Shown piece by piece: positions 1 through 64,000 of a DNA stretch of 64,000 nucleotides. This stretch comes from Sinohyriopsis cumingii (taxonomy: Eukaryota; Mollusca; Bivalvia; Unionida; Unionidae). The stretch's first letter is position 1. Every line of letters starts with the position of its first letter. Location of the stretch: positions 138,701,579-138,765,578 of the forward strand of contig CM068829.1 in the NCBI GenBank assembly GCA_028554795.2, read 5' to 3'. The notes beneath the pieces were generated by a model, which was not told where the DNA came from, made no database searches, and saw only the letters and a list, made by a program, of their open reading frames with translations. The position numbers were made by a program, and so were the translations under genes.

Positions 1-297
1 AACAACACGAAAGACAAAAATACATAAAAGCCAAAGGCTTAAGTACAACGATAAAAGGCACATGAAAATCATTAACGTGGAATAAAAACAAGTGTCTGTA
101 CAACATGTTTTGGGTAATGTTCTGACCAGTTCTATAGGGGGTAAGGTCACACAAGTGTCCTCCCGAAAGGGTCTTTCAGGCCTGTCCACGACAGTCCTGT
201 CCTGGGTGACGGGTTCTTCTGGCACCGTCACTAACACAGGTTGAAAAGTAACTTTTTTCTTTGGACGTTGAAAGGAAGGATCACAACTCTCGAGCAT
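1..297 (-). CDS. Partial ORF with basic/proline-rich stalk and a membrane segment
   Basis: An ATG at 297-295 opens a frame that stays open for 99 codons to the left edge, so the end is missing. It overlaps the stop of the gene before it (281-283) by 17 bases, as is common in compact viral genomes. The first part is polar (QRPKKKVTF near residue 10, then a Pro/Val/Glu-rich stretch); residues about 68-97 are strongly hydrophobic (STLMIFMCLLSLYLSLWLL) and look like a transmembrane helix. I do not recognise the family. A membrane-anchored accessory protein is inference. Confidence 0.5.
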   Translation of the reverse strand, partial: MLESCDPSFQRPKKKVTFQPVLVTVPEEPVTQDRTVVDRPERPFREDTCVTLPPIELVRTLPKTCCTDTCFYSTLMIFMCLLSLYLSLWLLCIFVFRVV

Positions 298-747
298 ACT
301 GGGCCACTTCTTGGGTCCAAGCCTCAAAATCCCATTTTTTCCAGTCACGGACATCTGTCCAATGGGAGTGTAAGTCACAAGCTACACACACATCGTCAAA
401 CACGTCTTCGGTAGCTAAAAGTTGACGAATCTTTTTTTCCCGTAGAGGTCGAGAAGTATCCAGATGAAAACGTAAGGCTTTGAGCAAAAGGAGTCTCTCG
501 TGAACATTTAAAGGCACCACTTTCATGTTGAATGGGGTGGTAAATACTGTTCGTAAAGAGTCCACAAAGAATCGGCTGGTAAACGAAATCCCAGAAAACA
601 AGTCACTAAGACACACACTATGCGTCGTCCCAAATTGAATGGATACAGTTCTTGTAATAATCGATGGTAATGATCCACGGTTTGAATATGGTCATTGAGT
701 TCCTTCCACGGAATCTGTTCAATTACATGTGACATAAGTCGTGGCAT
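281..747 (-). pseudogene. Small unknown gene C of the LPxEL group, broken by a frame change
   Basis: Two overlapping minus-strand frames (747-523 and 616-281) read as one gene of about 150 codons with a frame change near 610-625. The first carries an IPWKEL motif at residues 12-17, at the same place as LPVEL and LPKEL in the two genes before it, so the three look like diverged tandem copies. The C-terminal part is acidic and tryptophan-rich (WKKWDFEAWTQEV). The ATG at 747 overlaps the end of gene B (stop at 719); a second ATG at 735 is equally possible. Function unknown; resemblance of LPxELxxxI to an F-box start is weak. Confidence 0.5.
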
Positions 748-1210
748 GACAGCCTGTTTTTATACTCTCTTTCTTTCGGATGCAATACACGTACTTTCTA
801 GCCAGACATCTTCGTTCTCCAGTAGGGAATCTAAATCTTGCATACTGTAACCTAAACGTCAAAGTTTGTTTAGAAGTTTCCTCTTCCGCTAAGCAGATTC
901 CACGTAAAATATGTTGGTAATCCTTTAACTTGTCTTCCTCAATGCGTTGCACTAGGTGAATCTCGAAGTAACCAAAATTATGAACATGTCGATCATTGGC
1001 GACCTCAAAATTTTGAACAATGTCTGACCACTGAAACAATTTCTGACGAATCAGTTCTTTTATACCATTCAGGTACCAGTGGTTAAAGATCTGGTGACGT
1101 AACGGATGCAACTGTTCTTTACGTTTGACTTGTATTTTGACCAGCTCTCGGTAAATGCGTTCTCTTAACTCCACAGGCAAAGCACGAATGTTCTCTTGTA
1201 AACTATCCAT
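719..1210 (-). CDS. Small unknown gene B of the LPxEL group
   Basis: An intact 163-codon frame with ATG at 1210, 21 bases after the stop of gene A. Residues 11-19 read LPVELRERI, parallel to LPKELQEKI in gene A. The rest is charged and helical, with many Trp/His/Lys/Arg residues and a basic C-terminal third. No membrane segment or zinc motif is visible. Its place in a head-to-tail series with genes A and C, and the shared motif near each N terminus, suggest local duplication. An F-box-like or other adaptor role is only a guess from LPxEL. Confidence 0.6.
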   Translation of the reverse strand: MDSLQENIRALPVELRERIYRELVKIQVKRKEQLHPLRHQIFNHWYLNGIKELIRQKLFQWSDIVQNFEVANDRHVHNFGYFEIHLVQRIEEDKLKDYQHILRGICLAEEETSKQTLTFRLQYARFRFPTGERRCLARKYVYCIRKKESIKTGCHATTYVTCN

Positions 1211-1231
1211 GAATAGGCCAGTCCGTACAAT

Positions 1232-1624
1232 TCACAATCTTCTCCTAGTGCAAAAGTAATCCACATAGTGAGTAATTTCTGGCCACTGCCGTTCAGGGTA
1301 ACGTCCAAGAATGTCACTGAACTCTTTTGATGTAAACGGTCTAGAGTGATATAAGAGGACGAATGCACACTTGACCCAAAGAAATCTAACACATTGGTTG
1401 ACTTTCTTCGCTTTCCTCTTATGAATTTCTCGACACAAAATTTCTAGAGTGACCCATTGAGATTTCACTCTGGCAAACCCCTTCCAAACTTGTTTGCAAA
1501 TCTTCTCTTGCAGTTCTTTAGGTAATGATTCAATATCGTTTTTGAAATGAAGTTTAAATACTGGTCTCGGTGATGTCCAACATTTGACTCCTAACCAATC
1601 TGGTTTCTTCTTCGTCAACGACAT
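1232..1624 (-). CDS. Small unknown gene A of the LPxEL group
   Basis: An intact 130-codon frame starting with ATG at 1624, 11 bases after the stop of the first BIR gene. It carries LPKELQEKI at residues 34-42, then a basic helical stretch and a C terminus ending in Arg-Arg-Arg-Leu. It aligns by eye to gene B around the LPxELxE+I motif but is otherwise diverged. Compact spacing with its neighbours points to a shared transcript or closely nested transcripts. The family is not recognised. Confidence 0.6.
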   Translation of the reverse strand: MSLTKKKPDWLGVKCWTSPRPVFKLHFKNDIESLPKELQEKICKQVWKGFARVKSQWVTLEILCREIHKRKAKKVNQCVRFLWVKCAFVLLYHSRPFTSKEFSDILGRYPERQWPEITHYVDYFCTRRRL

Positions 1625-1635
1625 GGTAAGTTACT

Positions 1636-2274
1636 TCAATGTCTCGGTCCTACTAAAGGTAAGTAATGACAATTCGGTGACCATCGAGCATGTTCTACGT
1701 AGGCCGAATCTTGTGGTTCCCAGTGGTGAAGTGACACACCGCAACTGAAGCACTTGACTTTATCTCCTTCGCCCAAGTAGAACAATCCAGCTCTGGCTAA
1801 TTCTTCGGGGGTCGGTCCTCCCAGATACTTAGGCCATTTTCCTTTGAACGATTGAAGACGATTTTCAAAGTCGCAGTATTCCGACAAACGCACAGGAAAC
1901 GAATATTTGTCTTTCACAGGTTCGTTTCTATGAGGGTTGGGTGACATGGACAGGAGTTTGCTCAGAGCTGGATGACATCCGTAGAGGGGTAGACGTGAAG
2001 GTGAACATCCACCTTTAAAACGAAGCCCAGTAAAGTGTCCAAGAGGACGAGCGGCATCGCTTTCGCATCCCTCAGGTTTGGCACGCACAGCATCACTTTC
2101 CATGATAGGGGTAGTGAGAACAAAGTTCCCATGATGCTTTACGGCATCGCTAAGGTCACAGCGTACAGCATCGTTCCCATCGCAAGGCTCACAATCGCAT
2201 TCCACTTCAGAAGCCCCACACTTGAATTGTGCCTTTCTAAACAACTTGTTCTGTGTTTCTCTGAAAGTATTCAT
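1636..2274 (-). CDS. Single-BIR (IAP-like) protein, gene 1
   Basis: BIR domains bind zinc and, in inhibitor-of-apoptosis proteins, contact caspases or caspase activators. Counting from the ATG at 2274, residues about 134-204 form a full BIR: YCDFENRLQSF, the EELARAGLFYLG segment, then C-x2-C (CFSC), 16 residues to the His of EHARW, and 6 residues to the last Cys, so all four zinc ligands are present. The first ~120 residues hold a Cys-rich patch and a degenerate SDAVR-type repeat of unknown role. There is no RING. The same frame extends upstream to 2304 only through a GTG; a TATA box at 2333-2341 favours the ATG. Viral IAP-like proteins usually block host cell death; that role here is inference. 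Confidence 0.8.
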   Translation of the reverse strand: MNTFRETQNKLFRKAQFKCGASEVECDCEPCDGNDAVRCDLSDAVKHHGNFVLTTPIMESDAVRAKPEGCESDAARPLGHFTGLRFKGGCSPSRLPLYGCHPALSKLLSMSPNPHRNEPVKDKYSFPVRLSEYCDFENRLQSFKGKWPKYLGGPTPEELARAGLFYLGEGDKVKCFSCGVSLHHWEPQDSAYVEHARWSPNCHYLPLVGPRH

Positions 2275-2332
2275 CTTGTTCGCTCGGTCTTGGTAGGTAG
2301 CCACAATGAACTATCGATCTTGACCATAGTCC

Positions 2333-2341
2333 CTTTTTATA
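2333..2341 (-). promoter_or_regulatory. TATA box for BIR gene 1
   Basis: Read on the minus strand the sequence is TATAAAAAG. It lies about 60 bases before the ATG at 2274, which would put a start site near 2308 and leave a short leader. It sits at the very end of BIR gene 2, so the genes are probably transcribed separately despite their close spacing. Confidence 0.5.
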
Positions 2342-2794
2342 CTAGTCGCAATGCAGTCTCAAGCTTGTACATCGTTCCTTTTTTATGTTTTTTATGTCTA
2401 GTTTTGGAAGGTACCTTCTCTAAGGTGCCGTCATCACTGTACCGTAGTGTCATGGGTGGAAAGGCCATAGAAAGGTAAGAACAGTGCGGAGACCATCGAA
2501 TATGTTCCAGAATAGCTGAATCTTTATAGATACATAGATCCATTCGTAACTTCAGTCCGCAAGCGAAACACTGTACTTCGTATCCCAATCCTGACTCAGG
2601 TCCCAAGTAGACAGATCCTGTTCTAGCTAAAATATGCGAAGAAGGTAATCCTTTCCTATCCGTAGGCCATGCTTGAAACGTGTCCAATCGACGGGCACAA
2701 TCACAATAGGCAGGCAAGAAAACCGGAAAATGGTAGGGTTTGAACTTGGAGTTCTCATCAGGTTTCTCACTGGATTCTTTCTGTGTGAAGTCAT
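2337..2794 (-). pseudogene. Second single-BIR (IAP-like) gene, probably broken near its start
   Basis: The frame ending at 2337 encodes a BIR: YCDCARRLDTF, an ILARTGSVYLG segment, C-x2-C (CFAC), a His in LEHIRW and a Cys six residues on. The second Cys-to-His spacing is 18 rather than the usual 16 and the usual Trp-Glu pair after CxxC is missing, so it is a diverged BIR. Homology to BIR gene 1 runs upstream of 2717 (PYHFPV versus YSFPV), but that frame has no ATG back to a stop near 2837. The ATG that suits the TATA box lies at 2794 in another frame. A frame change between 2794 and about 2740 is likely. No RING is present. Confidence 0.65.
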
Positions 2795-2817
2795 CCTTCT
2801 GGTGGGTGGCTATCCGC

Positions 2818-5800
2818 TTACAACCAATGTTTTATACCAATATGTCCATACGGCAAAGTAAAGTGGTTGGGCAGTCGCACTCGCTTCTGGTACACGATTT
2901 GATAGACTTCTTCCAAGGGTCGACTGACGATGTGGTGAGTGGGTAAACGTACAATCTTGTTGGGTTGATAGGTGGTCACTTTAAAGTGTTCATCCTCTCC
3001 CGATTGCAAGGCTTCTTTCAATACCCCAAAGCTGACCACACGACTGGTACGATAATTCAGAGTCAATCCTTTCACTTTACACTGCGTGTGCACTTCTCCT
3101 TGTGGGTCCCGGTATTCGTAGCCGTAATTTTTTTGACCGCCACTGATGAAACTTAGAATCTTGTCGTCGGGATGCTCGTCTGTCCAGGCTCCTAAACGGT
3201 CTCCTTCGATGTCAGGGTGCTGTTGACTCGGGTGATGGATGTAAATGCAACTGTCCGTGTCAAAGTACAGAACGTGTTCCCCTAACAGTTCTAAAGCTTC
3301 GTACAATTTTAAGCGAGCATGAGCTGTCACGTAAGCCGCAATGATGACATTTCCAAAAGGGTCGTCTTGTACAAAGTCCAGATCTTCTTCGTAATTGACC
3401 AAGATCAAATCCTCGCGAACGACATCCACGTGTTTCATGAATTTGGTTTTGTCGTGAATCATCTGGAAGTAGCGGGAAGGTTCTGTCAAATACTCCGTCT
3501 TGGGTAAACATGGACGTTGTGCCATTTTACCCCACAAGCAATTTAACATCACTTTGGCAAACGATCGCCTGCCTTCGTTTTTCTCGATGTGATCTAAAGT
3601 AATGCCTTCTTGTGCCCAGTATTTCTCTTTGAATGTCTTTTGGTCTTCGGGAGCTTGACACCAGGAAGGATAGCCACTGGCTTCTTGTTTCAGTTTCAAA
3701 AAGGCATCCACGTAGTCGGCGAAAATGCCTTTCTACGTGGGGTCACCCTTGTGGTATTGTTGTGTCTTGGGAAAGTGACAAATTTCGTACACTTCTAACA
3801 GTTGGTATCCCATGTCCAGAGCTTTGAACAATTCTTCGCTGACCCACGTCCCCGTCAAGGCCCGTTCTTCCTGGGTGTGATGACAAGGTTGGTCTTGGTT
3901 GCACGTTTCGGCACAAGTACGGCACAAAGGAAACATCAGTTTGCCTTGGCAATGGTGAGGTAGCACAGGATGGTAAAAGTTAGTGGGAGGCAAGACTTTC
4001 CACTTGATCAGACCTTCGTATTGTCGAATGTTTTTCAGGTCGATGTGTTACGTCAACAATTGTGGGTGTCCTGCAGACAATATTTGCACACGTAGGGATA
4101 CAGCGAACACACGTCCAAGTATTTGATTTCTTCTCCTTTCTCTTCGTCGGCTTGGTACAGCAAACAGGTGGCATTGGTCCTTCCTCCGTACAAACTATCC
4201 TCGGGTTCAGCGGGTCCATGAACTGGTAACTTTCCACGAGGCGTTTAAACTCGGGATCGTTTTTCAAACGGTGATCATACTCGTGTTCCCACATTTCCAC
4301 CACTTGGTATCCTTCCTGTTCTAACTTTAGGCGTCGCTGACAAGTGGCCTGGTACAAGTCTTCCATGGTTCGTTGTAAAAACTGATTTTTAGTGCCACGG
4401 TCAGGGTAAAAGACGGACATCCGTGAAATAAGCAACCGTTAAACTCGTACACGATCTTGGGGTTTTCTAAGTCCCAGCCATCGACCGAATGCGTTCCGAT
4501 GGTCTTTTTGCCTCCCCCGTTGCGGGCATGCTGAATCCTTTTGTCTTCCTTGTCGCACAAGTAATGTAACCAGCGTATGGCTTTGACCGAGTATTGACGT
4601 TTGACATAGTTGGTCGTTTGAGGACTGATGACAGCCACGGTGTTTTCAGGCATGAATCGTTGCCGGTACACTAAGGAACACGCTTTGGCAATGGTGCAAG
4701 CTTCTTTCAAAGGATCGACCCCTCCGTGTTCCATGAACAGTTCTCGAAATTTTCCACAGCAACGTCGTAAAATGTCCACGTCGGAACGACAATACTTTAA
4801 CATTTCTTCCTGAAAGTCGAAAGGGTCCGAGGCGTGAGCCTGGTACCAAGCGTAGAAAGCTTCTCGTTGTTTGGTACGCATGTTGTCAGGGTCGTAATAG
4901 TGAGCCTCGGGCAAATGGGGTAGAACGACGTGTTGATTGGCTTTCGTATTGAAAAAGTGTGGAAAGTACCCTTTAGCCATTTCTGTCATTCCAAATGTTT
5001 TAGGCATTCGACTCAAAGGCATGGCCAAATAGCTCATCGAATCTTTAAACTGTACTTGTCCCATTTGCCTTGAAAATGATTTTGGCTCCGTTCAAAGTGA
5101 CTTTAGGACGCTCAGTGCCTTGTTCCGTATGTGTTGCTCTCGATTATTATAACCATGGTCACATTTCTCACAGTAATAACCGTATCCCAGGAATGCAGTG
5201 ATACTGGTAATGGTATCGAACTGGTCATCGTGATAATATACATGAATGTATTTTCCATCCTTAAAGTCTTTCCCTCCAAACAACAGAGGTCCGCGCACTT
5301 CTTGAGGGTGCAGTTTCAAGGTGTAGAATGGAGCTAGGACATCTTGCAATTTTTGCATTTCAGGAATGCCGCAGGGTGTGTCTTTGGACAGGCCGGCTTG
5401 TTGCAACAGGAGTTCTGCTTCACTTCGTTGTTTGGCTCGGTTCGATTTTCGAATGTTCTTCCAGTCTCTTTTCCATTCTACCGTGTCGTTCTTGTCGGCA
5501 TAGGTTCGTCCCACCACGATGACTCGGGCTAAACACATCTGGTCTTGAGAATTGTGAATTTGGACGAGACTCTTTTTGGTACTGCGAAGGTCGTTCACCA
5601 ATAACACCTTATTGCGTTGTCCGGTCCCTTGAGGAGGAGAGACGTGGGTCATGTCCAGTGTGGCTTTTCCATCGGTGATGTCAAACTGGTCATTGGATTG
5701 TTGCACGTGTTGAATCTTGTCCATGACTTTGGAAGCGGTCAATTCTGCAGGGGTGCTAAACTTGATCCAAACAGGGGATTTCAAACCGTCGTGTTGTATG

Positions 5801-6171
5801 GAGAGTCTCAAGCGATCGTCTTCTTTGGGTTGACATTGTCGCTTGAGTGTGGTGAGCAAAGAATCCCACACCCCAGTGATGAACCCTTCTGCTTTCTCTA
5901 ACGGTACTTCGGACTTGAAGTATTTGTAAGCCGTGGTTCTAAATTTTCTAGAGGAGCGCTTTTCGGTCTCTCGAATGGAATAGTATTTTTCAGGGTTGAC
6001 TAAGGGTGGCGAACTTTGTTTAGAGAGTTCGGATTCTGGTTCACTCATGTCCTCTTCAAAATCACTGGCATGAATTTGTGCCAAGACTTCAGCCCTGGTA
6101 CGAGGCGATAGATCACGTTTCTGCCTCTTACTTTCTTCTTCTTTCTTCTCAAATGAATTGGATCGTTTCAT
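2818..6171 (-). pseudogene. Protein-primed family B DNA polymerase, decayed
   Basis: Polymerases of this family copy the element's own linear genome from a protein primer. The first frame (ATG 6171 to TGA 5092, 359 codons) has a basic NLS-like start and ends in YHDDQFDTITSITAFLG and a Cys pair with GYNNREQH, as in Polinton-type polymerases. The next piece (5064-4327) carries an exonuclease III motif (YCRSDVDIL) and a conserved FNGCLFHGCP block. Motif A (DVCSLYP) is at about 4115-4095 in yet another frame. The last piece holds KVMLNCLWGK (motif B-like) and YFDTDS (motif C), then VKGLTLNYRT. Lesions seen: the stop at 5092, frame changes around 4435-3993 and a TAG near 3734. The exonuclease I/II region expected between 5092 and 5064 is absent. 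Non-functional as it stands. Confidence 0.85.
2831..2837 (-). promoter_or_regulatory. TATA box for BIR gene 2
   Basis: TATAAAA on the minus strand, overlapping the last codons of the polymerase gene (stop at 2818-2820). It is about 40 bases before an ATG at 2794. Placing a promoter inside the end of the preceding gene fits the compact layout. Confidence 0.4.
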
Positions 6172-6305
6172 CTTGAGTGCAAAACGTCAAATGACTCAAG
6201 TTTAAACACCATAGACTAATTTATAGTCATGGCAGACCAGCGTATATAGAAGGGTGTGTGTCTTGTCCTTTCACTATTCATTTCACTCTCAAACCGAGCA
6301 CAACG
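6172..6305. promoter_or_regulatory. Divergent promoter between polymerase and CCHC genes
   Basis: This 134-bp spacer separates start codons on opposite strands. It holds TATAAAT on the minus strand (6225-6219), about 50 bases before the polymerase ATG, and TATATA on the plus strand (6243-6248), about 60 bases before the CCHC gene ATG. The two TATA boxes lie roughly 20 bases apart, so each direction has its own core promoter. Confidence 0.55.
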
Positions 6306-6746
6306 ATGGAAGAGACTAGCCAAATCGAACTTTTCATCAGAGCTTTGCGAGGGGTCATTAGAAAATTCTCTTCAGACCAGCCGATGGACTACTCTCCTTC
6401 CTTTCGAGATAAAAGTCAAGATACTTGCTATATCTGTCAAAAGAAAGGGCATTGGTCTTCAGAGTGTCCAGACCGTCAAAAAAGAAAAACAGGGGCTAGA
6501 GAAGACAAAAGTCAAGATACCTGTTATTATTATCAAGAAAAATGACATTGGTCTCCAGATTGCCTAAAAAAAGAAACAAGAGGAGCAGAAGAAGAGAGGG
6601 ATTCTTCAGAGGAAGAAAAGGAGGAAGATAGCAAACAGGTGAAGAAAAAGAAACAGGAGAAGAAAAGAAGAAGGGAAGAAAGTGAGGAGGAAGAGGAGGA
6701 GGAAAAGACTGTAACGGTGAAGAAATTTAAAAAACAGAGAGAGTAA
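6306..6746 (+). pseudogene. CCHC zinc-knuckle protein with a highly charged tail, in-frame stop
   Basis: The ATG at 6306 follows a TATA box. One zinc knuckle is intact (C-x2-C-x4-H-x4-C: CYICQKKGHWSSEC), as in nucleic-acid-binding Gag-like and cellular CCHC proteins. A second copy of the unit follows (both begin DKSQDTCY), but its second Cys is Tyr and a TGA at 6543-6545 falls before its His, giving 79 residues. The same frame then runs on to a TAA at 6744 with a Lys/Glu-rich tail, so the gene was about 146 codons. The tail is coded by a purine-rich stretch that could also be simple-sequence drift. Probable role: binding element nucleic acid (inference). Confidence 0.65.
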
Positions 6747-6827
6747 ACAAAGAAACAGAAGAAGTGAATGTACTTTTTAAAGTGCTCTGTTGTGAATTGT
6801 GAATTGGATTGTAACTATTGATAAAAG

Positions 6828-6833
6828 AATAAA
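6828..6833 (+). terminator. AATAAA polyadenylation signal
   Basis: AATAAA lies about 80 bases after the end of the CCHC gene and is followed by a GT/T-rich stretch (GTAAGTGTCTTTGGTTTTTG), the usual downstream element. So the CCHC gene uses ordinary polyadenylation, unlike the two genes to its right. Confidence 0.5.
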
Positions 6834-6950
6834 TTAAGTATAAAAAGGTAAGTGTCTTTGGTTTTTGATTTTAAAATAAGAACGTACACTCACGCACTCA
6901 TACACAGACACGTACTATAGGGTAAAATGGTTATTTTTCTTTTTGAGTTA

Positions 6951-7012
6951 TTGGCAATTGAAAGTTTATCTCTTTTCGAGGAATGTGGGTGGCCCTGAAA
7001 AGGGCCTTTGGT
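6951..7012 (-). terminator. Histone-type 3' stem-loop plus downstream element, minus strand
   Basis: Read on the minus strand: CCAAAGGCCCTTTTCAGGGC, then CACCCA. The 6-bp stem GGCCCT/AGGGCC with TTTC loop and its flanks match the consensus that ends replication-dependent histone mRNAs (bound by SLBP). About 14 bases on, CGAAAAGAGA matches the purine-rich histone downstream element that pairs with U7 snRNA. It follows a stop codon at 7032 in one of the two frames of the upstream gene. It forms an inverted repeat with 8078-8137. Confidence 0.85.
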
Positions 7013-7031
7013 TATTGGTGTAGGGGTGAGT

Positions 7032-7609
7032 TTAAGCAATCAACTTTAACTGCCTTAAGCCTTTGCCACGGCCGAGGCCTACTTCTGGACTGCGTACTGT
7101 TGATGATGATGATGATGATGATTTGGTTGAAATCACTAAGGGTGGTACGGTAGGCTTAGTCACAGGGTTGGTGTGTTTAGCTCGGAAGGTCGTATTCTCT
7201 TCGGTCGTAATAAAGAAGTCTGATACATTTGTTTCAGACTTCTTAACTCCGCTAAAATGTCTAACAGTACCGTGACCGTTTGACTTTCACACCCTTGTTT
7301 CTTTGCTGCTACTTCTTCTTCTTCTTGTTTTTTTCTTACCTCTTCTTCTTGCTGTTGTTGCTGTAGGAGAAAAGCTTGTTCCGCTTCCTTTTGCTGTTGT
7401 ATAAATTTCTCCAATTCTTCTTTCTGTCTCTGTCTAAAATTCTCCACGTGCGGTAATGAAGAAGGAGACGAAGGTTCCGGAACAAATTCTTGCGAGGTAA
7501 GAAAATCCACAAAATCCCAATTTACCTCTTCTGAAAGTAAGTCCGGGTTCCCTTGGGCGGTCTCCATTGCTGGTACACCCCAACTGATCGTTTTCTGAGT
7601 TTCCGTCAT
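7032..7609 (-). CDS. Unknown Gln/Glu-rich coiled-coil protein
   Basis: The frame from the ATG at 7609 to the stop at 7160 encodes 149 residues: an acidic N-terminal third, then about residues 56-105 dominated by Gln, Glu and Lys with heptad-like spacing (probable coiled coil), then a short hydrophobic helix and a basic patch (RPKRIRP). A TATA box lies 50 bases upstream. A second frame stays open past 7160 through a serine run and a GRGKG motif to a TAA at 7032-7034, only about 20 bases before the histone-type stem-loop, so the original gene may have used it after a frame change near 7165. The family is not recognised; it is not a histone. Confidence 0.55.
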
Positions 7610-7828
7610 GTTGAATCACTGTCGCATGGATTGACACCGCACAGGCGCTAGCGAATCTATATAGACCACGTGACGTCACAGACTGCTGTCTTCGGATTGG
7701 ATGCGGACTGCCTGAATTTTGTAACGCGTGTTTGGATTGGTCAATGAACTCAATCCGTTTCAATCCTTCCTCTACCTATAAATAAGTGCAGTTCACTGCA
7801 CTGATTCACCTGTTCTCGGCGCCTCAAG
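7610..7828. promoter_or_regulatory. Divergent promoter with CRE/E-box, CCAAT and two TATA boxes
   Basis: The spacer between two divergent genes has a minus-strand TATA box (CTATATAG, 7658-7665) and a plus-strand TATAAATA (7777-7784). Next to the first is an E-box CACGTG (7667-7672) overlapping a full CRE palindrome TGACGTCA (7671-7678). Two ATTGG (inverted CCAAT) elements occur near 7695 and 7734. This is the layout of divergent metazoan histone-gene promoters, matching the 3' ends. Direct sequence evidence is only the motifs; factor binding is inference. Confidence 0.6.
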
Positions 7829-8059
7829 ATGTGGACCACGGTCGAATCATCCACCCTTGTTTCTTCAATGATGTTTAGGACGGACATGCTAATGTATGTC
7901 CGATCCAAGTGGACAGTTGTCCACAAGTCAGACACCAGTCTGTGGATACGAAGAGTCCATGTGGAAAGACAAGGATGCCTCAAGAGGACTCTGATTTATG
8001 GCCCTGCAGTAAGACGCAGCTTGAGGACAAGAAGATGCCGCAGATGCCCTTTATGTTAA
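7829..8059 (+). CDS. Unknown small basic protein with histone-type 3' end
   Basis: A 76-codon frame whose ATG lies about 45 bases after TATAAATA and whose stop lies about 20 bases before a canonical histone stem-loop, exactly the layout of a histone gene. The product is not a recognisable histone: it is rich in Met, Val, Arg and Ser with an Arg-rich C terminus ending in two Cys pairs (RRCRRCPLC). It may be a relic of a longer gene. Coding status rests on promoter and 3'-end context rather than homology. Confidence 0.45.
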   Translation: MWTTVESSTLVSSMMFRTDMLMYVRSKWTVVHKSDTSLWIRRVHVERQGCLKRTLIYGPAVRRSLRTRRCRRCPLC

Positions 8060-8077
8060 GGGCTTATTAACATAAAC

Positions 8078-8125
8078 CCAAAGGCCCTTTTCAGGGCCAC
8101 CCATATTTCTCGAAAAGAGATAGAG
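8078..8125 (+). terminator. Histone-type 3' stem-loop plus downstream element, plus strand
   Basis: Stem GGCCCT (8083-8088), loop TTTC, stem AGGGCC (8093-8098), with CCAAA before and ACCCA after, match the metazoan histone mRNA 3' consensus. CGAAAAGAGATAGAG (8111-8125) is a good histone downstream element at the expected distance. The hairpin is identical to the minus-strand copy at 6991-7006 and the likeness extends to about 8137. Confidence 0.88.
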
Positions 8126-8149
8126 TTTCAATTGCCTACCCCATTTTTT

Positions 8150-8400
8150 CCCATGTTCAATTCCCCTTGTCCCTAGAATTGCTTTTTTCTCCCATGTTAA
8201 ATTTCCCTTGTCCCTAGACAGTCCCACGATTTATTCCCCATGTTAATTCCCCTTGTCCCTATATCGTCCCACGATTTTTCCCCATGTTAATTCCCCTTGT
8301 CCCTATATCGTCCCACGATTTTTCCCCATGTTAAATTTACATAGTCCCTACATCGTCCCAGGGGTGTTTTTAATGATAAGTCCCATTGTCCCTGAATCGT
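8150..8400. repeat. 44-bp tandem repeat at the probable element border
   Basis: About five to six copies of a unit of the form CCCATGTTAATTCCCCTTGT followed by CCCTATATCGTCCCACGATT. Starts at 8191, 8237, 8281 and 8325 give a period of 41-46, mostly 44. The two central copies are nearly identical; the outer ones are degenerate. Composition to the right is host-like. It may be a terminal or subterminal repeat of the element. Confidence 0.75.
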
Positions 8401-10184
8401 CCCCCTTCACTACTGACGACTACCAATGAAACTCTCTACAGTTTTTAACTGAATGAGAAAACTTTAGCTAAACACACGGTAAATAACACCACCATACTCA
8501 GTGGTTTCAGTGATGATGTGACAAAAGCGTACCGGGAAAAAAAAAAAACATGCTTTTTACGAAGTCATTGTAGAAAATTATACTCAAATACATGATGATG
8601 TTACTCAACACATTGTAAACAAGCAAAGTACCTCGATTTATGGCTTGATCAATCTGTAGAATGAATGCATGTTTTAATTAGATTTAACAATTAGTTATTT
8701 TCGTAAGTCCATACTTTTTCAAACGTATGCAGAAACTTTACTCCAACATATTGTGATTTTACTCAGCGAACCAGAAATTAAGAAATATTTACTTATAGTG
8801 TCTTCAGTCCATTGAAAGCAAACACCACTATGTGTAGTCATGAAATCACATGAATCTTTAGCCTCGACAACAAAGTATAATTTACTTGATTAATATTGCA
8901 TTTCTATATATCTTATTCTTTAATGTCATTCATATAACTCCTTATAACATTATGTATATCTGTATATGCGCTGATGCCCTTTAACTGATTTTTATTTTTA
9001 CCTTTATTTTCTTTTTTATTACTTTCATATAAATTATAATTTTAATTTCATTAAAGCAAAGCATACATAAATATCGTATAATTGTTATTATTATTGGAGT
9101 ATATGTTGAAGTACATTGGAGTGAAAAGACATGCCCGTCCCAGGCTATATTTTCCTCTCTCCTTTTCGTGCACAATGAGTACTGAGGCATTGATGTTGTT
9201 TCGGCAGTGAAATCTGTGACCCAGTTCACGGTAATTTGTTTATAGTCCAACCTCTCACAAAAATGCTGGAAAATCTATGACAAGAACTTAAACGTGAGTT
9301 CATCTTTAAGGTACTTGAGAATAAGAGATGATTTATTATCATTTGTACACAGTGGAAAGCTCAGTACTTAGAAAAAATGTAAAGAATATATCGTAAAATT
9401 AATTGTGATCTGATTGATTCTAACTACAGTTGTGAAGGTGCTGAAACTTTTTGATGCGAACGCTGCACTGTCGCACTTGATTTGGGGAAACACTAGAATG
9501 TGTACATCTAACGGTAAATCAAGCACGTCCAACACTACAACCAGCGTAAATCAGACGACAACGTTAATCTTTGCAACAAGTCTATAGAAGTCTTTATCTA
9601 AAATGTATTAGCTTAACATCGACATCCTGAAGTTAAAGGAATGAATATACTTATTTATTATATGTATTTGAGATGATTTTAGCTCAGAAGTTTAGGTTGT
9701 AAGTAGAGATTTAAAAGTCAACTGGTCGATGATCACCATATCAATAGATAGGACTACTTCATGAAGTTTTGAAGAAAAACAAAATCTACACATACAAACA
9801 AATATACCATGTTGAAGGTATTGATGAGTCATTTTCACAAATGCTTTCCTTTTTAGCCTATTTTTATTTTGAAGGGAGAAAAGGTAATTTGAAGCTTTGA
9901 GCCTTTTAATTTATTTCAAGTAAGATATTTTCTGTTTATCGCTAGTTTAATGTGATTATTATGTTCATGGCTGATACTGTATAACGATAGGCATTTTATT
10001 TAATGTTTTAATAAAATGGTTCAGTACAATCTCCAAGATACAAAAAATGTTAGGGAATAAAACATTTTAATTGATCAGTTTACTGGGTTCTGCCATTTTC
10101 TGTCATTGTATTACCGGTACTTTAGTAAAAGTCATACAGGTCATGTAGGCGTTCAACACAAAATATTTCGAATATGTGGCCTTA

Positions 10185-10620
10185 AACTAAGTAATAGGAA
10201 GGGTGAAAACCACCAAGTTTTGTAAAATTTAATAAATAATTTATTTCCCTAGAATATAAAGTGAAAATTTAAAAAGAACTTACAGTATTGTGAATTAAAT
10301 CCGAAATAGTCATACAATAGTTCTATCACAAGTCCAAGTCTTTGAAATTCTGATTGAATACCAGTGGTGTTCAAGATAAATTCCAATATTGAATGTGTTT
10401 ATGGGATTTGTTGTGCATGTAGTCTTGAATGTGCTAATTCGCCAGTGAAATGTAAAAATTTGTTAAGTCTTTTGATGTATCACAATTTTTAATAGAATCC
10501 AAAATGTTCTTGACTGAATTCACTATAATTTGAAATTAATTACTTAGTCCAAGTAGTATTCATGAGCACTTTGTAATTTCAGTGTATAATTTAAATAAAT
10601 CCATCCAAATTGAAAACTGA
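10185..10620 (-). repeat. Relic LTR related to the Gmr1-like element
   Basis: About 85 bases (10185-10270) match 52625-52710 at roughly 85-90 percent, including AATTTATTT-CCTAGAAT and AAAGTGAAAA blocks. The likeness becomes patchy to the right but returns at TAAATTCCA near 10378. No coding sequence is attached, so it looks like a solo LTR. The right limit is approximate. Confidence 0.45.
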
Positions 10621-11920
10621 ACACAGCAATAAGACTGATGCCAGTTAGGGTGTTATGGTAGGAATTGTTCAGGTAATCAACATTAATATAAAAATCTATG
10701 ACTCAATAAGAAATCCTGGATGTATGTCATTTTCCTTTCTAAAACATTCAAAGTTGTTAACTAGATTAGGAATTTACAAGTGAAAAACTAATGTCCTAGA
10801 CTCAGATATATATATGTTTATTTCCAATAACAATTTATCTGAATATGTATTGTATAATCATAGACAAATATAGCTAGGTATTATGTTGTTTACAAAATAA
10901 AAGTCACTCTTCAGGTAGACATTAACTTGATTTTGGACAAAGATCAGTTATGAATTACATTATACATAACATATAATCATGAAGATAAACCAACAAACAA
11001 TACAAATTAAATATACATAACACTATTTCATTAATTGAAGTAATTTTTTTAGATTTGATTGCACATATCTTAAAACAGCAGTTATTCACTTTATTTGGAT
11101 CCACATACATCCATATTCCATTGGAAGTTCATTATTTACATACCTCAAGAATTACAAACTGCAAAATCAATGTTAAAGTAATTGGACATTTTTGGATGTT
11201 TTCAACCTTAAGATGTGATCCAGTACAATCTGGATTGAATGTTATGTGCTAAGATGTCACAATGATAAATTTGTACTACCCTATATTGTGATGACAGACC
11301 CAACATGGTCTTTTCTTGACCCATTTTAGTACCTGGCGACCACTGTAAAAGTCCATAGTGATCGATAATTTTCATCTGGAAATTTATTGATGACAGTTAA
11401 AGTGCAGAGCATTCAGTAATAATGATTGAATAGACTTTGATAAAACTATATTAGTACAAAATTTTCAAAACATAATTTATATTTCATTTAAGATTAGTAA
11501 ATGTACCTACATAACCACATTGATATTAACTAAAATACAGGGAACATACTCTTTCCATATTATTACCAACATTATTACAAGCCACAATTTCACATTGATA
11601 TATTTTTAATGAATAATATGATAAAAAAAATTATGAATATAAATGCTTTGAGCACTTCTTGAACTCACTTTTGCATGGCACTGCTATTTCTATGATAACA
11701 CTGCAAATTCTTATAAGGGGAAACTGTGTACATAATATGCCAAGGATTTTGTAAAAGATACATTTTCTGATGAACAGGTTTATTTTTTTATACTAATAAG
11801 GTCATAACAGTTAAGAGCAATTCTAAAGAATTAAAAACCGGAAGTAAATTGGTTGTATATGTTAAACATTGGTGATAAATCAAGAGTTTCAGTTTTTACT
11901 GTCAGTTCAGGATCCATCTT

Positions 11921-12765
11921 CGTGTATGAAGGATATACAAATGCACAAATATCCTATGAACATTCATGTATGAAGGATATACAAATGCACAAATATCCCA
12001 TGAACATTCATATATGAAGGATATACAAATGCACAAATATCCCATGAATATTCATGTATGGAGGATATACAAATGCACAAATATCCCATGAATATTCATG
12101 TATGGAGGATATACAAATGCACAAATATCCCATGAGCATTCATGTATGAAGGATATACAAATGCACAAATATCCTATGAACATTCATGTATGAAGGATAT
12201 ACAAATGCACAAATATCCCATGAATATTCGTGTATGGAGGATATACAAATGCACAAATATCCCATGAATATTCATGTATGGAAGATATATAAATGCACAA
12301 ATATCCCATGAACATTCATGTATGAAGGATATACAAATGCACAAATATCCCATGAATATTCATGTATGAAGGATATACAAATGCACAAATATCCCATGAA
12401 TATTCCTGTATGAAGGATATACAAATGCACAAATATCCTATGAACATTCATGTATGAAGGATATACAAATGCACAAATATCCTATGAACATTCATGTATG
12501 AAGGATATACAAATGCACAAATATCCCATGAACATTCATGTATGAAGGATTTACAAATGCACAAATATCCCATGAATATTCATGTATGAAGGATATACAA
12601 ATGCACAAATATCCCATGAACATTCATGTATGAAGGATATACAAATGCACAAATATCCTATGAATATTCATGTATGAAGGATATACAAATGCACAAATAT
12701 CCCATGAACATTCATGTATGAAGGATATACAAATGCACAAATATTCCATGAATATTCATGTATTT
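11921..12765. repeat. 44-bp satellite, about 19 copies
   Basis: The unit is CATGTATGAAGGATATACAA followed by ATGCACAAATATCCCATGAACATT. Copies differ at a few fixed positions: CCC/CCT, AACATT/AATATT and GAAGG/GGAGG. These variants are interleaved, as expected from unequal exchange. It sits in non-coding DNA with no spacers between units. Confidence 0.9.
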
Positions 12766-13169
12766 TTTTAATGGAACTTGATCATATGTCATTGCTGCTT
12801 GAAAGGATGTAATGCGAGACCACTACAACAAATGTTAAAATTATGTATCTGGGGAATACAGTTTGAGACATTTTAGAGTCAATTTCCTTTCCTTTAAATG
12901 TTGTTACAATATAAATAAGATTTTGCTTTTTTTTGTATTGATGGAAGTGAAGCTTTATTTATATGACTAGACTAAAGGATGCATCAGCCATGCTGTTTTC
13001 TTGCTTGCTCTGTATTTTATCATTTTGATGTGATGTTTTTGTTTGTTGTTGTAGCAACATCACTCAAAAAATGTTTTAAAAATTCCTAAAGTTCTCACTA
13101 CTGGTATATCAAACCATTGTCAAATAGCTTTCACTAGGCTTTGCATTTATCATACCTGTTTTATAGTAA

Positions 13170-13550
13170 CATCTGTTCACCTTACACCAAGTCATTAACT
13201 TGATATATCATAATGTTAACTTATGCCAAGTCATTAACCTGTCACATAGTAATGTTAACTTACACCAAGTTATTAACTTGTCATATTGTAATGTTAACTC
13301 ACACCAAATCATTAAATTATTAATATCATAATGTAAATTCAAGTCATTAACTCATTATATCATCATGTTAACTTAAACCAAGCCATTAAGTCATTATATC
13401 ATCATGTTAACTTAAACCAAGTCATTAACTTGTCATATCATCATGTTAACTTACACCAAGTCATTAAATTATCAATATCATAATGTAAAATCGAGTCATT
13501 AACTTGTCATATCATAATGTAAACTCAAGTCATTAATTTATCATAACAGA
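13170..13550. repeat. Degenerate tandem array of a ~40-60-bp unit
   Basis: Repeated blocks of CACCAAGTCATTAACTTG followed by TCATATCATAATGTTAACTTA occur about eight times with length variation. No coding potential is seen. Confidence 0.7.
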
Positions 13551-13945
13551 TTAAAAAGACTAATACTGTGACATAGATAAGAAACAAGGAAGGGAATGCT
13601 GGTTTTACTATAAAATAGATGATACAAATGTGCTTTCACTGTAAATATACACAAATTATAATTATAAGATCCAGTAATGACAGCTCCATATAAAACATTA
13701 TAATGCAGTACACAAAACTATCAATTGTGAGTCATGTGGCTACCACTTATTGAATAGCTGACGGGATGTTTGTTATGGCAGGAAGTTGATTTGCTCAGTA
13801 AGAATATTTAGTATGGGTTTGTATGAAGAATTACTAACTTGGAGAAGAAAAAAATCATGGCATTGTAAGAACATTACCAGTCCTTAATGGTCCTACATGT
13901 ACTTTTACATAGGAAGGAAGAGTGTTGCATTAGAAAGGATAACAA

Positions 13946-13946
<1 letters not shown>

Positions 13947-13981
<35 letters not shown>
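13947..13981. repeat. (TG)n microsatellite
   Basis: About 17 uninterrupted TG units in non-coding DNA. Confidence 0.95.
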
Positions 13982-13984
<3 letters not shown>

Positions 13985-14600
13985 GGGGTGGGAAGGGGTT
14001 AAATCATCAACATGGAGTCAAGAAAAATCCTGCAGTATTTAATGAATTATAAAACAAATAAAAGCTATAATTATTATCTACAACTCATTTTTATGGAGTC
14101 TAATACAGTTTATTGGATTGGGAGTAAGGGAGAAGTTGTAAGACATTGTAGTGTAAGACAACTGTTCTAATGATGTTTGGAATAAATCTAGGTTACATAT
14201 ATATTATAATGTGATATTTCTCTACATACAGAATGTATTAACTTGACACTTTGCTTTTCAGTAATTTCAAATTCTGGCACTGACTGTACTCATAAGTTGA
14301 CTGGCCAACAAAAACAGCACACCCATGTTGTTAAGCTCCCCATGAAACCACATGACACAATTCAACCAATAGCAGAAGGCAATGCAAAACATGTAACCAA
14401 TCAGTGTCTTGTGTGGTCTTCCATGTATTGCATTGTAAGCAATATGGCTTGCATGGTATACAATGTTGACATTGTAAATTCATGACATACTTATCCACTA
14501 GTATTTCAGTGTTGCAGGGCTAATGTCTATGCAAAGAATATGAGCTCAGATTTATGTGAACTTAACTATATGATGATAATTTAAGTGTCCAGTAACTGAA

Positions 14601-14922
14601 CCACTCCGGTGGCCTAGTTGTTAGATCATCTGCCTTGGATGCGGGAGGTCATGGGTTTGATCCCCGGTAAATTATACCAAAGACTTACAAAAATGGTACT
14701 AACAGCTGCCTCGCTTGGTGCTCAGCATTAAAAAGTTGGTGTTAGGACTGGTCGGCCTGGTGTCAGGATAATGTGACTGGGTGGGACATCATGCTAAATG
14801 TCTGCGGCATGGTGCCTCAGTGGTAGACATCACTATAAACTGTCACACTGCAGACATCGTAGCAGTATGATTGAAATTTTTTTAAAGGTGTGTTAAAAAT
14901 CCAAATCACACACACACACCCC
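14601..14922 (+). repeat. tRNA-derived SINE, family 1, full-length copy
   Basis: The head has an A-box-like TGGCCTAGTTGTTAG and a B-box-like GGTTTGATCC, as in tRNA-derived pol III promoters. The body (TTAGGACTGG, GGGACATCATGC, CACACTGCAGACATC) and a (CA)n tail are shared with copies at 40916, 47427, 52183 and 59167. It is a retrotransposed non-autonomous element, not a tRNA gene. Confidence 0.85.
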
Positions 14923-16009
14923 CAATAATTGAATCAATTAATGTATATGCAAGTTATGTATCTGGTGCAGCTGACTACTATTGTCACATCTAAGCATGAA
15001 TTACATACATGTCCAAAATAGTACTTCAGCCACGTTGTTACTCAAACATGCAAATTTGAATTAATTTGTCAGTACATGTACATGGCTATCAATGAACAGA
15101 ATAAGAGTTTAAAAGAAAATGTAGTCTTCAAATACAAAGCTCTCTGGTGCCAATCCCAAATGTTGGATGCTGTAATACAAGGACTACACATGGATGCTTA
15201 TATTAATGATTATTGCTGTATTTACATAAATTGCTTATACTAATAAGATTAAATATCCTGTGTGCATCAGGTAAGCATAAATATTGCACTCTGAAAACTT
15301 TACTGCAAACTTTTCAAAGTCGTTTTACAAACTGAATTTGAACCTTGAAATATATTACACATGTAAGATTGTTTGTGGTGATTAATAGTTTGCCAGTCAT
15401 TTGAAATCATAGAATTATATTTGCTTTTTTGTTAAGTGAAACATTACAACACATATTCATGTAATATTTACCGTATTTGCAGGGTTTGCATTAAGACAAA
15501 TTTGATGGGCCCCAAAACCAATTTGAAGAGGCCAAATTTTTGTGTGTGCCAAAGGCACAAGCTGCATAAGTGCTTTGGGGGCATTCCCACCAAATTTTTT
15601 TGATATAAAAAGTGCAAAATCCTGCATTTAGATCATATTTGGGGGGCATTTTTGGCTAACAATTACTAAGGAAAAGAGGCACTTTTTTCTCCTGACTTAA
15701 ATATTTCCAGTTATTGGTATACAATATTCAATCACAGCACCAGAAACAACAGTGTCAGTGTTGGGATGTTCATACTAATCTTGTTATTTAAACATTAGTT
15801 TGAGTTACAGGTACAAATTAAATCTCATTTTTTATTTAATATAATTGCAACCTATAGATCTCCAAACTCATCTGTATTGTAGGAAGCAAGTCACAAATTT
15901 GTTTTGGATATTACTGTAATATTCACGAAATGATGAAGTAGCTGCTGCCTGAAGAAAAAAGTTACAGCGTAAATAAAAATGGACTCTTTCATTAACCCAT
16001 TTGGTTGTC

Positions 16010-16021
<12 letters not shown>

Positions 16022-16073
<52 letters not shown>
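16022..16073. repeat. (TA)n microsatellite after a short (TG)n
   Basis: About 26 TA units directly follow a short TG run at 16008-16021. Non-coding. Confidence 0.95.
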
Positions 16074-16075
<2 letters not shown>

Positions 16076-17270
16076 GTAGAAAGGTTGTAAGGGCTTCTAG
16101 GAGTGTACAGTAACTCAGATAATCATATTTCGTAGATCATGTCTCTAACATTCTAGCTTCCAAACTAACATTACTGTAAAGATTGTAATGAAAATCTATT
16201 ATATGCAACATAGATGTTACATGGTATGGACTACTCTTGCATGATATGGAGTTCATTTACACAAACTAATGTTACTGATATAATTAAACTTCAGAAGCAT
16301 GGATCTTAAATTATACTAGATGTCGATCCAGTGATCCATCTGCCATCATTGTTTCAGTCTTGAAACTGGCTTCCAGTGAAACAAAAGAAATTCATATCAT
16401 AGATTATTCTGGTAATAAAGCCCTTCATAATTCAACACTTGTATTTTTTCTTTCTAGTCCATACCAGCAATACAGTCTGTATGTAATCTCTAAACTCAAA
16501 TATCAAACTGATGTTTAAAATTACCAAAAACAAGAATTAATTGATTTAAAAGTAATTTACATAACTGGATGAACCAACTTGAATCGGAAACCACTTGAAC
16601 TGAAGCAAGCTTACCAATCATACCATGTTCACAGAGGGATGCTATATTATAGCGTACCTATAATGTTGCTAACTAAATATGCCATAGTTTTGTTTCATTT
16701 TTATTTGTATGCAGTAATCATTAACAAACATGTAAATTATGTAGCTTTAAGTAAATATTTGCATGATATTAACCCATGAATTATTAGTGTTTCGTTACTT
16801 TTATAAATACTGTTTGCCTCATTAGAGATTATCAAATATTTGGCTAAATGAGTTTTACCTCGGAAAATAAGTGTTATTATTATTACATTAAGGTCACCAA
16901 CAAATAAAACCAAGTTTATGCTTGTCCCATGCATTGGGTGTCCTTTATGGACAGAATTTATTGTGTAATATATAACATTAAAATGCAGCTGTTTTTCATG
17001 CTGAAATTAAATTAAAAATGACTCTTAAGTCCAAACTGTCCATAGTTTTCCTGGCATGTTCAGCTTTTCCATGGACAATGTCCAGGGTTTACGGGATAAA
17101 TTCTGCAAAATATTTCATTTTCCCTGTTTTCCAGGGTTTTCCATGTTTTTCTAACCTTTTCCAGAGTATACTATGGAAAAAGTACAGCTGGGCAGTCAGT
17201 ATAGATGATATTAATTTCACTTCTTTCTTATTTCTTTAGGAATCATTTCACTTCTTGCTAATTTCTACAG

Positions 17271-17438
17271 GAAATTCAAGGTTACAAGATCAATAGGGTT
17301 AAGAAGACTCTAACATGGATAGCCATTGTTTTGACAGTTGGCCTTCTCAGACTTGTGTTCTACTGGGTGCCACGATGGATGGTGATATGTACCCACGACA
17401 GATGCTCTCTTAATCTTGCTGAAGTTGTCCTTCTTTTG
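17271..17438 (+). CDS. ATP13A: ATP13A exon: N-terminal membrane-associated region
   Basis: 168 nt, phase 0 at both ends; acceptor TTTCTACAG, donor GTATGC. It encodes [14 protein letters not shown], a hydrophobic stretch ([19 protein letters not shown]), then [17 protein letters not shown]. This matches the P5-ATPase N-terminal domain, in which a Cys-x4-Cys-Ser-Leu motif follows the hydrophobic segment. Confidence 0.9.
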
Positions 17439-20400
17439 GTATGCAAAAACTTTCATATGAGATGACAAAGATATGTACTGTTTTAATGCTTGAAATTGAT
17501 ATTTCAGATTTTCAATTTCATTATGATTTATTCTTTACCAGTATTCTACCAATGCTCTTTCAAAACATTAGTAAAGCAGACATGGTTAGTTATGTTGAGG
17601 GATGTGGTAGGATGTGCTGTCACTTTTACAAATACACTATGAATTTTTATACCATATGAATAGGCCTATTTGTAACTAAACAGCTATTCTGTTTGTATAG
17701 AATTAAATAAACTGTGCACTTGATGTATGTAAATTGTTTGGACTGTTACTGGTACATAAACAGACACGATGTTACCAGTTGTGAATATTAAACTCATGTC
17801 TATTTACTACCAGGTGTGAGTCAATGATATTTGTAGGTACAGTGTTTCTTTGATCTTACAGAGGCTTTTGACCTTGTAAATCACAAAATTCTCTTGAAAC
17901 AGCTCAGCATATATCAAGTTGAAATATTACTTGAGTTATGTTCTTTCATTTGATCTTATGTATATTATCACTTCAACTCTCAAAAGCACCTGTATTCTTA
18001 GTACTTTGATTGTACACATTTGTAGGCTTACATAATTACATCCTTAAATTATAAGTATATTTTAAATGCTGTATGAAAGTTCAGTTGTATATTTTATGAC
18101 TGCATCATGCATTTGAGTTCAAATGAAGAAAAAAAAATTGTACAATTTTGCACAGTACAGTTGTTTCATAAGTGGGGCTGACTTAACAAAATCACCAATC
18201 ACTCTTAATTTAATCTCAGCATAAATTCATATAGCCAGTGATGAATAAGTCTAACTCTTTCGCATACATTACCTATTCAAATCATACATCTAGGGAGACT
18301 TCAAACTTTTCTTTATTTCACTGTAATAGTGTAAACTGCTACAGGATTGAAGAAGTCCTACAGCTTAGATTTTGGAAAGATAAGATCTTTGAGTTGTAGG
18401 AAATCAGAAAACCTCAAAAGAAAATAGAAACCTTGAATGGTTGACCTGAAATGTTTGCATGCGTTTCAATAGGGTAAAGGAACCAAGGATTTCAGATTTG
18501 ATATTGAGGGTCATTATTGCCTATCTAGTCCCATATATGGAAATTTCATTAAACTTCTTTTCTGTTCTGTAGGATCAGTATGAACAATGGTTTGTATCAT
18601 GGATAGAGAATGTTACCAGGGATCAAACCAAGTAAGTTTGAATTCATTAGTAACAAGGAATTTTTTTAAGACTTGATGTTTTTCTTGATATAAAGCATTA
18701 AAATATTTAATCTACTTTGTATGAAATGCTATATTTATATTTTAAAAATGAAAAAGCATGATATCATGTTGTAGTCTACTTGGCTACCTGAATTCTTGAT
18801 ATTGCAGCCCACTGGGCAAATTATGTCACTTTCTGCGAATGTAGTGACTTGTACCTTATATTGTTACATAAATTTTGCTAATACTCTTTGTGCTTACTTC
18901 ATTCATGAAAAAGGAAATCAAGGTTGATAAGTTAAAATACAATTGCCAAAACCCTTACTTAATAAACACAAGACCCTGGTGAGATAAAAGCAATCTTTTA
19001 AAATTTAATCCTTATTATGTCATGCAGTTAAAGTTTACATAATTGCCCTGTAAGTATAATATATGAACTTTAAACTAGTTACATCTGAAGATTTTTTTGA
19101 TATCTAAAACTATTCAGTAAAGTGAACCTTACACTTAGACAGGCTATATGGAGCAAAAGAGTCTTGAAATTAGTAATGAAAAAAACCACATTGAAGCTTT
19201 AATGATTGTTAATTAGTATGTAATGCTCCATGAATAATAATTTACTAATGAAAAGTGTATATTACTATTTACAGGTTGTTGGTGATAGGCCCAGAACAGG
19301 TGATATACCAGAAGCCAGTGCCAGAAAGTCAAGATTCCCTTCTCCTCAGTAACAGAACATGCCAGGTATTAAGGAAACAATGATATCCAGGGAAAATTTG
19401 CATCAAATTCAACCAAATTAATCTAGCTACACATTGTACTTATTCGTCAGGCCTCTGGGAATATAGAGATGATATATAATTTGTTTAACACAAGGTTTGC
19501 CTGTACGCTTGGGAAAGATTTTGAACCCTCTGTCAGGTGCTTTGGCAAATGTTTGAAATAGCAATCTTTAATTTTATTGTTATTCTTACAGTGATTACAA
19601 ATTGCATAAACTAGATGCCTGATATCTACAAAATAGAAATTTAAAAAAATGGAAAAAAAGCGCTTGAGCAGCATATGAAATTTTGATGTTCACTGGCATA
19701 TGGGTGTATACTTCAAACCGGCTCTGACTGGCTTGGTCATGTTAGAACACATTATTGTTTTAATGGACCAGTTTCTTTATGATTTAGGTTTACCTCCAAT
19801 CTCTTGGGTTGAACTTTGACTGTGCTATTATTGAAGGAAACCAAATTTAGACATACTTTATTTATAGAATGGGCTACTGGAATACTTTATGGAATGGGCT
19901 ACAGGATTACTGTTTGCATATTATGTATATATGTGTTTAGATATTTAGAGTATGTTAGAGGAATACTGTATTCTTGGCATGTATTTGTGTTTAAATAGTT
20001 TAGAAAGGGCTACACAAATACTTCATACTTTACATGTATTTGTGTTTATTTAGAATGGGCTACAGGAATACTGTATACTATGCATGTATTTAATTTAGAA
20101 TGGGCTATATGAATAATGCATACCTGGCTTGTATTTGTGTTTACATATTTAGACTGGGGTAAAGGAATAATGTATACTTGACATGTATTTGTGTTTACAT
20201 ATTTACATTGGCTATGTAATGCTTTACTAAATTTAAGTATTTGCAGTGTATTTCATATATAAGAATAAGGCAATGTTACAGTCTAAATTATTCAAAGGAA
20301 AGATTATATATGATGGGATGGGAATGTTACCAAACGTCCATAAATAAGTAATGAAAGTCATTTAATTTCTTTCTGGGATATGACTTTCCCATGTGTAGAA

Positions 20401-23400
20401 CACTGATTGATTCATGGATCAATCTAATGTGTAGAGTTTTAAATTTGTTTATTGTTACATCAAGTGGCTTAAACTTAAGTAGCAAGACCAGGTATAACTT
20501 GAACAAGCATTCATATTTTCCAAAATATAAATTAATTTCCTTATAATATAAAATATTAAAAACAAATGGAATTAAAAATAACTTACAGTGTATGAATTCC
20601 TGGCATGTAATCCTAATAACCTTAAATTGTATTATCAATTTCTCATGAATCAGGAAACAATGTGCTTATATGCTGGCACAAAATGAATCACAGTTCTAAA
20701 TCCAAAAGTTATTAGTTCAAGGTAAATTCCAATGAACATATACTATAACCAAAAAATGTTCTGAGATGTTTCAGATAATCCCACAGAACTAGTTAAAGTC
20801 CCAAATCCTTGACACATAATCCAATAACTACTGACTGTTTAAAATTAAAGATTTTCTGCTCTGCTAGATCCAACAAACATATTATAAATAAAACGACTCT
20901 TACAAAACTGGATAAAATTGAAAGAATTAATATGCAGTGCTTTTACTTGATTATATAGTCACCTAATGCATATCAAATAAACAAAATCTGAATCACTTAG
21001 AACATTTTTAATTCTTCTATATTACAGTTTATCTCTTGCAGCCAAGAACTTACCAATCAGAAACTAAAGTGCATGTTATTTCTTCAAGACAATTGAACTC
21101 CCTAGATCACACCGTTGTCATGACATGCATTCTCTATTTCGTAGCCTACTTTTATGAATTAGTTGTTGACTTGACCTTGGCAGTCAGATTTGAGATATGA
21201 ATGAAATACTACATGTAGTGTACATGTACTTTACTATAGTGCTAGCTAGCCACTGAGTTAGAGAATTATAATATAAATGTTATAAACTCAAAAGACTGAA
21301 AATAAAAACTGTATCATTAAGTGAAAAGATGATACACAGATCTGTAACATTATTGGTAATATTTTTATGACCCACAGTGGCAGTAGGAGGAGATACCATT
21401 GTCCATCCATCCATCTATTTATCATGCCTTGGTAAAGTTTGTGGTTAGATCATTTCTGGCACTGTGGTGGGAGAGCAATGTACTATAAATACATCTGTAG
21501 TTTTTCTCTGAAAAGAAGTTAAAGAAATCCTGAAATAAGAGGAAATCCACAAATCTTCCCCAGAGACAAAAGAGGACTCTTTTTAAAGAATGTAATGTAT
21601 TATGACCAATTTTCAGCTCTGCCAGTCATAGACCCATCCTCTGACTGTCAAAAAGGTAATAGTTGTTGTGGGGTTTAACGCCATTTTTAAGCACGATAGG
21701 CTATACATGGCGGCCAGTATTAATGGTGGAGGAAGAACCCGTAAAACCCCGGAAAGAACCACTGACCCACGAGAAGCTACTGGCAAGCTTTCTCACATGC
21801 CCACATTGGCTGAATCTTAGACTCGAACCGCCGCAGACAGAGGTGAGATGGCAGTGATCCGTAACGAAGAGCGCTTTAGACCACTCGGCCACTCGGGGCC
21901 TCCAAAAAGGTAATAAGAAAAACAATACATTTTGCTGAAGAGTGAAAATGGGACTTAGTCACCAGTCTGCTGTTGCTACCTCTCTGACTTTATATATTTT
22001 GTGAAAAATTATCAATGTATACATGAAAAACGCTACATTCATTTTGTAAATTAACCTTATTCTGAATGTGAAAAAGAAAGAAAGAAAATAATCTGTTCAT
22101 TGCATGAAAGTTTTCTTGAGTGACTTCTCACCTTTAGGCAATAGATATAACTCTTGTCACTGTTGCGTTGGTGTTGATAGGTTTATACAACTTATGTGAG
22201 AACCAGGTAGAATTATTTTGCATTCTGTTTTTTATGTCCTACCATGACTATAGTATGGGCATAAATATTTGTTATCCATGTCCAGCCATATGACTAATTA
22301 AGTTTGCATTCAGGTCAGTTTTCAAGTATTTGTTTGGGACTTTGTGTTCCATAAATGCACATCAAGTTTTATCAGAATAGAGGCCCTTGGATTACATATG
22401 AGTAAAAATATGAAAAGTTCTTCATTTACTGAAATCAAATATGGAACAATATATATGATTGTATTAAGTATCATGAATGTTTAGGAATCAAATGCAGGGA
22501 TATCTCTAAAGGTCCAAGGGGTTGAGGGGGTAAATTTACTGTGTCTATTCCAGAATTGAATGCAGGGATATCTATAAAGGTCCAAGGGGTTGAGGGGGTA
22601 AATTTACTGTGTCTATTCCAGAATAGAATGCAGGGATATCTATAATGGTCCAAAGAGTTGAGGGGGTAAATTTACTGTGTCTATTCCAGTATAACCATTG
22701 GAAATGATAAAGTCATTGAGAAGTTTGGATCATATTGGGAAACAAATTTAGGACACTTCATGTCCAGTAGATCTAAAAATAGCATTATATAAAGCTAATA
22801 CTGAAGATATTATTATTGTACATTGTCAAGTATCCTTGAATGACAAATGTAGGTCAGATCCTAGATACAAAAAGGGGTGATACAATATCTTTAAAGGTAG
22901 AAATGTGCTAAATTTATTCAATTATTTAGATATGTTATATCAGGCACATTCTTTAGATATCAGGGTAAAGTATTTACCCTGTACAGTAAAACATGTCTTG
23001 CAAGACACCAGATTCTTTGTGCACATTATAAAGTTATGTAGCTTGATGTCCTCATTCAAGGGTGCACCTGTTTTTTGTAGCATAAAGGATGGTCTCACAA
23101 GACAGGTTTTACTGCATTAGAAAAGGCTAATCTACTAGGATATATTTTCCAGATAGAGAGTGCGACTAACAGAATTTTTGAAAGGGTCAGAAAGGGAAAT
23201 TAATATGTTAGAGTGGGAAAGTTGTAGGTAAAATATGACAGAAAGTTACTGTAGGATTTATTTTAGTATCTTAAATCCATGTCTTCCACACTGAGAGACT
23301 AGATAACTTAGGAGATCTTTGACAACATAACATGTTAAGAGGTGGGAGGGGGGATTATTGGTTGCTTTCATGTTAAACCCAGACCAAATATTAGTTGGTC

Positions 23401-26400
23401 CTAGATGAAAATGTTGCTGTTCAGACATCCAGTATGGCTGCCACATTGGCCATCTTAAAAGTCTTGTTATTGTTATGCATTCGGAAAAGATAGTCATATC
23501 AACAAGGAGCTTTCACTAAAAAATTCCTAAAATGATGTCTAGTTTTGTTCTAAATGAAAATGGTGCCAATCTAACTTTCAATATGGTCACCAGGGCAGTA
23601 AACTTGAAAATCTTGCTATCACTATTGTTCGTGATGTATGTATATAGTGGTGTTTTATGGCACCTAAGCACAGTTGTAGTTATATATTGTGACAGGTAAA
23701 GGAAAACATAAAAAAAATGTAAAACCAATTGTATAGAAATTCTGGTGGATAAATCATCCCTAATGTAAATATGAAGAACAACAAGGTAAATATAAAATGT
23801 AATGATATTAAACTTTATAAAATGTATATAAAATAAAAGATAAAGTAGCACATGTAAAATCCTTGAAACATAAAAAAGTCTTAGGATTTTCTTGTGTGGT
23901 TCATCATGATACACTTTTTTCATGCAGTTCATGTCACAGTATTTCTAGTTCACATGGTGAAAATTGGCACACTCCACAAGAATGTGTTCCACTTTCATCC
24001 ATTAGGAGTTATGCATGAGCCAAGTACATTTGTACTAGATGATCAGCAAAATACCATCTCACAGGTGCAATTTGTTCTATATGAGATATGCCAGTTTCCA
24101 ATGTTGTTAATTTTGTGGGATTTTTATTTTGCACATTTTGACAGTGTGATGAACATGCTGATTTTTACAATATTAACAGCTTTTATGGAGTTTTCTATTT
24201 GGAAATGGGTGACTACAGGGCAGCTTTGGCTGCTTTATCTCTATTTTCATTACCCTTATTGCAGATATGACTCTGAGTATTAGAACATCATGTTTCTGTA
24301 ATGTCTGGAATATTAATGACTTGTCAGATATAAGATTCTGCAAGGCCTTCACTGTGCAAAAAGGATTAGAAAAGATGATGAAAATTGTTTTTTTGAAACA
24401 TTTCGTTTTGGTTTGAAGCTTTGAGTATAGCTGTAATATCTGCAGTAAAAACTGAGGCTTTATAACCAGTTCAAGTTGGTGCCATTTGCCATGGCTAAAT
24501 TGTTTGGAATATCTGTATACAGGGAGATATTGCTCTGATAGGTGGCTCTTTATTTCATAGAAATTTTACTCTGAGAAATGAGATGATTTGTTGAGGACTG
24601 TTTGAATCTACAAGGTCAAAGAATATTTTGGTGGTAATTTTTTTCTATTGACAATGGTTCTGCTTGGACATCCAATATGGTCACCAAAATCTTGTTATTG
24701 TTTCTCTTCATGAATAAATGGTCATACCATTATTGGGGGGGGGGATATCACTAAAAGATGGATTATAAAGTATGGTGTTGATCTGGTGTGTTGCATATCC
24801 ACCAGAGCAGCCAATTTGAAAATCCTGTTTTTGCTTCTTTTGATCAGAATGTCATATAGAGATGGTTTTCTCCAGAAGACTTCTAATGTTATTGCGTTGG
24901 CCCTATGTGAAAATAGTTTTGCTTGGATATCCAGTATAGCCATCAGTACTGCCATCTTGGAATGGATGGGCATATCAACATGTGTTTTTCACTAAAGGAT
25001 TTTTTTATGATGTTTAACTGGTTCTGAATGAAAATTTTGCTGATCAGACACATTTGTAACAATCTTGGAAATCTTGTTATTGGTGCTTCTTCTATATGAA
25101 AGTCATCTTTTTTATTGGTACTCCTTCCAAATGCAAGTCATCTTGTTATAGGTTTTTCATGAAAAGATTAATTATGATATCTAGATGGTCCTGAATGAAA
25201 ATGGTGCCAATCTGATCTCAGTTATTACTGCCACAATGGTCTTCTTCATGATAAGGTTTTCACCCCAAGCCCAATGGTGCCTATTTTGTCCTAAATGAAA
25301 GGTGTGCTAATCTTACATCCAATATGGCTGCCACAATGTCTAATTTGAAACATGAATATCTGAGGTAGTTTCAACACTCAGTAGTTAAAAAAAACAAATG
25401 GTTTTATTTTGAATTCCTGGAAACAGAATGTCAGTCCCTTCAAGGGATACATGTTTAGCTGGAATCAGAGTCCCTGAAATAACCCCCCCAAAAATGGTTT
25501 GTGGAAGACAAGGGGACACTTTCCCACCAGGAACTGACAATATCCCTCAATGTTTTTTAGCCCTTAATATGTAAATCATTATATGGAATAAAGGTACTAA
25601 AAATACCTTCCAGATGGCCAAGTCTTGACAATAATTGTGTTCCCAGTGTTCAAATTGAAAGTAAGCATATTTTCTTAAACATTACTAAAACATTAAGCCC
25701 TCCCAGTTTGTTCCATATATGCATTCAACATATAAGTGGATCCATACTCCCACCCCAGGTAAATATTATGTAGCATTCTTTATGTACTTTTCAACATAGA
25801 TTGCTGTTTTCAGTACTTTCAAAATGTTTAAGATTTGTTAAAATCAGTTATTGGATATACTGTTAATTTTCATTGTTATTGTATCTGTAAACATTCATAC
25901 TTTCGTTGGATATTAGCTAGTCTTTGGTTTCTTAATTTTGAGACTTCATAAATTATATAATTCTAATTTCCTTTACAGAATGAGGAAGTTGTTCCAGAGA
26001 GTACTTCATTTAATATTTATGTATGTGAAAATTTGGAATTTGCTTTTTTAATATAATCGGGAGGCATGGTTTTATGCAAATACAGTGTAACTTGTTGGTG
26101 GCTTGTTTCATGAGGTAAATCTATATTTGCTCATGTATAACATGCAGCCAGTTGTGAACAACATAGAACCAGTCTGCCACCTCATAAGTTGCCAGCAAGT
26201 CTGGAGATCATACACCTGGAATTGAGTGTTTGGTTGAGTTTCCATGAACAGTCAATCAGAAATGAGCTTTCAATAATGGTGTCATTTGTAAATGCTCAAA
26301 ATAAAATAGCCAGTTGAAGAGAATCTGTGATTTCCAAGCTAGTTATAGTTTACACAGTTTGGTTTACATGGTTTGAATCTTTATATGATTTCATGCAAAT

Positions 26401-29400
26401 AGCATAGGCTAAATTCTTTAAAACATTTTGAACAAGAAATCTAGAGGTCAAGCTCAAAATTCCTTATTGGATTGGACACTGGAACTTGATTTACATCAAT
26501 GAAATTTAGCAGGTTGATACAGGAATTGAAATTAAGACAATCCTGTTGTCTCTATGACTCAAACTTTATTCTGCCAAAGCTGCAGAAGGTCAGAATATTC
26601 TGACTTTGAGCTTAAGCTTGAGTTTTATGCTAAAAAAAGTTTGGTGAGTATGGGGATTGTTCGATTATAAAAATCTTGGCTTGAGTTTTATGTTCAGAAA
26701 GTATGGTGAGTATGCGATTTGTTGGATTATAAAAATCTTGGCTTGAGTTTTATGCTCAGAAAGTTTGGTGCGTATGCGGTTTGTTGGATTATAAAAATCT
26801 TGCCTAGAGTTTTATGCTCAGAAAATTTGGTGAGTATGGGGATTGTTGGATTATAAAAATCTTGGCTTGAGTTTTATGCTTAGAAAATTTGGTGAGTATG
26901 GGGTTTGTTGGATTATAAAAATCTTGGCTTGAGTTTTATGCTAAAAAGTTTGGTGAGTATGGGGTTTGTTGGATTATAAAAATCTTGGCTTGCGTTTTAT
27001 GCTCAGAAAGTATGGTGAGTATGGGGTTTGTTGGATTATGAAAATCTTGGCTTGAGTTTTATTTTCAGAAAGTATGGTGAGTATGGGGTTTGTTGGATTA
27101 TAAAAATCTTGGCGAGTTTTATGCTTAGAAAGTTTCAAGAATATGGGGCCTGTAGATTATAAAAGTCATGAGCTTGTGTTTAAATTTGAAATTGTGATTT
27201 ACAAATCAGAAATAACTTTCATTTTGTATAATCAGTTTTGTTTGGGTGATAATGAAATTGTATGATTTCCAGACCTGCTGATGCCTGATGTGTTGACACA
27301 TCTGGGGCACAATTGAATGTGAATTACACATGGTTAAATTTAGTGTTGTAATTGAGTTGCTTTAATGTTAATGTTTACTTTTTGTAGACTCACTTTTTAT
27401 TGTCTTCTGCCTATCATTGCCTATCAGTAGACCTCTTTTCTATCTTTCCATCAGAATACAACATTACGTTGTGTGACCATAACTACCTTACTTTTGTTTT
27501 TAAGAATAAATGTATAAAGAAAAACAACTTGCCATAACAAAATTAATGCTTATTATCACTAAACAGGGATTTATCATGCTGATATCGGGTACCAACAAAA
27601 AACCTTTCCCATTCCTGCAGAATTCCTAATTTTTGTTCATTTAATGGCCACATTATGCTCACATTTAGTCTTTTTGTTTCCCAAAGTATTTGGTCTAGAT
27701 CTCATTCTCACATCTGCACCAAGAAAACTTCAAGACATTAAGAAAGTCAAAATTTTCTGCATGGTTATTTATAGTCGTTTGCTTTTTACCATCATATAAC
27801 TATTAGAAGAGCATTAATAGATTATATGCTATTATTAGATTGCTGTCTCTTTTCCTGGTTCTAGTCCCTAGTTCAGGATGAAAATTTCCTTCTCCATTTA
27901 GTACTTGGGGATATTGAACCAAACTACACAGTCCCAGATCTGATGCCTAGTCACTTCCATTCATTATAATATTGTCTTTTTTTTACTTTAAAATTTATAC
28001 AGCAAAACTTGTCTTTGGGCTCTAAATATTTTCACTAGATCTATGGTCTTTTACCATCATTTCAGTCTATGTTTGTATTGCAATTTTCCATGTGTCACCA
28101 GGCCTTGCATTTAATTTCAATTATTGGTATTCCTGTTTGTCATTTTGTTGAATTTTGATTCTATCTTGTGCAAATACTAGTTAATTGATGCTTCCATATA
28201 TTTATTATATTGTAGGTTATTTACTATCCTTTTACAGTTTTGTTATGGTTTTTTGTTGTTTTGCAATTTTTCTTTCCACCTTTCAGCAAAACCATAGGAA
28301 ATTTGTAGATGCAACCATAAAAAAGCTTTGTGGTACACACATCCCACCTGTTGGGTGTACACTATGTGTGTAGTAAATGAGGTTGTTTGACTTCTTTCTA
28401 GACCTGTGTCTTAACCTCCTCTCACTGCTGATGGCACAGTAGACTGAGCTGCAGCAACTTTAGAGGAAGCTGCCTTGGAGTCTTCTTAAATCTTGCTGGG
28501 TCACAGCAAAGATCTGTTGAGGTTGACCCTTCTGGACTTAGAATCCTTATTTGGCAAGTTCATTCAAATATTGGCCTATCAAGGTTCAGGTGTGCAAGAG
28601 GCCTATGGGCCCCTCTTCTCACACAAGGAGGGATGCAGTTGAATGTAGGAGTTACTCCCTCTTCTGCTAAGTCCCCCTCTTCTTGATGTCCCAGTACAAT
28701 TTCTGAGGCCTAGTCAGACATATCAGACAACGCATGGGTCTTCTACAATAGGAGCAGGTTACCAGATTCACTTTCATGGCCTCCTTCTCTATCAAGGACC
28801 CCTATTTATTTGCACAAGACCAATCATGCATCCTTAAGGGAAGAGGTCTAAAGAAGGCGGCAGTGTAGAGGTGTAAAATGCTCAAGCCAGAGTTTCTATT
28901 CCCAGATCTTCCTGGTCTCAAAAAAGGGAGAATTTTACAATATCATTAACCTTTCTCTTTCAACAAGTTTATTCTGGATGATTGTTTCAAGATGGAGATG
29001 TTAGTCTCATTCAGGAATGTTATGAGGATGATCAACTGGGCAGTCTTCAAAATTAGATCTCCAGAATGCTTTCATACACATCCCATCTTTCAGTCCCACA
29101 TGAAATTCCTGCAGTTCTGTCTGGACAAGGAGTTTTATAGATTTTGCATTTTACCCTTTGGCTTAGTTCTTTGCCCATAATCTTTACCATTGTAATGGGA
29201 GTATTTCAGCTCACTTAAGATTGTTGGAAGTTCTTATCATCCTGTATTTTGACTGGTTGATATGGAATGTTCTCAGACATATTCATGAATGTGAACAAAA
29301 TGGGCAGAGTCATTAAAACTTAAAACAATATAAAGAAAATATGTTTATCTGGGGATTTATTACATTTTCATGAATTATATCTTTTTTGAATTATTTTGCT

Positions 29401-32400
29401 TGATATGCAAGCTTACTTACAAGTGGCTATCAATAATCCATATATCCATCCCTTTCAGTTTTCCAGACAAAATATTAAAAAAATTTGTAACAATCAATAG
29501 TAAATAAAATTTCCAGACACCAAATGTATTTTGTAGGCTGAGAGAAAAAAGTTTTAAGTTGGAAATTAAGCTAACACACATTTATGCCATACTCATACTG
29601 AAAAATAGAGGATTCAATAGATGACCATTCATCCTTGAAACTGCTTTGATCACCCAAATTAGGGCCAAGGTTTTTCTAAAAACTTTTGCCTACTTGCTGA
29701 GATTTTTAGTTCTCTGAGATTTCGCCCTGTTCTCAACACTTTCTCACTTCAGACAATTTATAGTCATGAACTAGAATGCAGAGAAGCCCATAGTTTATAC
29801 TTTCAATACTACATTATGAATCAAGGCATGCGCATTTTCTATATTGAAGACACTAACTCTTCAGAACACAGGTCAATCATTTTTCTTTAACATTGCCAAT
29901 GTTGTCACTCTATGAGCACATTTTGAAAAATGGGGTTGTCACTCTTACGATAACACAACTTGACTATTGTTAACACTTCTCTCAGACAGCTGTATTTCTG
30001 CACCAACATAAAGAAAAGCAAACACCAGAATTGCAAGTGGTAATCTTTTTTTGTACAAAGGACAGCCAAATATCAGCATGCATATGTTCTTCATTTGCAT
30101 TCAGGGATATAATACAACCTAGTTTACCTAGCCAGCTTCTTAGTGGCATTGAACATCCACAAAAGAGATAAAACTTTTTGGACAAGTTGTTTGTGAAAAT
30201 TGATAGTTTTTATTTGCACTCCAGCTAAATGGAAAACAATAGAAGTATTTTTTAATATCTGAAAAAAATGGATAAATGATGGTAGTTTGCTTTTTTTGGC
30301 ATCACACACTAAATGTTGCTTGAATTGTAATGCTTAAACTTCTATTATTATTTTGCATGCCTTATAGTAACCAAAACCTCTAAAACTGATTTTAGTTTTG
30401 CATGTAGATAAGTAAGGGCCTGAAAAATTAAAATGCATGTAGCAGAATCTGTTGCCATATATTTGTTTGTGCATATGATGCACTTGGCTGCAAACTGCAC
30501 AGACAAATATCTGCCATTGCTTAATGTGCCAGCAGATCAGGGTATACATTGTTTGCTTGACATTATATAGTACTCACTAAATATAAGGCACATCACTATA
30601 AGATAGTTATAGGTTACTGCATTTGTATGGGAAGATATGAACAAGTTTTTTGGATGGAATACTGCACGACCTTGGGAGTGCAGTATATCCATCTGACAAA
30701 ACGAGTTCATATTTTCCCATACAAATGCAGTAACCTTTTTATTATATGCTCATTTTCTTATTCTACCTAAGGCTTAATTATGTAAACAAAATACACTACA
30801 AGAAACATAGTAAATGAATGTGTGCCGTATTCCCAACTAAATACACAAGCGCAGATTTATCATTACACAACAACATCATTATTAATGCGCACATAACTCC
30901 GCCCAGATAAATTTGAACTTAGTCGCACATTCAACATAACTTTCAAAAGAAAATGGCGCGTCTAGTTAAAATTGAAATTTGCAATCATATTGTGAATGAA
31001 TGTGCATTGTAACAGCTTTTCCATTTGATCTGGAATGAATACATTTTGGTATTTTGTTTCAATTTGATGAAAATTTGTGATTTTGGACTGGATTCATCTG
31101 TGCAAATTGTGCATGACATACATCGGATTGAAGCGGCGCAGGAGAAGCGTGTTTACATCTGCAAGTGTGTTTGTTCTATCATTGACTATTTGAAATCATT
31201 ATGTGGGAAAAATATGAAGTGTTTCAATTGCAATTATCAAAAAGACGCTATTGAATTTAATGTTTATTTCAATTTGAGTACAGTAAGGAAGATTTAATTG
31301 CACTTGGAATATAGTCGAAATTACAGTACAATTTTGAAATGTGTAATCAACTTGATTATCAAGCTTGAGGACTCATGACATGGCTCATGTAATTCGAATT
31401 AGCAGAACTAAGAAAGTACATTTTGAGGAATTTATAGATGTAAAACTGTAAGTATATTTTTTTGCCATTCTTATTACCAGCTAAAGGAGACAGTTTATGT
31501 CTTTATAGCTTGCATGCTATTTGTAGGTACCAAGCAATTTTATGAAATCTGGTGTCTATCGCAAAATCTGAAACAATGTATCAAAAAGTTAACATGGAAT
31601 GTAGCAAAACAGTTGGTATGTTGCAGTCCATGAAACATCTGCTTTAGTTCATTCAGAAATAAATTTAATCAACCAAAATGTATTGCGTCTACTATGCGAA
31701 TGTACATGATTTGTTTGCAGAGTAGTTCCAAATACACTATTGGGCACACGTGTCCAGCGCGTGGGTGCAATATGAAGGTGTGCAATATCGTAAAATATTG
31801 AACGATTCTGATAATGTAAAGTTAACGGAGAAAAAAATGAGCATATAATAATCTCTTTTAGGTAATGTTATTATTTAATAATATTTTATATAAAATACCT
31901 CTCTATTGCCAGTTTTGTCATGTCTGCCATTTCATTATTTAATAGTAATATGATATATAAAATACCTCTATATTGCAGGTATTGTTATGGTTCCCATTTC
32001 ATTATTTGTATATACAATACCACAATATAAGGCAACCTCACATATAAGGCTGTCCACTTTTATGGTTGCCATGAACATCATTATAGTGATGGAATAGTGT
32101 AAATAGAATGAACTTTGTGGACACTCATTGAATCGGGAATTATGGGTTGGCAGATTTCGGTCTGTTATGTTAGTGCCTCTGAGCATAGAATTGTTGGTCC
32201 CTAATATAACAGTGGTATACCAGTGGTAGTATAGCGATTTGTTTAGAAATACAGCGGTATAATATGATACAAAATGTTTTGCTATACCTAGCTCTATCAT
32301 TTACATATCAACATTCTTGATATGAAAACCATTTCAAAGCTTTTCCTTAGTGGCAGGAGCATCTATGTACGAAGTGAGTTCTCATTCTGTTTCACAAGTC

Positions 32401-35400
32401 CACTGTGGTGAGTTATCTTAAATGGCACTTTGGAACCAATTGTCCCTTGACCTTTGCATTCTTGTTTGGGATTTTCTAAAGTGGCATCTTAATGAAAAAT
32501 CCATGTCTAAGTTCATCCTGCTCCATTCTAACTATATATTAGCAGACTCACTATCCCAGAAAAATCAATAATACAAACAGAATGATTTTTTGCCCAGACC
32601 TTCTGTTTTCACTCAAATATATGACAGATGTGATTGACCAATGTTGGACCTATTTGTGACAAGGTGGAACACCAAATTTCCAATCTTAGTCTCTCCAGTC
32701 CCAAATCCAATTGATGCAATTTCAACAGATTGGAACTGCTTGGATGCATACACTTATGCTCAAACACCTCTGGTACCAAAGGTGATACAGAAAGCAAGAG
32801 ATATCAGATTGCCACCTCACCCTGATTGCTTCACTGAAATGGGAAAATCTTGGATAAATGACCTCATTAATCTATCAGTAGAAATTTACAGGAATCAAGA
32901 TTGTCACATATGCTTAACTCATTCGGCCCCAGAGGTTTTTGTCATTTTTGCCTGAAATGTGCGTAGGAACGAGATTTGGGGTGCTATTTCTGAATACATC
33001 GTAATACAGCAGTTTTCAACAGATTATCCATGAGAATAATGCCTAGTTGTATTAGAAACATCAATTTCCATTGGTTATTTTGCTTGCGCATGAGCAGAAG
33101 GATAAAAGTTGGAGTTCGTGTTTTTTTTTTTTTGCTTAATAGACCCATCATTTTCGTATGGAGACCGCAATTTATTCCAAATGCCTACCTTATCCTAGTT
33201 TTTGCAAAGGTTCACCTGTCTGTATTCAGTTAAGACCAGTATGCCTTAGATCTGAGGCCAAAAGGTCTAAAATCCGGACACAAAATCGCATTCCGATCTC
33301 GAGCGAATTTTGGGTGAAAAAAAAACGGGTCCAAAAAATGAGCTTTTTCTCTCTGTATTTTGTAGTGCAACTAGAACTTCCAGATTATTTGATATCATTT
33401 TAGAGCTATATCTGTCTGCTTTTTTTTAATACCACCCATGTTGGTCTATCTTAAATGGCCTTGATGCTGCAGGGCTTTGAAGTAGGGTACAGCCTCATCA
33501 CGCCTACAGACGGGATTGGGGCCGAATCGGTTAATCAACCATGTTAGCAGACGTTTCATCCCATTCCAGAATCTGCACATCTAGATCTTATTAAACAAGC
33601 CCTCAAGAACAAACAGCTCTCACAACTAGTGATGGAAATTTTGCTCAAGCAAGATGACCCTCCTCTTTAAAAGTGTACAAAGGCAAATGGAAAATCTTCT
33701 TCACATAGTGGTGTGCCCAAGAACACATTTTCCAGGCATTTCCTACTATGGTTCTTAGATGAGAAATAGTTAGCACCAATCGCAATCAAAGATCACTGAC
33801 TCTTCATGCAAGAAAGGGCATCAGACAAAGATCTATCTGATCTTCTGTCCAGTTTTGATTACAGTTTTGATTACAGACATTAAAAGATGTTGGCTCTTTT
33901 CTGAAAGTGGAATCTGTCATGGGTACTAACATGGATGAACAAGACATCATCTTCTCAACAACCTCTTAGGTTCACGTCTCATATAAGAGCTGCTTGCTCT
34001 ATCAGGGGATCCAAACTACATGCAGTTTTGACAAGATGGTTCATTATCACTCATGATGGCCCCAGCTTTCATTGTCAAGAACATGCTCCCATTCATGGAG
34101 AATCAGACTTTTGTAAATAAATTCTTATCAACTGTTGCCACTGGTGGTCTTCAGGACCCAGTGCGAGTTCTTAAGTTTCCTCCCAACATATGGAGTCTAT
34201 CCTCCAATTGGGTTATCAAGAAGCTGTCTTACATACCTTTAGGGATGTGGAATGGTCTCGCTTGGATAATTGGATGTTTCTCTCTTCATCTACATGTTCT
34301 CCTATGGTATTGTGATTAGGTAATGTATTTGAAGAATAATCAAATTTTCTAGTAAAATATGTTTCTTCAACAATATTTACTTGGTTGTAATACACATAAA
34401 CCCTCCCAGTCAACTTGCATTTATACCATATAGAGTGCATGCCTTCTACTCCAGTTGTAACTTAAGTATTTATGCGGCTTGGTGCCAATCTCTTTAACAA
34501 GAGGAGATCATCTCCGCCCTCCTCCTAGTAGACTGTATCTCTCTTTTTGGAGCAAATTCCAAATCTCCTAGAGTATGGAAATTCGATAGGTGGCAACCTG
34601 ATTATTCTTGGAGAAAATCAACTTTCACTTTGACTGTCCCGGAAACCCAAACACATCAAAACTCCTAGATTCAATCAATATTTTCAACCTCAAACAGTCA
34701 GTTAACCAACCCACCCATCAACATGGTCACATTTTAGACTGGATTCTTCATAGACCTGATGATAACATTCTACAGTCCTCCCTGGTATCCCATGAACTTG
34801 CATCAGATCACCTCTGCATTATATGCCATCTTGATGTGTCAGTCCCTAACCCTCCACCTTTATATGCTACTAAAATAAACCTTCGTATGATATATAGAAC
34901 CAAACTAATGCATGACATCCAAGCAAACCTTACAACTTGCTTACCTCCTACAGCAGAACAACTCAATAACTGCCTGCATTCATTGCTCGACAAACATGCC
35001 CCAGCTACCAAGTGCAGAGTATCAATTCAAAAGTGTTCTCCATGGTATACCAGTGTTAGGGTCCAGCTTCACACTGCTAAAAGAGACCGCCGTAAAACTG
35101 AGTGGCTTTGGCTTTCCAGCAGACTCACTATTCATAAGCAAATCTATGAAGCCGCTAAGAAGAATGTCACAAATATAGTCCTTGAAGAGAAATCAGCCCA
35201 CTACACTACTAAGATCATGGAAAGTTCCAGCTGCAAAGAGCTCTTCAAGATTACTAACAAGCTAATGTCAAGGAACAAATCTACACCACTTCCAACTACC
35301 TTTTCTCCAGTTGACCTTCTGGACATGTTTGCAAATTTCTTCTGTGACAAAGTACAAACCATTAGAGATAAGCTTGACACCACAATTTCAATTGACTCGT

Positions 35401-36800
35401 CGTCACCATACAGTTGGGATACAGAATTTGAGTGGCAGCCATTATCAGCATTTGAACCTGTCTCTATGGATTTCATACGTACAGTCGTGATGAAGTCTCA
35501 GTGCACCAAAGTCGTGTGAACTTGATCCAATTCCAACATCACTGCTGCTTGAGTGCTTAGATCCAGTATTGCCTTCACTAACTGATGTTATTAATACCTC
35601 TCTCTCATCAGGGGAATTCCCATAATTTTTCAAAACTGCCATTGTAAAGCCTCTGCTGAAGAAACCAACACTAGACCATAACGATTTAAAGAACTACCAC
35701 CCAGTTTCTAATCTCCCATTCATATCAAAAATATTAGAAAAGGTTGTTCTATCCCAGCTTGTATCTCATCTGAATTCAAACAGTCTTTTTAATGTACAGT
35801 CTGTATATCGCCCTTGCCACAGTACAGAAACTACTCTTCTAAAAGTAGTTAATGACATTCTCTCTGCTTTGGATAGCGGAAAGATTACAGTCCTCACTGT
35901 CCTTGATTTGTCTGCAGCATTTGACACAATAGACCACGATATATTACTTCACTGTCTCCAGCATGTATTTGGCATTCATGTTACAGCCTTGCTGTGGTTC
36001 AAGTCCTGCTTGGCCAATAGGACACAAATTGTGTCTGCAAATGGAATACACTCCAGCTAAGTTGATCTATGTTGTGGTGTTCCACAGGGGTCTGTTCTTG
36101 GACCTGTTCTCTTCATTCTGTACACTCATCCTCTCTCAAATGTCATAGATCATCATCAAGACTTTCTCAATTTCATCCTTTACCTCAAACAATAAATATC
36201 AGCAGCACCAATATTAAATTCACACAATCAGTATGAAACCTAGGTGTTACTCTGGACAGTACTCTCACATTGTACCAACATGTCAAAAATTACATGTACT
36301 TAACAATACTAAACATGCTTTTATGGACCTAATTTTCTATTTTATACTTATTGTTAGTAGATGTTGTTAGGTATCAGTGGCCATTGAACCTATATTTACT
36401 ACAGTGTCAAAGTAATAATACTCTAATTGCAAATGTGTGTGATTTTGTGCATGTAAAAGAGAGAGGGAGGAGTTTGTGTGATAGTGGTAAGTAAGGTCAA
36501 GATTTTAAACTTAAATTCAAGTAAACATAATGACAAAATCTGGTAGACAATAGAATTTCATATTTGTTTACAAATGATTGTTATCTGAAAGTATAATCTA
36601 CAATAATGAACAAAAGTTGGCTATGTATTTTTTTTTTATAAATGACCCTTACAGTCTACAATAGTGGTAAAAAATTAAACACTATAGATATGCATAACAA
36701 TTGCATCATTCAGTCCTATTATTATCTTTATGCCTTGAAAAGCCTGTTTGGTAAAAATATTAATAGTTAAATATGAAATCAACATGTATAATCAAAGAAG

Positions 36801-36881
<81 letters not shown>

Positions 36882-39800
36882 TTTTTCTTTCAGAGAAACA
36901 GCAGTGTTACCAGATGCTTCATCACAAATAAAGTCAAATACATCTGGGACTACAATGCTGGCATGTTTCACCAACTCGTGTAAGTCATTCATATAAGACA
37001 TAGTGGGGCCTCTTACTTTCACAAGAAAAGGCACATTTTCACAGCAGACCTTCACTATATTGATTATCAGGGCTGCAGTCATGTGTATCATGTTGTAGGG
37101 AAGGTAACTTTTTAACACAGTATGATAATACATGTCTTATATAAACAGTTGAAATCAATTTAATGTATAATTAGTTATTGTCAGTAGCAACTCAGTCACC
37201 TAAAGGTTCACCTAAAAATATTGCTTTATGAATAAATTACATGCAGTCTGTACATATATGGCAACCATTTCAGTTTTGGCATAATCATTACACTTTTTTT
37301 CAGCAAATTACATATTCCGTGTTCTGCATATGGATTAATTTACTCTTTTTTACTACATTAAAAATAAAATTAAAGCTATAAAAAGTTTTTTATCATATTA
37401 TTATTTTCTCTTTAATTCCACCCAAATAAATTTGAGAATATTCTTAAAAAGGTGATTGCTGCATAAGAATAGCGTAAGAGCACTTTCCTTATTTGCTATT
37501 TATAGCTACTGTATATGACCCCATTTCCAAGAAAACAGATGGGTTTCTTCAAAAGTGAACTTTACCAAACAGATTAATTTTTATTGATAAGCTAGTTAGT
37601 TATTGAATCAGTCTATATTTTTTAAAGAACATCGCACCAGATATTAAGTGAAAAGATTTATGGTGTGAGTTGTGGATGTTATATGACAGAAAATGTTTGA
37701 GCAGATGATCTTTTTATACTTCAAAACATGTCAGATTAGAAAAAGTGACAAATCAACACTGCTTTACAAACTTTAAAAAAAAGAAAATGTGTGTAATGTA
37801 ATACAGCTTTCTGATCACGTTACAGTGGTCATTGCAGACTTCCAGTTCATGACCATTCAGCAAATGTTACACGTGTAGACTAATTGAAGTGAGTGCTGAA
37901 TGTAAATTTTTGGTATTATTTGTGTTTATGTTCTGATTCTAATCCATGAGGATTTTGCCCTTTTTGATAAGAAATTTGACCAGCTGCAGAACCAGGTTAG
38001 TTATAAATATGTATCTTTTTCATATGTGCTGTAATTCTGGAATGCAATATATAGATTACACTTTTTACACCCAAATATTCTTTTTTGCCACTTATAATAG
38101 CAATAATTATGCTTATACCTCTCATGGATGGCCCGTTTGAATATACTGCCTCAATAACTCATGCACAATGTGGTTCACAAACATAGACTGCGCTATAAGT
38201 GAGGCGCGAGTTACCAAGGGACCTCCAAATTAAAAAAAAAAAAATAGCTTTGACATCGAGAAAACTGTGGGGGGCTGGCATCATCAGGGAACCGGGTTGT
38301 TTATTGACTGAATCCTCATTTTACAATCACGTTGATAATAATTTTTAATAACGCACTTTTTCTAATGTTGTTCCTTTTTCTGTTTAAATGACATTCATTT
38401 TCAAAATGTCCAACATATGAAAGATAGTTCCAACTGGTTTCAACAACCATCACATGCACGTGAAAAGATCTGTGTATTACGTCACTACTTTTTGTTTTCT
38501 TGATGAGTCTGGTTCTGGTAGTGGTGTTTAATATTATCCTGCCAAATCGGGAATCCACATGGCAGGAAACTAGACTAACTGTTGATACACCACTAAATAA
38601 AATTCCTTTTTTTAAAAAACAAGCGACATTTATTTCGTGAGATAATCGTCTACATTGAAACTCAATTTTTGTATTGCTCAGTTAGTACAATATTGATGTG
38701 GTGAATTATCATCCTTCAGGATATCCCTAAGTGCCAGTTCAGAATTCTCTGAAACTCGCTTGCCCATAATGGTCCGTATCTGTGAAATCAAGCTCTTTAT
38801 TTTATGAAGTATTCATTTCGTTTGACTGCCTTGTTATCTTTTATCACAGTTATGAAAGAGTCGGTTAATTTAAGGTAGTTTATGCTACATGCACAATAAC
38901 ATTTATAAGTGTTTGATTGATCAAATGATGTTGAGTTCACCCAACATATGACCAGGGCTGCTAGATTTTAAGTTTGTAGGATTTTCGTGCCTTTTAACTT
39001 TTCTTTTATTTAACCTCCTTCATTTCTGATTCAGAAGACATAATCAGCATGATAATACAAAGGAGGCCAGCTTTTAATTCATTGCAACAATACAACAAAT
39101 ATTTCTAGAAGTCAGTTATCAAAATACAGTTGGCACTTAATTGGGTTCTCAGAGAAACGCTCGCGGACTTAGCTGTTACAGTCGATTGACACATTTTATG
39201 TTTAATTACAAGAGGATACATTGCATTTATGACGATTACACTTAAAAGGAACTAGAAGATAGAACTAGAACACAAATTTCAATTGATAAAAAAAATGATT
39301 TAATTTGTATTTATTAAAGTACTGCCTCCACTTGCAGTGAGTGACATTTTCATTGATCAAAATTTCCTTACATATCGTTAATTGAGGTGTACTAGGAATG
39401 TCATTTGGAAAGAAAATGTAAAAAAATGGTATGACCTATTTTCAAATTTAATACAGTGGAATCCTGCTATAACGCGATAATTGGGGTCCACAAAATTGGA
39501 TCGTGTTAATATCGGGGTCACGTTAATGCAGGGTTTTACAGTATTTTACTTTTTTCAGACAACAACTCATTGGCATATATACATGTATTCATGTCAAATG
39601 TATATGATGAATAGGATATCAACACCGTTTACTATCGTGGCATCGTGGCATTCAGTTCATCTATAATTCATGTAATTCCATTGAAAAATTCCACACAAAT
39701 TTACAATATTCAGTATTTTTTCCCAGATCATTGTGTCTGAATTCAACGTCTAATATATAGCATGAACAGAGTATCAACACCATTTACTTGCCGTCTGATA

Positions 39801-42800
39801 TTGTACCATCGGGGCTTGAAATTAATCCATAAAGTTATGTAATTCCATTGGGAAAAATTAACAGCAAATTAAATTAGGTTAAGAAAGACAAAGCACATGT
39901 ACATTATGTTCCAGGGTCTATGAAATTTGTCAGTACAAATTTCATTCTGCTAAAGTTTTCTCATATGCGTTTCCATGTACATTTATCCATTGAAAATTTC
40001 CAATAATTAACACTTGTATGCCTATTCGTTTGAACAACTACAACAGTAATAATTACCAATCAGCACATGCTTTCATCGTACATATAACTGTTTACTTCTT
40101 TCAGATTAAGTTTGCTATTTTTGTCCACTATATACATGAAATTTTGGGTCCATTAAAATTCTTCTGATTTAAAGTTAAATCATTTCATCATATTTGTCTG
40201 TCTCTGATTTGATTATGGACTGTCACATGCTCAAGTTTTCTTTTAACCTTTACATAAATAGATAAAGAACACTGTCAACAAAGATAAAGTTTTGTGGTTG
40301 CTTAAGTGTTCTTTAAAGACTGGTTTCAATTTGTATGCTTTAGTAAAGTAATCAGTGGAAGCTGTGGTGGCTTAACAATTACTATACTGGACTTTAAAGC
40401 AGAAGGGTGTGGGTTCAAATCCTGGCCAAACTAAGCTGGGTTGGCTACCATGGTGTGTATCTGGGCAAGGTACTTTACTCTAATTGCTTTAGCACAGTAT
40501 AACCTTTTGTGTGTTGATGTCATTGAACACAATCAGTAACCAGCTCAATGAATATCTTCTTTCTAGGGGTCTGGAGGATGGAGTTTCCTGCACATACTTC
40601 CATCAAGTCAAGGGCTTGTCTCGTGAAGAGCAGATTTTCAGGTATATTATGAAAACCTTTCAGGAAATAAAATTACCAGAATAAGTGATCCTCAGTTATA
40701 ATTCAGACCATTTATAATTAGCTTATGCTATGAAATTGAGAGAGTTTTTGTCATCACTGTCATCAGCGTTCACACATATGAAAGCATATACATATATCCT
40801 GCATCATTGAATGTTAACTGTTCATGAATCATTTGTTGAAGGAAACATTTTAGATTGGATTTCATGGAATGGGCCATTGGAGATAACTTTTCTGAAGATA
40901 CAGCTTCAGTTTTGGCTGACTGCTTCGATGGCCTAAGTGGTTAGGGCACCTTCCTTGGATGTGAAAGGCCTCGGGTTTGAACCCCAGCCGAGTCATATGA
41001 AAGACTTATAAAAATGGTATTGACAGTTGCGTTGTTTGGCATTCAGCATTTAGAGGTTAGTGTTAGGACTGGTAGGACTGGTATCAGGATATTGTGACTA
41101 GGTGGGACATGATGCTGCATGTCTGTGGCATGATACCCCAGTGCAAGACATCACTTTCAACTGCCACACTGCAGACATCAAAGTGATATGACTCAAATTG
41201 TTAAAGCTATGTTAAAAATCCTAAACACAGACGCTCATATTGGCTAGGTTCTTGTTGTTCGCTTATGGTTTTAGCACCTAGTACTTTCTGTTGCTCTTCA
41301 AATCATGAAATTTGTTGAAGGAATGCATCTATATAAGTAGTAAACTCTTATTACAAATGTTGGTCGTTATGACCCATTTTTCATGCTACACTGACTTTTT
41401 TTAATTTTTGTGCTTTAAGTTCTTCAGGCATTCTTCATCTTTGAATTGTGAAGATTGTAAACATTTAGGTCTCAGCATTAAGATAGGGTGGGGGTGAGTG
41501 GGAGCAATAGTAATTGCCTTTTCCAGCCATCTGCTGTTCAGTTTGTCTGTCCATCATATACAGTTCTTTTAACAACCAAAGAACTGCTACTGTAGCACAT
41601 AATTGGATGCAACAGGGTAGGTAAAATGCCCATTACACATAGATGTGCCATTTGACTGTTTTGTTGTTACTGTTCATGACCCTTCTTCATCACTTTGCAA
41701 TTGGTATATACATTGTCTCCTAGACCTGGACCTGGTTGTGACCTCTTTGGTTTTGTCTCATCAAATTAACTGTGGATAAGAGTTATGGCCCTTGACAGGG
41801 ATTATTATAATAATAACAATTACTTTATTTAAAGAGGGTAAAACAATTAGCTAAGAACTAATCTATCTTGAGGCCCTCATACAATGGAATTTATTTATTT
41901 TAGCTGCATCTCTGAAGCCACTGGATTTATTGGGTTTGGAAGAAGGAAATAGAGTGGGCATTTCTAATCTCAACCGGAATACTCCAGAGCAAATTTCCAG
42001 AGTATTGGAACTTTTTTAAATAATTTCTTATTTGGTTTGAGAATTTTATGCTGTTTGTTAGATATGGATCGCAGGTGGGGAGTATTGCCAGGTAGCCTAT
42101 ACTGGAATAGTGATTGTTAATATTCAGGAGCACTATTATTGGATATCCTGTACATTAATTTGGCTTTTCTCAAATGGATTCAGTCTTCAATAGGTAATAT
42201 TTTTAACTTACCAGCTACATTTTCCTTGCTTTCTTTCTGGATTGATTATTAGCCGAAATGTCTTTTTTGAAGATGTGCCAGCTTTGTTATGTTTTTATCA
42301 TTTGAATTAACCCATACTATATTATAGTAGTCTAAATTGGGTTGTATGTAACTGTTATAAAATAATTTTATGTGCCTTTCAGGGAGAAAATGTCTTGTCC
42401 CACTAAGAAGCCATAAACTTGAATTGACTGTTTTCCTGATATGTTTGATATGTTTAGTTCGTGATAGGTTATTATCTACCATAACACCAAGTAGTGTATC
42501 AGGACAGACCATTTGCAAATTTGTATCTTTCCATGTCAGACGAAGTTTATCAATATCAAGATATGTCCTTTTTTGCCATGTTGAGATAAGTAATATTTTA
42601 GTTTGACCAGTATTTACCACCATGCCATTGCATGTGCACCAGTTGTTCAGTTTGTTTTGGGCATTCTGTAAAGAAATTTTGAATTCATGCTTTGTGTTTT
42701 GGATGTCTGACAATGTTGTGTCATCTGCATAGAGATCTATAGATGATGTTGAGTCCCTTAGTAAAATTGGTAGGTCATTATTAAATAAAATAAATAGTAA

Positions 42801-45800
42801 TCGACCTAGAATTGAGCCTTGTGGTACTCCATATCTAATTGTTCCAGGTTCAGACAGAACATTATTTATATAAACATGTTGTGTTCTCTCACTTAAGTAT
42901 GAAGTAAACCATATCATTGTAGATAGAGTTATGGCTCTTGATTTAACACCTTCGCATAGGATGTTGTTTGCAGTGGGCACAGCTCAAGATTGATTCAACA
43001 TTTACATACAGTTTGGAATGAACATTATCTAATAGACTTAGATGTGTCCTTTACGGGTTCATCTCATCAACTACAGATTTTTAATAGAGTTATGGCCCTT
43101 GACAATTAACTTCATATTTCACACAGGGTGTTGCATGTAATTGTCATAACTCAAGAAATACTGAACATTCTAGTGCAATTATTCTAATGCAGTTTGATGT
43201 GGAATATATTCTCTCAAAGTAGAGCCTGGTTCTTTGAATTTACCCCTACAAAATGATCATGAATAATTCATGAACTGGCATGAATGGTTCATGAACCATT
43301 CATGAAAGTTCATCAAAAGGTTCATGAACTATTCATGAATGTACATGAACTGAAAATGGTCAGTTCATGAGATCATTCTATAATATATTTACTATCTGGC
43401 TTATTGAGATCAGTTGCAGTTTTTGACTAGTTTCCCAACCAATTATCTCACAAGATTCAAAGTGACCTGCCTTTACTACAATTATGGATGCAGACAATGT
43501 ATAGTGTATAATGACTGCCATTTATTTTGGCACATTTTATGGCTCTCACGCCTGTTTCTTTTTTAGCCTGGCATGTCTAAATATTCTAAAAATGTCATTT
43601 TGGGCACCAAGTTTACCTGGCAGCATTTTTTTCTTCATACTTGAATAAGGAGATTTTTCTGAAATAAAATTACTTACGTTTCAAGATGCACTTTATTAAT
43701 GATCTGTAATGCATTCTTTTTCAGACAAATCTTGTATGGCATCAACTCCATAGATATCCATGTGACACCAATAATTACTCTATTTTTACAACAGGTAACA
43801 TATTTAATTGTTATATTCTCTTACTACTGGCCAAAGACCAACACCTTTCTTGCAATATATTTAAATTATACTGATCTGTCTTCACTAATGGTTACCGTGA
43901 CGGCCATCTTGAAAATATTTGTATGGCTATTTCTCCTAAACAGGTGGTCATTTTGGCCCAAGTTTTCAGTAAAACACTTTTATAACAGGATGTAACTGGT
44001 TTTGAAAGAAAATCATGTCCTCATCTGATTTCCAACATGGCATCATTATGGCCATTTCAAAAATCTTATCGTTGGTCCTCTTGCATGAATGCCAGTCATG
44101 TGATCACATGCAATATTATCATAAATCATTTTTTTACTAATAATTTTGCATATACTGGAGATGTCGCTGAGTGATGGGAGGGATTGGAGATACCATTAAT
44201 CTCAAGAGAAAAACCTTTCCAAGTGGCGGGTTCACATTTATGTCACCAGCATTACTGAATTTTTGTAAAGGAGTTTTGAAAACCAGATTAAATTATACCT
44301 AGGAGTCCAGTCAAAGGTCATTTTTGTACATACCTGAGATTATGAAAACTGACTTTTGCATATACAAGTTAAATTTGACAGGCTTGATTTAATTGCATTC
44401 TAATGAGCAAGTAGATAGTTAGGGTTGTTCCATTAAAACATACGTGGGACCCAGGGATGGCACTTTTAAAGTGGGGTACTCACCCATAGATGCAATTTAG
44501 AATTTTCTTATCATTTTAATATGAACTCAGAGTACCTTGGCATATATATTTTTTTTTTAACTGCCTTCCCTGGGTACCATGTATGTTTAAATGGAACAGC
44601 CCTTAGCACTAAGACACTGATTTTAATGTCAGTGGTCTTGTAAATGCAAACTGATCCAAAATCAATTTTTGTATGTAAGTTATGCATATGCACATTTTTG
44701 AATCCTTTGCATGTACATTGATTAGTTCTGATGTGCAGTGGACTGGTAATTCAAAATGATTTCCAGTTAATGACCATTTTATTAATTACTAATTTGTTAT
44801 TTTCCCAGATAAATCCTTATAAAGTTTTAAAAAGTTAATTGCATTGGACTTAACTGGGGATTTTAGCAGTCATTTGATGAATCAAATAAAATTCATGTAG
44901 TTGTTGGCACTGAGATGAGAAAATTCCAGATAGCTTTGTCTTTTGTGAGATTCTGATAATAATCTTGTTTATTTCTACAGGTTCTGTCACCTTTCTACAT
45001 ATTCCAAGTGTTCAGCTGTTCACTGTGGTTTGCTGATGGGTATTACTACTATGCTGGCTGCATTGTTTTTATTTCTATCGTCTCGGTCTCTGTGACGATC
45101 TATCAGACTCATAAGGTAGGTATTTGGAGTAGTTTTGCTTGTGACCATATAGGTGTATCAACAGTTAGAGTGGTAGTGGTGATGGTTGTTATGGATTTTG
45201 GACCTTGATTTGCAGTGATGCAATGGGGAATATAAATGCAACACTTCACTGCCAGACTTCTAATAATGTCTTACTGGTCCTAAAATGGTGTTGATCTGAT
45301 GCTCAGGATATCCACTGAGAAAGGTGTTGTTGCTTAAATGACATGAGATCTTCGTCCAAAACGAAAACCATGCAATTTCACCCTCAGCAGTTGTATAAAC
45401 TTATATCAGCATGGGGTTTCCACCAGTAGATTTCTTGTGATACCTATTTGGTCTTAAAGGAAAATGGTACATCCATTATGGCCGCCACAATTGCTATCTT
45501 GAAAATCTTTCAGTCACTAATCCTCCAGAATGGATGGCATCGCTAAAATCTAATGGCCCTATGCCTGGGGCCCTTGTAATTTTCGATTTGGTCCTCAAGT
45601 ATTTTAAGTGTAGTGCTTATTGGGCTAGTAAAATAAACATGTTAGTTTGCCTTAAAGTAAAGTAAATTGATCACACTGATAAAATGTAATATTTTTTTCA
45701 GGTTTCTGAAAGACAAGTAAATTATTTATATTTATCCCCATGTAGAGTTGTACCCCAAACCTTATAAAAATCATCTACTTGCTGTACTTCTTTCAAAAGC

Positions 45801-46414
45801 TGAAATCCATGTGACTTATGAAGGGGGAACAGATTGCCTAGCTTATCTATAATTAGTGTTGATTTGGCTGTAACAAGCATGTGATTCTGCTGGCAGTAAT
45901 GCAAAACTGCTGTTTGTAAGTCAGTCTACAGCACATGCCATTTTATACTTGTGATCTTCTGCTTTGGAAAACAGATTTTAAAAAACAGAAAAGAAACAAA
46001 AGCATTTTTATACATTCTGTCCATGAATTTCTGAAACTAGCCAGAACCAGCCTGCTTGAGAGTCACTTGAACTGTTCCTGCAGTCTTTGCAACCAGTGCA
46101 GTGATGCATGGCTGAGTAATCAGATTAAGGCAAACATGTTTATACAGCAAGCTATTAATTGATTACACTGTTGTTGTAGTCATTAGACTTCATGCCAAAA
46201 GTGGGATGTTTTCTTCAGGAGTTATAACTAATTAAGGAATCAAAAATGGTCCATGATGGCTTTTGAGTCATTGATTAAACATTGGCCATCCTTTGTTGGA
46301 GGTGAGATATAAAGGAAAGATCAACAACAAAACATGATTTTGGCAGAAACAATGATGTTTTTGAACAGTTCTTGACTAATGAGTCACCCTTAATAAATAA
46401 AGCATTATTATTTA

Positions 46415-46464
<50 letters not shown>

Positions 46465-49400
46465 GTTGTTGTTGTTGTTATTATTATTATTATTATTAAA
46501 AAGTAGTGCAACACTGGTTAAACATTAGGTGGCACCCATGAACAGCATGAAAAGTGGAAATAGAAATTGAGTGTATAAAGCAAGACATGGTTCATGTGCA
46601 AATGAACATCAGCACTGCTAATCCAGTGAATAAAGAGGACATTGTTGGAGCACCTAGAAAATGGTTGACATCAAGACCACAAGGAAAAAATTGCTTTACA
46701 TGAGAGGCAGTTGCTGGTACCATTTTTTTTAAGTCTTTGGTATGACTTGGCTGGAGTTCAAACCCATGACCTCGCACATCTGAGGCTGATGTTCTAACCA
46801 CTTAGGCCATGACAGCAGTTTTTAACTCCCTTTTTTTTGCATGATGATTCTGATACTAATTCTGATAGTTTCTCCCAATTGTTATGAATGAGTGACCTTT
46901 GTTTTCACAGTAAATTGAATATTTTTTAATTATTTGCTTTTTGTGATGAAAGCATATTTTTTCTTCAAATTCATGAATTTATATTAATATTTGTATACTT
47001 GTGCTTGCAGTATAATTAATAATGCTTCATCAGGGGTCATTATTGCAATCAAACTGTTATTATATGAGTTATCTGATGTTTAGACTCATGATTTTTTTTT
47101 TAATGTTCTAAGTTAGCTTAATCCCATTCCCACTTAATAGGTGGTTATAGCATTTTCCCTGTTTATCCATGTGTTCATTGGCTAGTTCACCACCCTCTCA
47201 ATATTTTGTTACTCTCACAGTATCTCAGACTGTATTTTACCTATAAATATGAAAATTTGTATTTGGATGCACATCAGGAAGAATAACTTAGCCATACCAA
47301 AAGTAGGTCAATGTAGTCTAATTTGTATGCTTGAGTGACTTAAGTATTTTCAACTGGCAATTTGTTACAGCTCTCATTTTCCCCTTCATTCATGAAAATT
47401 GGTGTGTAGACACATCACAGTGTTGTGATGTGATTTGGATTTTTAACGTAACTTTAAAAAAATTTCAGTCATGTCGCTATGATGTCAGCATTGTGGCAGT
47501 TTATAGTGATGTCTAGCACTGGGGCATCATGCCACAGACATGTAGCATGATGTCCCACTCAGTCACATTATCCTGACACCAGGCCGACCAGTCCTAACAC
47601 TAACCTCTTAATGCTGAACGCCAAGCGAGGCGGCTGTTAGTACCATTTTTGTAAGTCTTTGGTATGACTCGGCTGGGGATCAAACCCACGACCTCCCACA
47701 TCCGAGGCGGATGCTCTAACCACTCGGCCACCGGAGCGGTTCACATCTCAGTGAAAATACCCATACTAAAACAAGGTCACTGTGTCAAAAGTAATTTGCA
47801 CATTTATTTGACTTTTGTAGTTTCAGTTGTTGGTCTCTTATACCCTCAAAATTGTGAACTCACTTGCATCTGTATAATGAAAATTGGTATGTAGAGATAT
47901 ATGGACAAAAAATAACTCATCTGTGCCCAAGTGAGGTGAAATTGACCCAGATGTTATACATGATTGACTTTTGTAATTTTTAGTTGATTCATTACACCCT
48001 CAATATCTTGGATCTTTTTTTCAACTGTTCTCATGAACATAGGAATGTGGATGCATGTATTGGGAATAACTCAACTAGTCAACATTCGATCAATGTGATC
48101 TCTATTCATGCTTGAGTGACTTTTGTTTTTAGCTATCTTTAAATTTTACGTAATATCTGTTTGTTAGATACTGTTTTGCCCACATTTGTCATTAGTGCAG
48201 TGTAGATGCATATCAAGGCGAGGGAACATACCATATAAAACCTGGTTCATTCTGATCTAATTTTCAATGTTTACTGACTTTTTTGTTTTCAGCTGTCAGT
48301 TTGTACCTCTCTCAATATATTGGACACTTTCTAAACTACACTAATGAAACTTGGTATGTGGATGCATCTTGAGTAGAGTAAGGTCCATTAGACCTACTTT
48401 CCAGGTTGTTTTGTCCACTATTCCAAATTTACTTATATGGAGAAGGGGATTCATGTTCTTGTTGAGTAATTTAATGATATTGTTTTATCTTTTTAGATGC
48501 AAAGAGCTCTTAGGGACACCATCCAGTCCTCAAGCACTGTTACTGTCTGCAGAGGAAATAATGGTACGAGTCAGGTTTTGTATACAGTGAAGAGCTTATG
48601 GCATGGTTTGTTTATGCCATGCCATAGATAATTAAGAGATAGTATTATATCCCATTGATCAAAATATTTCACTGTATCATACACATAGCTCAAACCCTCA
48701 CGAATTTAGCATGAATTTCATGACTTTTTCAGTGATTCACAGATTCATGCAGCAAGCCAAAAATTCACGAATTGTCCAATTCTCAATTATTTTAAATCTT
48801 TAATAAAATAACCGATTTCCCGTTAAGTGCTAGTTGTGATATTGGCATTTGCTGAAACAGTCAGCTACTGCTGGTTGCGATATTAGTAGAACTACAGCCA
48901 GTTGGTACAGTTTGCCATGTAGCAAGCATTTTAGCCTATTTTACTCTATATGTACAAGAGTAGTTTTACAAATGCTTTTGAGAGAAACTGGGGCCTAACC
49001 GGAATTTTGCTCTGCATATGCATTGCTATCACTGATTTGAGTTACCGTTCGGCATCCCATGTAAGATCTTGAAAATGTCTTCACCACCAAGGAAGAAGAA
49101 ATGTATTGCTCAAAAATTGAAGTTTAATTAAGAATATGTCAAAAATTGACCATGCATTCTGCGATTAAACATTGATATACATCATGCTTTTTGCACACAG
49201 TGTGCCACAAATTTTAGTATTGGGCATGGTGGCAGGGACGATGTGAGGAAGCACATTGGTTGCAAAAAATACGTAGAAACTTGGGAAAATTAAGAATTCA
49301 CAGATTTCAGATCTGGAATATTTTAAGCCATCGGCAGAAGACCTGCAAGCTACCAACGCTGAAGCATTATTTGTGAGTTTTCTTGTTGAACACAATCTAC

Positions 49401-52400
49401 CTTTATCAGCTGGAGACCATGCTAAACATTTGTTCTGACAAATGTTTCCGGACTCGAAAATCGCTTCCAAATTTTCCTGTGGAAGAACCAAAAGTGCTGC
49501 AGCTCCTGTGCATTCCTCACAGCAACAGTGACGACGAAGGGAATTTTTTCTGGTGAGGAAAATTAAGACAGTCCTTAGGGCCTCCTTAGCTGCAGAAAAT
49601 TTGTCAGCATGTTTAGACACCAAGATCAGCCAGCAGGCAAGAAATCTGAACTGTTTAGAAAACAAATTTACGGTAAATCAAGCAGTTGAGGAAGTTCAAG
49701 TCTGCCACAGTATCATGTCTTGATAAATAAATACTTCTGCATATATTTTGTGTTTTAGTTTTATATTGCGAACTTGATATAGTGTAGTATTGGCGGTCAG
49801 AGTGGATGGAGTTATTGTCATGGTATTTTTCACTAATTCATGTCCAAATTCACGACTTTTTATCCCAATTTTCACTAATTGTGAGCATGGAAGGTTGGGA
49901 GCTATGCATTGTTCCGACAAATGTTCCCGGACTCGAAGATCGCTTCCAAATTTTCCTATGAAAGAACCAAAAGTGCTGCAGCTTCTGTGCATTCCTCACA
50001 GCAACGGTGACATCCAAAGAGTATTTATCTAATGAGGAAAAATAAGACAGACTTTAGGGCCTCCTTAGCTGCAGAAAATTTGTCAGCAATTTTAGTCCCC
50101 AAGATCGACCAGCAGGCAAGAGGTCTGAACTGTTTAGAAAACAAATTTACGATCAAGCAGTTGAGGAAGTTAAGTCTGCCACAGTATCATGTCTTGATAA
50201 ATAATCACAAGAACAAGTGAAGTTTATGAATAGCATAATAAATAGAAATGCAGATATATTTCTGCATATATGTAGTGTTTTAGTTTTATATTGTGATCTT
50301 GATATAGTGTAGTATTGATGGTCAGAGTGGATGGAGTTGTTGTCATGGTATTTTTCACTAATTCACGTCCAAATTCACTAATTTGTATCCCTATTTTCAC
50401 TTATTGCGAGCCTGGAAGGTTGGCAGATATGTATACTTATGCTGCTTAAAATGTAACACATGTGCAGAAACTGTTTTCACATGCAGATTAATTCTGCTGC
50501 ATAGATACAAGAAACAGTGTGCCAAAGATATGCAGCATTGCCTGGGGGTGTGTGATCTTGTTGATGACAGATATTATTTAGATCATTTCCAATACCATAT
50601 CCACTCCCACACCCTCATCACTCCTTGCAAGCTGTGTTATCAACACAGAGAAAAAAACCTTGCATAATCATTTTGTATGTTTATTTTATATTTTCAAAAG
50701 TTGGATTTCAGTGCACCAAATGCTATTTAAGACTTTCACTTTTTTACTGTATCTGTATGTTTCAGAATATGAAAATATTTCATCGGAGGAGCTGGTACCT
50801 GGTGATGTGATTGAGATCCCCCATAAAGGCTGCATTATGCAGTGTGATGCTGTTCTTGTCACTGGCAACTGCATTGTCAATGAGAGCATGCTAACAGGTC
50901 TGTATTCCTTATAATGGCAGTGTTATTTAATCTTATGTTTTTCTTATCACAGGCAAAAGCATTGTCAATAACAGCATACTGACAGGTATGTATTTGCCAT
51001 ATTGGTTATGCTGTGTATTGTGAAACCATTCTTATTGACTGTCAACAGTATAGTCTATGAGGGTAATTGCTAACAGGTATGTATCTTCCTCCTATAATGG
51101 CTGTGCTATGTAATCTGTTCTTATCACTGGCAACAGCATTGCCAATGACAGCCTGCTAACAGTGTGTTATTTAGTGTAATGCTGCTCTCGTTGCTCCAGG
51201 AACTGCTTTGTCAATGATGAAAGCTTACTTACAGGTATATATTCCCTATAATAGATGCGTTATATAATCTGACACTTTTCTTGTCACTCTCACTGCATCG
51301 TCTATCTGAGCATTCTGAGATTTTATTAAACTGCCCTGTTACTGTCCTATATTTCAGGTAAGAAATTCCTACTTATGTTTTTTTGCATCAGACATGAGTA
51401 TGAATACAATGGTGGCCTCTGTTAAGCTGTAAAATCTTGAAGCACACTTTAATTGTCCTTTCAGCAAACATTTAGAAGTAATCAATATCTATTAAGCAAC
51501 CAACTGTTTTCTGTGGCCACATTTCTAGTCTAATGTTATATTTAGATTCGTTAAACTACCTAGTTTCATTAAACTTGGTGAGAGGATGCACCCTCATCAC
51601 AAAAGTAGGTCACTGTGACATGTATTTCACACTTCATAGACTTTAGTTGAATGTTTGTTTTGTGTATAATAGAATAATCAAACTAGATCATTATATGTAT
51701 TTCTGTTACTATCATATACTTTCAACAAAAGGCTATAGTGACATACATTTCACATTTTACTGGCTTAGGTGAGTTTTTTTTATAGGTCATGACCAGTTAT
51801 ATTTTCAGCACCCATATGCATAATGTTATACATAGATTCATAAAACTTAGTGAGGGAATACATCTTGATGAGTACTATACCCATGTCACAAAGTAGGTTA
51901 GTGTCACCCAGATTTCATGCTTCACTCACTTAATTCAGTCTTGAGCACTGTTCCAGTATCCTCAGACTAGATGATTGTATGCATCTATTATTGGTACCAC
52001 ACCCTTACAACAAAGGAACATTGTTGCGATCTACGTTTTGCATATTACTGGCTTGTGCAAAGTTTTTACATCAGATGGTGACTGCATGACCTTGGTGATT
52101 AATTTATAATTGTAAAATTTAATAAATATCATAAAGAAAAATAATCTTTTGTAACTAATTACTTTTTATGTTTAAACTCTATGTGCGTGTGTGTGTTTGT
52201 GTGATTATGATTTTTAATGTAGCTTTAACAATTTTTCAGTCATATCACTGATGTCTGCAGTGTGGCAGTTTATAGTGATGTCTAGCACTTGGGCATCATA
52301 CAATAGGCATGTAGCATGATGTCCCACCCAGTCACATTATTCTGACACCAGGCTGACTAGTCCTAACACTAACCTCTTAATGCCGAGGCAGTTGCTAGTA

Positions 52401-55400
52401 CCATTTATATAGGTCTTTGGTATGACTTGGCGTGGGTTTGAACCCATGACTTCCCGCATCCAAGGTGAATGCTCTAACCACTAGGCCACCAGAGTGGTCT
52501 AAACTCCATGTAATTTTACTAACAGCAGAACATTTGTTCTCTCAGGTTCATGTAGTAGTTAGGTTAGTTGATATTGTAAAGTTTTGGAGACAAAACTTTA
52601 GCATTAGTGTTACAAGTCTATGCTCTTAAAATAAGTAACAGAAAAGAGTGAAGACAACAATCTTTGTAAAATTTAACAAATAATTTATTTTCCTAGAATG
52701 CAAAGTGAAAAATCCCAAAATAATCCAAGAATTAAGGACACAAGTCCTAGTAATAAAAAAGTCCTGAATAAAACTCAATTCAACAGTAGTCCCAAAGAGA
52801 TTTAAAATTGAAGGCAATGACATGTCTGTTATGGCCTGTGACATTCTGATGTGTCAACTGTCCCTTGTCGAATCACAGAAACATTATTCCAGGTTTGAAT
52901 TCAGTATAAATTCCAGTAAATGTCTTTATCCAAGAATTTTATCTGAGCATTTTTCTATTTCTAGAGAAAATAATCACTTCAGTTCAATAATTTGAAGAAA
53001 ATAAATTCAGTCCAAACTGGTCACAACATAATACAACTTGTTGTGTTAGATGTTAAAGCATGACTGATAAAATCCTCACAGTCACAAGATAATATAGTTC
53101 TCTGCTTGACCTCAGGTCATAATTAACATTTTCTAAAAACAACCTTCTTGAATGATCCGTTGAGCCATGCTTATTTACGACACAATAACCTACAACATTC
53201 ACTTAGGAATCTCCAAAACTCTGACCCTGATCAACATATTTACACCGCCTTGTTTACCTGAATAATAATCTTGATAATAAGCTCATGCACATAGAGAATA
53301 ATGAAGCTATTATTAGTTGTTTACATAAATGAAATTTTTAAAAAAATATATAAAAGCCAATCAGGTCAAGCAGAAATGAACTCACTTTTTGACAAGGTCA
53401 AGTCCAGCATGCAACTTTACATTACTATAACATTTGATGAAATAAAAAAAATTAAAATTAACAAACAAACAATTAAGTTAAATATACCTAACTCTTTTTA
53501 CCATAAGTCAAATATGCATGTGGTAAAAAATAAATCATAAGATGAAATCTTTTGAGTGACACAAAGTATACATGAAACAGTAGATTTCTATGCACGTGAA
53601 AGTGCATCTGCTATTAAATTATCTTTTCCTTTCATGTGCCAGATGTCAGTATTATATTCCTGTAACAACAAACTGCACTTTAATAATCACTGATTTTTGT
53701 TTTTCATCTTGCCAATGAAAGGAGGTTGTGATCACTAAACAAAATAATCAGAGAAGGAGCTGAATTAAAGTAAACTTTAAAGTGTTGTAATGCCATTATC
53801 AAAGCCAAACATTCCTTCTCGGTTGTGGAATAATTTTTTTGGTGCTTATTTAATTTCTTATAAAAATAGCACACTGGATGATTAGCACCATTTTTATCTT
53901 CTTGAACCAATACTGCTCCAACCCCAGCATTACTTGCATCAACAGACAGTTTAAATGATTGACTGAAATTTTGAGCTGTAATATCTGATGCACTCTTAAT
54001 TATGGCCTTTAATTTATCAAAAGCCACCTGACATTTTTTAGACCAACAAAACTTGGTTTTCTTGCTAAATACATTTTTCAGAGTTTCAGCAATTATGGAA
54101 AAATTGGAACAAAATTTCTGATAGTATCTAGCCCTACCCAAAAATTGCATTAGTTGCTTTTTACTGATAGGTACAGCGAATTCAGAGATAGCCTTGACCT
54201 TAGCATCAATAGGTTTAACTTGCCCATGTCCCATGATATGTCCTAGAAATGTTACACAAACACGGCAAAACTCACAATTGGATAAATTAATTAAGTGAGT
54301 CTGTCAAAGAATATCCAAATTGTCACTAAATGATCTTTCCAGGTGTCATTGTAGATGATGCCATCATCATTGTAAGTATAACAGTTATCTAGATCAGATG
54401 TAATTATGTTCATTAAACGTTGAAAAGTACTTGGCAAACCTTTCATCCCAAACGGCATCACTTTATATTGATAAAGTCCATCTGGAGTCACAAATGCCAA
54501 ATTTCCTTTGCCCATTCCATCAGTGGAATCTGCCAGAAGCCTTCAGAAGGTCAAATTTGGTGACACTGCATTTCCAATTTTATCAATGCAGTCATTGATT
54601 CTTGGTAATGGAAATTAATCTGTTTTAGTCACACTGTTCACCTTTCTATAATCAGTGCAAATGTGGAAAGCATTATCTGGTTTCAGAGCAAGTATACATG
54701 GTGAACTCAAGTTACTTTTACTCAGCTCTGTGAAATCATCCTCCAGCAAATACTGAATTTCTTTTTCTAGCATTGCTGTTTGAGAGGGTTCATCCTATAT
54801 GGGTGTCGTTTCATACATGTGGAATTTACAGTTTCAACGTCATGATAGATTTTATTTGTTCTTGTAGGAACATCTGGAAATAAGTGCTCATATCCAGACA
54901 TGAGTTTTCTCTGTTTTAAAGTGAAAATTTTTTCAGCTTTTTTATGGAAGACCAAAATCATGTCTGCATATTCAAGTAATAACTGTTTAAGTTCATTCCT
55001 TCTTCTTGTTGCAAATGTTAAAGTTTCTGGTCCAGATTATTCATAATTTCTGAATTCCAAAGATATGTTACTCTAAAATCAGTAGAGTTTGATTGCATTC
55101 CTTCGCTTAAATCCTCAATGAGTAGCACAGGTACAGCTAAATTAATTGCATGATTAACCATACCATATCTTTCAACATGCTGATAACTCTTTAATTTATT
55201 TACATCCCTGGAGCACAATTATTATAATTTAACTCATTTATTTTCTTAACTTTATAAGGGTCGTAATACCTAATCTGAATACAATTTTGATGAATGAGCA
55301 AGAGAGACAGAATTTTTTCACCAGACTCAAAAGTTCTCTCCATTGAAATTCTGTCAAACCATAATTTCACTTTTGACTTGCTGGATGCCAAATTCAAGCA

Positions 55401-58400
55401 TAATCAGCTGGAAAATCCCAGACATGAAATTTGACCCTTTACCAGACTGGACAGATTTGGGGAGGCCAAATTGAGTAGAAACTTTATCAACGCTTTTACT
55501 ATCATAATTGTAGTTTTAATATTCCTCAAAGGAATTGCCACTGGGAATCTTATTGATGCACACATTATGGTCAACAAGTTGGTTACCTGACTTGATTTTA
55601 AGTAAGGGACCGACACAGTCTGCCATCATTCTGATAAATGGTTCCTCAATTGCAGGAATAGGTTGCATATGAGCCTTAGGTATCTTCTGATTTGGTTTTC
55701 CTACCATGTGACAAGTATGACAAGATCTGCAGTGTTTACAAACATCACTTTTAATTTTTGTCCAATAGTAAGTGATTCAAGATCTTGTGATAAGTCTTAT
55801 TAATCCCTAAATGACAAGCAAAACAAGTTTCATGGGCCAGACTAAGAATTATTTGTCTGTAGGCTTTTGGAACTACAATTTGATAGTTTACTGACTACTC
55901 ATCACCAGCAGATACCTCAGGAGGTCTCCATTTTCACACAAGAATCCCATTTTTAATGAAATAACAAACAGGCACTTCTGTGGCTTCAGTTTCACTAATG
56001 GCCATTTGAAACAAACAGGAAATCTGAGGATCTTTTTCCTGAATGATGACAAGTGATTGTCATTTGTCACCCTGATTAGAATAAAGAGAAATGAGTGGGA
56101 GTGGTTGAAAGAGGATCACTGTGCGATACCTTTTGATTGATCCAAACAAGGAGTGGAAGTGACCTCATCAAAAGCCTGGCCAATACATGTGGCAGCTAAA
56201 GGAATACTTTCCTGATGAACAATATTCTTAAGAGCTTTTTCTGTCATAGCTCTAGTAACTATACAAGCTTGGTATAAATGAGGGAATTATTTTTTAATTG
56301 GATCTACTTTCTGATCCAAACAAGGCTTGTCAGTTACAACCTTATCTCCAGCTGGGTCACTGCCTAGTAATAAATGAATGCTCTCAATGGGTAAAGAAGC
56401 CACTGTTCTGACTGTCACAGCTTCTGAGACTAAGTCTGATGACACATTTACACAATGGAGAGGAACATTAACAAAGCCACTCTACTCCCTGAATAAGAAC
56501 ACTCTCATTAGAAGAAGACTTCTCAGAAAAAGGCAAAGTACCTGATACTAATAGGCTCTGAGAAGCTACATTTTCTCTTAAAATTTTAATATGGATAGGA
56601 CTGGCCGAATCACCCATGAGTGATATAGAACCCTTCGATATGAATGGTTCATAATTCTCCATAATAAAATCAGACTGGGGTTTATTAGTCCCAACAAATG
56701 TATTGCTTTCAATACATGACTGTGACCTTGACCTCTTAGATATAAGAGCATTTGAAATAGGTCTGTTTTGATTCTAATACTTTTTTCTTCAGTTTGTAGC
56801 AATCAGAAATAATGTGTCCATTCTTATTACAAAAGGTACACGTAAGAAGAGATAAGGACTTCTGATCAATCTTATCAGAAACTTGATTTCTAAAAGTTGT
56901 GTCTAAGTGAAATTTGGAAGGGCTTGTAATAGGTTTAAATATTATTTACCAGACATCTGCTGAGTGAAAGACTTACTTACAAAAGAAACTTTATAAGCTA
57001 AGGAATAATCATCAGCAGTACAAGCAGCATTTTCTAAAGTTTTGACCTTATGCTCATCAAGATAAGTCTTAATGACACTATGGATGCAATTCTTGAATTC
57101 TTCAAGTAATAAGAGTTGTCTTAGAGTTTCATAATCTTGATCAACTTTCATGGCTAAGCACCACCTATCAAATAACTGCTCTTTTTCTCTTTCAAATTCG
57201 ATATGAGTTTGTCCAGCTTCTTTTATTTAGTTCCTGAATATTTGTTGATAAGCCTCAGGGACTAATTTATAACCCTTTAAAATGCATTCCTTAACCAGAT
57301 CATAGTCAGCACTTTGCTCTACTGAAAGGGAAGCATAGCTGTCTCAGGCTTTGCCAAATAGTGCACTCTGTAGTAATAGAGTCAAATGCTTTCTTGGCCA
57401 TTTCAAATTTTCAGGAATATTTTCAAAATGAGGAAAATATATGTCTACTTCTTTTTCTCTGAAAGGGGGCACAAACTTAATATTCTTAGTAACATCAAAA
57501 CTTGAATTTGTATGTAAAGTGGGGATGTGCATTTCACTTGCCAACTCTAATTCTTTTAATCTAAATTGAAATTCTCTTTCTTCCTTTTCTTTTTGCATTT
57601 GATTTGTCTCTCTATCTCTTCTCAATCTCCAACCGCATTTTTTTCTTCTTCTTTCTGTAACTGCATTTGTTTCTCTCTCTCCTCTTTCTCCAATTGCATA
57701 TTTGCATTCATTTCTCTCTCTCTCCTTGTAATGGCTTGGTTTACAGGTTGCTAACAGCTTATTTGTTAAATAAACACTTCTTGTTATTTGCAAAATCAGC
57801 AAAAAAAATCAATACTTTGAACATGACGAATACATTCATTAGCTATGTTTTGTAATGGTTACTTGTTTATTAATTAACCTAAATTTTACATTTAGTGAAA
57901 ATCACAATGAGGAAATACTTACAAATACTTCATTATAGCTGGTTTTGACAAGCATAATTTGGATTGACAGGATATGGTAGAAGGTACATTGAAAGTTAAT
58001 TATATCGGGCAATAATAGATAATTATATCAAGCAATGATAATTGATTATATCAAGCAATGATAATTAATTATGTCAAGCAATGATAGTTAATGATAGTTA
58101 ATTATGTCAAGCAATGTTAGTTAATTATATCAAGCAATGATAATTCATTATATCAAGCAATGATAGTTAATTATGTCAAGCAATGATAGTTAATTATATC
58201 AAGCAATGATAGTTAATTATGTCAAGCAATAATAGTTAATTATATCAAGCAATGATAGTTAATTATATCAAGCAATGATAGTTAATTATATCAAGTAATG
58301 ACAGTTAATTATATCAAGCATGTAAGATTGTTAGTACAGCTTGAGCAACTCATTATAACACAGTAGTTGGACTCCACAGCTACTGATTATACTATGTACC

Positions 58401-61400
58401 AGACTGTGGTATAGCAAGAATGATCACAAACAAAACCCTAAAGAAACATATTGTAATAATTTCAGTTTATGCAAATGAAATATATTTTTCACTTCATGAT
58501 AATTTGCATTCCAATATCTCCATTTCTGGGTTACAGCTATAATAAAACTGCCTTCTTGTCACTAGGAGAAAGTGTGCCAGTAACAAAGACTCCATTGCCC
58601 AATCCAAAAATTACCCAAGATGATAGTACCATCCACTTCAGCACCAAGGATCATGCTCGTCATATTCTGTTTTGTGGTACACATGTCATACAGACTCGCA
58701 ATCATGGATGGCAGCGAGTCAGGGCAGTTGTCTTCAGAACAGGTAATAATTTTATCAGAAACACTTTCATGATATAATACCACATTTACAAGTGTGTGAT
58801 AGTCATCTGTTACTTTGATAACAGGTCAGATGTTGCATAACTGTGAATTCACTTTGAATTGGATGGTAGAGATTTTCATGGGTTCTTGACTGCTACAATC
58901 CACAAATTTAATAGCAGTAACACACCTGCTGCTATTGCATTGCTTTCCTTTTCCAGGGTGCCAAACCCCCACTGCAAGCTAAATATTCCCTCCTTCAGTT
59001 AGTAAATAAGATAAGGAAAGCAATCCAATAGTATTAAGTAAGTGTTAGTTTTAAATATCAAAATAAACAATACAATGTGTCACCATTTTCGCTTTATTAC
59101 TTCTTCAGACTCCATTAGTTAGTGCTACTCCCCCCAAAACTACAAGTAGGATCTCTTTTCCAGTCCGCCTTGGATGTGGGAGGTCGTGGGTTTGACCCCT
59201 GGCTGAGTCACACCAAAGGCTTACAAAAATGGTACTAACAGCTGCCTCGCTTGGCACTCAGAATTAAGAGGTTAGTGTTAGGACTGGTTGGCCTGGTGTC
59301 AGGAAAATGGGACTGAGTGGGACATCATGCTACATGTCTGCGACATAATGCCTCAATGCTGGACATCACTTTAAACTGCCACACTGCAGACATCATAGCG
59401 ATATGACTGAAAAATTGTTAAAGCTACATTAAAAATCCAAATCACACACACACACTCTTTTCCAGTCCAAGAATTTAAGTGTAAAAAAGCAGTTAATTTT
59501 GGCATATTATTGCATCAGGTAAAGGTGAATGCAATTCACAGTATCCATCATATTAAGTTCAGTACACTGTTCACAGCATTCCATCATTTTGCTAAAGCAA
59601 GTGTGGGCTTTAGTAGATTATATGGAAATGTATGGGAGCTCAGAGGGATCAGTCTACAAACAAAATTTAAGAAGGTATACAAAGCATTTGTGAACCTGAG
59701 CCAGCTAAACACTTGCAAAACCTGGACTGGTGTATACACACCTTGCCAAGAAAATGTGTCATTTTTGACGTGGGTTGTCCTGGGGAAACTGATGAAGATA
59801 AGATGTCATGACAGGGTAACCAGACACTGGGGTTCTCATATGGAGGCATTGCAAGCATCCACACTCTGATGATGAAATCACTGATGAGATAGAGGAGATG
59901 AAGGAGGAAAAATGATCTCAGAATGGCTAGAGGAAATGCTTCAAAGATTCCCTCAAGTCATCTGTAAAACACTTTAACATTGACAGTTGCACACAGGATC
60001 TCTCCACCTGGTGGAGTCTCATTCATACTGTAGCTACAAACTTTAACATAAGAGAATTGTAGAGGCAGTGCAAGCAGTGGAAATCTCAAAACCGTAGCAT
60101 GTTCTCTAGTGATCAGGCAAACCCAAGTGTGCGACAGACAGTCTAGAGCAAAAATTGGTTTGTTCTGCCATTCACATACTCATAGGAACCAAATCAGTTA
60201 GTAATGTCATAGACATCGTTGAACTTGAAGGACAAACAAATTACACCCGATAAGGGTGAATATTTTTCACAGTATTACATCAGATCAAGGCCATTACAGT
60301 TCACAGTATTACATTATATGAGGTTCACTGCTGTTACAGTGAGACATATGTGGTTCAGTGCTGTTCACATTATTACATTATACAAGGTTCAGTGCTGTTC
60401 AAAGTATTACATTAGGTCAAGGCAAGCATTGTTCACAGTATTACATATTATGAGGTTCAGTGCTGTACACAGTATTACATTATATAAGGTTCAGTGTCTT
60501 TCACAGTATTACATTAGATCAAGGACAGTACTATTTATTGTATTACATTATATGAGGTTCATTACTGTTCACTGTATTCCATTATATGAGATTCAGTGCT
60601 GTTCACAGTATTACATTATATGAGGTTCAGTGCTGTTCACATTATTATATTAAGAGGTTCAGTACTGTTCACAGTATTAAATTATATGAGGTCAGTGCTC
60701 TTCACAATATTATATTAGATCAAGGCCAGTTCTGTTTATAATATTACATTATATGAGGTTCCGTACTGTTCACTTACCACTTATCCCTGCACTGAGTAGG
60801 AGAGTGATGGGAGGTTGCTTTTTTTGAAGTAGAAGTAAATGCAATACCCAAAGGTGACCACTGTGCAATTATTGTGAAAGCAGTTCAGATGTATACCTCA
60901 GTGCTGTCTGCTGAGCTTGAACCAGAGAGAAACTGGTCTATGGACTAACACACTTCAAGCTTCAATAAGTCATAGACTCTGTGCTTATAACAATATGCCA
61001 CTGAGGCACCAATATATACATACTTTGAGGCAAAAGAAAGTATCATCGGTATAGCGTTTTTAATTTACAAATGCTCATTTACATATTTCTTGAGGATTAT
61101 TCCGTTTAAATGTTTCTAAGAGAGGGGATGCCACTGATTTTTGTAGGGATAATATATATAGCAGGAATTCAAACTGTGCAGGACAAAAAAAATGGAGATG
61201 CAAGCTCTAGAGAAAAAACCTAAAATTGCATTCCATGTTATTAGTTAGATTTAGTGGAATAACCTAACTATGCTTCTTAATTTTATTCCCAGTACATTAA
61301 CAGATATGAGGTTCTTTGTCTAGCAACCATCTAAGAGTTGACTTAATTTGTTGACCATCTTGGAGTTGACATAATTTGTTGAATGTCTTATTCAAGCACT

Positions 61401-61572
61401 GCCATAATTAATTTTCCATTATACAGGTTTTACCACGGCAAAAGGGGAGTTGGTACGATCAATTTTATACCCCAAGCCGGTTGACTTCAGGTTCAACAGA
61501 GATACATATAAATTTATTGGAGTGCTTGCCTCCATAGCTTTTTGTGGCTTGGTGTACACCATTATTCTTAAG
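17271..61572 (+). CDS. ATP13A: P5B-type ATPase, ATP13A2/ATP13A3 group, 11 exons, partial at both ends
   Basis: P5B ATPases use ATP to move polyamines out of late endosomes and lysosomes. Eleven exons sum to 1,206 nt (402 codons), all with AG/GT borders and consistent phase. In order they encode the P5-type N-terminal membrane-associated region with a CTHDRC motif, the [14 protein letters not shown] segment, [17 protein letters not shown], helices 1-2 ([24 protein letters not shown]), the actuator domain with [11 protein letters not shown] and [19 protein letters not shown], and [14 protein letters not shown] leading to helix 3. The phosphorylation motif (DKTGT) and the PPALP signature are not in the window, so the gene continues right of 64000. 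The first visible exon has an acceptor and no ATG, so at least one exon lies upstream. Assignment to the ATP13A2/3/4/5 group is firm; which paralog is not. Confidence 0.93.
17439..18572 (+). other. ATP13A intron with an RT fragment
   Basis: Non-coding apart from a LINE reverse-transcriptase scrap at 17852-17953. Nothing else was recognised. Confidence 0.8.
17852..17953 (+). pseudogene. LINE reverse-transcriptase fragment
   Basis: The frame reads [18 protein letters not shown], the motif A region of CR1/Jockey-type RT (F.DL..AFD.V.H..LL..L). One extra T just before it breaks the frame and a stop follows at 17951. It is about 34 codons long, a small dead remnant. Confidence 0.7.
18573..18631 (+). 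CDS. ATP13A: ATP13A exon: cytosolic N-terminal segment
   Basis: 59 nt encoding [19 protein letters not shown] plus two bases of the next codon; acceptor CTGTAG, donor GTAAGT. It follows VLLL directly, where family members have an acidic-aromatic segment (DEF.. or DQF..). Confidence 0.85.
19275..19365 (+). CDS. ATP13A: ATP13A exon: variable N-terminal linker
   Basis: 91 nt; with the two bases carried over it restores phase 0. It encodes [20 protein letters not shown] and a polar tail ending in NRTCQ; acceptor TTTACAG, donor GTATTA. This linker is poorly conserved in the family, so support comes from splice borders, phase and position. Confidence 0.7.
21659..21902 (-). repeat. tRNA-derived SINE, family 2, molluscan-type tail
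   Basis: On the minus strand it begins GGCCCCGAGTGGCCGAGTGG (A-box region) and has GCGGTTCGAGTCT (B-box), then a body ending in the TGGCGTTAAACCCCAC block seen at SINE tails in molluscs and relatives. This tail is the main basis for the lophotrochozoan host call; that link is from memory. Confidence 0.75.
22485..22690. repeat. 68-bp tandem repeat, 3 copies
   Basis: AATGCAGGGATATCT recurs at 22491, 22559 and 22627, followed each time by GGTCCAA and TTGAGGGGGTAAATTTACTG. The copies are nearly identical, so the array is young. Confidence 0.9.
23390..25360. repeat. Degenerate ~100-150-bp repeat units
   Basis: Blocks with CATCCAATATGGCTGCCAC, CATCTTGAAAATCTTGTTATT and TTTTCACTAAAAGATT recur about eight times with irregular spacing, separated near 23620-24640 by unrelated DNA. 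Related blocks appear at 43880-44080 and 45250-45560 in other introns of the gene. The short ORFs here are by-products. Confidence 0.65.
26640..27140. repeat. 62-bp tandem repeat, about 8 copies
   Basis: The unit contains TTGGTGAGTATGGGGTTTGT, TGGATTATAAAAATCTTGGC and TTGAGTTTTATGCTCAGAAAG. The copies are 90 percent or more alike, with small indels. Each carries GGTGAGTATGG, a good match to a 5' splice-site consensus. Confidence 0.9.
28900..29290 (+). pseudogene. DIRS reverse-transcriptase fragment
   Basis: Across frame shifts it reads [43 protein letters not shown] and [19 protein letters not shown]. This matches DIRS RT, where FKMES.RSIL, FLRF.....YQF.VLPFGLS and YLDDWLI occur in this order. 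The last block has lost one Asp of YLDD. Confidence 0.75.
30612..30735. repeat. 124-bp near-perfect palindrome
   Basis: The left arm, starting GGTTACTGCATTTGTATGGG, and the right arm, ending CCCATACAAATGCAGTAACC, are inverted copies of about 56 bases around a ~12-base centre (GACCTTGGGAG). A few mismatches are present. The DNA could form a long hairpin. Confidence 0.85.
30739..31851. mobile_element. 1.1-kb element with 21-bp terminal inverted repeats
   Basis: TTATTATATGCTCATTTTCT at the left and its inverse AAAAAAATGAGCATATAATAA at the right bound 1.1 kb inside the DIRS relic. A 90-codon plus-strand ORF (31025-31297) lies inside but resembles no transposase I know. Likely a non-autonomous DNA transposon; superfamily unknown. 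Confidence 0.5.
32337..32790 (+). pseudogene. DIRS RNase H fragment
   Basis: Across frames it reads [26 protein letters not shown], then [20 protein letters not shown] and [19 protein letters not shown]. These match the DIRS RNase H end (N..AD.LSR ... DLFAT..N...P.+VSP ... DW..L.AYAFPP). Stops interrupt it. Confidence 0.75.
32918..33530. mobile_element. TTAA-flanked MITE, piggyBac-like
   Basis: TTAA sits at both ends (32914-32917 and 33531-33534). The inner ends are inverted repeats: CTCATTCGGCCCCA at the left, and CCGATTCGGCCCCA when the right is reversed. A TTAA target duplication with short GC-rich ends is typical of piggyBac-derived MITEs. The 613-bp interior has no transposase. It splits DIRS coding sequence, so it inserted later. 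Confidence 0.75.
33560..34310 (+). pseudogene. DIRS tyrosine recombinase fragment
   Basis: Readable blocks are [56 protein letters not shown] and [13 protein letters not shown], in the order seen in DIRS recombinases, whose WDLSLVLRALTKAP.EPL and GRRRSEIHAL blocks correspond. The last includes the catalytic Arg region. Several stops show it is dead. Confidence 0.7.
34580..36310 (+). pseudogene. CR1/L2-like LINE fragment (endonuclease end plus RT)
   Basis: A 303-codon frame (34608-35519) starts in the endonuclease C-terminal part ([33 protein letters not shown]) and runs into the RT N-terminal region. After a frame change near 35505 come [42 protein letters not shown] (motif A) and [20 protein letters not shown] (motif B). 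The YADD block is missing: a deletion joins the region to [18 protein letters not shown] near 36240. It is 5'-truncated and dead. Confidence 0.88.
36805..36878. repeat. (TA)37 next to a splice acceptor
   Basis: A perfect TA run of 74 bases ends 15 bases before the acceptor AG of the ATP13A exon at 36894. It takes up the place where a branch point would normally lie. Confidence 0.97.
36894..36979 (+). CDS. ATP13A: ATP13A exon: segment before helix 1 (KYIWDY)
   Basis: 86 nt, phase 0 to 2, donor GTAAGT. It encodes [20 protein letters not shown] then NAGMFHQL; family members have an R-x-F-x3-VKY-W motif here. The acceptor CTTTTTCTTTCAG follows a 74-bp (TA)n tract directly. A second frame across this exon is open but does not fit the phases of its neighbours. 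Confidence 0.9.
39455..39545. mobile_element. Possible pogo/Tigger-like MITE end
   Basis: ACAGTGGAATCCTGCTATAA followed by CGCGATAATTGGGGTCC resembles the ends of pogo/Tigger elements (CAGTxGAACCTCxCTATAACG), with a palindromic follow-on. A partner inverted end was not found with certainty; GCGCTATAAGTGAGGCGCGA near 38189 is a weak candidate. Confidence 0.35.
40357..40520 (+). repeat. tRNA-headed SINE, family 3
   Basis: GTGGCTTAACAATTACTATA and GGGTTCAAATCCTGGC look like A- and B-box regions of a tRNA-derived head. A TGGGCAAGGTACTTTACTC body follows, a sequence common in metazoan SINEs. It is about 160 bases long and ends just before an ATP13A exon. Confidence 0.6.
40567..40641 (+). CDS. ATP13A: ATP13A exon: GLEDGVSC segment
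   Basis: 75 nt; its first base completes a Val codon. It encodes [20 protein letters not shown] then EQIF, matching the GLDEGVSC block that precedes helix 1 in ATP13A2/3. Acceptor TTTCTAG, donor GTATAT; two bases carry into the next exon. Confidence 0.9.
40916..41230 (+). repeat. tRNA-derived SINE, family 1
   Basis: Head ATGGCCTAAGTGGTTAG and GGGTTTGAACCCC, body and CACACTGCAGACATC block as in the copy at 14601. The copy is older than the one at 59167, with several body changes and a decayed CA tail. Confidence 0.85.
41860..42990 (-). pseudogene. LINE reverse-transcriptase 3' part, CR1/Jockey-like
   Basis: A 243-codon minus-strand frame (42980-42249) holds [19 protein letters not shown] (motif B), [10 protein letters not shown] (catalytic YADD, intact), the thumb region [22 protein letters not shown] and [17 protein letters not shown] second frame to 41927 adds the C-terminal [15 protein letters not shown] block. 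The 5' part, including motif A, is missing, as in 5'-truncated LINE copies. Stops near 42245 separate the pieces. Confidence 0.88.
43250..43375. repeat. Cluster of TTCATGAA palindromes
   Basis: The 8-bp palindrome TTCATGAA or close variants occur about six times in 125 bases, some within larger inverted repeats such as GGTTCATGAACC. No coding potential. Confidence 0.75.
43725..43794 (+). CDS. ATP13A: ATP13A exon: LYGINSIDI segment
   Basis: 70 nt; its first base completes an Arg codon, then [20 protein letters not shown] followed by LQQ, ending in phase 0. Family members have LYG.N.I.V just before the first core helix. Acceptor TTTTTCAG, donor GTAACA. Confidence 0.92.
43795..44980 (+). other. 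ATP13A intron
   Basis: Contains a copy of the degenerate repeat seen at 23390 (43880-44080). Otherwise nothing recognised. Confidence 0.75.
44981..45115 (+). CDS. ATP13A: ATP13A exon: core helices 1 and 2
   Basis: 135 nt, phase 0 at both ends; acceptor ATTTCTACAG, donor GTAGGT. It encodes [17 protein letters not shown], the aromatic ADGYYYYA, and a second hydrophobic helix ([16 protein letters not shown]) ending QTHK. NPFYIFQ and the Tyr run are hallmarks of P5B ATPases. Confidence 0.95.
46404..46499. repeat. (ATT)n microsatellite
   Basis: About 30 trinucleotide units, mostly ATT, with a short GTT run inside. A minus-strand ORF of Ile and Thr runs across it and is an artefact. Confidence 0.95.
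46702..46826 (-). repeat. Partial SINE, family 1
   Basis: Only the tRNA-like head and the first body block are present (TTCTAACCACTTAGGCCATG and TCAAACCCATGAC on the plus strand). The body is cut off at about 46702. Confidence 0.75.
47427..47742 (-). repeat. Full-length SINE, family 1
   Basis: Minus-strand copy with head (CACTCGGCCACCGGAG on the plus strand), B-box GATCAAACCC, full body and tail. It is very close to the 14601 copy, so the family was recently active. Confidence 0.88.
48497..48563 (+). CDS. ATP13A: ATP13A exon: start of actuator domain
   Basis: 67 nt, phase 0 to 1. It encodes [20 protein letters not shown] and NN; family members have L+.M+..+STV.V.R here. Acceptor TTTTTAG, donor GTACGA. 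Confidence 0.85.
49077..50215 (+). pseudogene. Decayed hAT-like transposase or BED-finger gene, 3' part duplicated
   Basis: Read across frames it starts [17 protein letters not shown], has a BED-like block ([19 protein letters not shown]), [20 protein letters not shown], and the C-terminal dimerisation-type block [12 protein letters not shown] followed by [11 protein letters not shown]. That order fits hAT-like transposases and BED-finger genes derived from them. The block from 49431 is repeated from 49910 (offset 479), where [17 protein letters not shown] and [20 protein letters not shown] are better kept. Many stops; the DDE core is missing. Confidence 0.6.
49431..50430. repeat. Tandem duplication of ~480-530 bp
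   Basis: GACAAATGTT-CCGGACTCGA at 49437 recurs at 49916; TGCCACAGTATCATGTCTTG and TTTTAGTTTTATATTG blocks also appear twice. The two copies differ at roughly one base in ten, plus a ~45-base insertion in the second, so the duplication is old. Confidence 0.85.
50766..50897 (+). CDS. ATP13A: ATP13A exon: actuator domain, VPGD to SMLTG
   Basis: 132 nt, phase 1 to 1. It encodes the [11 protein letters not shown] turn, [19 protein letters not shown] and the first base of the Gly in LTG-ES, the conserved actuator loop that drives dephosphorylation. Acceptor TTTCAG, donor GTCTGT. The last ~45 nt and the donor are repeated several times downstream (50940-51330). Confidence 0.95.
50940..51330 (+). 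repeat. ~88-bp tandem copies of an ATP13A exon tail with splice donor
   Basis: Five degenerate copies of the exon end ([11 protein letters not shown]) plus its donor and first intron bases follow the exon itself. Equivalent points are at 50864 (exon), 50953, 51041, 51129, 51199 and 51283, so the period is about 88 with two shorter steps. Copies 2 and 3 keep a GTATGT donor; copy 4 lost it. Copy 2 also has a pyrimidine tract and CACAG in front, making a possible 33-nt in-frame exon (50953-50985). Confidence 0.8.
52183..52500 (-). repeat. Full-length SINE, family 1
   Basis: Minus-strand copy with CA/GT tail at 52183, body (CACACTGCAGACATC reversed) and tRNA-like head ending at 52500. About 120 bases separate it from the retroelement LTR. 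Confidence 0.85.
52625..53300 (-). repeat. Probable 3' LTR of the Gmr1-like element
   Basis: It lies after the RNase H end and shares about 85 bases with 10185-10270, which has no coding sequence beside it. The ends and target duplication were not resolved; the upper limit is an estimate. Confidence 0.45.
53704..54961 (-). pseudogene. RT and RNase H of the Gmr1-like element
   Basis: Starts with [11 protein letters not shown] and [10 protein letters not shown] (N-terminal RT), then [20 protein letters not shown], a changed catalytic box [14 protein letters not shown] (family: YIDD), and [18 protein letters not shown]. RNase H follows: [37 protein letters not shown] and [10 protein letters not shown]. 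Frame breaks at about 54770 and 54290; the LVPKPDG segment around 54700-54600 is in other frames. Confidence 0.85.
55200..56060 (-). pseudogene. Integrase of the Gmr1-like element, catalytic core deleted
   Basis: Visible parts in order: an upstream WRPPEVS-like segment (near 55915), [18 protein letters not shown] with C-x2-C of the HHCC zinc finger, [32 protein letters not shown] (first catalytic Asp region), [19 protein letters not shown], and the C-terminal [20 protein letters not shown] followed by YYDPYKV. The stretch between the QGSNF-like end and KLWFD is missing, so the later Asp/Glu residues are lost. Confidence 0.82.
56440..56662 (-). pseudogene. Protease region of the Gmr1-like element
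   Basis: [20 protein letters not shown] then [16 protein letters not shown] corresponds to the aspartic protease of this group, where KILRDTGAxQSLL carries the active Asp-Thr-Gly. Here DTG has become ENV, so the site is lost. [17 protein letters not shown] follows, as in relatives. Confidence 0.75.
56942..57802 (-). pseudogene. gag of the Gmr1-like element
   Basis: The first frame has an Arg/Glu-rich stretch then [48 protein letters not shown]. The second has [20 protein letters not shown] and a helical C-terminal region ending SFVSK. These are the matrix-like and capsid-like parts of gag in Gmr1-related elements. A zinc-knuckle remnant (CNKNGH) is near 56820. Broken by stops between 57344 and 57151. 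Confidence 0.78.
58000..58320. repeat. 23-bp tandem repeat, about 13 copies
   Basis: The unit is AATTATATCAAGCAATGATA plus GTT, with variants (TATGTC, GATAATT). It lies about 245 bases before the next ATP13A exon. Confidence 0.9.
58566..58742 (+). CDS. ATP13A: ATP13A exon: actuator domain, ES to RTG
   Basis: 177 nt, phase 1 to 1. It begins with the rest of the Gly codon and [13 protein letters not shown], then an acidic loop, [12 protein letters not shown] and [10 protein letters not shown]. All are strongly conserved in ATP13A2/3. The acceptor is GTCACTAG with a weak pyrimidine tract; donor GTAATA. Confidence 0.95.
59152..59468 (+). repeat. SINE, family 1, with 14-bp target duplication
   Basis: CTCTTTTCCAGTCC occurs at 59153-59166 and again at 59455-59468, exactly bounding a SINE copy. 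The copy starts at GCCTTGGATGTGGG, so the first ~35 bases of the head are missing, and ends in ATCACACACACACA. This proves retrotransposition and fixes the 3' end of the family. Confidence 0.92.
60240..60780. repeat. ~34-bp tandem array
   Basis: The unit is TTCACAGTATTACATTATAT plus GAGGTTCAGTGCTG, with variants containing AGATCAAGGC. About 15 copies. The 134-codon ORF across it is a product of the repeat. Confidence 0.88.
61427..61572 (+). CDS. ATP13A: ATP13A exon: linker to helix 3
   Basis: 146 nt, phase 1 to 0. It encodes [17 protein letters not shown], the charged [11 protein letters not shown] segment and the start of helix 3 ([19 protein letters not shown]). Acceptor ATTATACAG, donor GTGAGT. 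No further exon is visible before 64000. Confidence 0.95.
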
Positions 61573-64000
61573 GTGAGTACAAGATGAATTTCTGAATAGA
61601 GACTTAGATGTGCTCAAGAAGAAAGAGCTATTTCAAGAATGGAACAGAAAAACTAAACATTTTCATATGCAGTATGACTTTCATTGAAGCCTTTGTAGTT
61701 CACATTTATTAGTCCTGTTAACTTATGATCCTTATAATTTAGTTTTGCCAAACCATCCTTAGCAACCTTGTCCAGTTGTATGTTGTGTCCACACAATTTT
61801 GTTAGTTTTTTTCTTTCAAGCTAAATAAAGGTTGTTCTTGACAATAAAGAAATTTCTTCCTTATGGTGTAATAAAGTGGTTTAATCTTCTTCCAAATAAA
61901 GTGGATGGTATATCTTCTACCAGATAAGGTGATATAATTTTGTTCCAAAATAAAGTGGTGTAATCTTGTACCAAATAAAGTGGACTGTAATCTTGTACCA
62001 GATAAAGTGGACTGTAATCTTGTACCAGATAAAGTGGTGTCATTTTGTTCCTAAATAAAGTAGACTGTAATCTTATACCAAAAAAATTGGACTGTGATCT
62101 TGTACCATATAAAGTGGTGTAATTTTGTTCCAAAATAAAGTGCACTATAATCTTATACCAAATAAAGTGGTGTATGTTCCAAAACAAAATGGTGTAATCT
62201 TCTTCCAAAATAAAGTGGTTTAATCTGGTGCCAAATGCTGTAATCTTGTACTGAATAAAGTCTAATCTTATACCTAATAAAGTGGTGTATGGTCCAAACA
62301 AAATGGTGTAATCTTCCAAAATAAAGTGTTTTATTCTTGTACCAAACAAAGTGGTTTAATCTTGTACCAAATAAAATGGTGTAATCTTGTACCAAATAAA
62401 GTGATGTATGTTCCAAAACAAAGTGGTGTAATCTTCTACCAAAATGAAATGGTGCAATCTTGTTCCAAAATAAAGTGGTGTAATCTTCGACAAAAATGAA
62501 ATAGTGCAATCTTGTGCAAAATAAAGTATTGTAATCTTGTACCAAATAAAGTGGTGTAATCTTGTACCAAAATGAAATGGAGTAATCTTGTACCAAATAA
62601 AGTGTAGTCTTCTACCAAAATGAAATGGTGTAATCTTGTGCAAAATAAAGTGTTGTAATCTTGTACCAAATAAAGTGGTGTCAACTTGTACCAAATAAAG
62701 TGGTGTAATCATGTACCAAAATGAAATGGTGTAATCTTGTACAGAATAAAGTGTTGTAATCTTGTACCAAATAAAGGGGTGTAATCTTGTACCAAATAAA
62801 GGGGTGTAACCTTGTACCAAATAAAGTGGTGTAATCTTGTACCAAAAAAAGTGTAATCTTCTACCAAAATGAAATGGTGTAGTCTTGTGCAGAATAAAGT
62901 GGTGTAATCTTGTACCAAATAAAGGGGTGTAATATTGTACCAAATAAAGTGTAATCTTGTACCAATTTGAAAATGAAATGGTAAAATCTTGAACCAAATA
63001 AGGGGCCTTTGTTGAAGGAGAAGGTGCTGGTAATAGATGGGGTCTTGTGCCTCAGATGGGAGAGGTGACCCTGTTGGAAGAGAGGTTATCGATGGTAGAA
63101 TGAGTCCTATTATCTATATTGATGGATAATTGTTCAGTTGATCGTTAACTTTAATATATGTAGTAGCAATGAAATCAGTGAAATGAAATAAATTATTAAA
63201 AGTTTATCAGCAGTATAGATTAACATCTGTTTGTCATCATTGAAAATCAGACCAGTGTGACATTGATAATGGTTGCCATTGGGATTATCTTGTATTTTCC
63301 ATGCACTTTATGTTAGATTCTTACTTTGACACAATGATGGTATATATGTAATTGAAGGGGAGTGAGAAAAAAATTGACAGGGAGCTTTAAGGCTCCACTT
63401 AGGTTTCAATCACTTCAAGCCAGTCAGATGTAACAGGTACATTACAGGTCTTGCAAATTCATTTCTCCACACATCATGGTGTGGGTGGAGAGAGTTTAGG
63501 GAGAATGAAGGAAAAAACAGTCCATGTTGCAACATCAAGTGTAGAGTAACAGAAGATTGATGAAAGTATGTTTTTTTCTTCTTCAAATATGTTACCTAAT
63601 CGTTATACCCTACGAGAATTACTACCTCACAAATCACCAATCATTTCAGGCTACAACATTTATGCTAAAAAGCTAAATTTTATCTACCCTCTTAGTGGCA
63701 GTTAGAGTGTTCTCCCCTTGATACAGGGTTTGGTGCCAAATCCCATAAATACTTCAGTAACTAGTTTGGCTTGTGCCATGTAGCATGCTCCTTACAGGCA
63801 GAGAGGCAAGAGAAGTATACTCCATCTATTAATTTCCAACTTTTCTGTTATTTCTTTCTTTTTCAATGATAAAGATTCTGGCTTTTTAGTGTATTCACAT
63901 TGCCACCCTCACACACTTAGTTGCCTTTGGTACTTATCTGCATGTGTCACAATTGCATTCTCTCACATTCCAATAGCTGTTTTTAAATAGGTGCATTTCT
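61573..64000 (+). other. ATP13A intron to the right edge
   Basis: Non-coding apart from the 25-bp array. No exon matching the next conserved block of the family (PPALP region) is seen. Nothing recognised in 63010-64000. Confidence 0.8.
61865..63005. repeat. 25-bp minisatellite, about 45 copies
   Basis: The unit is AAAGTGGTGTAATCTTGTAC plus CAAAT, with some units shortened or altered (AAAATGAAATGG). Because 25 is not a multiple of 3 and the unit has no stop on the minus strand in any frame, it produces several long overlapping minus-strand ORFs; none is likely to be a gene. Confidence 0.93.

What the first reader, a model, noticed from the sequence alone, without database searches (positions are those of the whole stretch)
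6951..8125. Two non-histone genes of a viral-type element end in canonical histone 3' stem-loops
A divergent gene pair (7609 to 7032 minus, 7829 to 8059 plus) is closed on each side by an identical GGCCCT-TTTC-AGGGCC hairpin with the right flanks and a purine-rich downstream element 14-15 bases later. Stop codons lie about 20 bases before each hairpin. Neither product looks like a histone, and both sit beside a protein-primed DNA polymerase gene. Known: such ends tie mRNA to S phase through SLBP and U7. Inference: the element captured histone-type 3' ends (perhaps a whole divergent histone promoter cassette) so that these genes are expressed when host DNA replicates. I know of no description of this in Polinton/adintovirus-like elements.
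Basis: partly seen in the sequence, partly recalled or inferred. Interest (0 to 1): 0.88.

Follow-up and report, generated by a model that had tools for sequence, protein, structure and literature searches.

The report
Virus-like genes with histone-type 3' ends
Small non-histone genes of a virus-like mobile element in an animal genome end in the same RNA hairpin and downstream signal as the host's own histone genes, so the element probably borrows the host's DNA-replication-linked machinery to finish and control these messages.

Summary
Both hairpins are strong Rfam RF00032 histone stem-loops (42.5 and 41.5 bits), in sense with their genes, 23-25 nt after the stop codons. Neither gene family matches a histone.

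Three results carry the case. (1) In the one host histone repeat read, five stem-loops follow five histone genes. The H2B 16-mer is identical to the element's. The downstream heptamer GAAAAGA starts 13-14 nt after the stem in four of five, and at 13 nt in 54 of 61 intact element hairpins. The gene pair aligns with that repeat only at its two 3' ends (best H2B, 68 nt, 82%). (2) In 40 copies the hairpins vary less than other noncoding sites, though not less than many coding or promoter stretches. (3) A second gene set beside similar terminal repeats has two unrelated same-strand genes, each followed by a histone stem-loop, one with a compensatory G-C to A-U pair.

Best reading: a Polinton/Maverick-type element uses captured histone 3' ends for end-proximal genes. 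SLBP/U7 processing is very likely; S-phase or embryonic timing is inferred. Nine paper searches found no description.

The parts
7032..7609 (-). gene A_minus (non-histone), frameshifted in this copy: open frame 7609-7160, conserved C-terminus in another frame ending at 7032
   Evidence: 21 homologues; open in 23 of 40 copies, pN/pS 0.54
6991..7006 (-). histone-type stem-loop after A_minus
   Evidence: RF00032 41.5 bits at 6967-7011; exact in 31 of 40 copies
6968..6980 (-). U7-type downstream element CTCGAAAAGAGAT
   Evidence: same heptamer and spacing as host histone genes; pi 0.045
7610..7828 (.). divergent promoter with TATA (7777), two ATTGG boxes, CACGTG and TGACGTCA
   Evidence: no match in the host histone repeat read
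7829..8059 (+). gene A_plus, 76 aa, pI 11.3
   Evidence: 2 homologues; open in 34 of 40 copies, pN/pS 0.25
8083..8098 (+). histone-type stem-loop after A_plus
   Evidence: RF00032 42.5 bits at 8078-8123; exact in 30 of 40 copies
8109..8121 (+). U7-type downstream element CTCGAAAAGAGAT
8143..8403 (.). tandem repeats of about 44 nt near the end of the element
   Evidence: similar repeats beside the B gene set
2818..6171 (-). protein-primed-type PolB, broken into several frames
6306..6833 (+). zinc-knuckle ORF (6306-6545) with AATAAA at 6828
1636..2831 (-). two BIR-domain ORFs

Best explanation
These are functional histone-type mRNA 3' ends on non-histone, end-proximal genes of a multicopy Polinton/Maverick-type element. 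The signal has a stem-loop (SLBP site), an ACCCA-type cleavage region and a U7-type downstream element that matches the host's own histone genes in sequence and spacing. It was most likely captured from a histone gene 3' end (nearest here to H2B) and then kept and spread from gene to gene within the elements. Shown by sequence: presence, sense orientation, recurrence, low variation, one compensatory pair, similarity to host histone 3' ends. Inferred: cleavage without poly(A) by SLBP, U7 snRNP and CPSF73, and from that an abundance tied to cells that replicate DNA (S phase, germline or early embryo), when a protein-primed DNA element can replicate too.
For: RF00032 hits in sense at both genes. 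Host histone repeat: five RF00032 hits; H2B 16-mer identical to the element's; GAAAAGA 13 or 14 nt after the stem in H3, H4 and H1 and, read from the printed sequence, 13 nt in H2B. GAAAAGA at +13 in 54 of 61 intact hairpins of the 40 A copies and at +13 or +14 in 14 of 15 B1 hairpins. The pair aligns with the host repeat only at its two 3' ends. Sites with a variant in at least 3 of 40 copies: hairpins 1 of 32, other noncoding sites 126 of 481, p 0.001; 64 of 400 without the repeats, p 0.03. B genes: own stem-loops, compensatory A-U pair in 15 of 17. Read-through relatives P0007 and P0023 encode the motif just behind the conserved C-terminus of each gene family.
Against: No transcript data. 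The hairpins are not the least variable stretches: they rank 309 and 389 of 1276 16-nt windows. Against all sites the hairpin p is only 0.04 and the HDE p 0.25. A_minus pN/pS (0.54) is close to the promoter control (0.61). 7 of 40 copies have A(A/T)TAAA within about 160 nt after each stop, so poly(A) ends are possible there. The H2A gene of the host has GAAAAGG. U7 was not found, but its control was silent everywhere. Only the best-scored copies were seen (40 of 6010 and 75 of 589,472 first-look candidates).
Confidence: 0.85

Rival explanations
1. The 3' ends are processed as histone ends, but the benefit is not S-phase timing: it is poly(A)-independent stability and translation where SLBP is plentiful, such as oocytes and cleavage embryos.
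For: The same sequence evidence; germline expression would help a heritable element (inference).
Against: None from these data; it differs from the main reading only in the biological use.
Confidence: 0.3
2. Captured histone 3' ends that are carried along without function; the copies look alike because they are recent.
For: Copies are 93-98% identical to the window, hairpin variation ranks in the ordinary range of windows, and about a quarter of the hairpins per end carry a change (9 and 10 of 40).
Against: The 5 nt between ACCCA and the HDE vary more than tenfold as much as the hairpin; the B1 ends are otherwise diverged yet keep pairing through a compensatory change; the host spacing of GAAAAGA is kept.
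Confidence: 0.07
3. The inverted hairpins are recombination or replication structures that only resemble histone ends.
For: The A ends are a 59-nt inverted repeat; interval variants occur at both ends and L056 looks rearranged at the hairpins.
Against: B1 and B2 hairpins are direct, not inverted, and each follows its own gene in sense; the HDE and its spacing match host histones.
Confidence: 0.04
4. Both genes are decayed host histone genes.
For: Only the 3' ends are histone-like.
Against: No histone Pfam match at E up to 1 in either window ORF, 16 relatives of A_minus or 2 of A_plus; no match of the coding regions to the host repeat; A_plus is under purifying selection as a 76-aa protein.
Confidence: 0.01

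Closest known systems
Replication-dependent histone mRNA 3' end (Rfam RF00032; SLBP, U7 snRNP, CPSF73)
   Same: stem-loop, loop, flanks, cleavage region, downstream element and spacing, compared with this host's own genes
   Different: sits on genes that do not match histones, in a mobile element
Polinton/Maverick elements and adintoviruses
   Same: PolB of the Polinton type; BIR ORFs; multicopy
   Different: no histone-type 3' ends described in the papers found; integrase and capsid genes not seen because the element leaves the window
Histone-related proteins of animal DNA viruses (Histoid of adomaviruses, passage of PMC11071296; bracovirus H4, recalled)
   Same: histone-related material in animal viruses
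   Different: those carry a histone-like protein; here only the RNA 3' end is histone-like

Membership tests
Histone 3' stem-loop (RF00032) | covariance-model score over the curated cut-off | tested here: met
   42.5 and 41.5 against 34 bits; B2 ends 44-46 bits; B1 ends 30-31 bits, below the cut-off, and L057 B1 not listed
Histone 3' stem-loop (RF00032) | downstream element at host spacing | tested here: met
   GAAAAGA at +13 in 54 of 61 A hairpins, +13/+14 in 14 of 15 B1 hairpins; host +13 or +14 in four of five genes
Histone 3' stem-loop (RF00032) | base pairing of the downstream element with host U7 | tested here: inconclusive
   no U7 hit, control silent; pairing with a recalled human U7 no better than shuffles
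Histone 3' stem-loop (RF00032) | cleaved, non-polyadenylated mRNA | not testable with these tools
   no RNA data
Replication-dependent histone gene | encodes a histone | tested here: not met
Polinton/Maverick (adintovirus-like) | protein-primed-type PolB | tested here: met
   DNA_pol_B_2 E 3e-12; phage PolB profile E 1e-18; Polinton-like PolBs of molluscs and others
Polinton/Maverick (adintovirus-like) | integrase, capsid genes, protease, ATPase, terminal inverted repeats with target duplication | not tested
   the element runs off the left edge of the window; one end only is visible

The most novel reading that the evidence does not exclude
A lineage of virus-like Polinton elements has built a histone-mimic regulon: several unrelated end-proximal genes each carry their own host-matched histone 3' end, exchanged and kept gene by gene, so that they are made in DNA-replicating host cells through SLBP and U7, while a neighbouring gene keeps an ordinary poly(A) signal. 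This would be a case of a DNA virus-like element wiring its own genes into the histone mRNA cycle.
Probability: 0.6. Interest if true: 0.92.

Novelty: new variant of a known kind. Interest (0 to 1): 0.87.

Why it matters
The histone 3' end is regarded as nearly private to replication-dependent histone genes (recalled). Finding it on unrelated virus-type genes, matched to the host's own downstream element, would show that the S-phase mRNA pathway can be taken over as a portable module. It offers natural non-histone substrates to test what the signal alone does, and a concrete idea of how protein-primed elements time their gene expression to host replication or early embryogenesis.

Tried and rejected
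Viral contigs (IMG/VR): six scans (PolB piece, stem-loop pattern, A_minus alignment, PolB alignment, A_plus alignment, second stem-loop pattern) gave no usable relative. The 5 loci and the one distant PolB locus L006 had no RF00032 hit at gathering level. That collection seems poor in animal Polintons, so this says little. Genome contigs: nothing in two scans. PDB sequence search: nothing at E up to 1 for either protein family. Structure prediction was never accepted, so the folds are unknown. Pairing of the downstream elements with a recalled human U7 5' end: no better than shuffles. E2F site and octamer in the promoter: none. U7 in the host: inconclusive. Decayed-histone origin: rejected. 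Whole divergent histone cassette: rejected for the one host repeat read.

Lack of canonical poly(A) hexamers on the minus strand 1-6990 (0 seen, shuffle mean 5.4, 0 of 400 shuffles at 0) fits the main reading, but it is one decayed copy and coding constraint was not modelled; I do not lean on it.

Papers: PMC11071296 seen as passages and one section; PMC9756948 as passages; all others as search listings only. The searches behind the statement that nothing was found in print are (nine answered; one search was an argument error). An adintovirus paper asked for by DOI was not held.

Full report
What is there. Its first 8.4 kb hold one end of a decayed element: a PolB gene in several broken frames, two BIR ORFs, a zinc-knuckle ORF, and a divergent gene pair next to tandem repeats. 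The PolB relatives (434 at E up to 0.001, 120 listed) are Polinton-like polymerases of oysters, abalone, a nemertean, a crinoid, corals and insects at roughly 37-50%, and of short unnamed contigs at up to 84-88%. The host is probably a mollusc or a related animal; that is inference. The element runs off the left edge, so its other genes and other end were not seen.

The observation. Both genes of the pair end in GGCCCTTTTCAGGGCC hairpins scoring 42.5 and 41.5 bits against RF00032, the only gathering-level Rfam matches in the window. Both are in sense with their gene, 25 and 23 nt after the stop. The two 3' ends form a 59-nt inverted repeat. The minus gene is frameshifted in this copy; the plus gene is intact.

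The genes. A_minus has 21 homologues in a set of 5.8 billion proteins, 16 of them 193-230 aa, with an acidic N-terminus, a Q/E-rich middle and a basic stretch. It reads like a nuclear regulator, which is inference. A_plus has 2 homologues and is a 76-aa protein of pI 11.3. Neither family has a histone match. Among 40 genomic copies A_plus is open in 34 with pN/pS 0.25, so it is a real gene. A_minus is open in 23 with pN/pS 0.54, close to the promoter control of 0.61, so selection on it is not shown by this test.

Relatives outside this genome. P0007 and P0023 read on beyond the usual C-terminus. In a back-translation scan of the 143 proteins held, these two alone can encode the 24-nt hairpin motif with 2 incompatible positions. 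The next best have 5, and 300 shuffles of each reach 4 at best. The motif lies right behind the conserved C-terminus of A_minus in P0007 and of A_plus in P0023. By my reading of the codons each has one change that breaks a stem pair, as in decayed copies. The HDE is compatible in P0007 and has 2 differences in P0023.

Copies in this genome. The DNA search scored 40 copies of the pair, the window among them, of 6010 first-look candidates; the others are 93-98% identical and the closest are favoured. I fetched the 39 others. The exact 16-mer is kept in 31 of 40 minus ends and 30 of 40 plus ends, both in 25. Diversity is 0.025 and 0.028 in the hairpins, 0.045 and 0.040 in the HDE, 0.35 and 0.33 in the 5 nt between ACCCA and HDE, 0.109 and 0.366 further downstream, 0.052 in the promoter, 0.058 and 0.042 in the plus and minus ORF. 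Sites with a variant in at least 3 copies: hairpins 1 of 32, other noncoding 126 of 481 (p 0.001), or 64 of 400 without the repeats that align poorly (p 0.03). The HDE has 2 of 26 (p 0.02). Against all sites the p values are only 0.04 (hairpins) and 0.25 (HDE), and the hairpins rank 309 and 389 of 1276 16-nt windows. So the hairpins are constrained about like coding sequence, not exceptionally. Some variants of the short interval occur at both the minus and the plus end, so the two ends seem to exchange sequence.

A second gene set. RF00032 in the whole genome gave 75 scored places, all over cut-off, of 589,472 first-look candidates. I read 55 of the 75; 20 were not fetched. By tblastn with the A and B proteins, 35 are A-pair copies (L069 also has B2) and 20 carry other genes, B1 and B2; each of the 55 thus holds an element gene. 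B loci compared with the window share sequence like its terminal repeats. B1 and B2 lie on the same strand, one behind the other, each followed by a histone stem-loop in most of the five loci examined in detail: B2 in 5 of 5 (44-46 bits), B1 in 4 of 5 (30-31 bits, below gathering). The B2 hairpin was the search target, so its intactness is selected. The B1 hairpin was not: 17 of 19 loci with a B1 match have it with at least 5 of 6 pairs. In 15 of those 17 the stem is AGCCCT/AGGGCT, an A-U pair in place of G-C at the first position, that is, a compensatory change. PolB or zinc-knuckle matches lie in 13 of the 35 A loci and 1 of the 20 B loci; most loci end too soon to tell. In that B locus (L097) repeats lie between PolB/zinc knuckle and B2, so I cannot say whether they are one element.

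The host's histone genes. PF00125 found 150 scored places of 662 candidates, mostly in tandem repeats of about 8.27 kb. One repeat (L119) has five RF00032 hits of 35-39 bits, all on one strand. The stem-loops are GGCCCTTTTTAGGGCC twice (H3, H4), GGCCCTTTTCAGGGCC (H2B), GGCCCTTTTAAGGGCC (H2A) and GGTCCTTTTCAGGACC (H1); gene names are my reading of the ORFs, H4 by elimination. The H2B 16-mer equals that of the element. GAAAAGA begins 13 nt after the stem in H3 and H4 and 14 in H1; H2A has GAAAAGG; in H2B it begins at 13 by reading the sequence printed. In the elements it begins at +13 in 54 of 61 intact A hairpins of the 40-copy set and 12 of 15 B1 hairpins, with 2 more at +14. Among the 55 RF00032 loci it is at +13 in 15 of 18 GGCCCT-type hairpins of B loci and 47 of 58 of A loci. 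The heptamer occurs 24 times on both strands of the 64 kb window. A local search of 6953-8136 against the host repeat finds only the two 3' ends, best to H2B (68 nt, 82%, E 1.4e-12); the promoter has no match at E up to 0.1.

How it most likely works. SLBP binds the stem-loop, U7 snRNP the downstream element, and CPSF73 cleaves between them, giving mRNA without poly(A) (established pathway; passages of PMC9756948). Since the element's signals match the host's own in both parts and in spacing, the step from sequence to processing is short. The step to S-phase or embryonic timing rests on how SLBP is regulated and is inference. The neighbouring zinc-knuckle ORF has an AATAAA downstream at 6828, so the element seems to use two kinds of 3' end. 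In the window copy no A(A/T)TAAA lies within the 350 nt after the plus hairpin or on the minus strand 1-6990, but 7 of 40 copies have one within about 160 nt after the minus stop and 7 of 40 after the plus stop.

Novelty. Nine paper searches found no description of histone stem-loops in Polintons, adintoviruses or other viral non-histone genes. The library lacks most subscription journals, so this does not prove absence. I file it as a new variant of a known kind: the signal is known, its use by genes of a virus-like element appears new.

Noticed in passing
window 6306-6833 (+): Zinc-knuckle ORF, convergent with A_minus and divergent from PolB, with an AATAAA at 6828 followed by a GT-rich stretch; the frame looks broken in this copy.
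   Followed up: partly
L056: PolB and zinc-knuckle flank joined to an inverted gene pair and a second, inverted flank, as if rearranged at the hairpin repeats.
   Followed up: partly
L069: A pair and a B2 gene in one 3 kb locus with three hairpins; nested or adjacent elements are possible.
   Followed up: no
window 719-1624 (-): Two ORFs with similar starts (LPxELxExIxxxxxK), perhaps paralogues; no convincing Pfam match.
   Followed up: no
window 1-6990, minus strand: No AATAAA or ATTAAA (shuffle mean 5.4; 0 of 400 shuffles at 0), so the 3' ends of PolB and BIR genes are unexplained here.
   Followed up: partly
P0021 (protein cluster): N-terminus of A_minus fused to a stretch resembling the PolB N-terminal ORF, as in a deletion derivative with the same gene order.
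   Followed up: no
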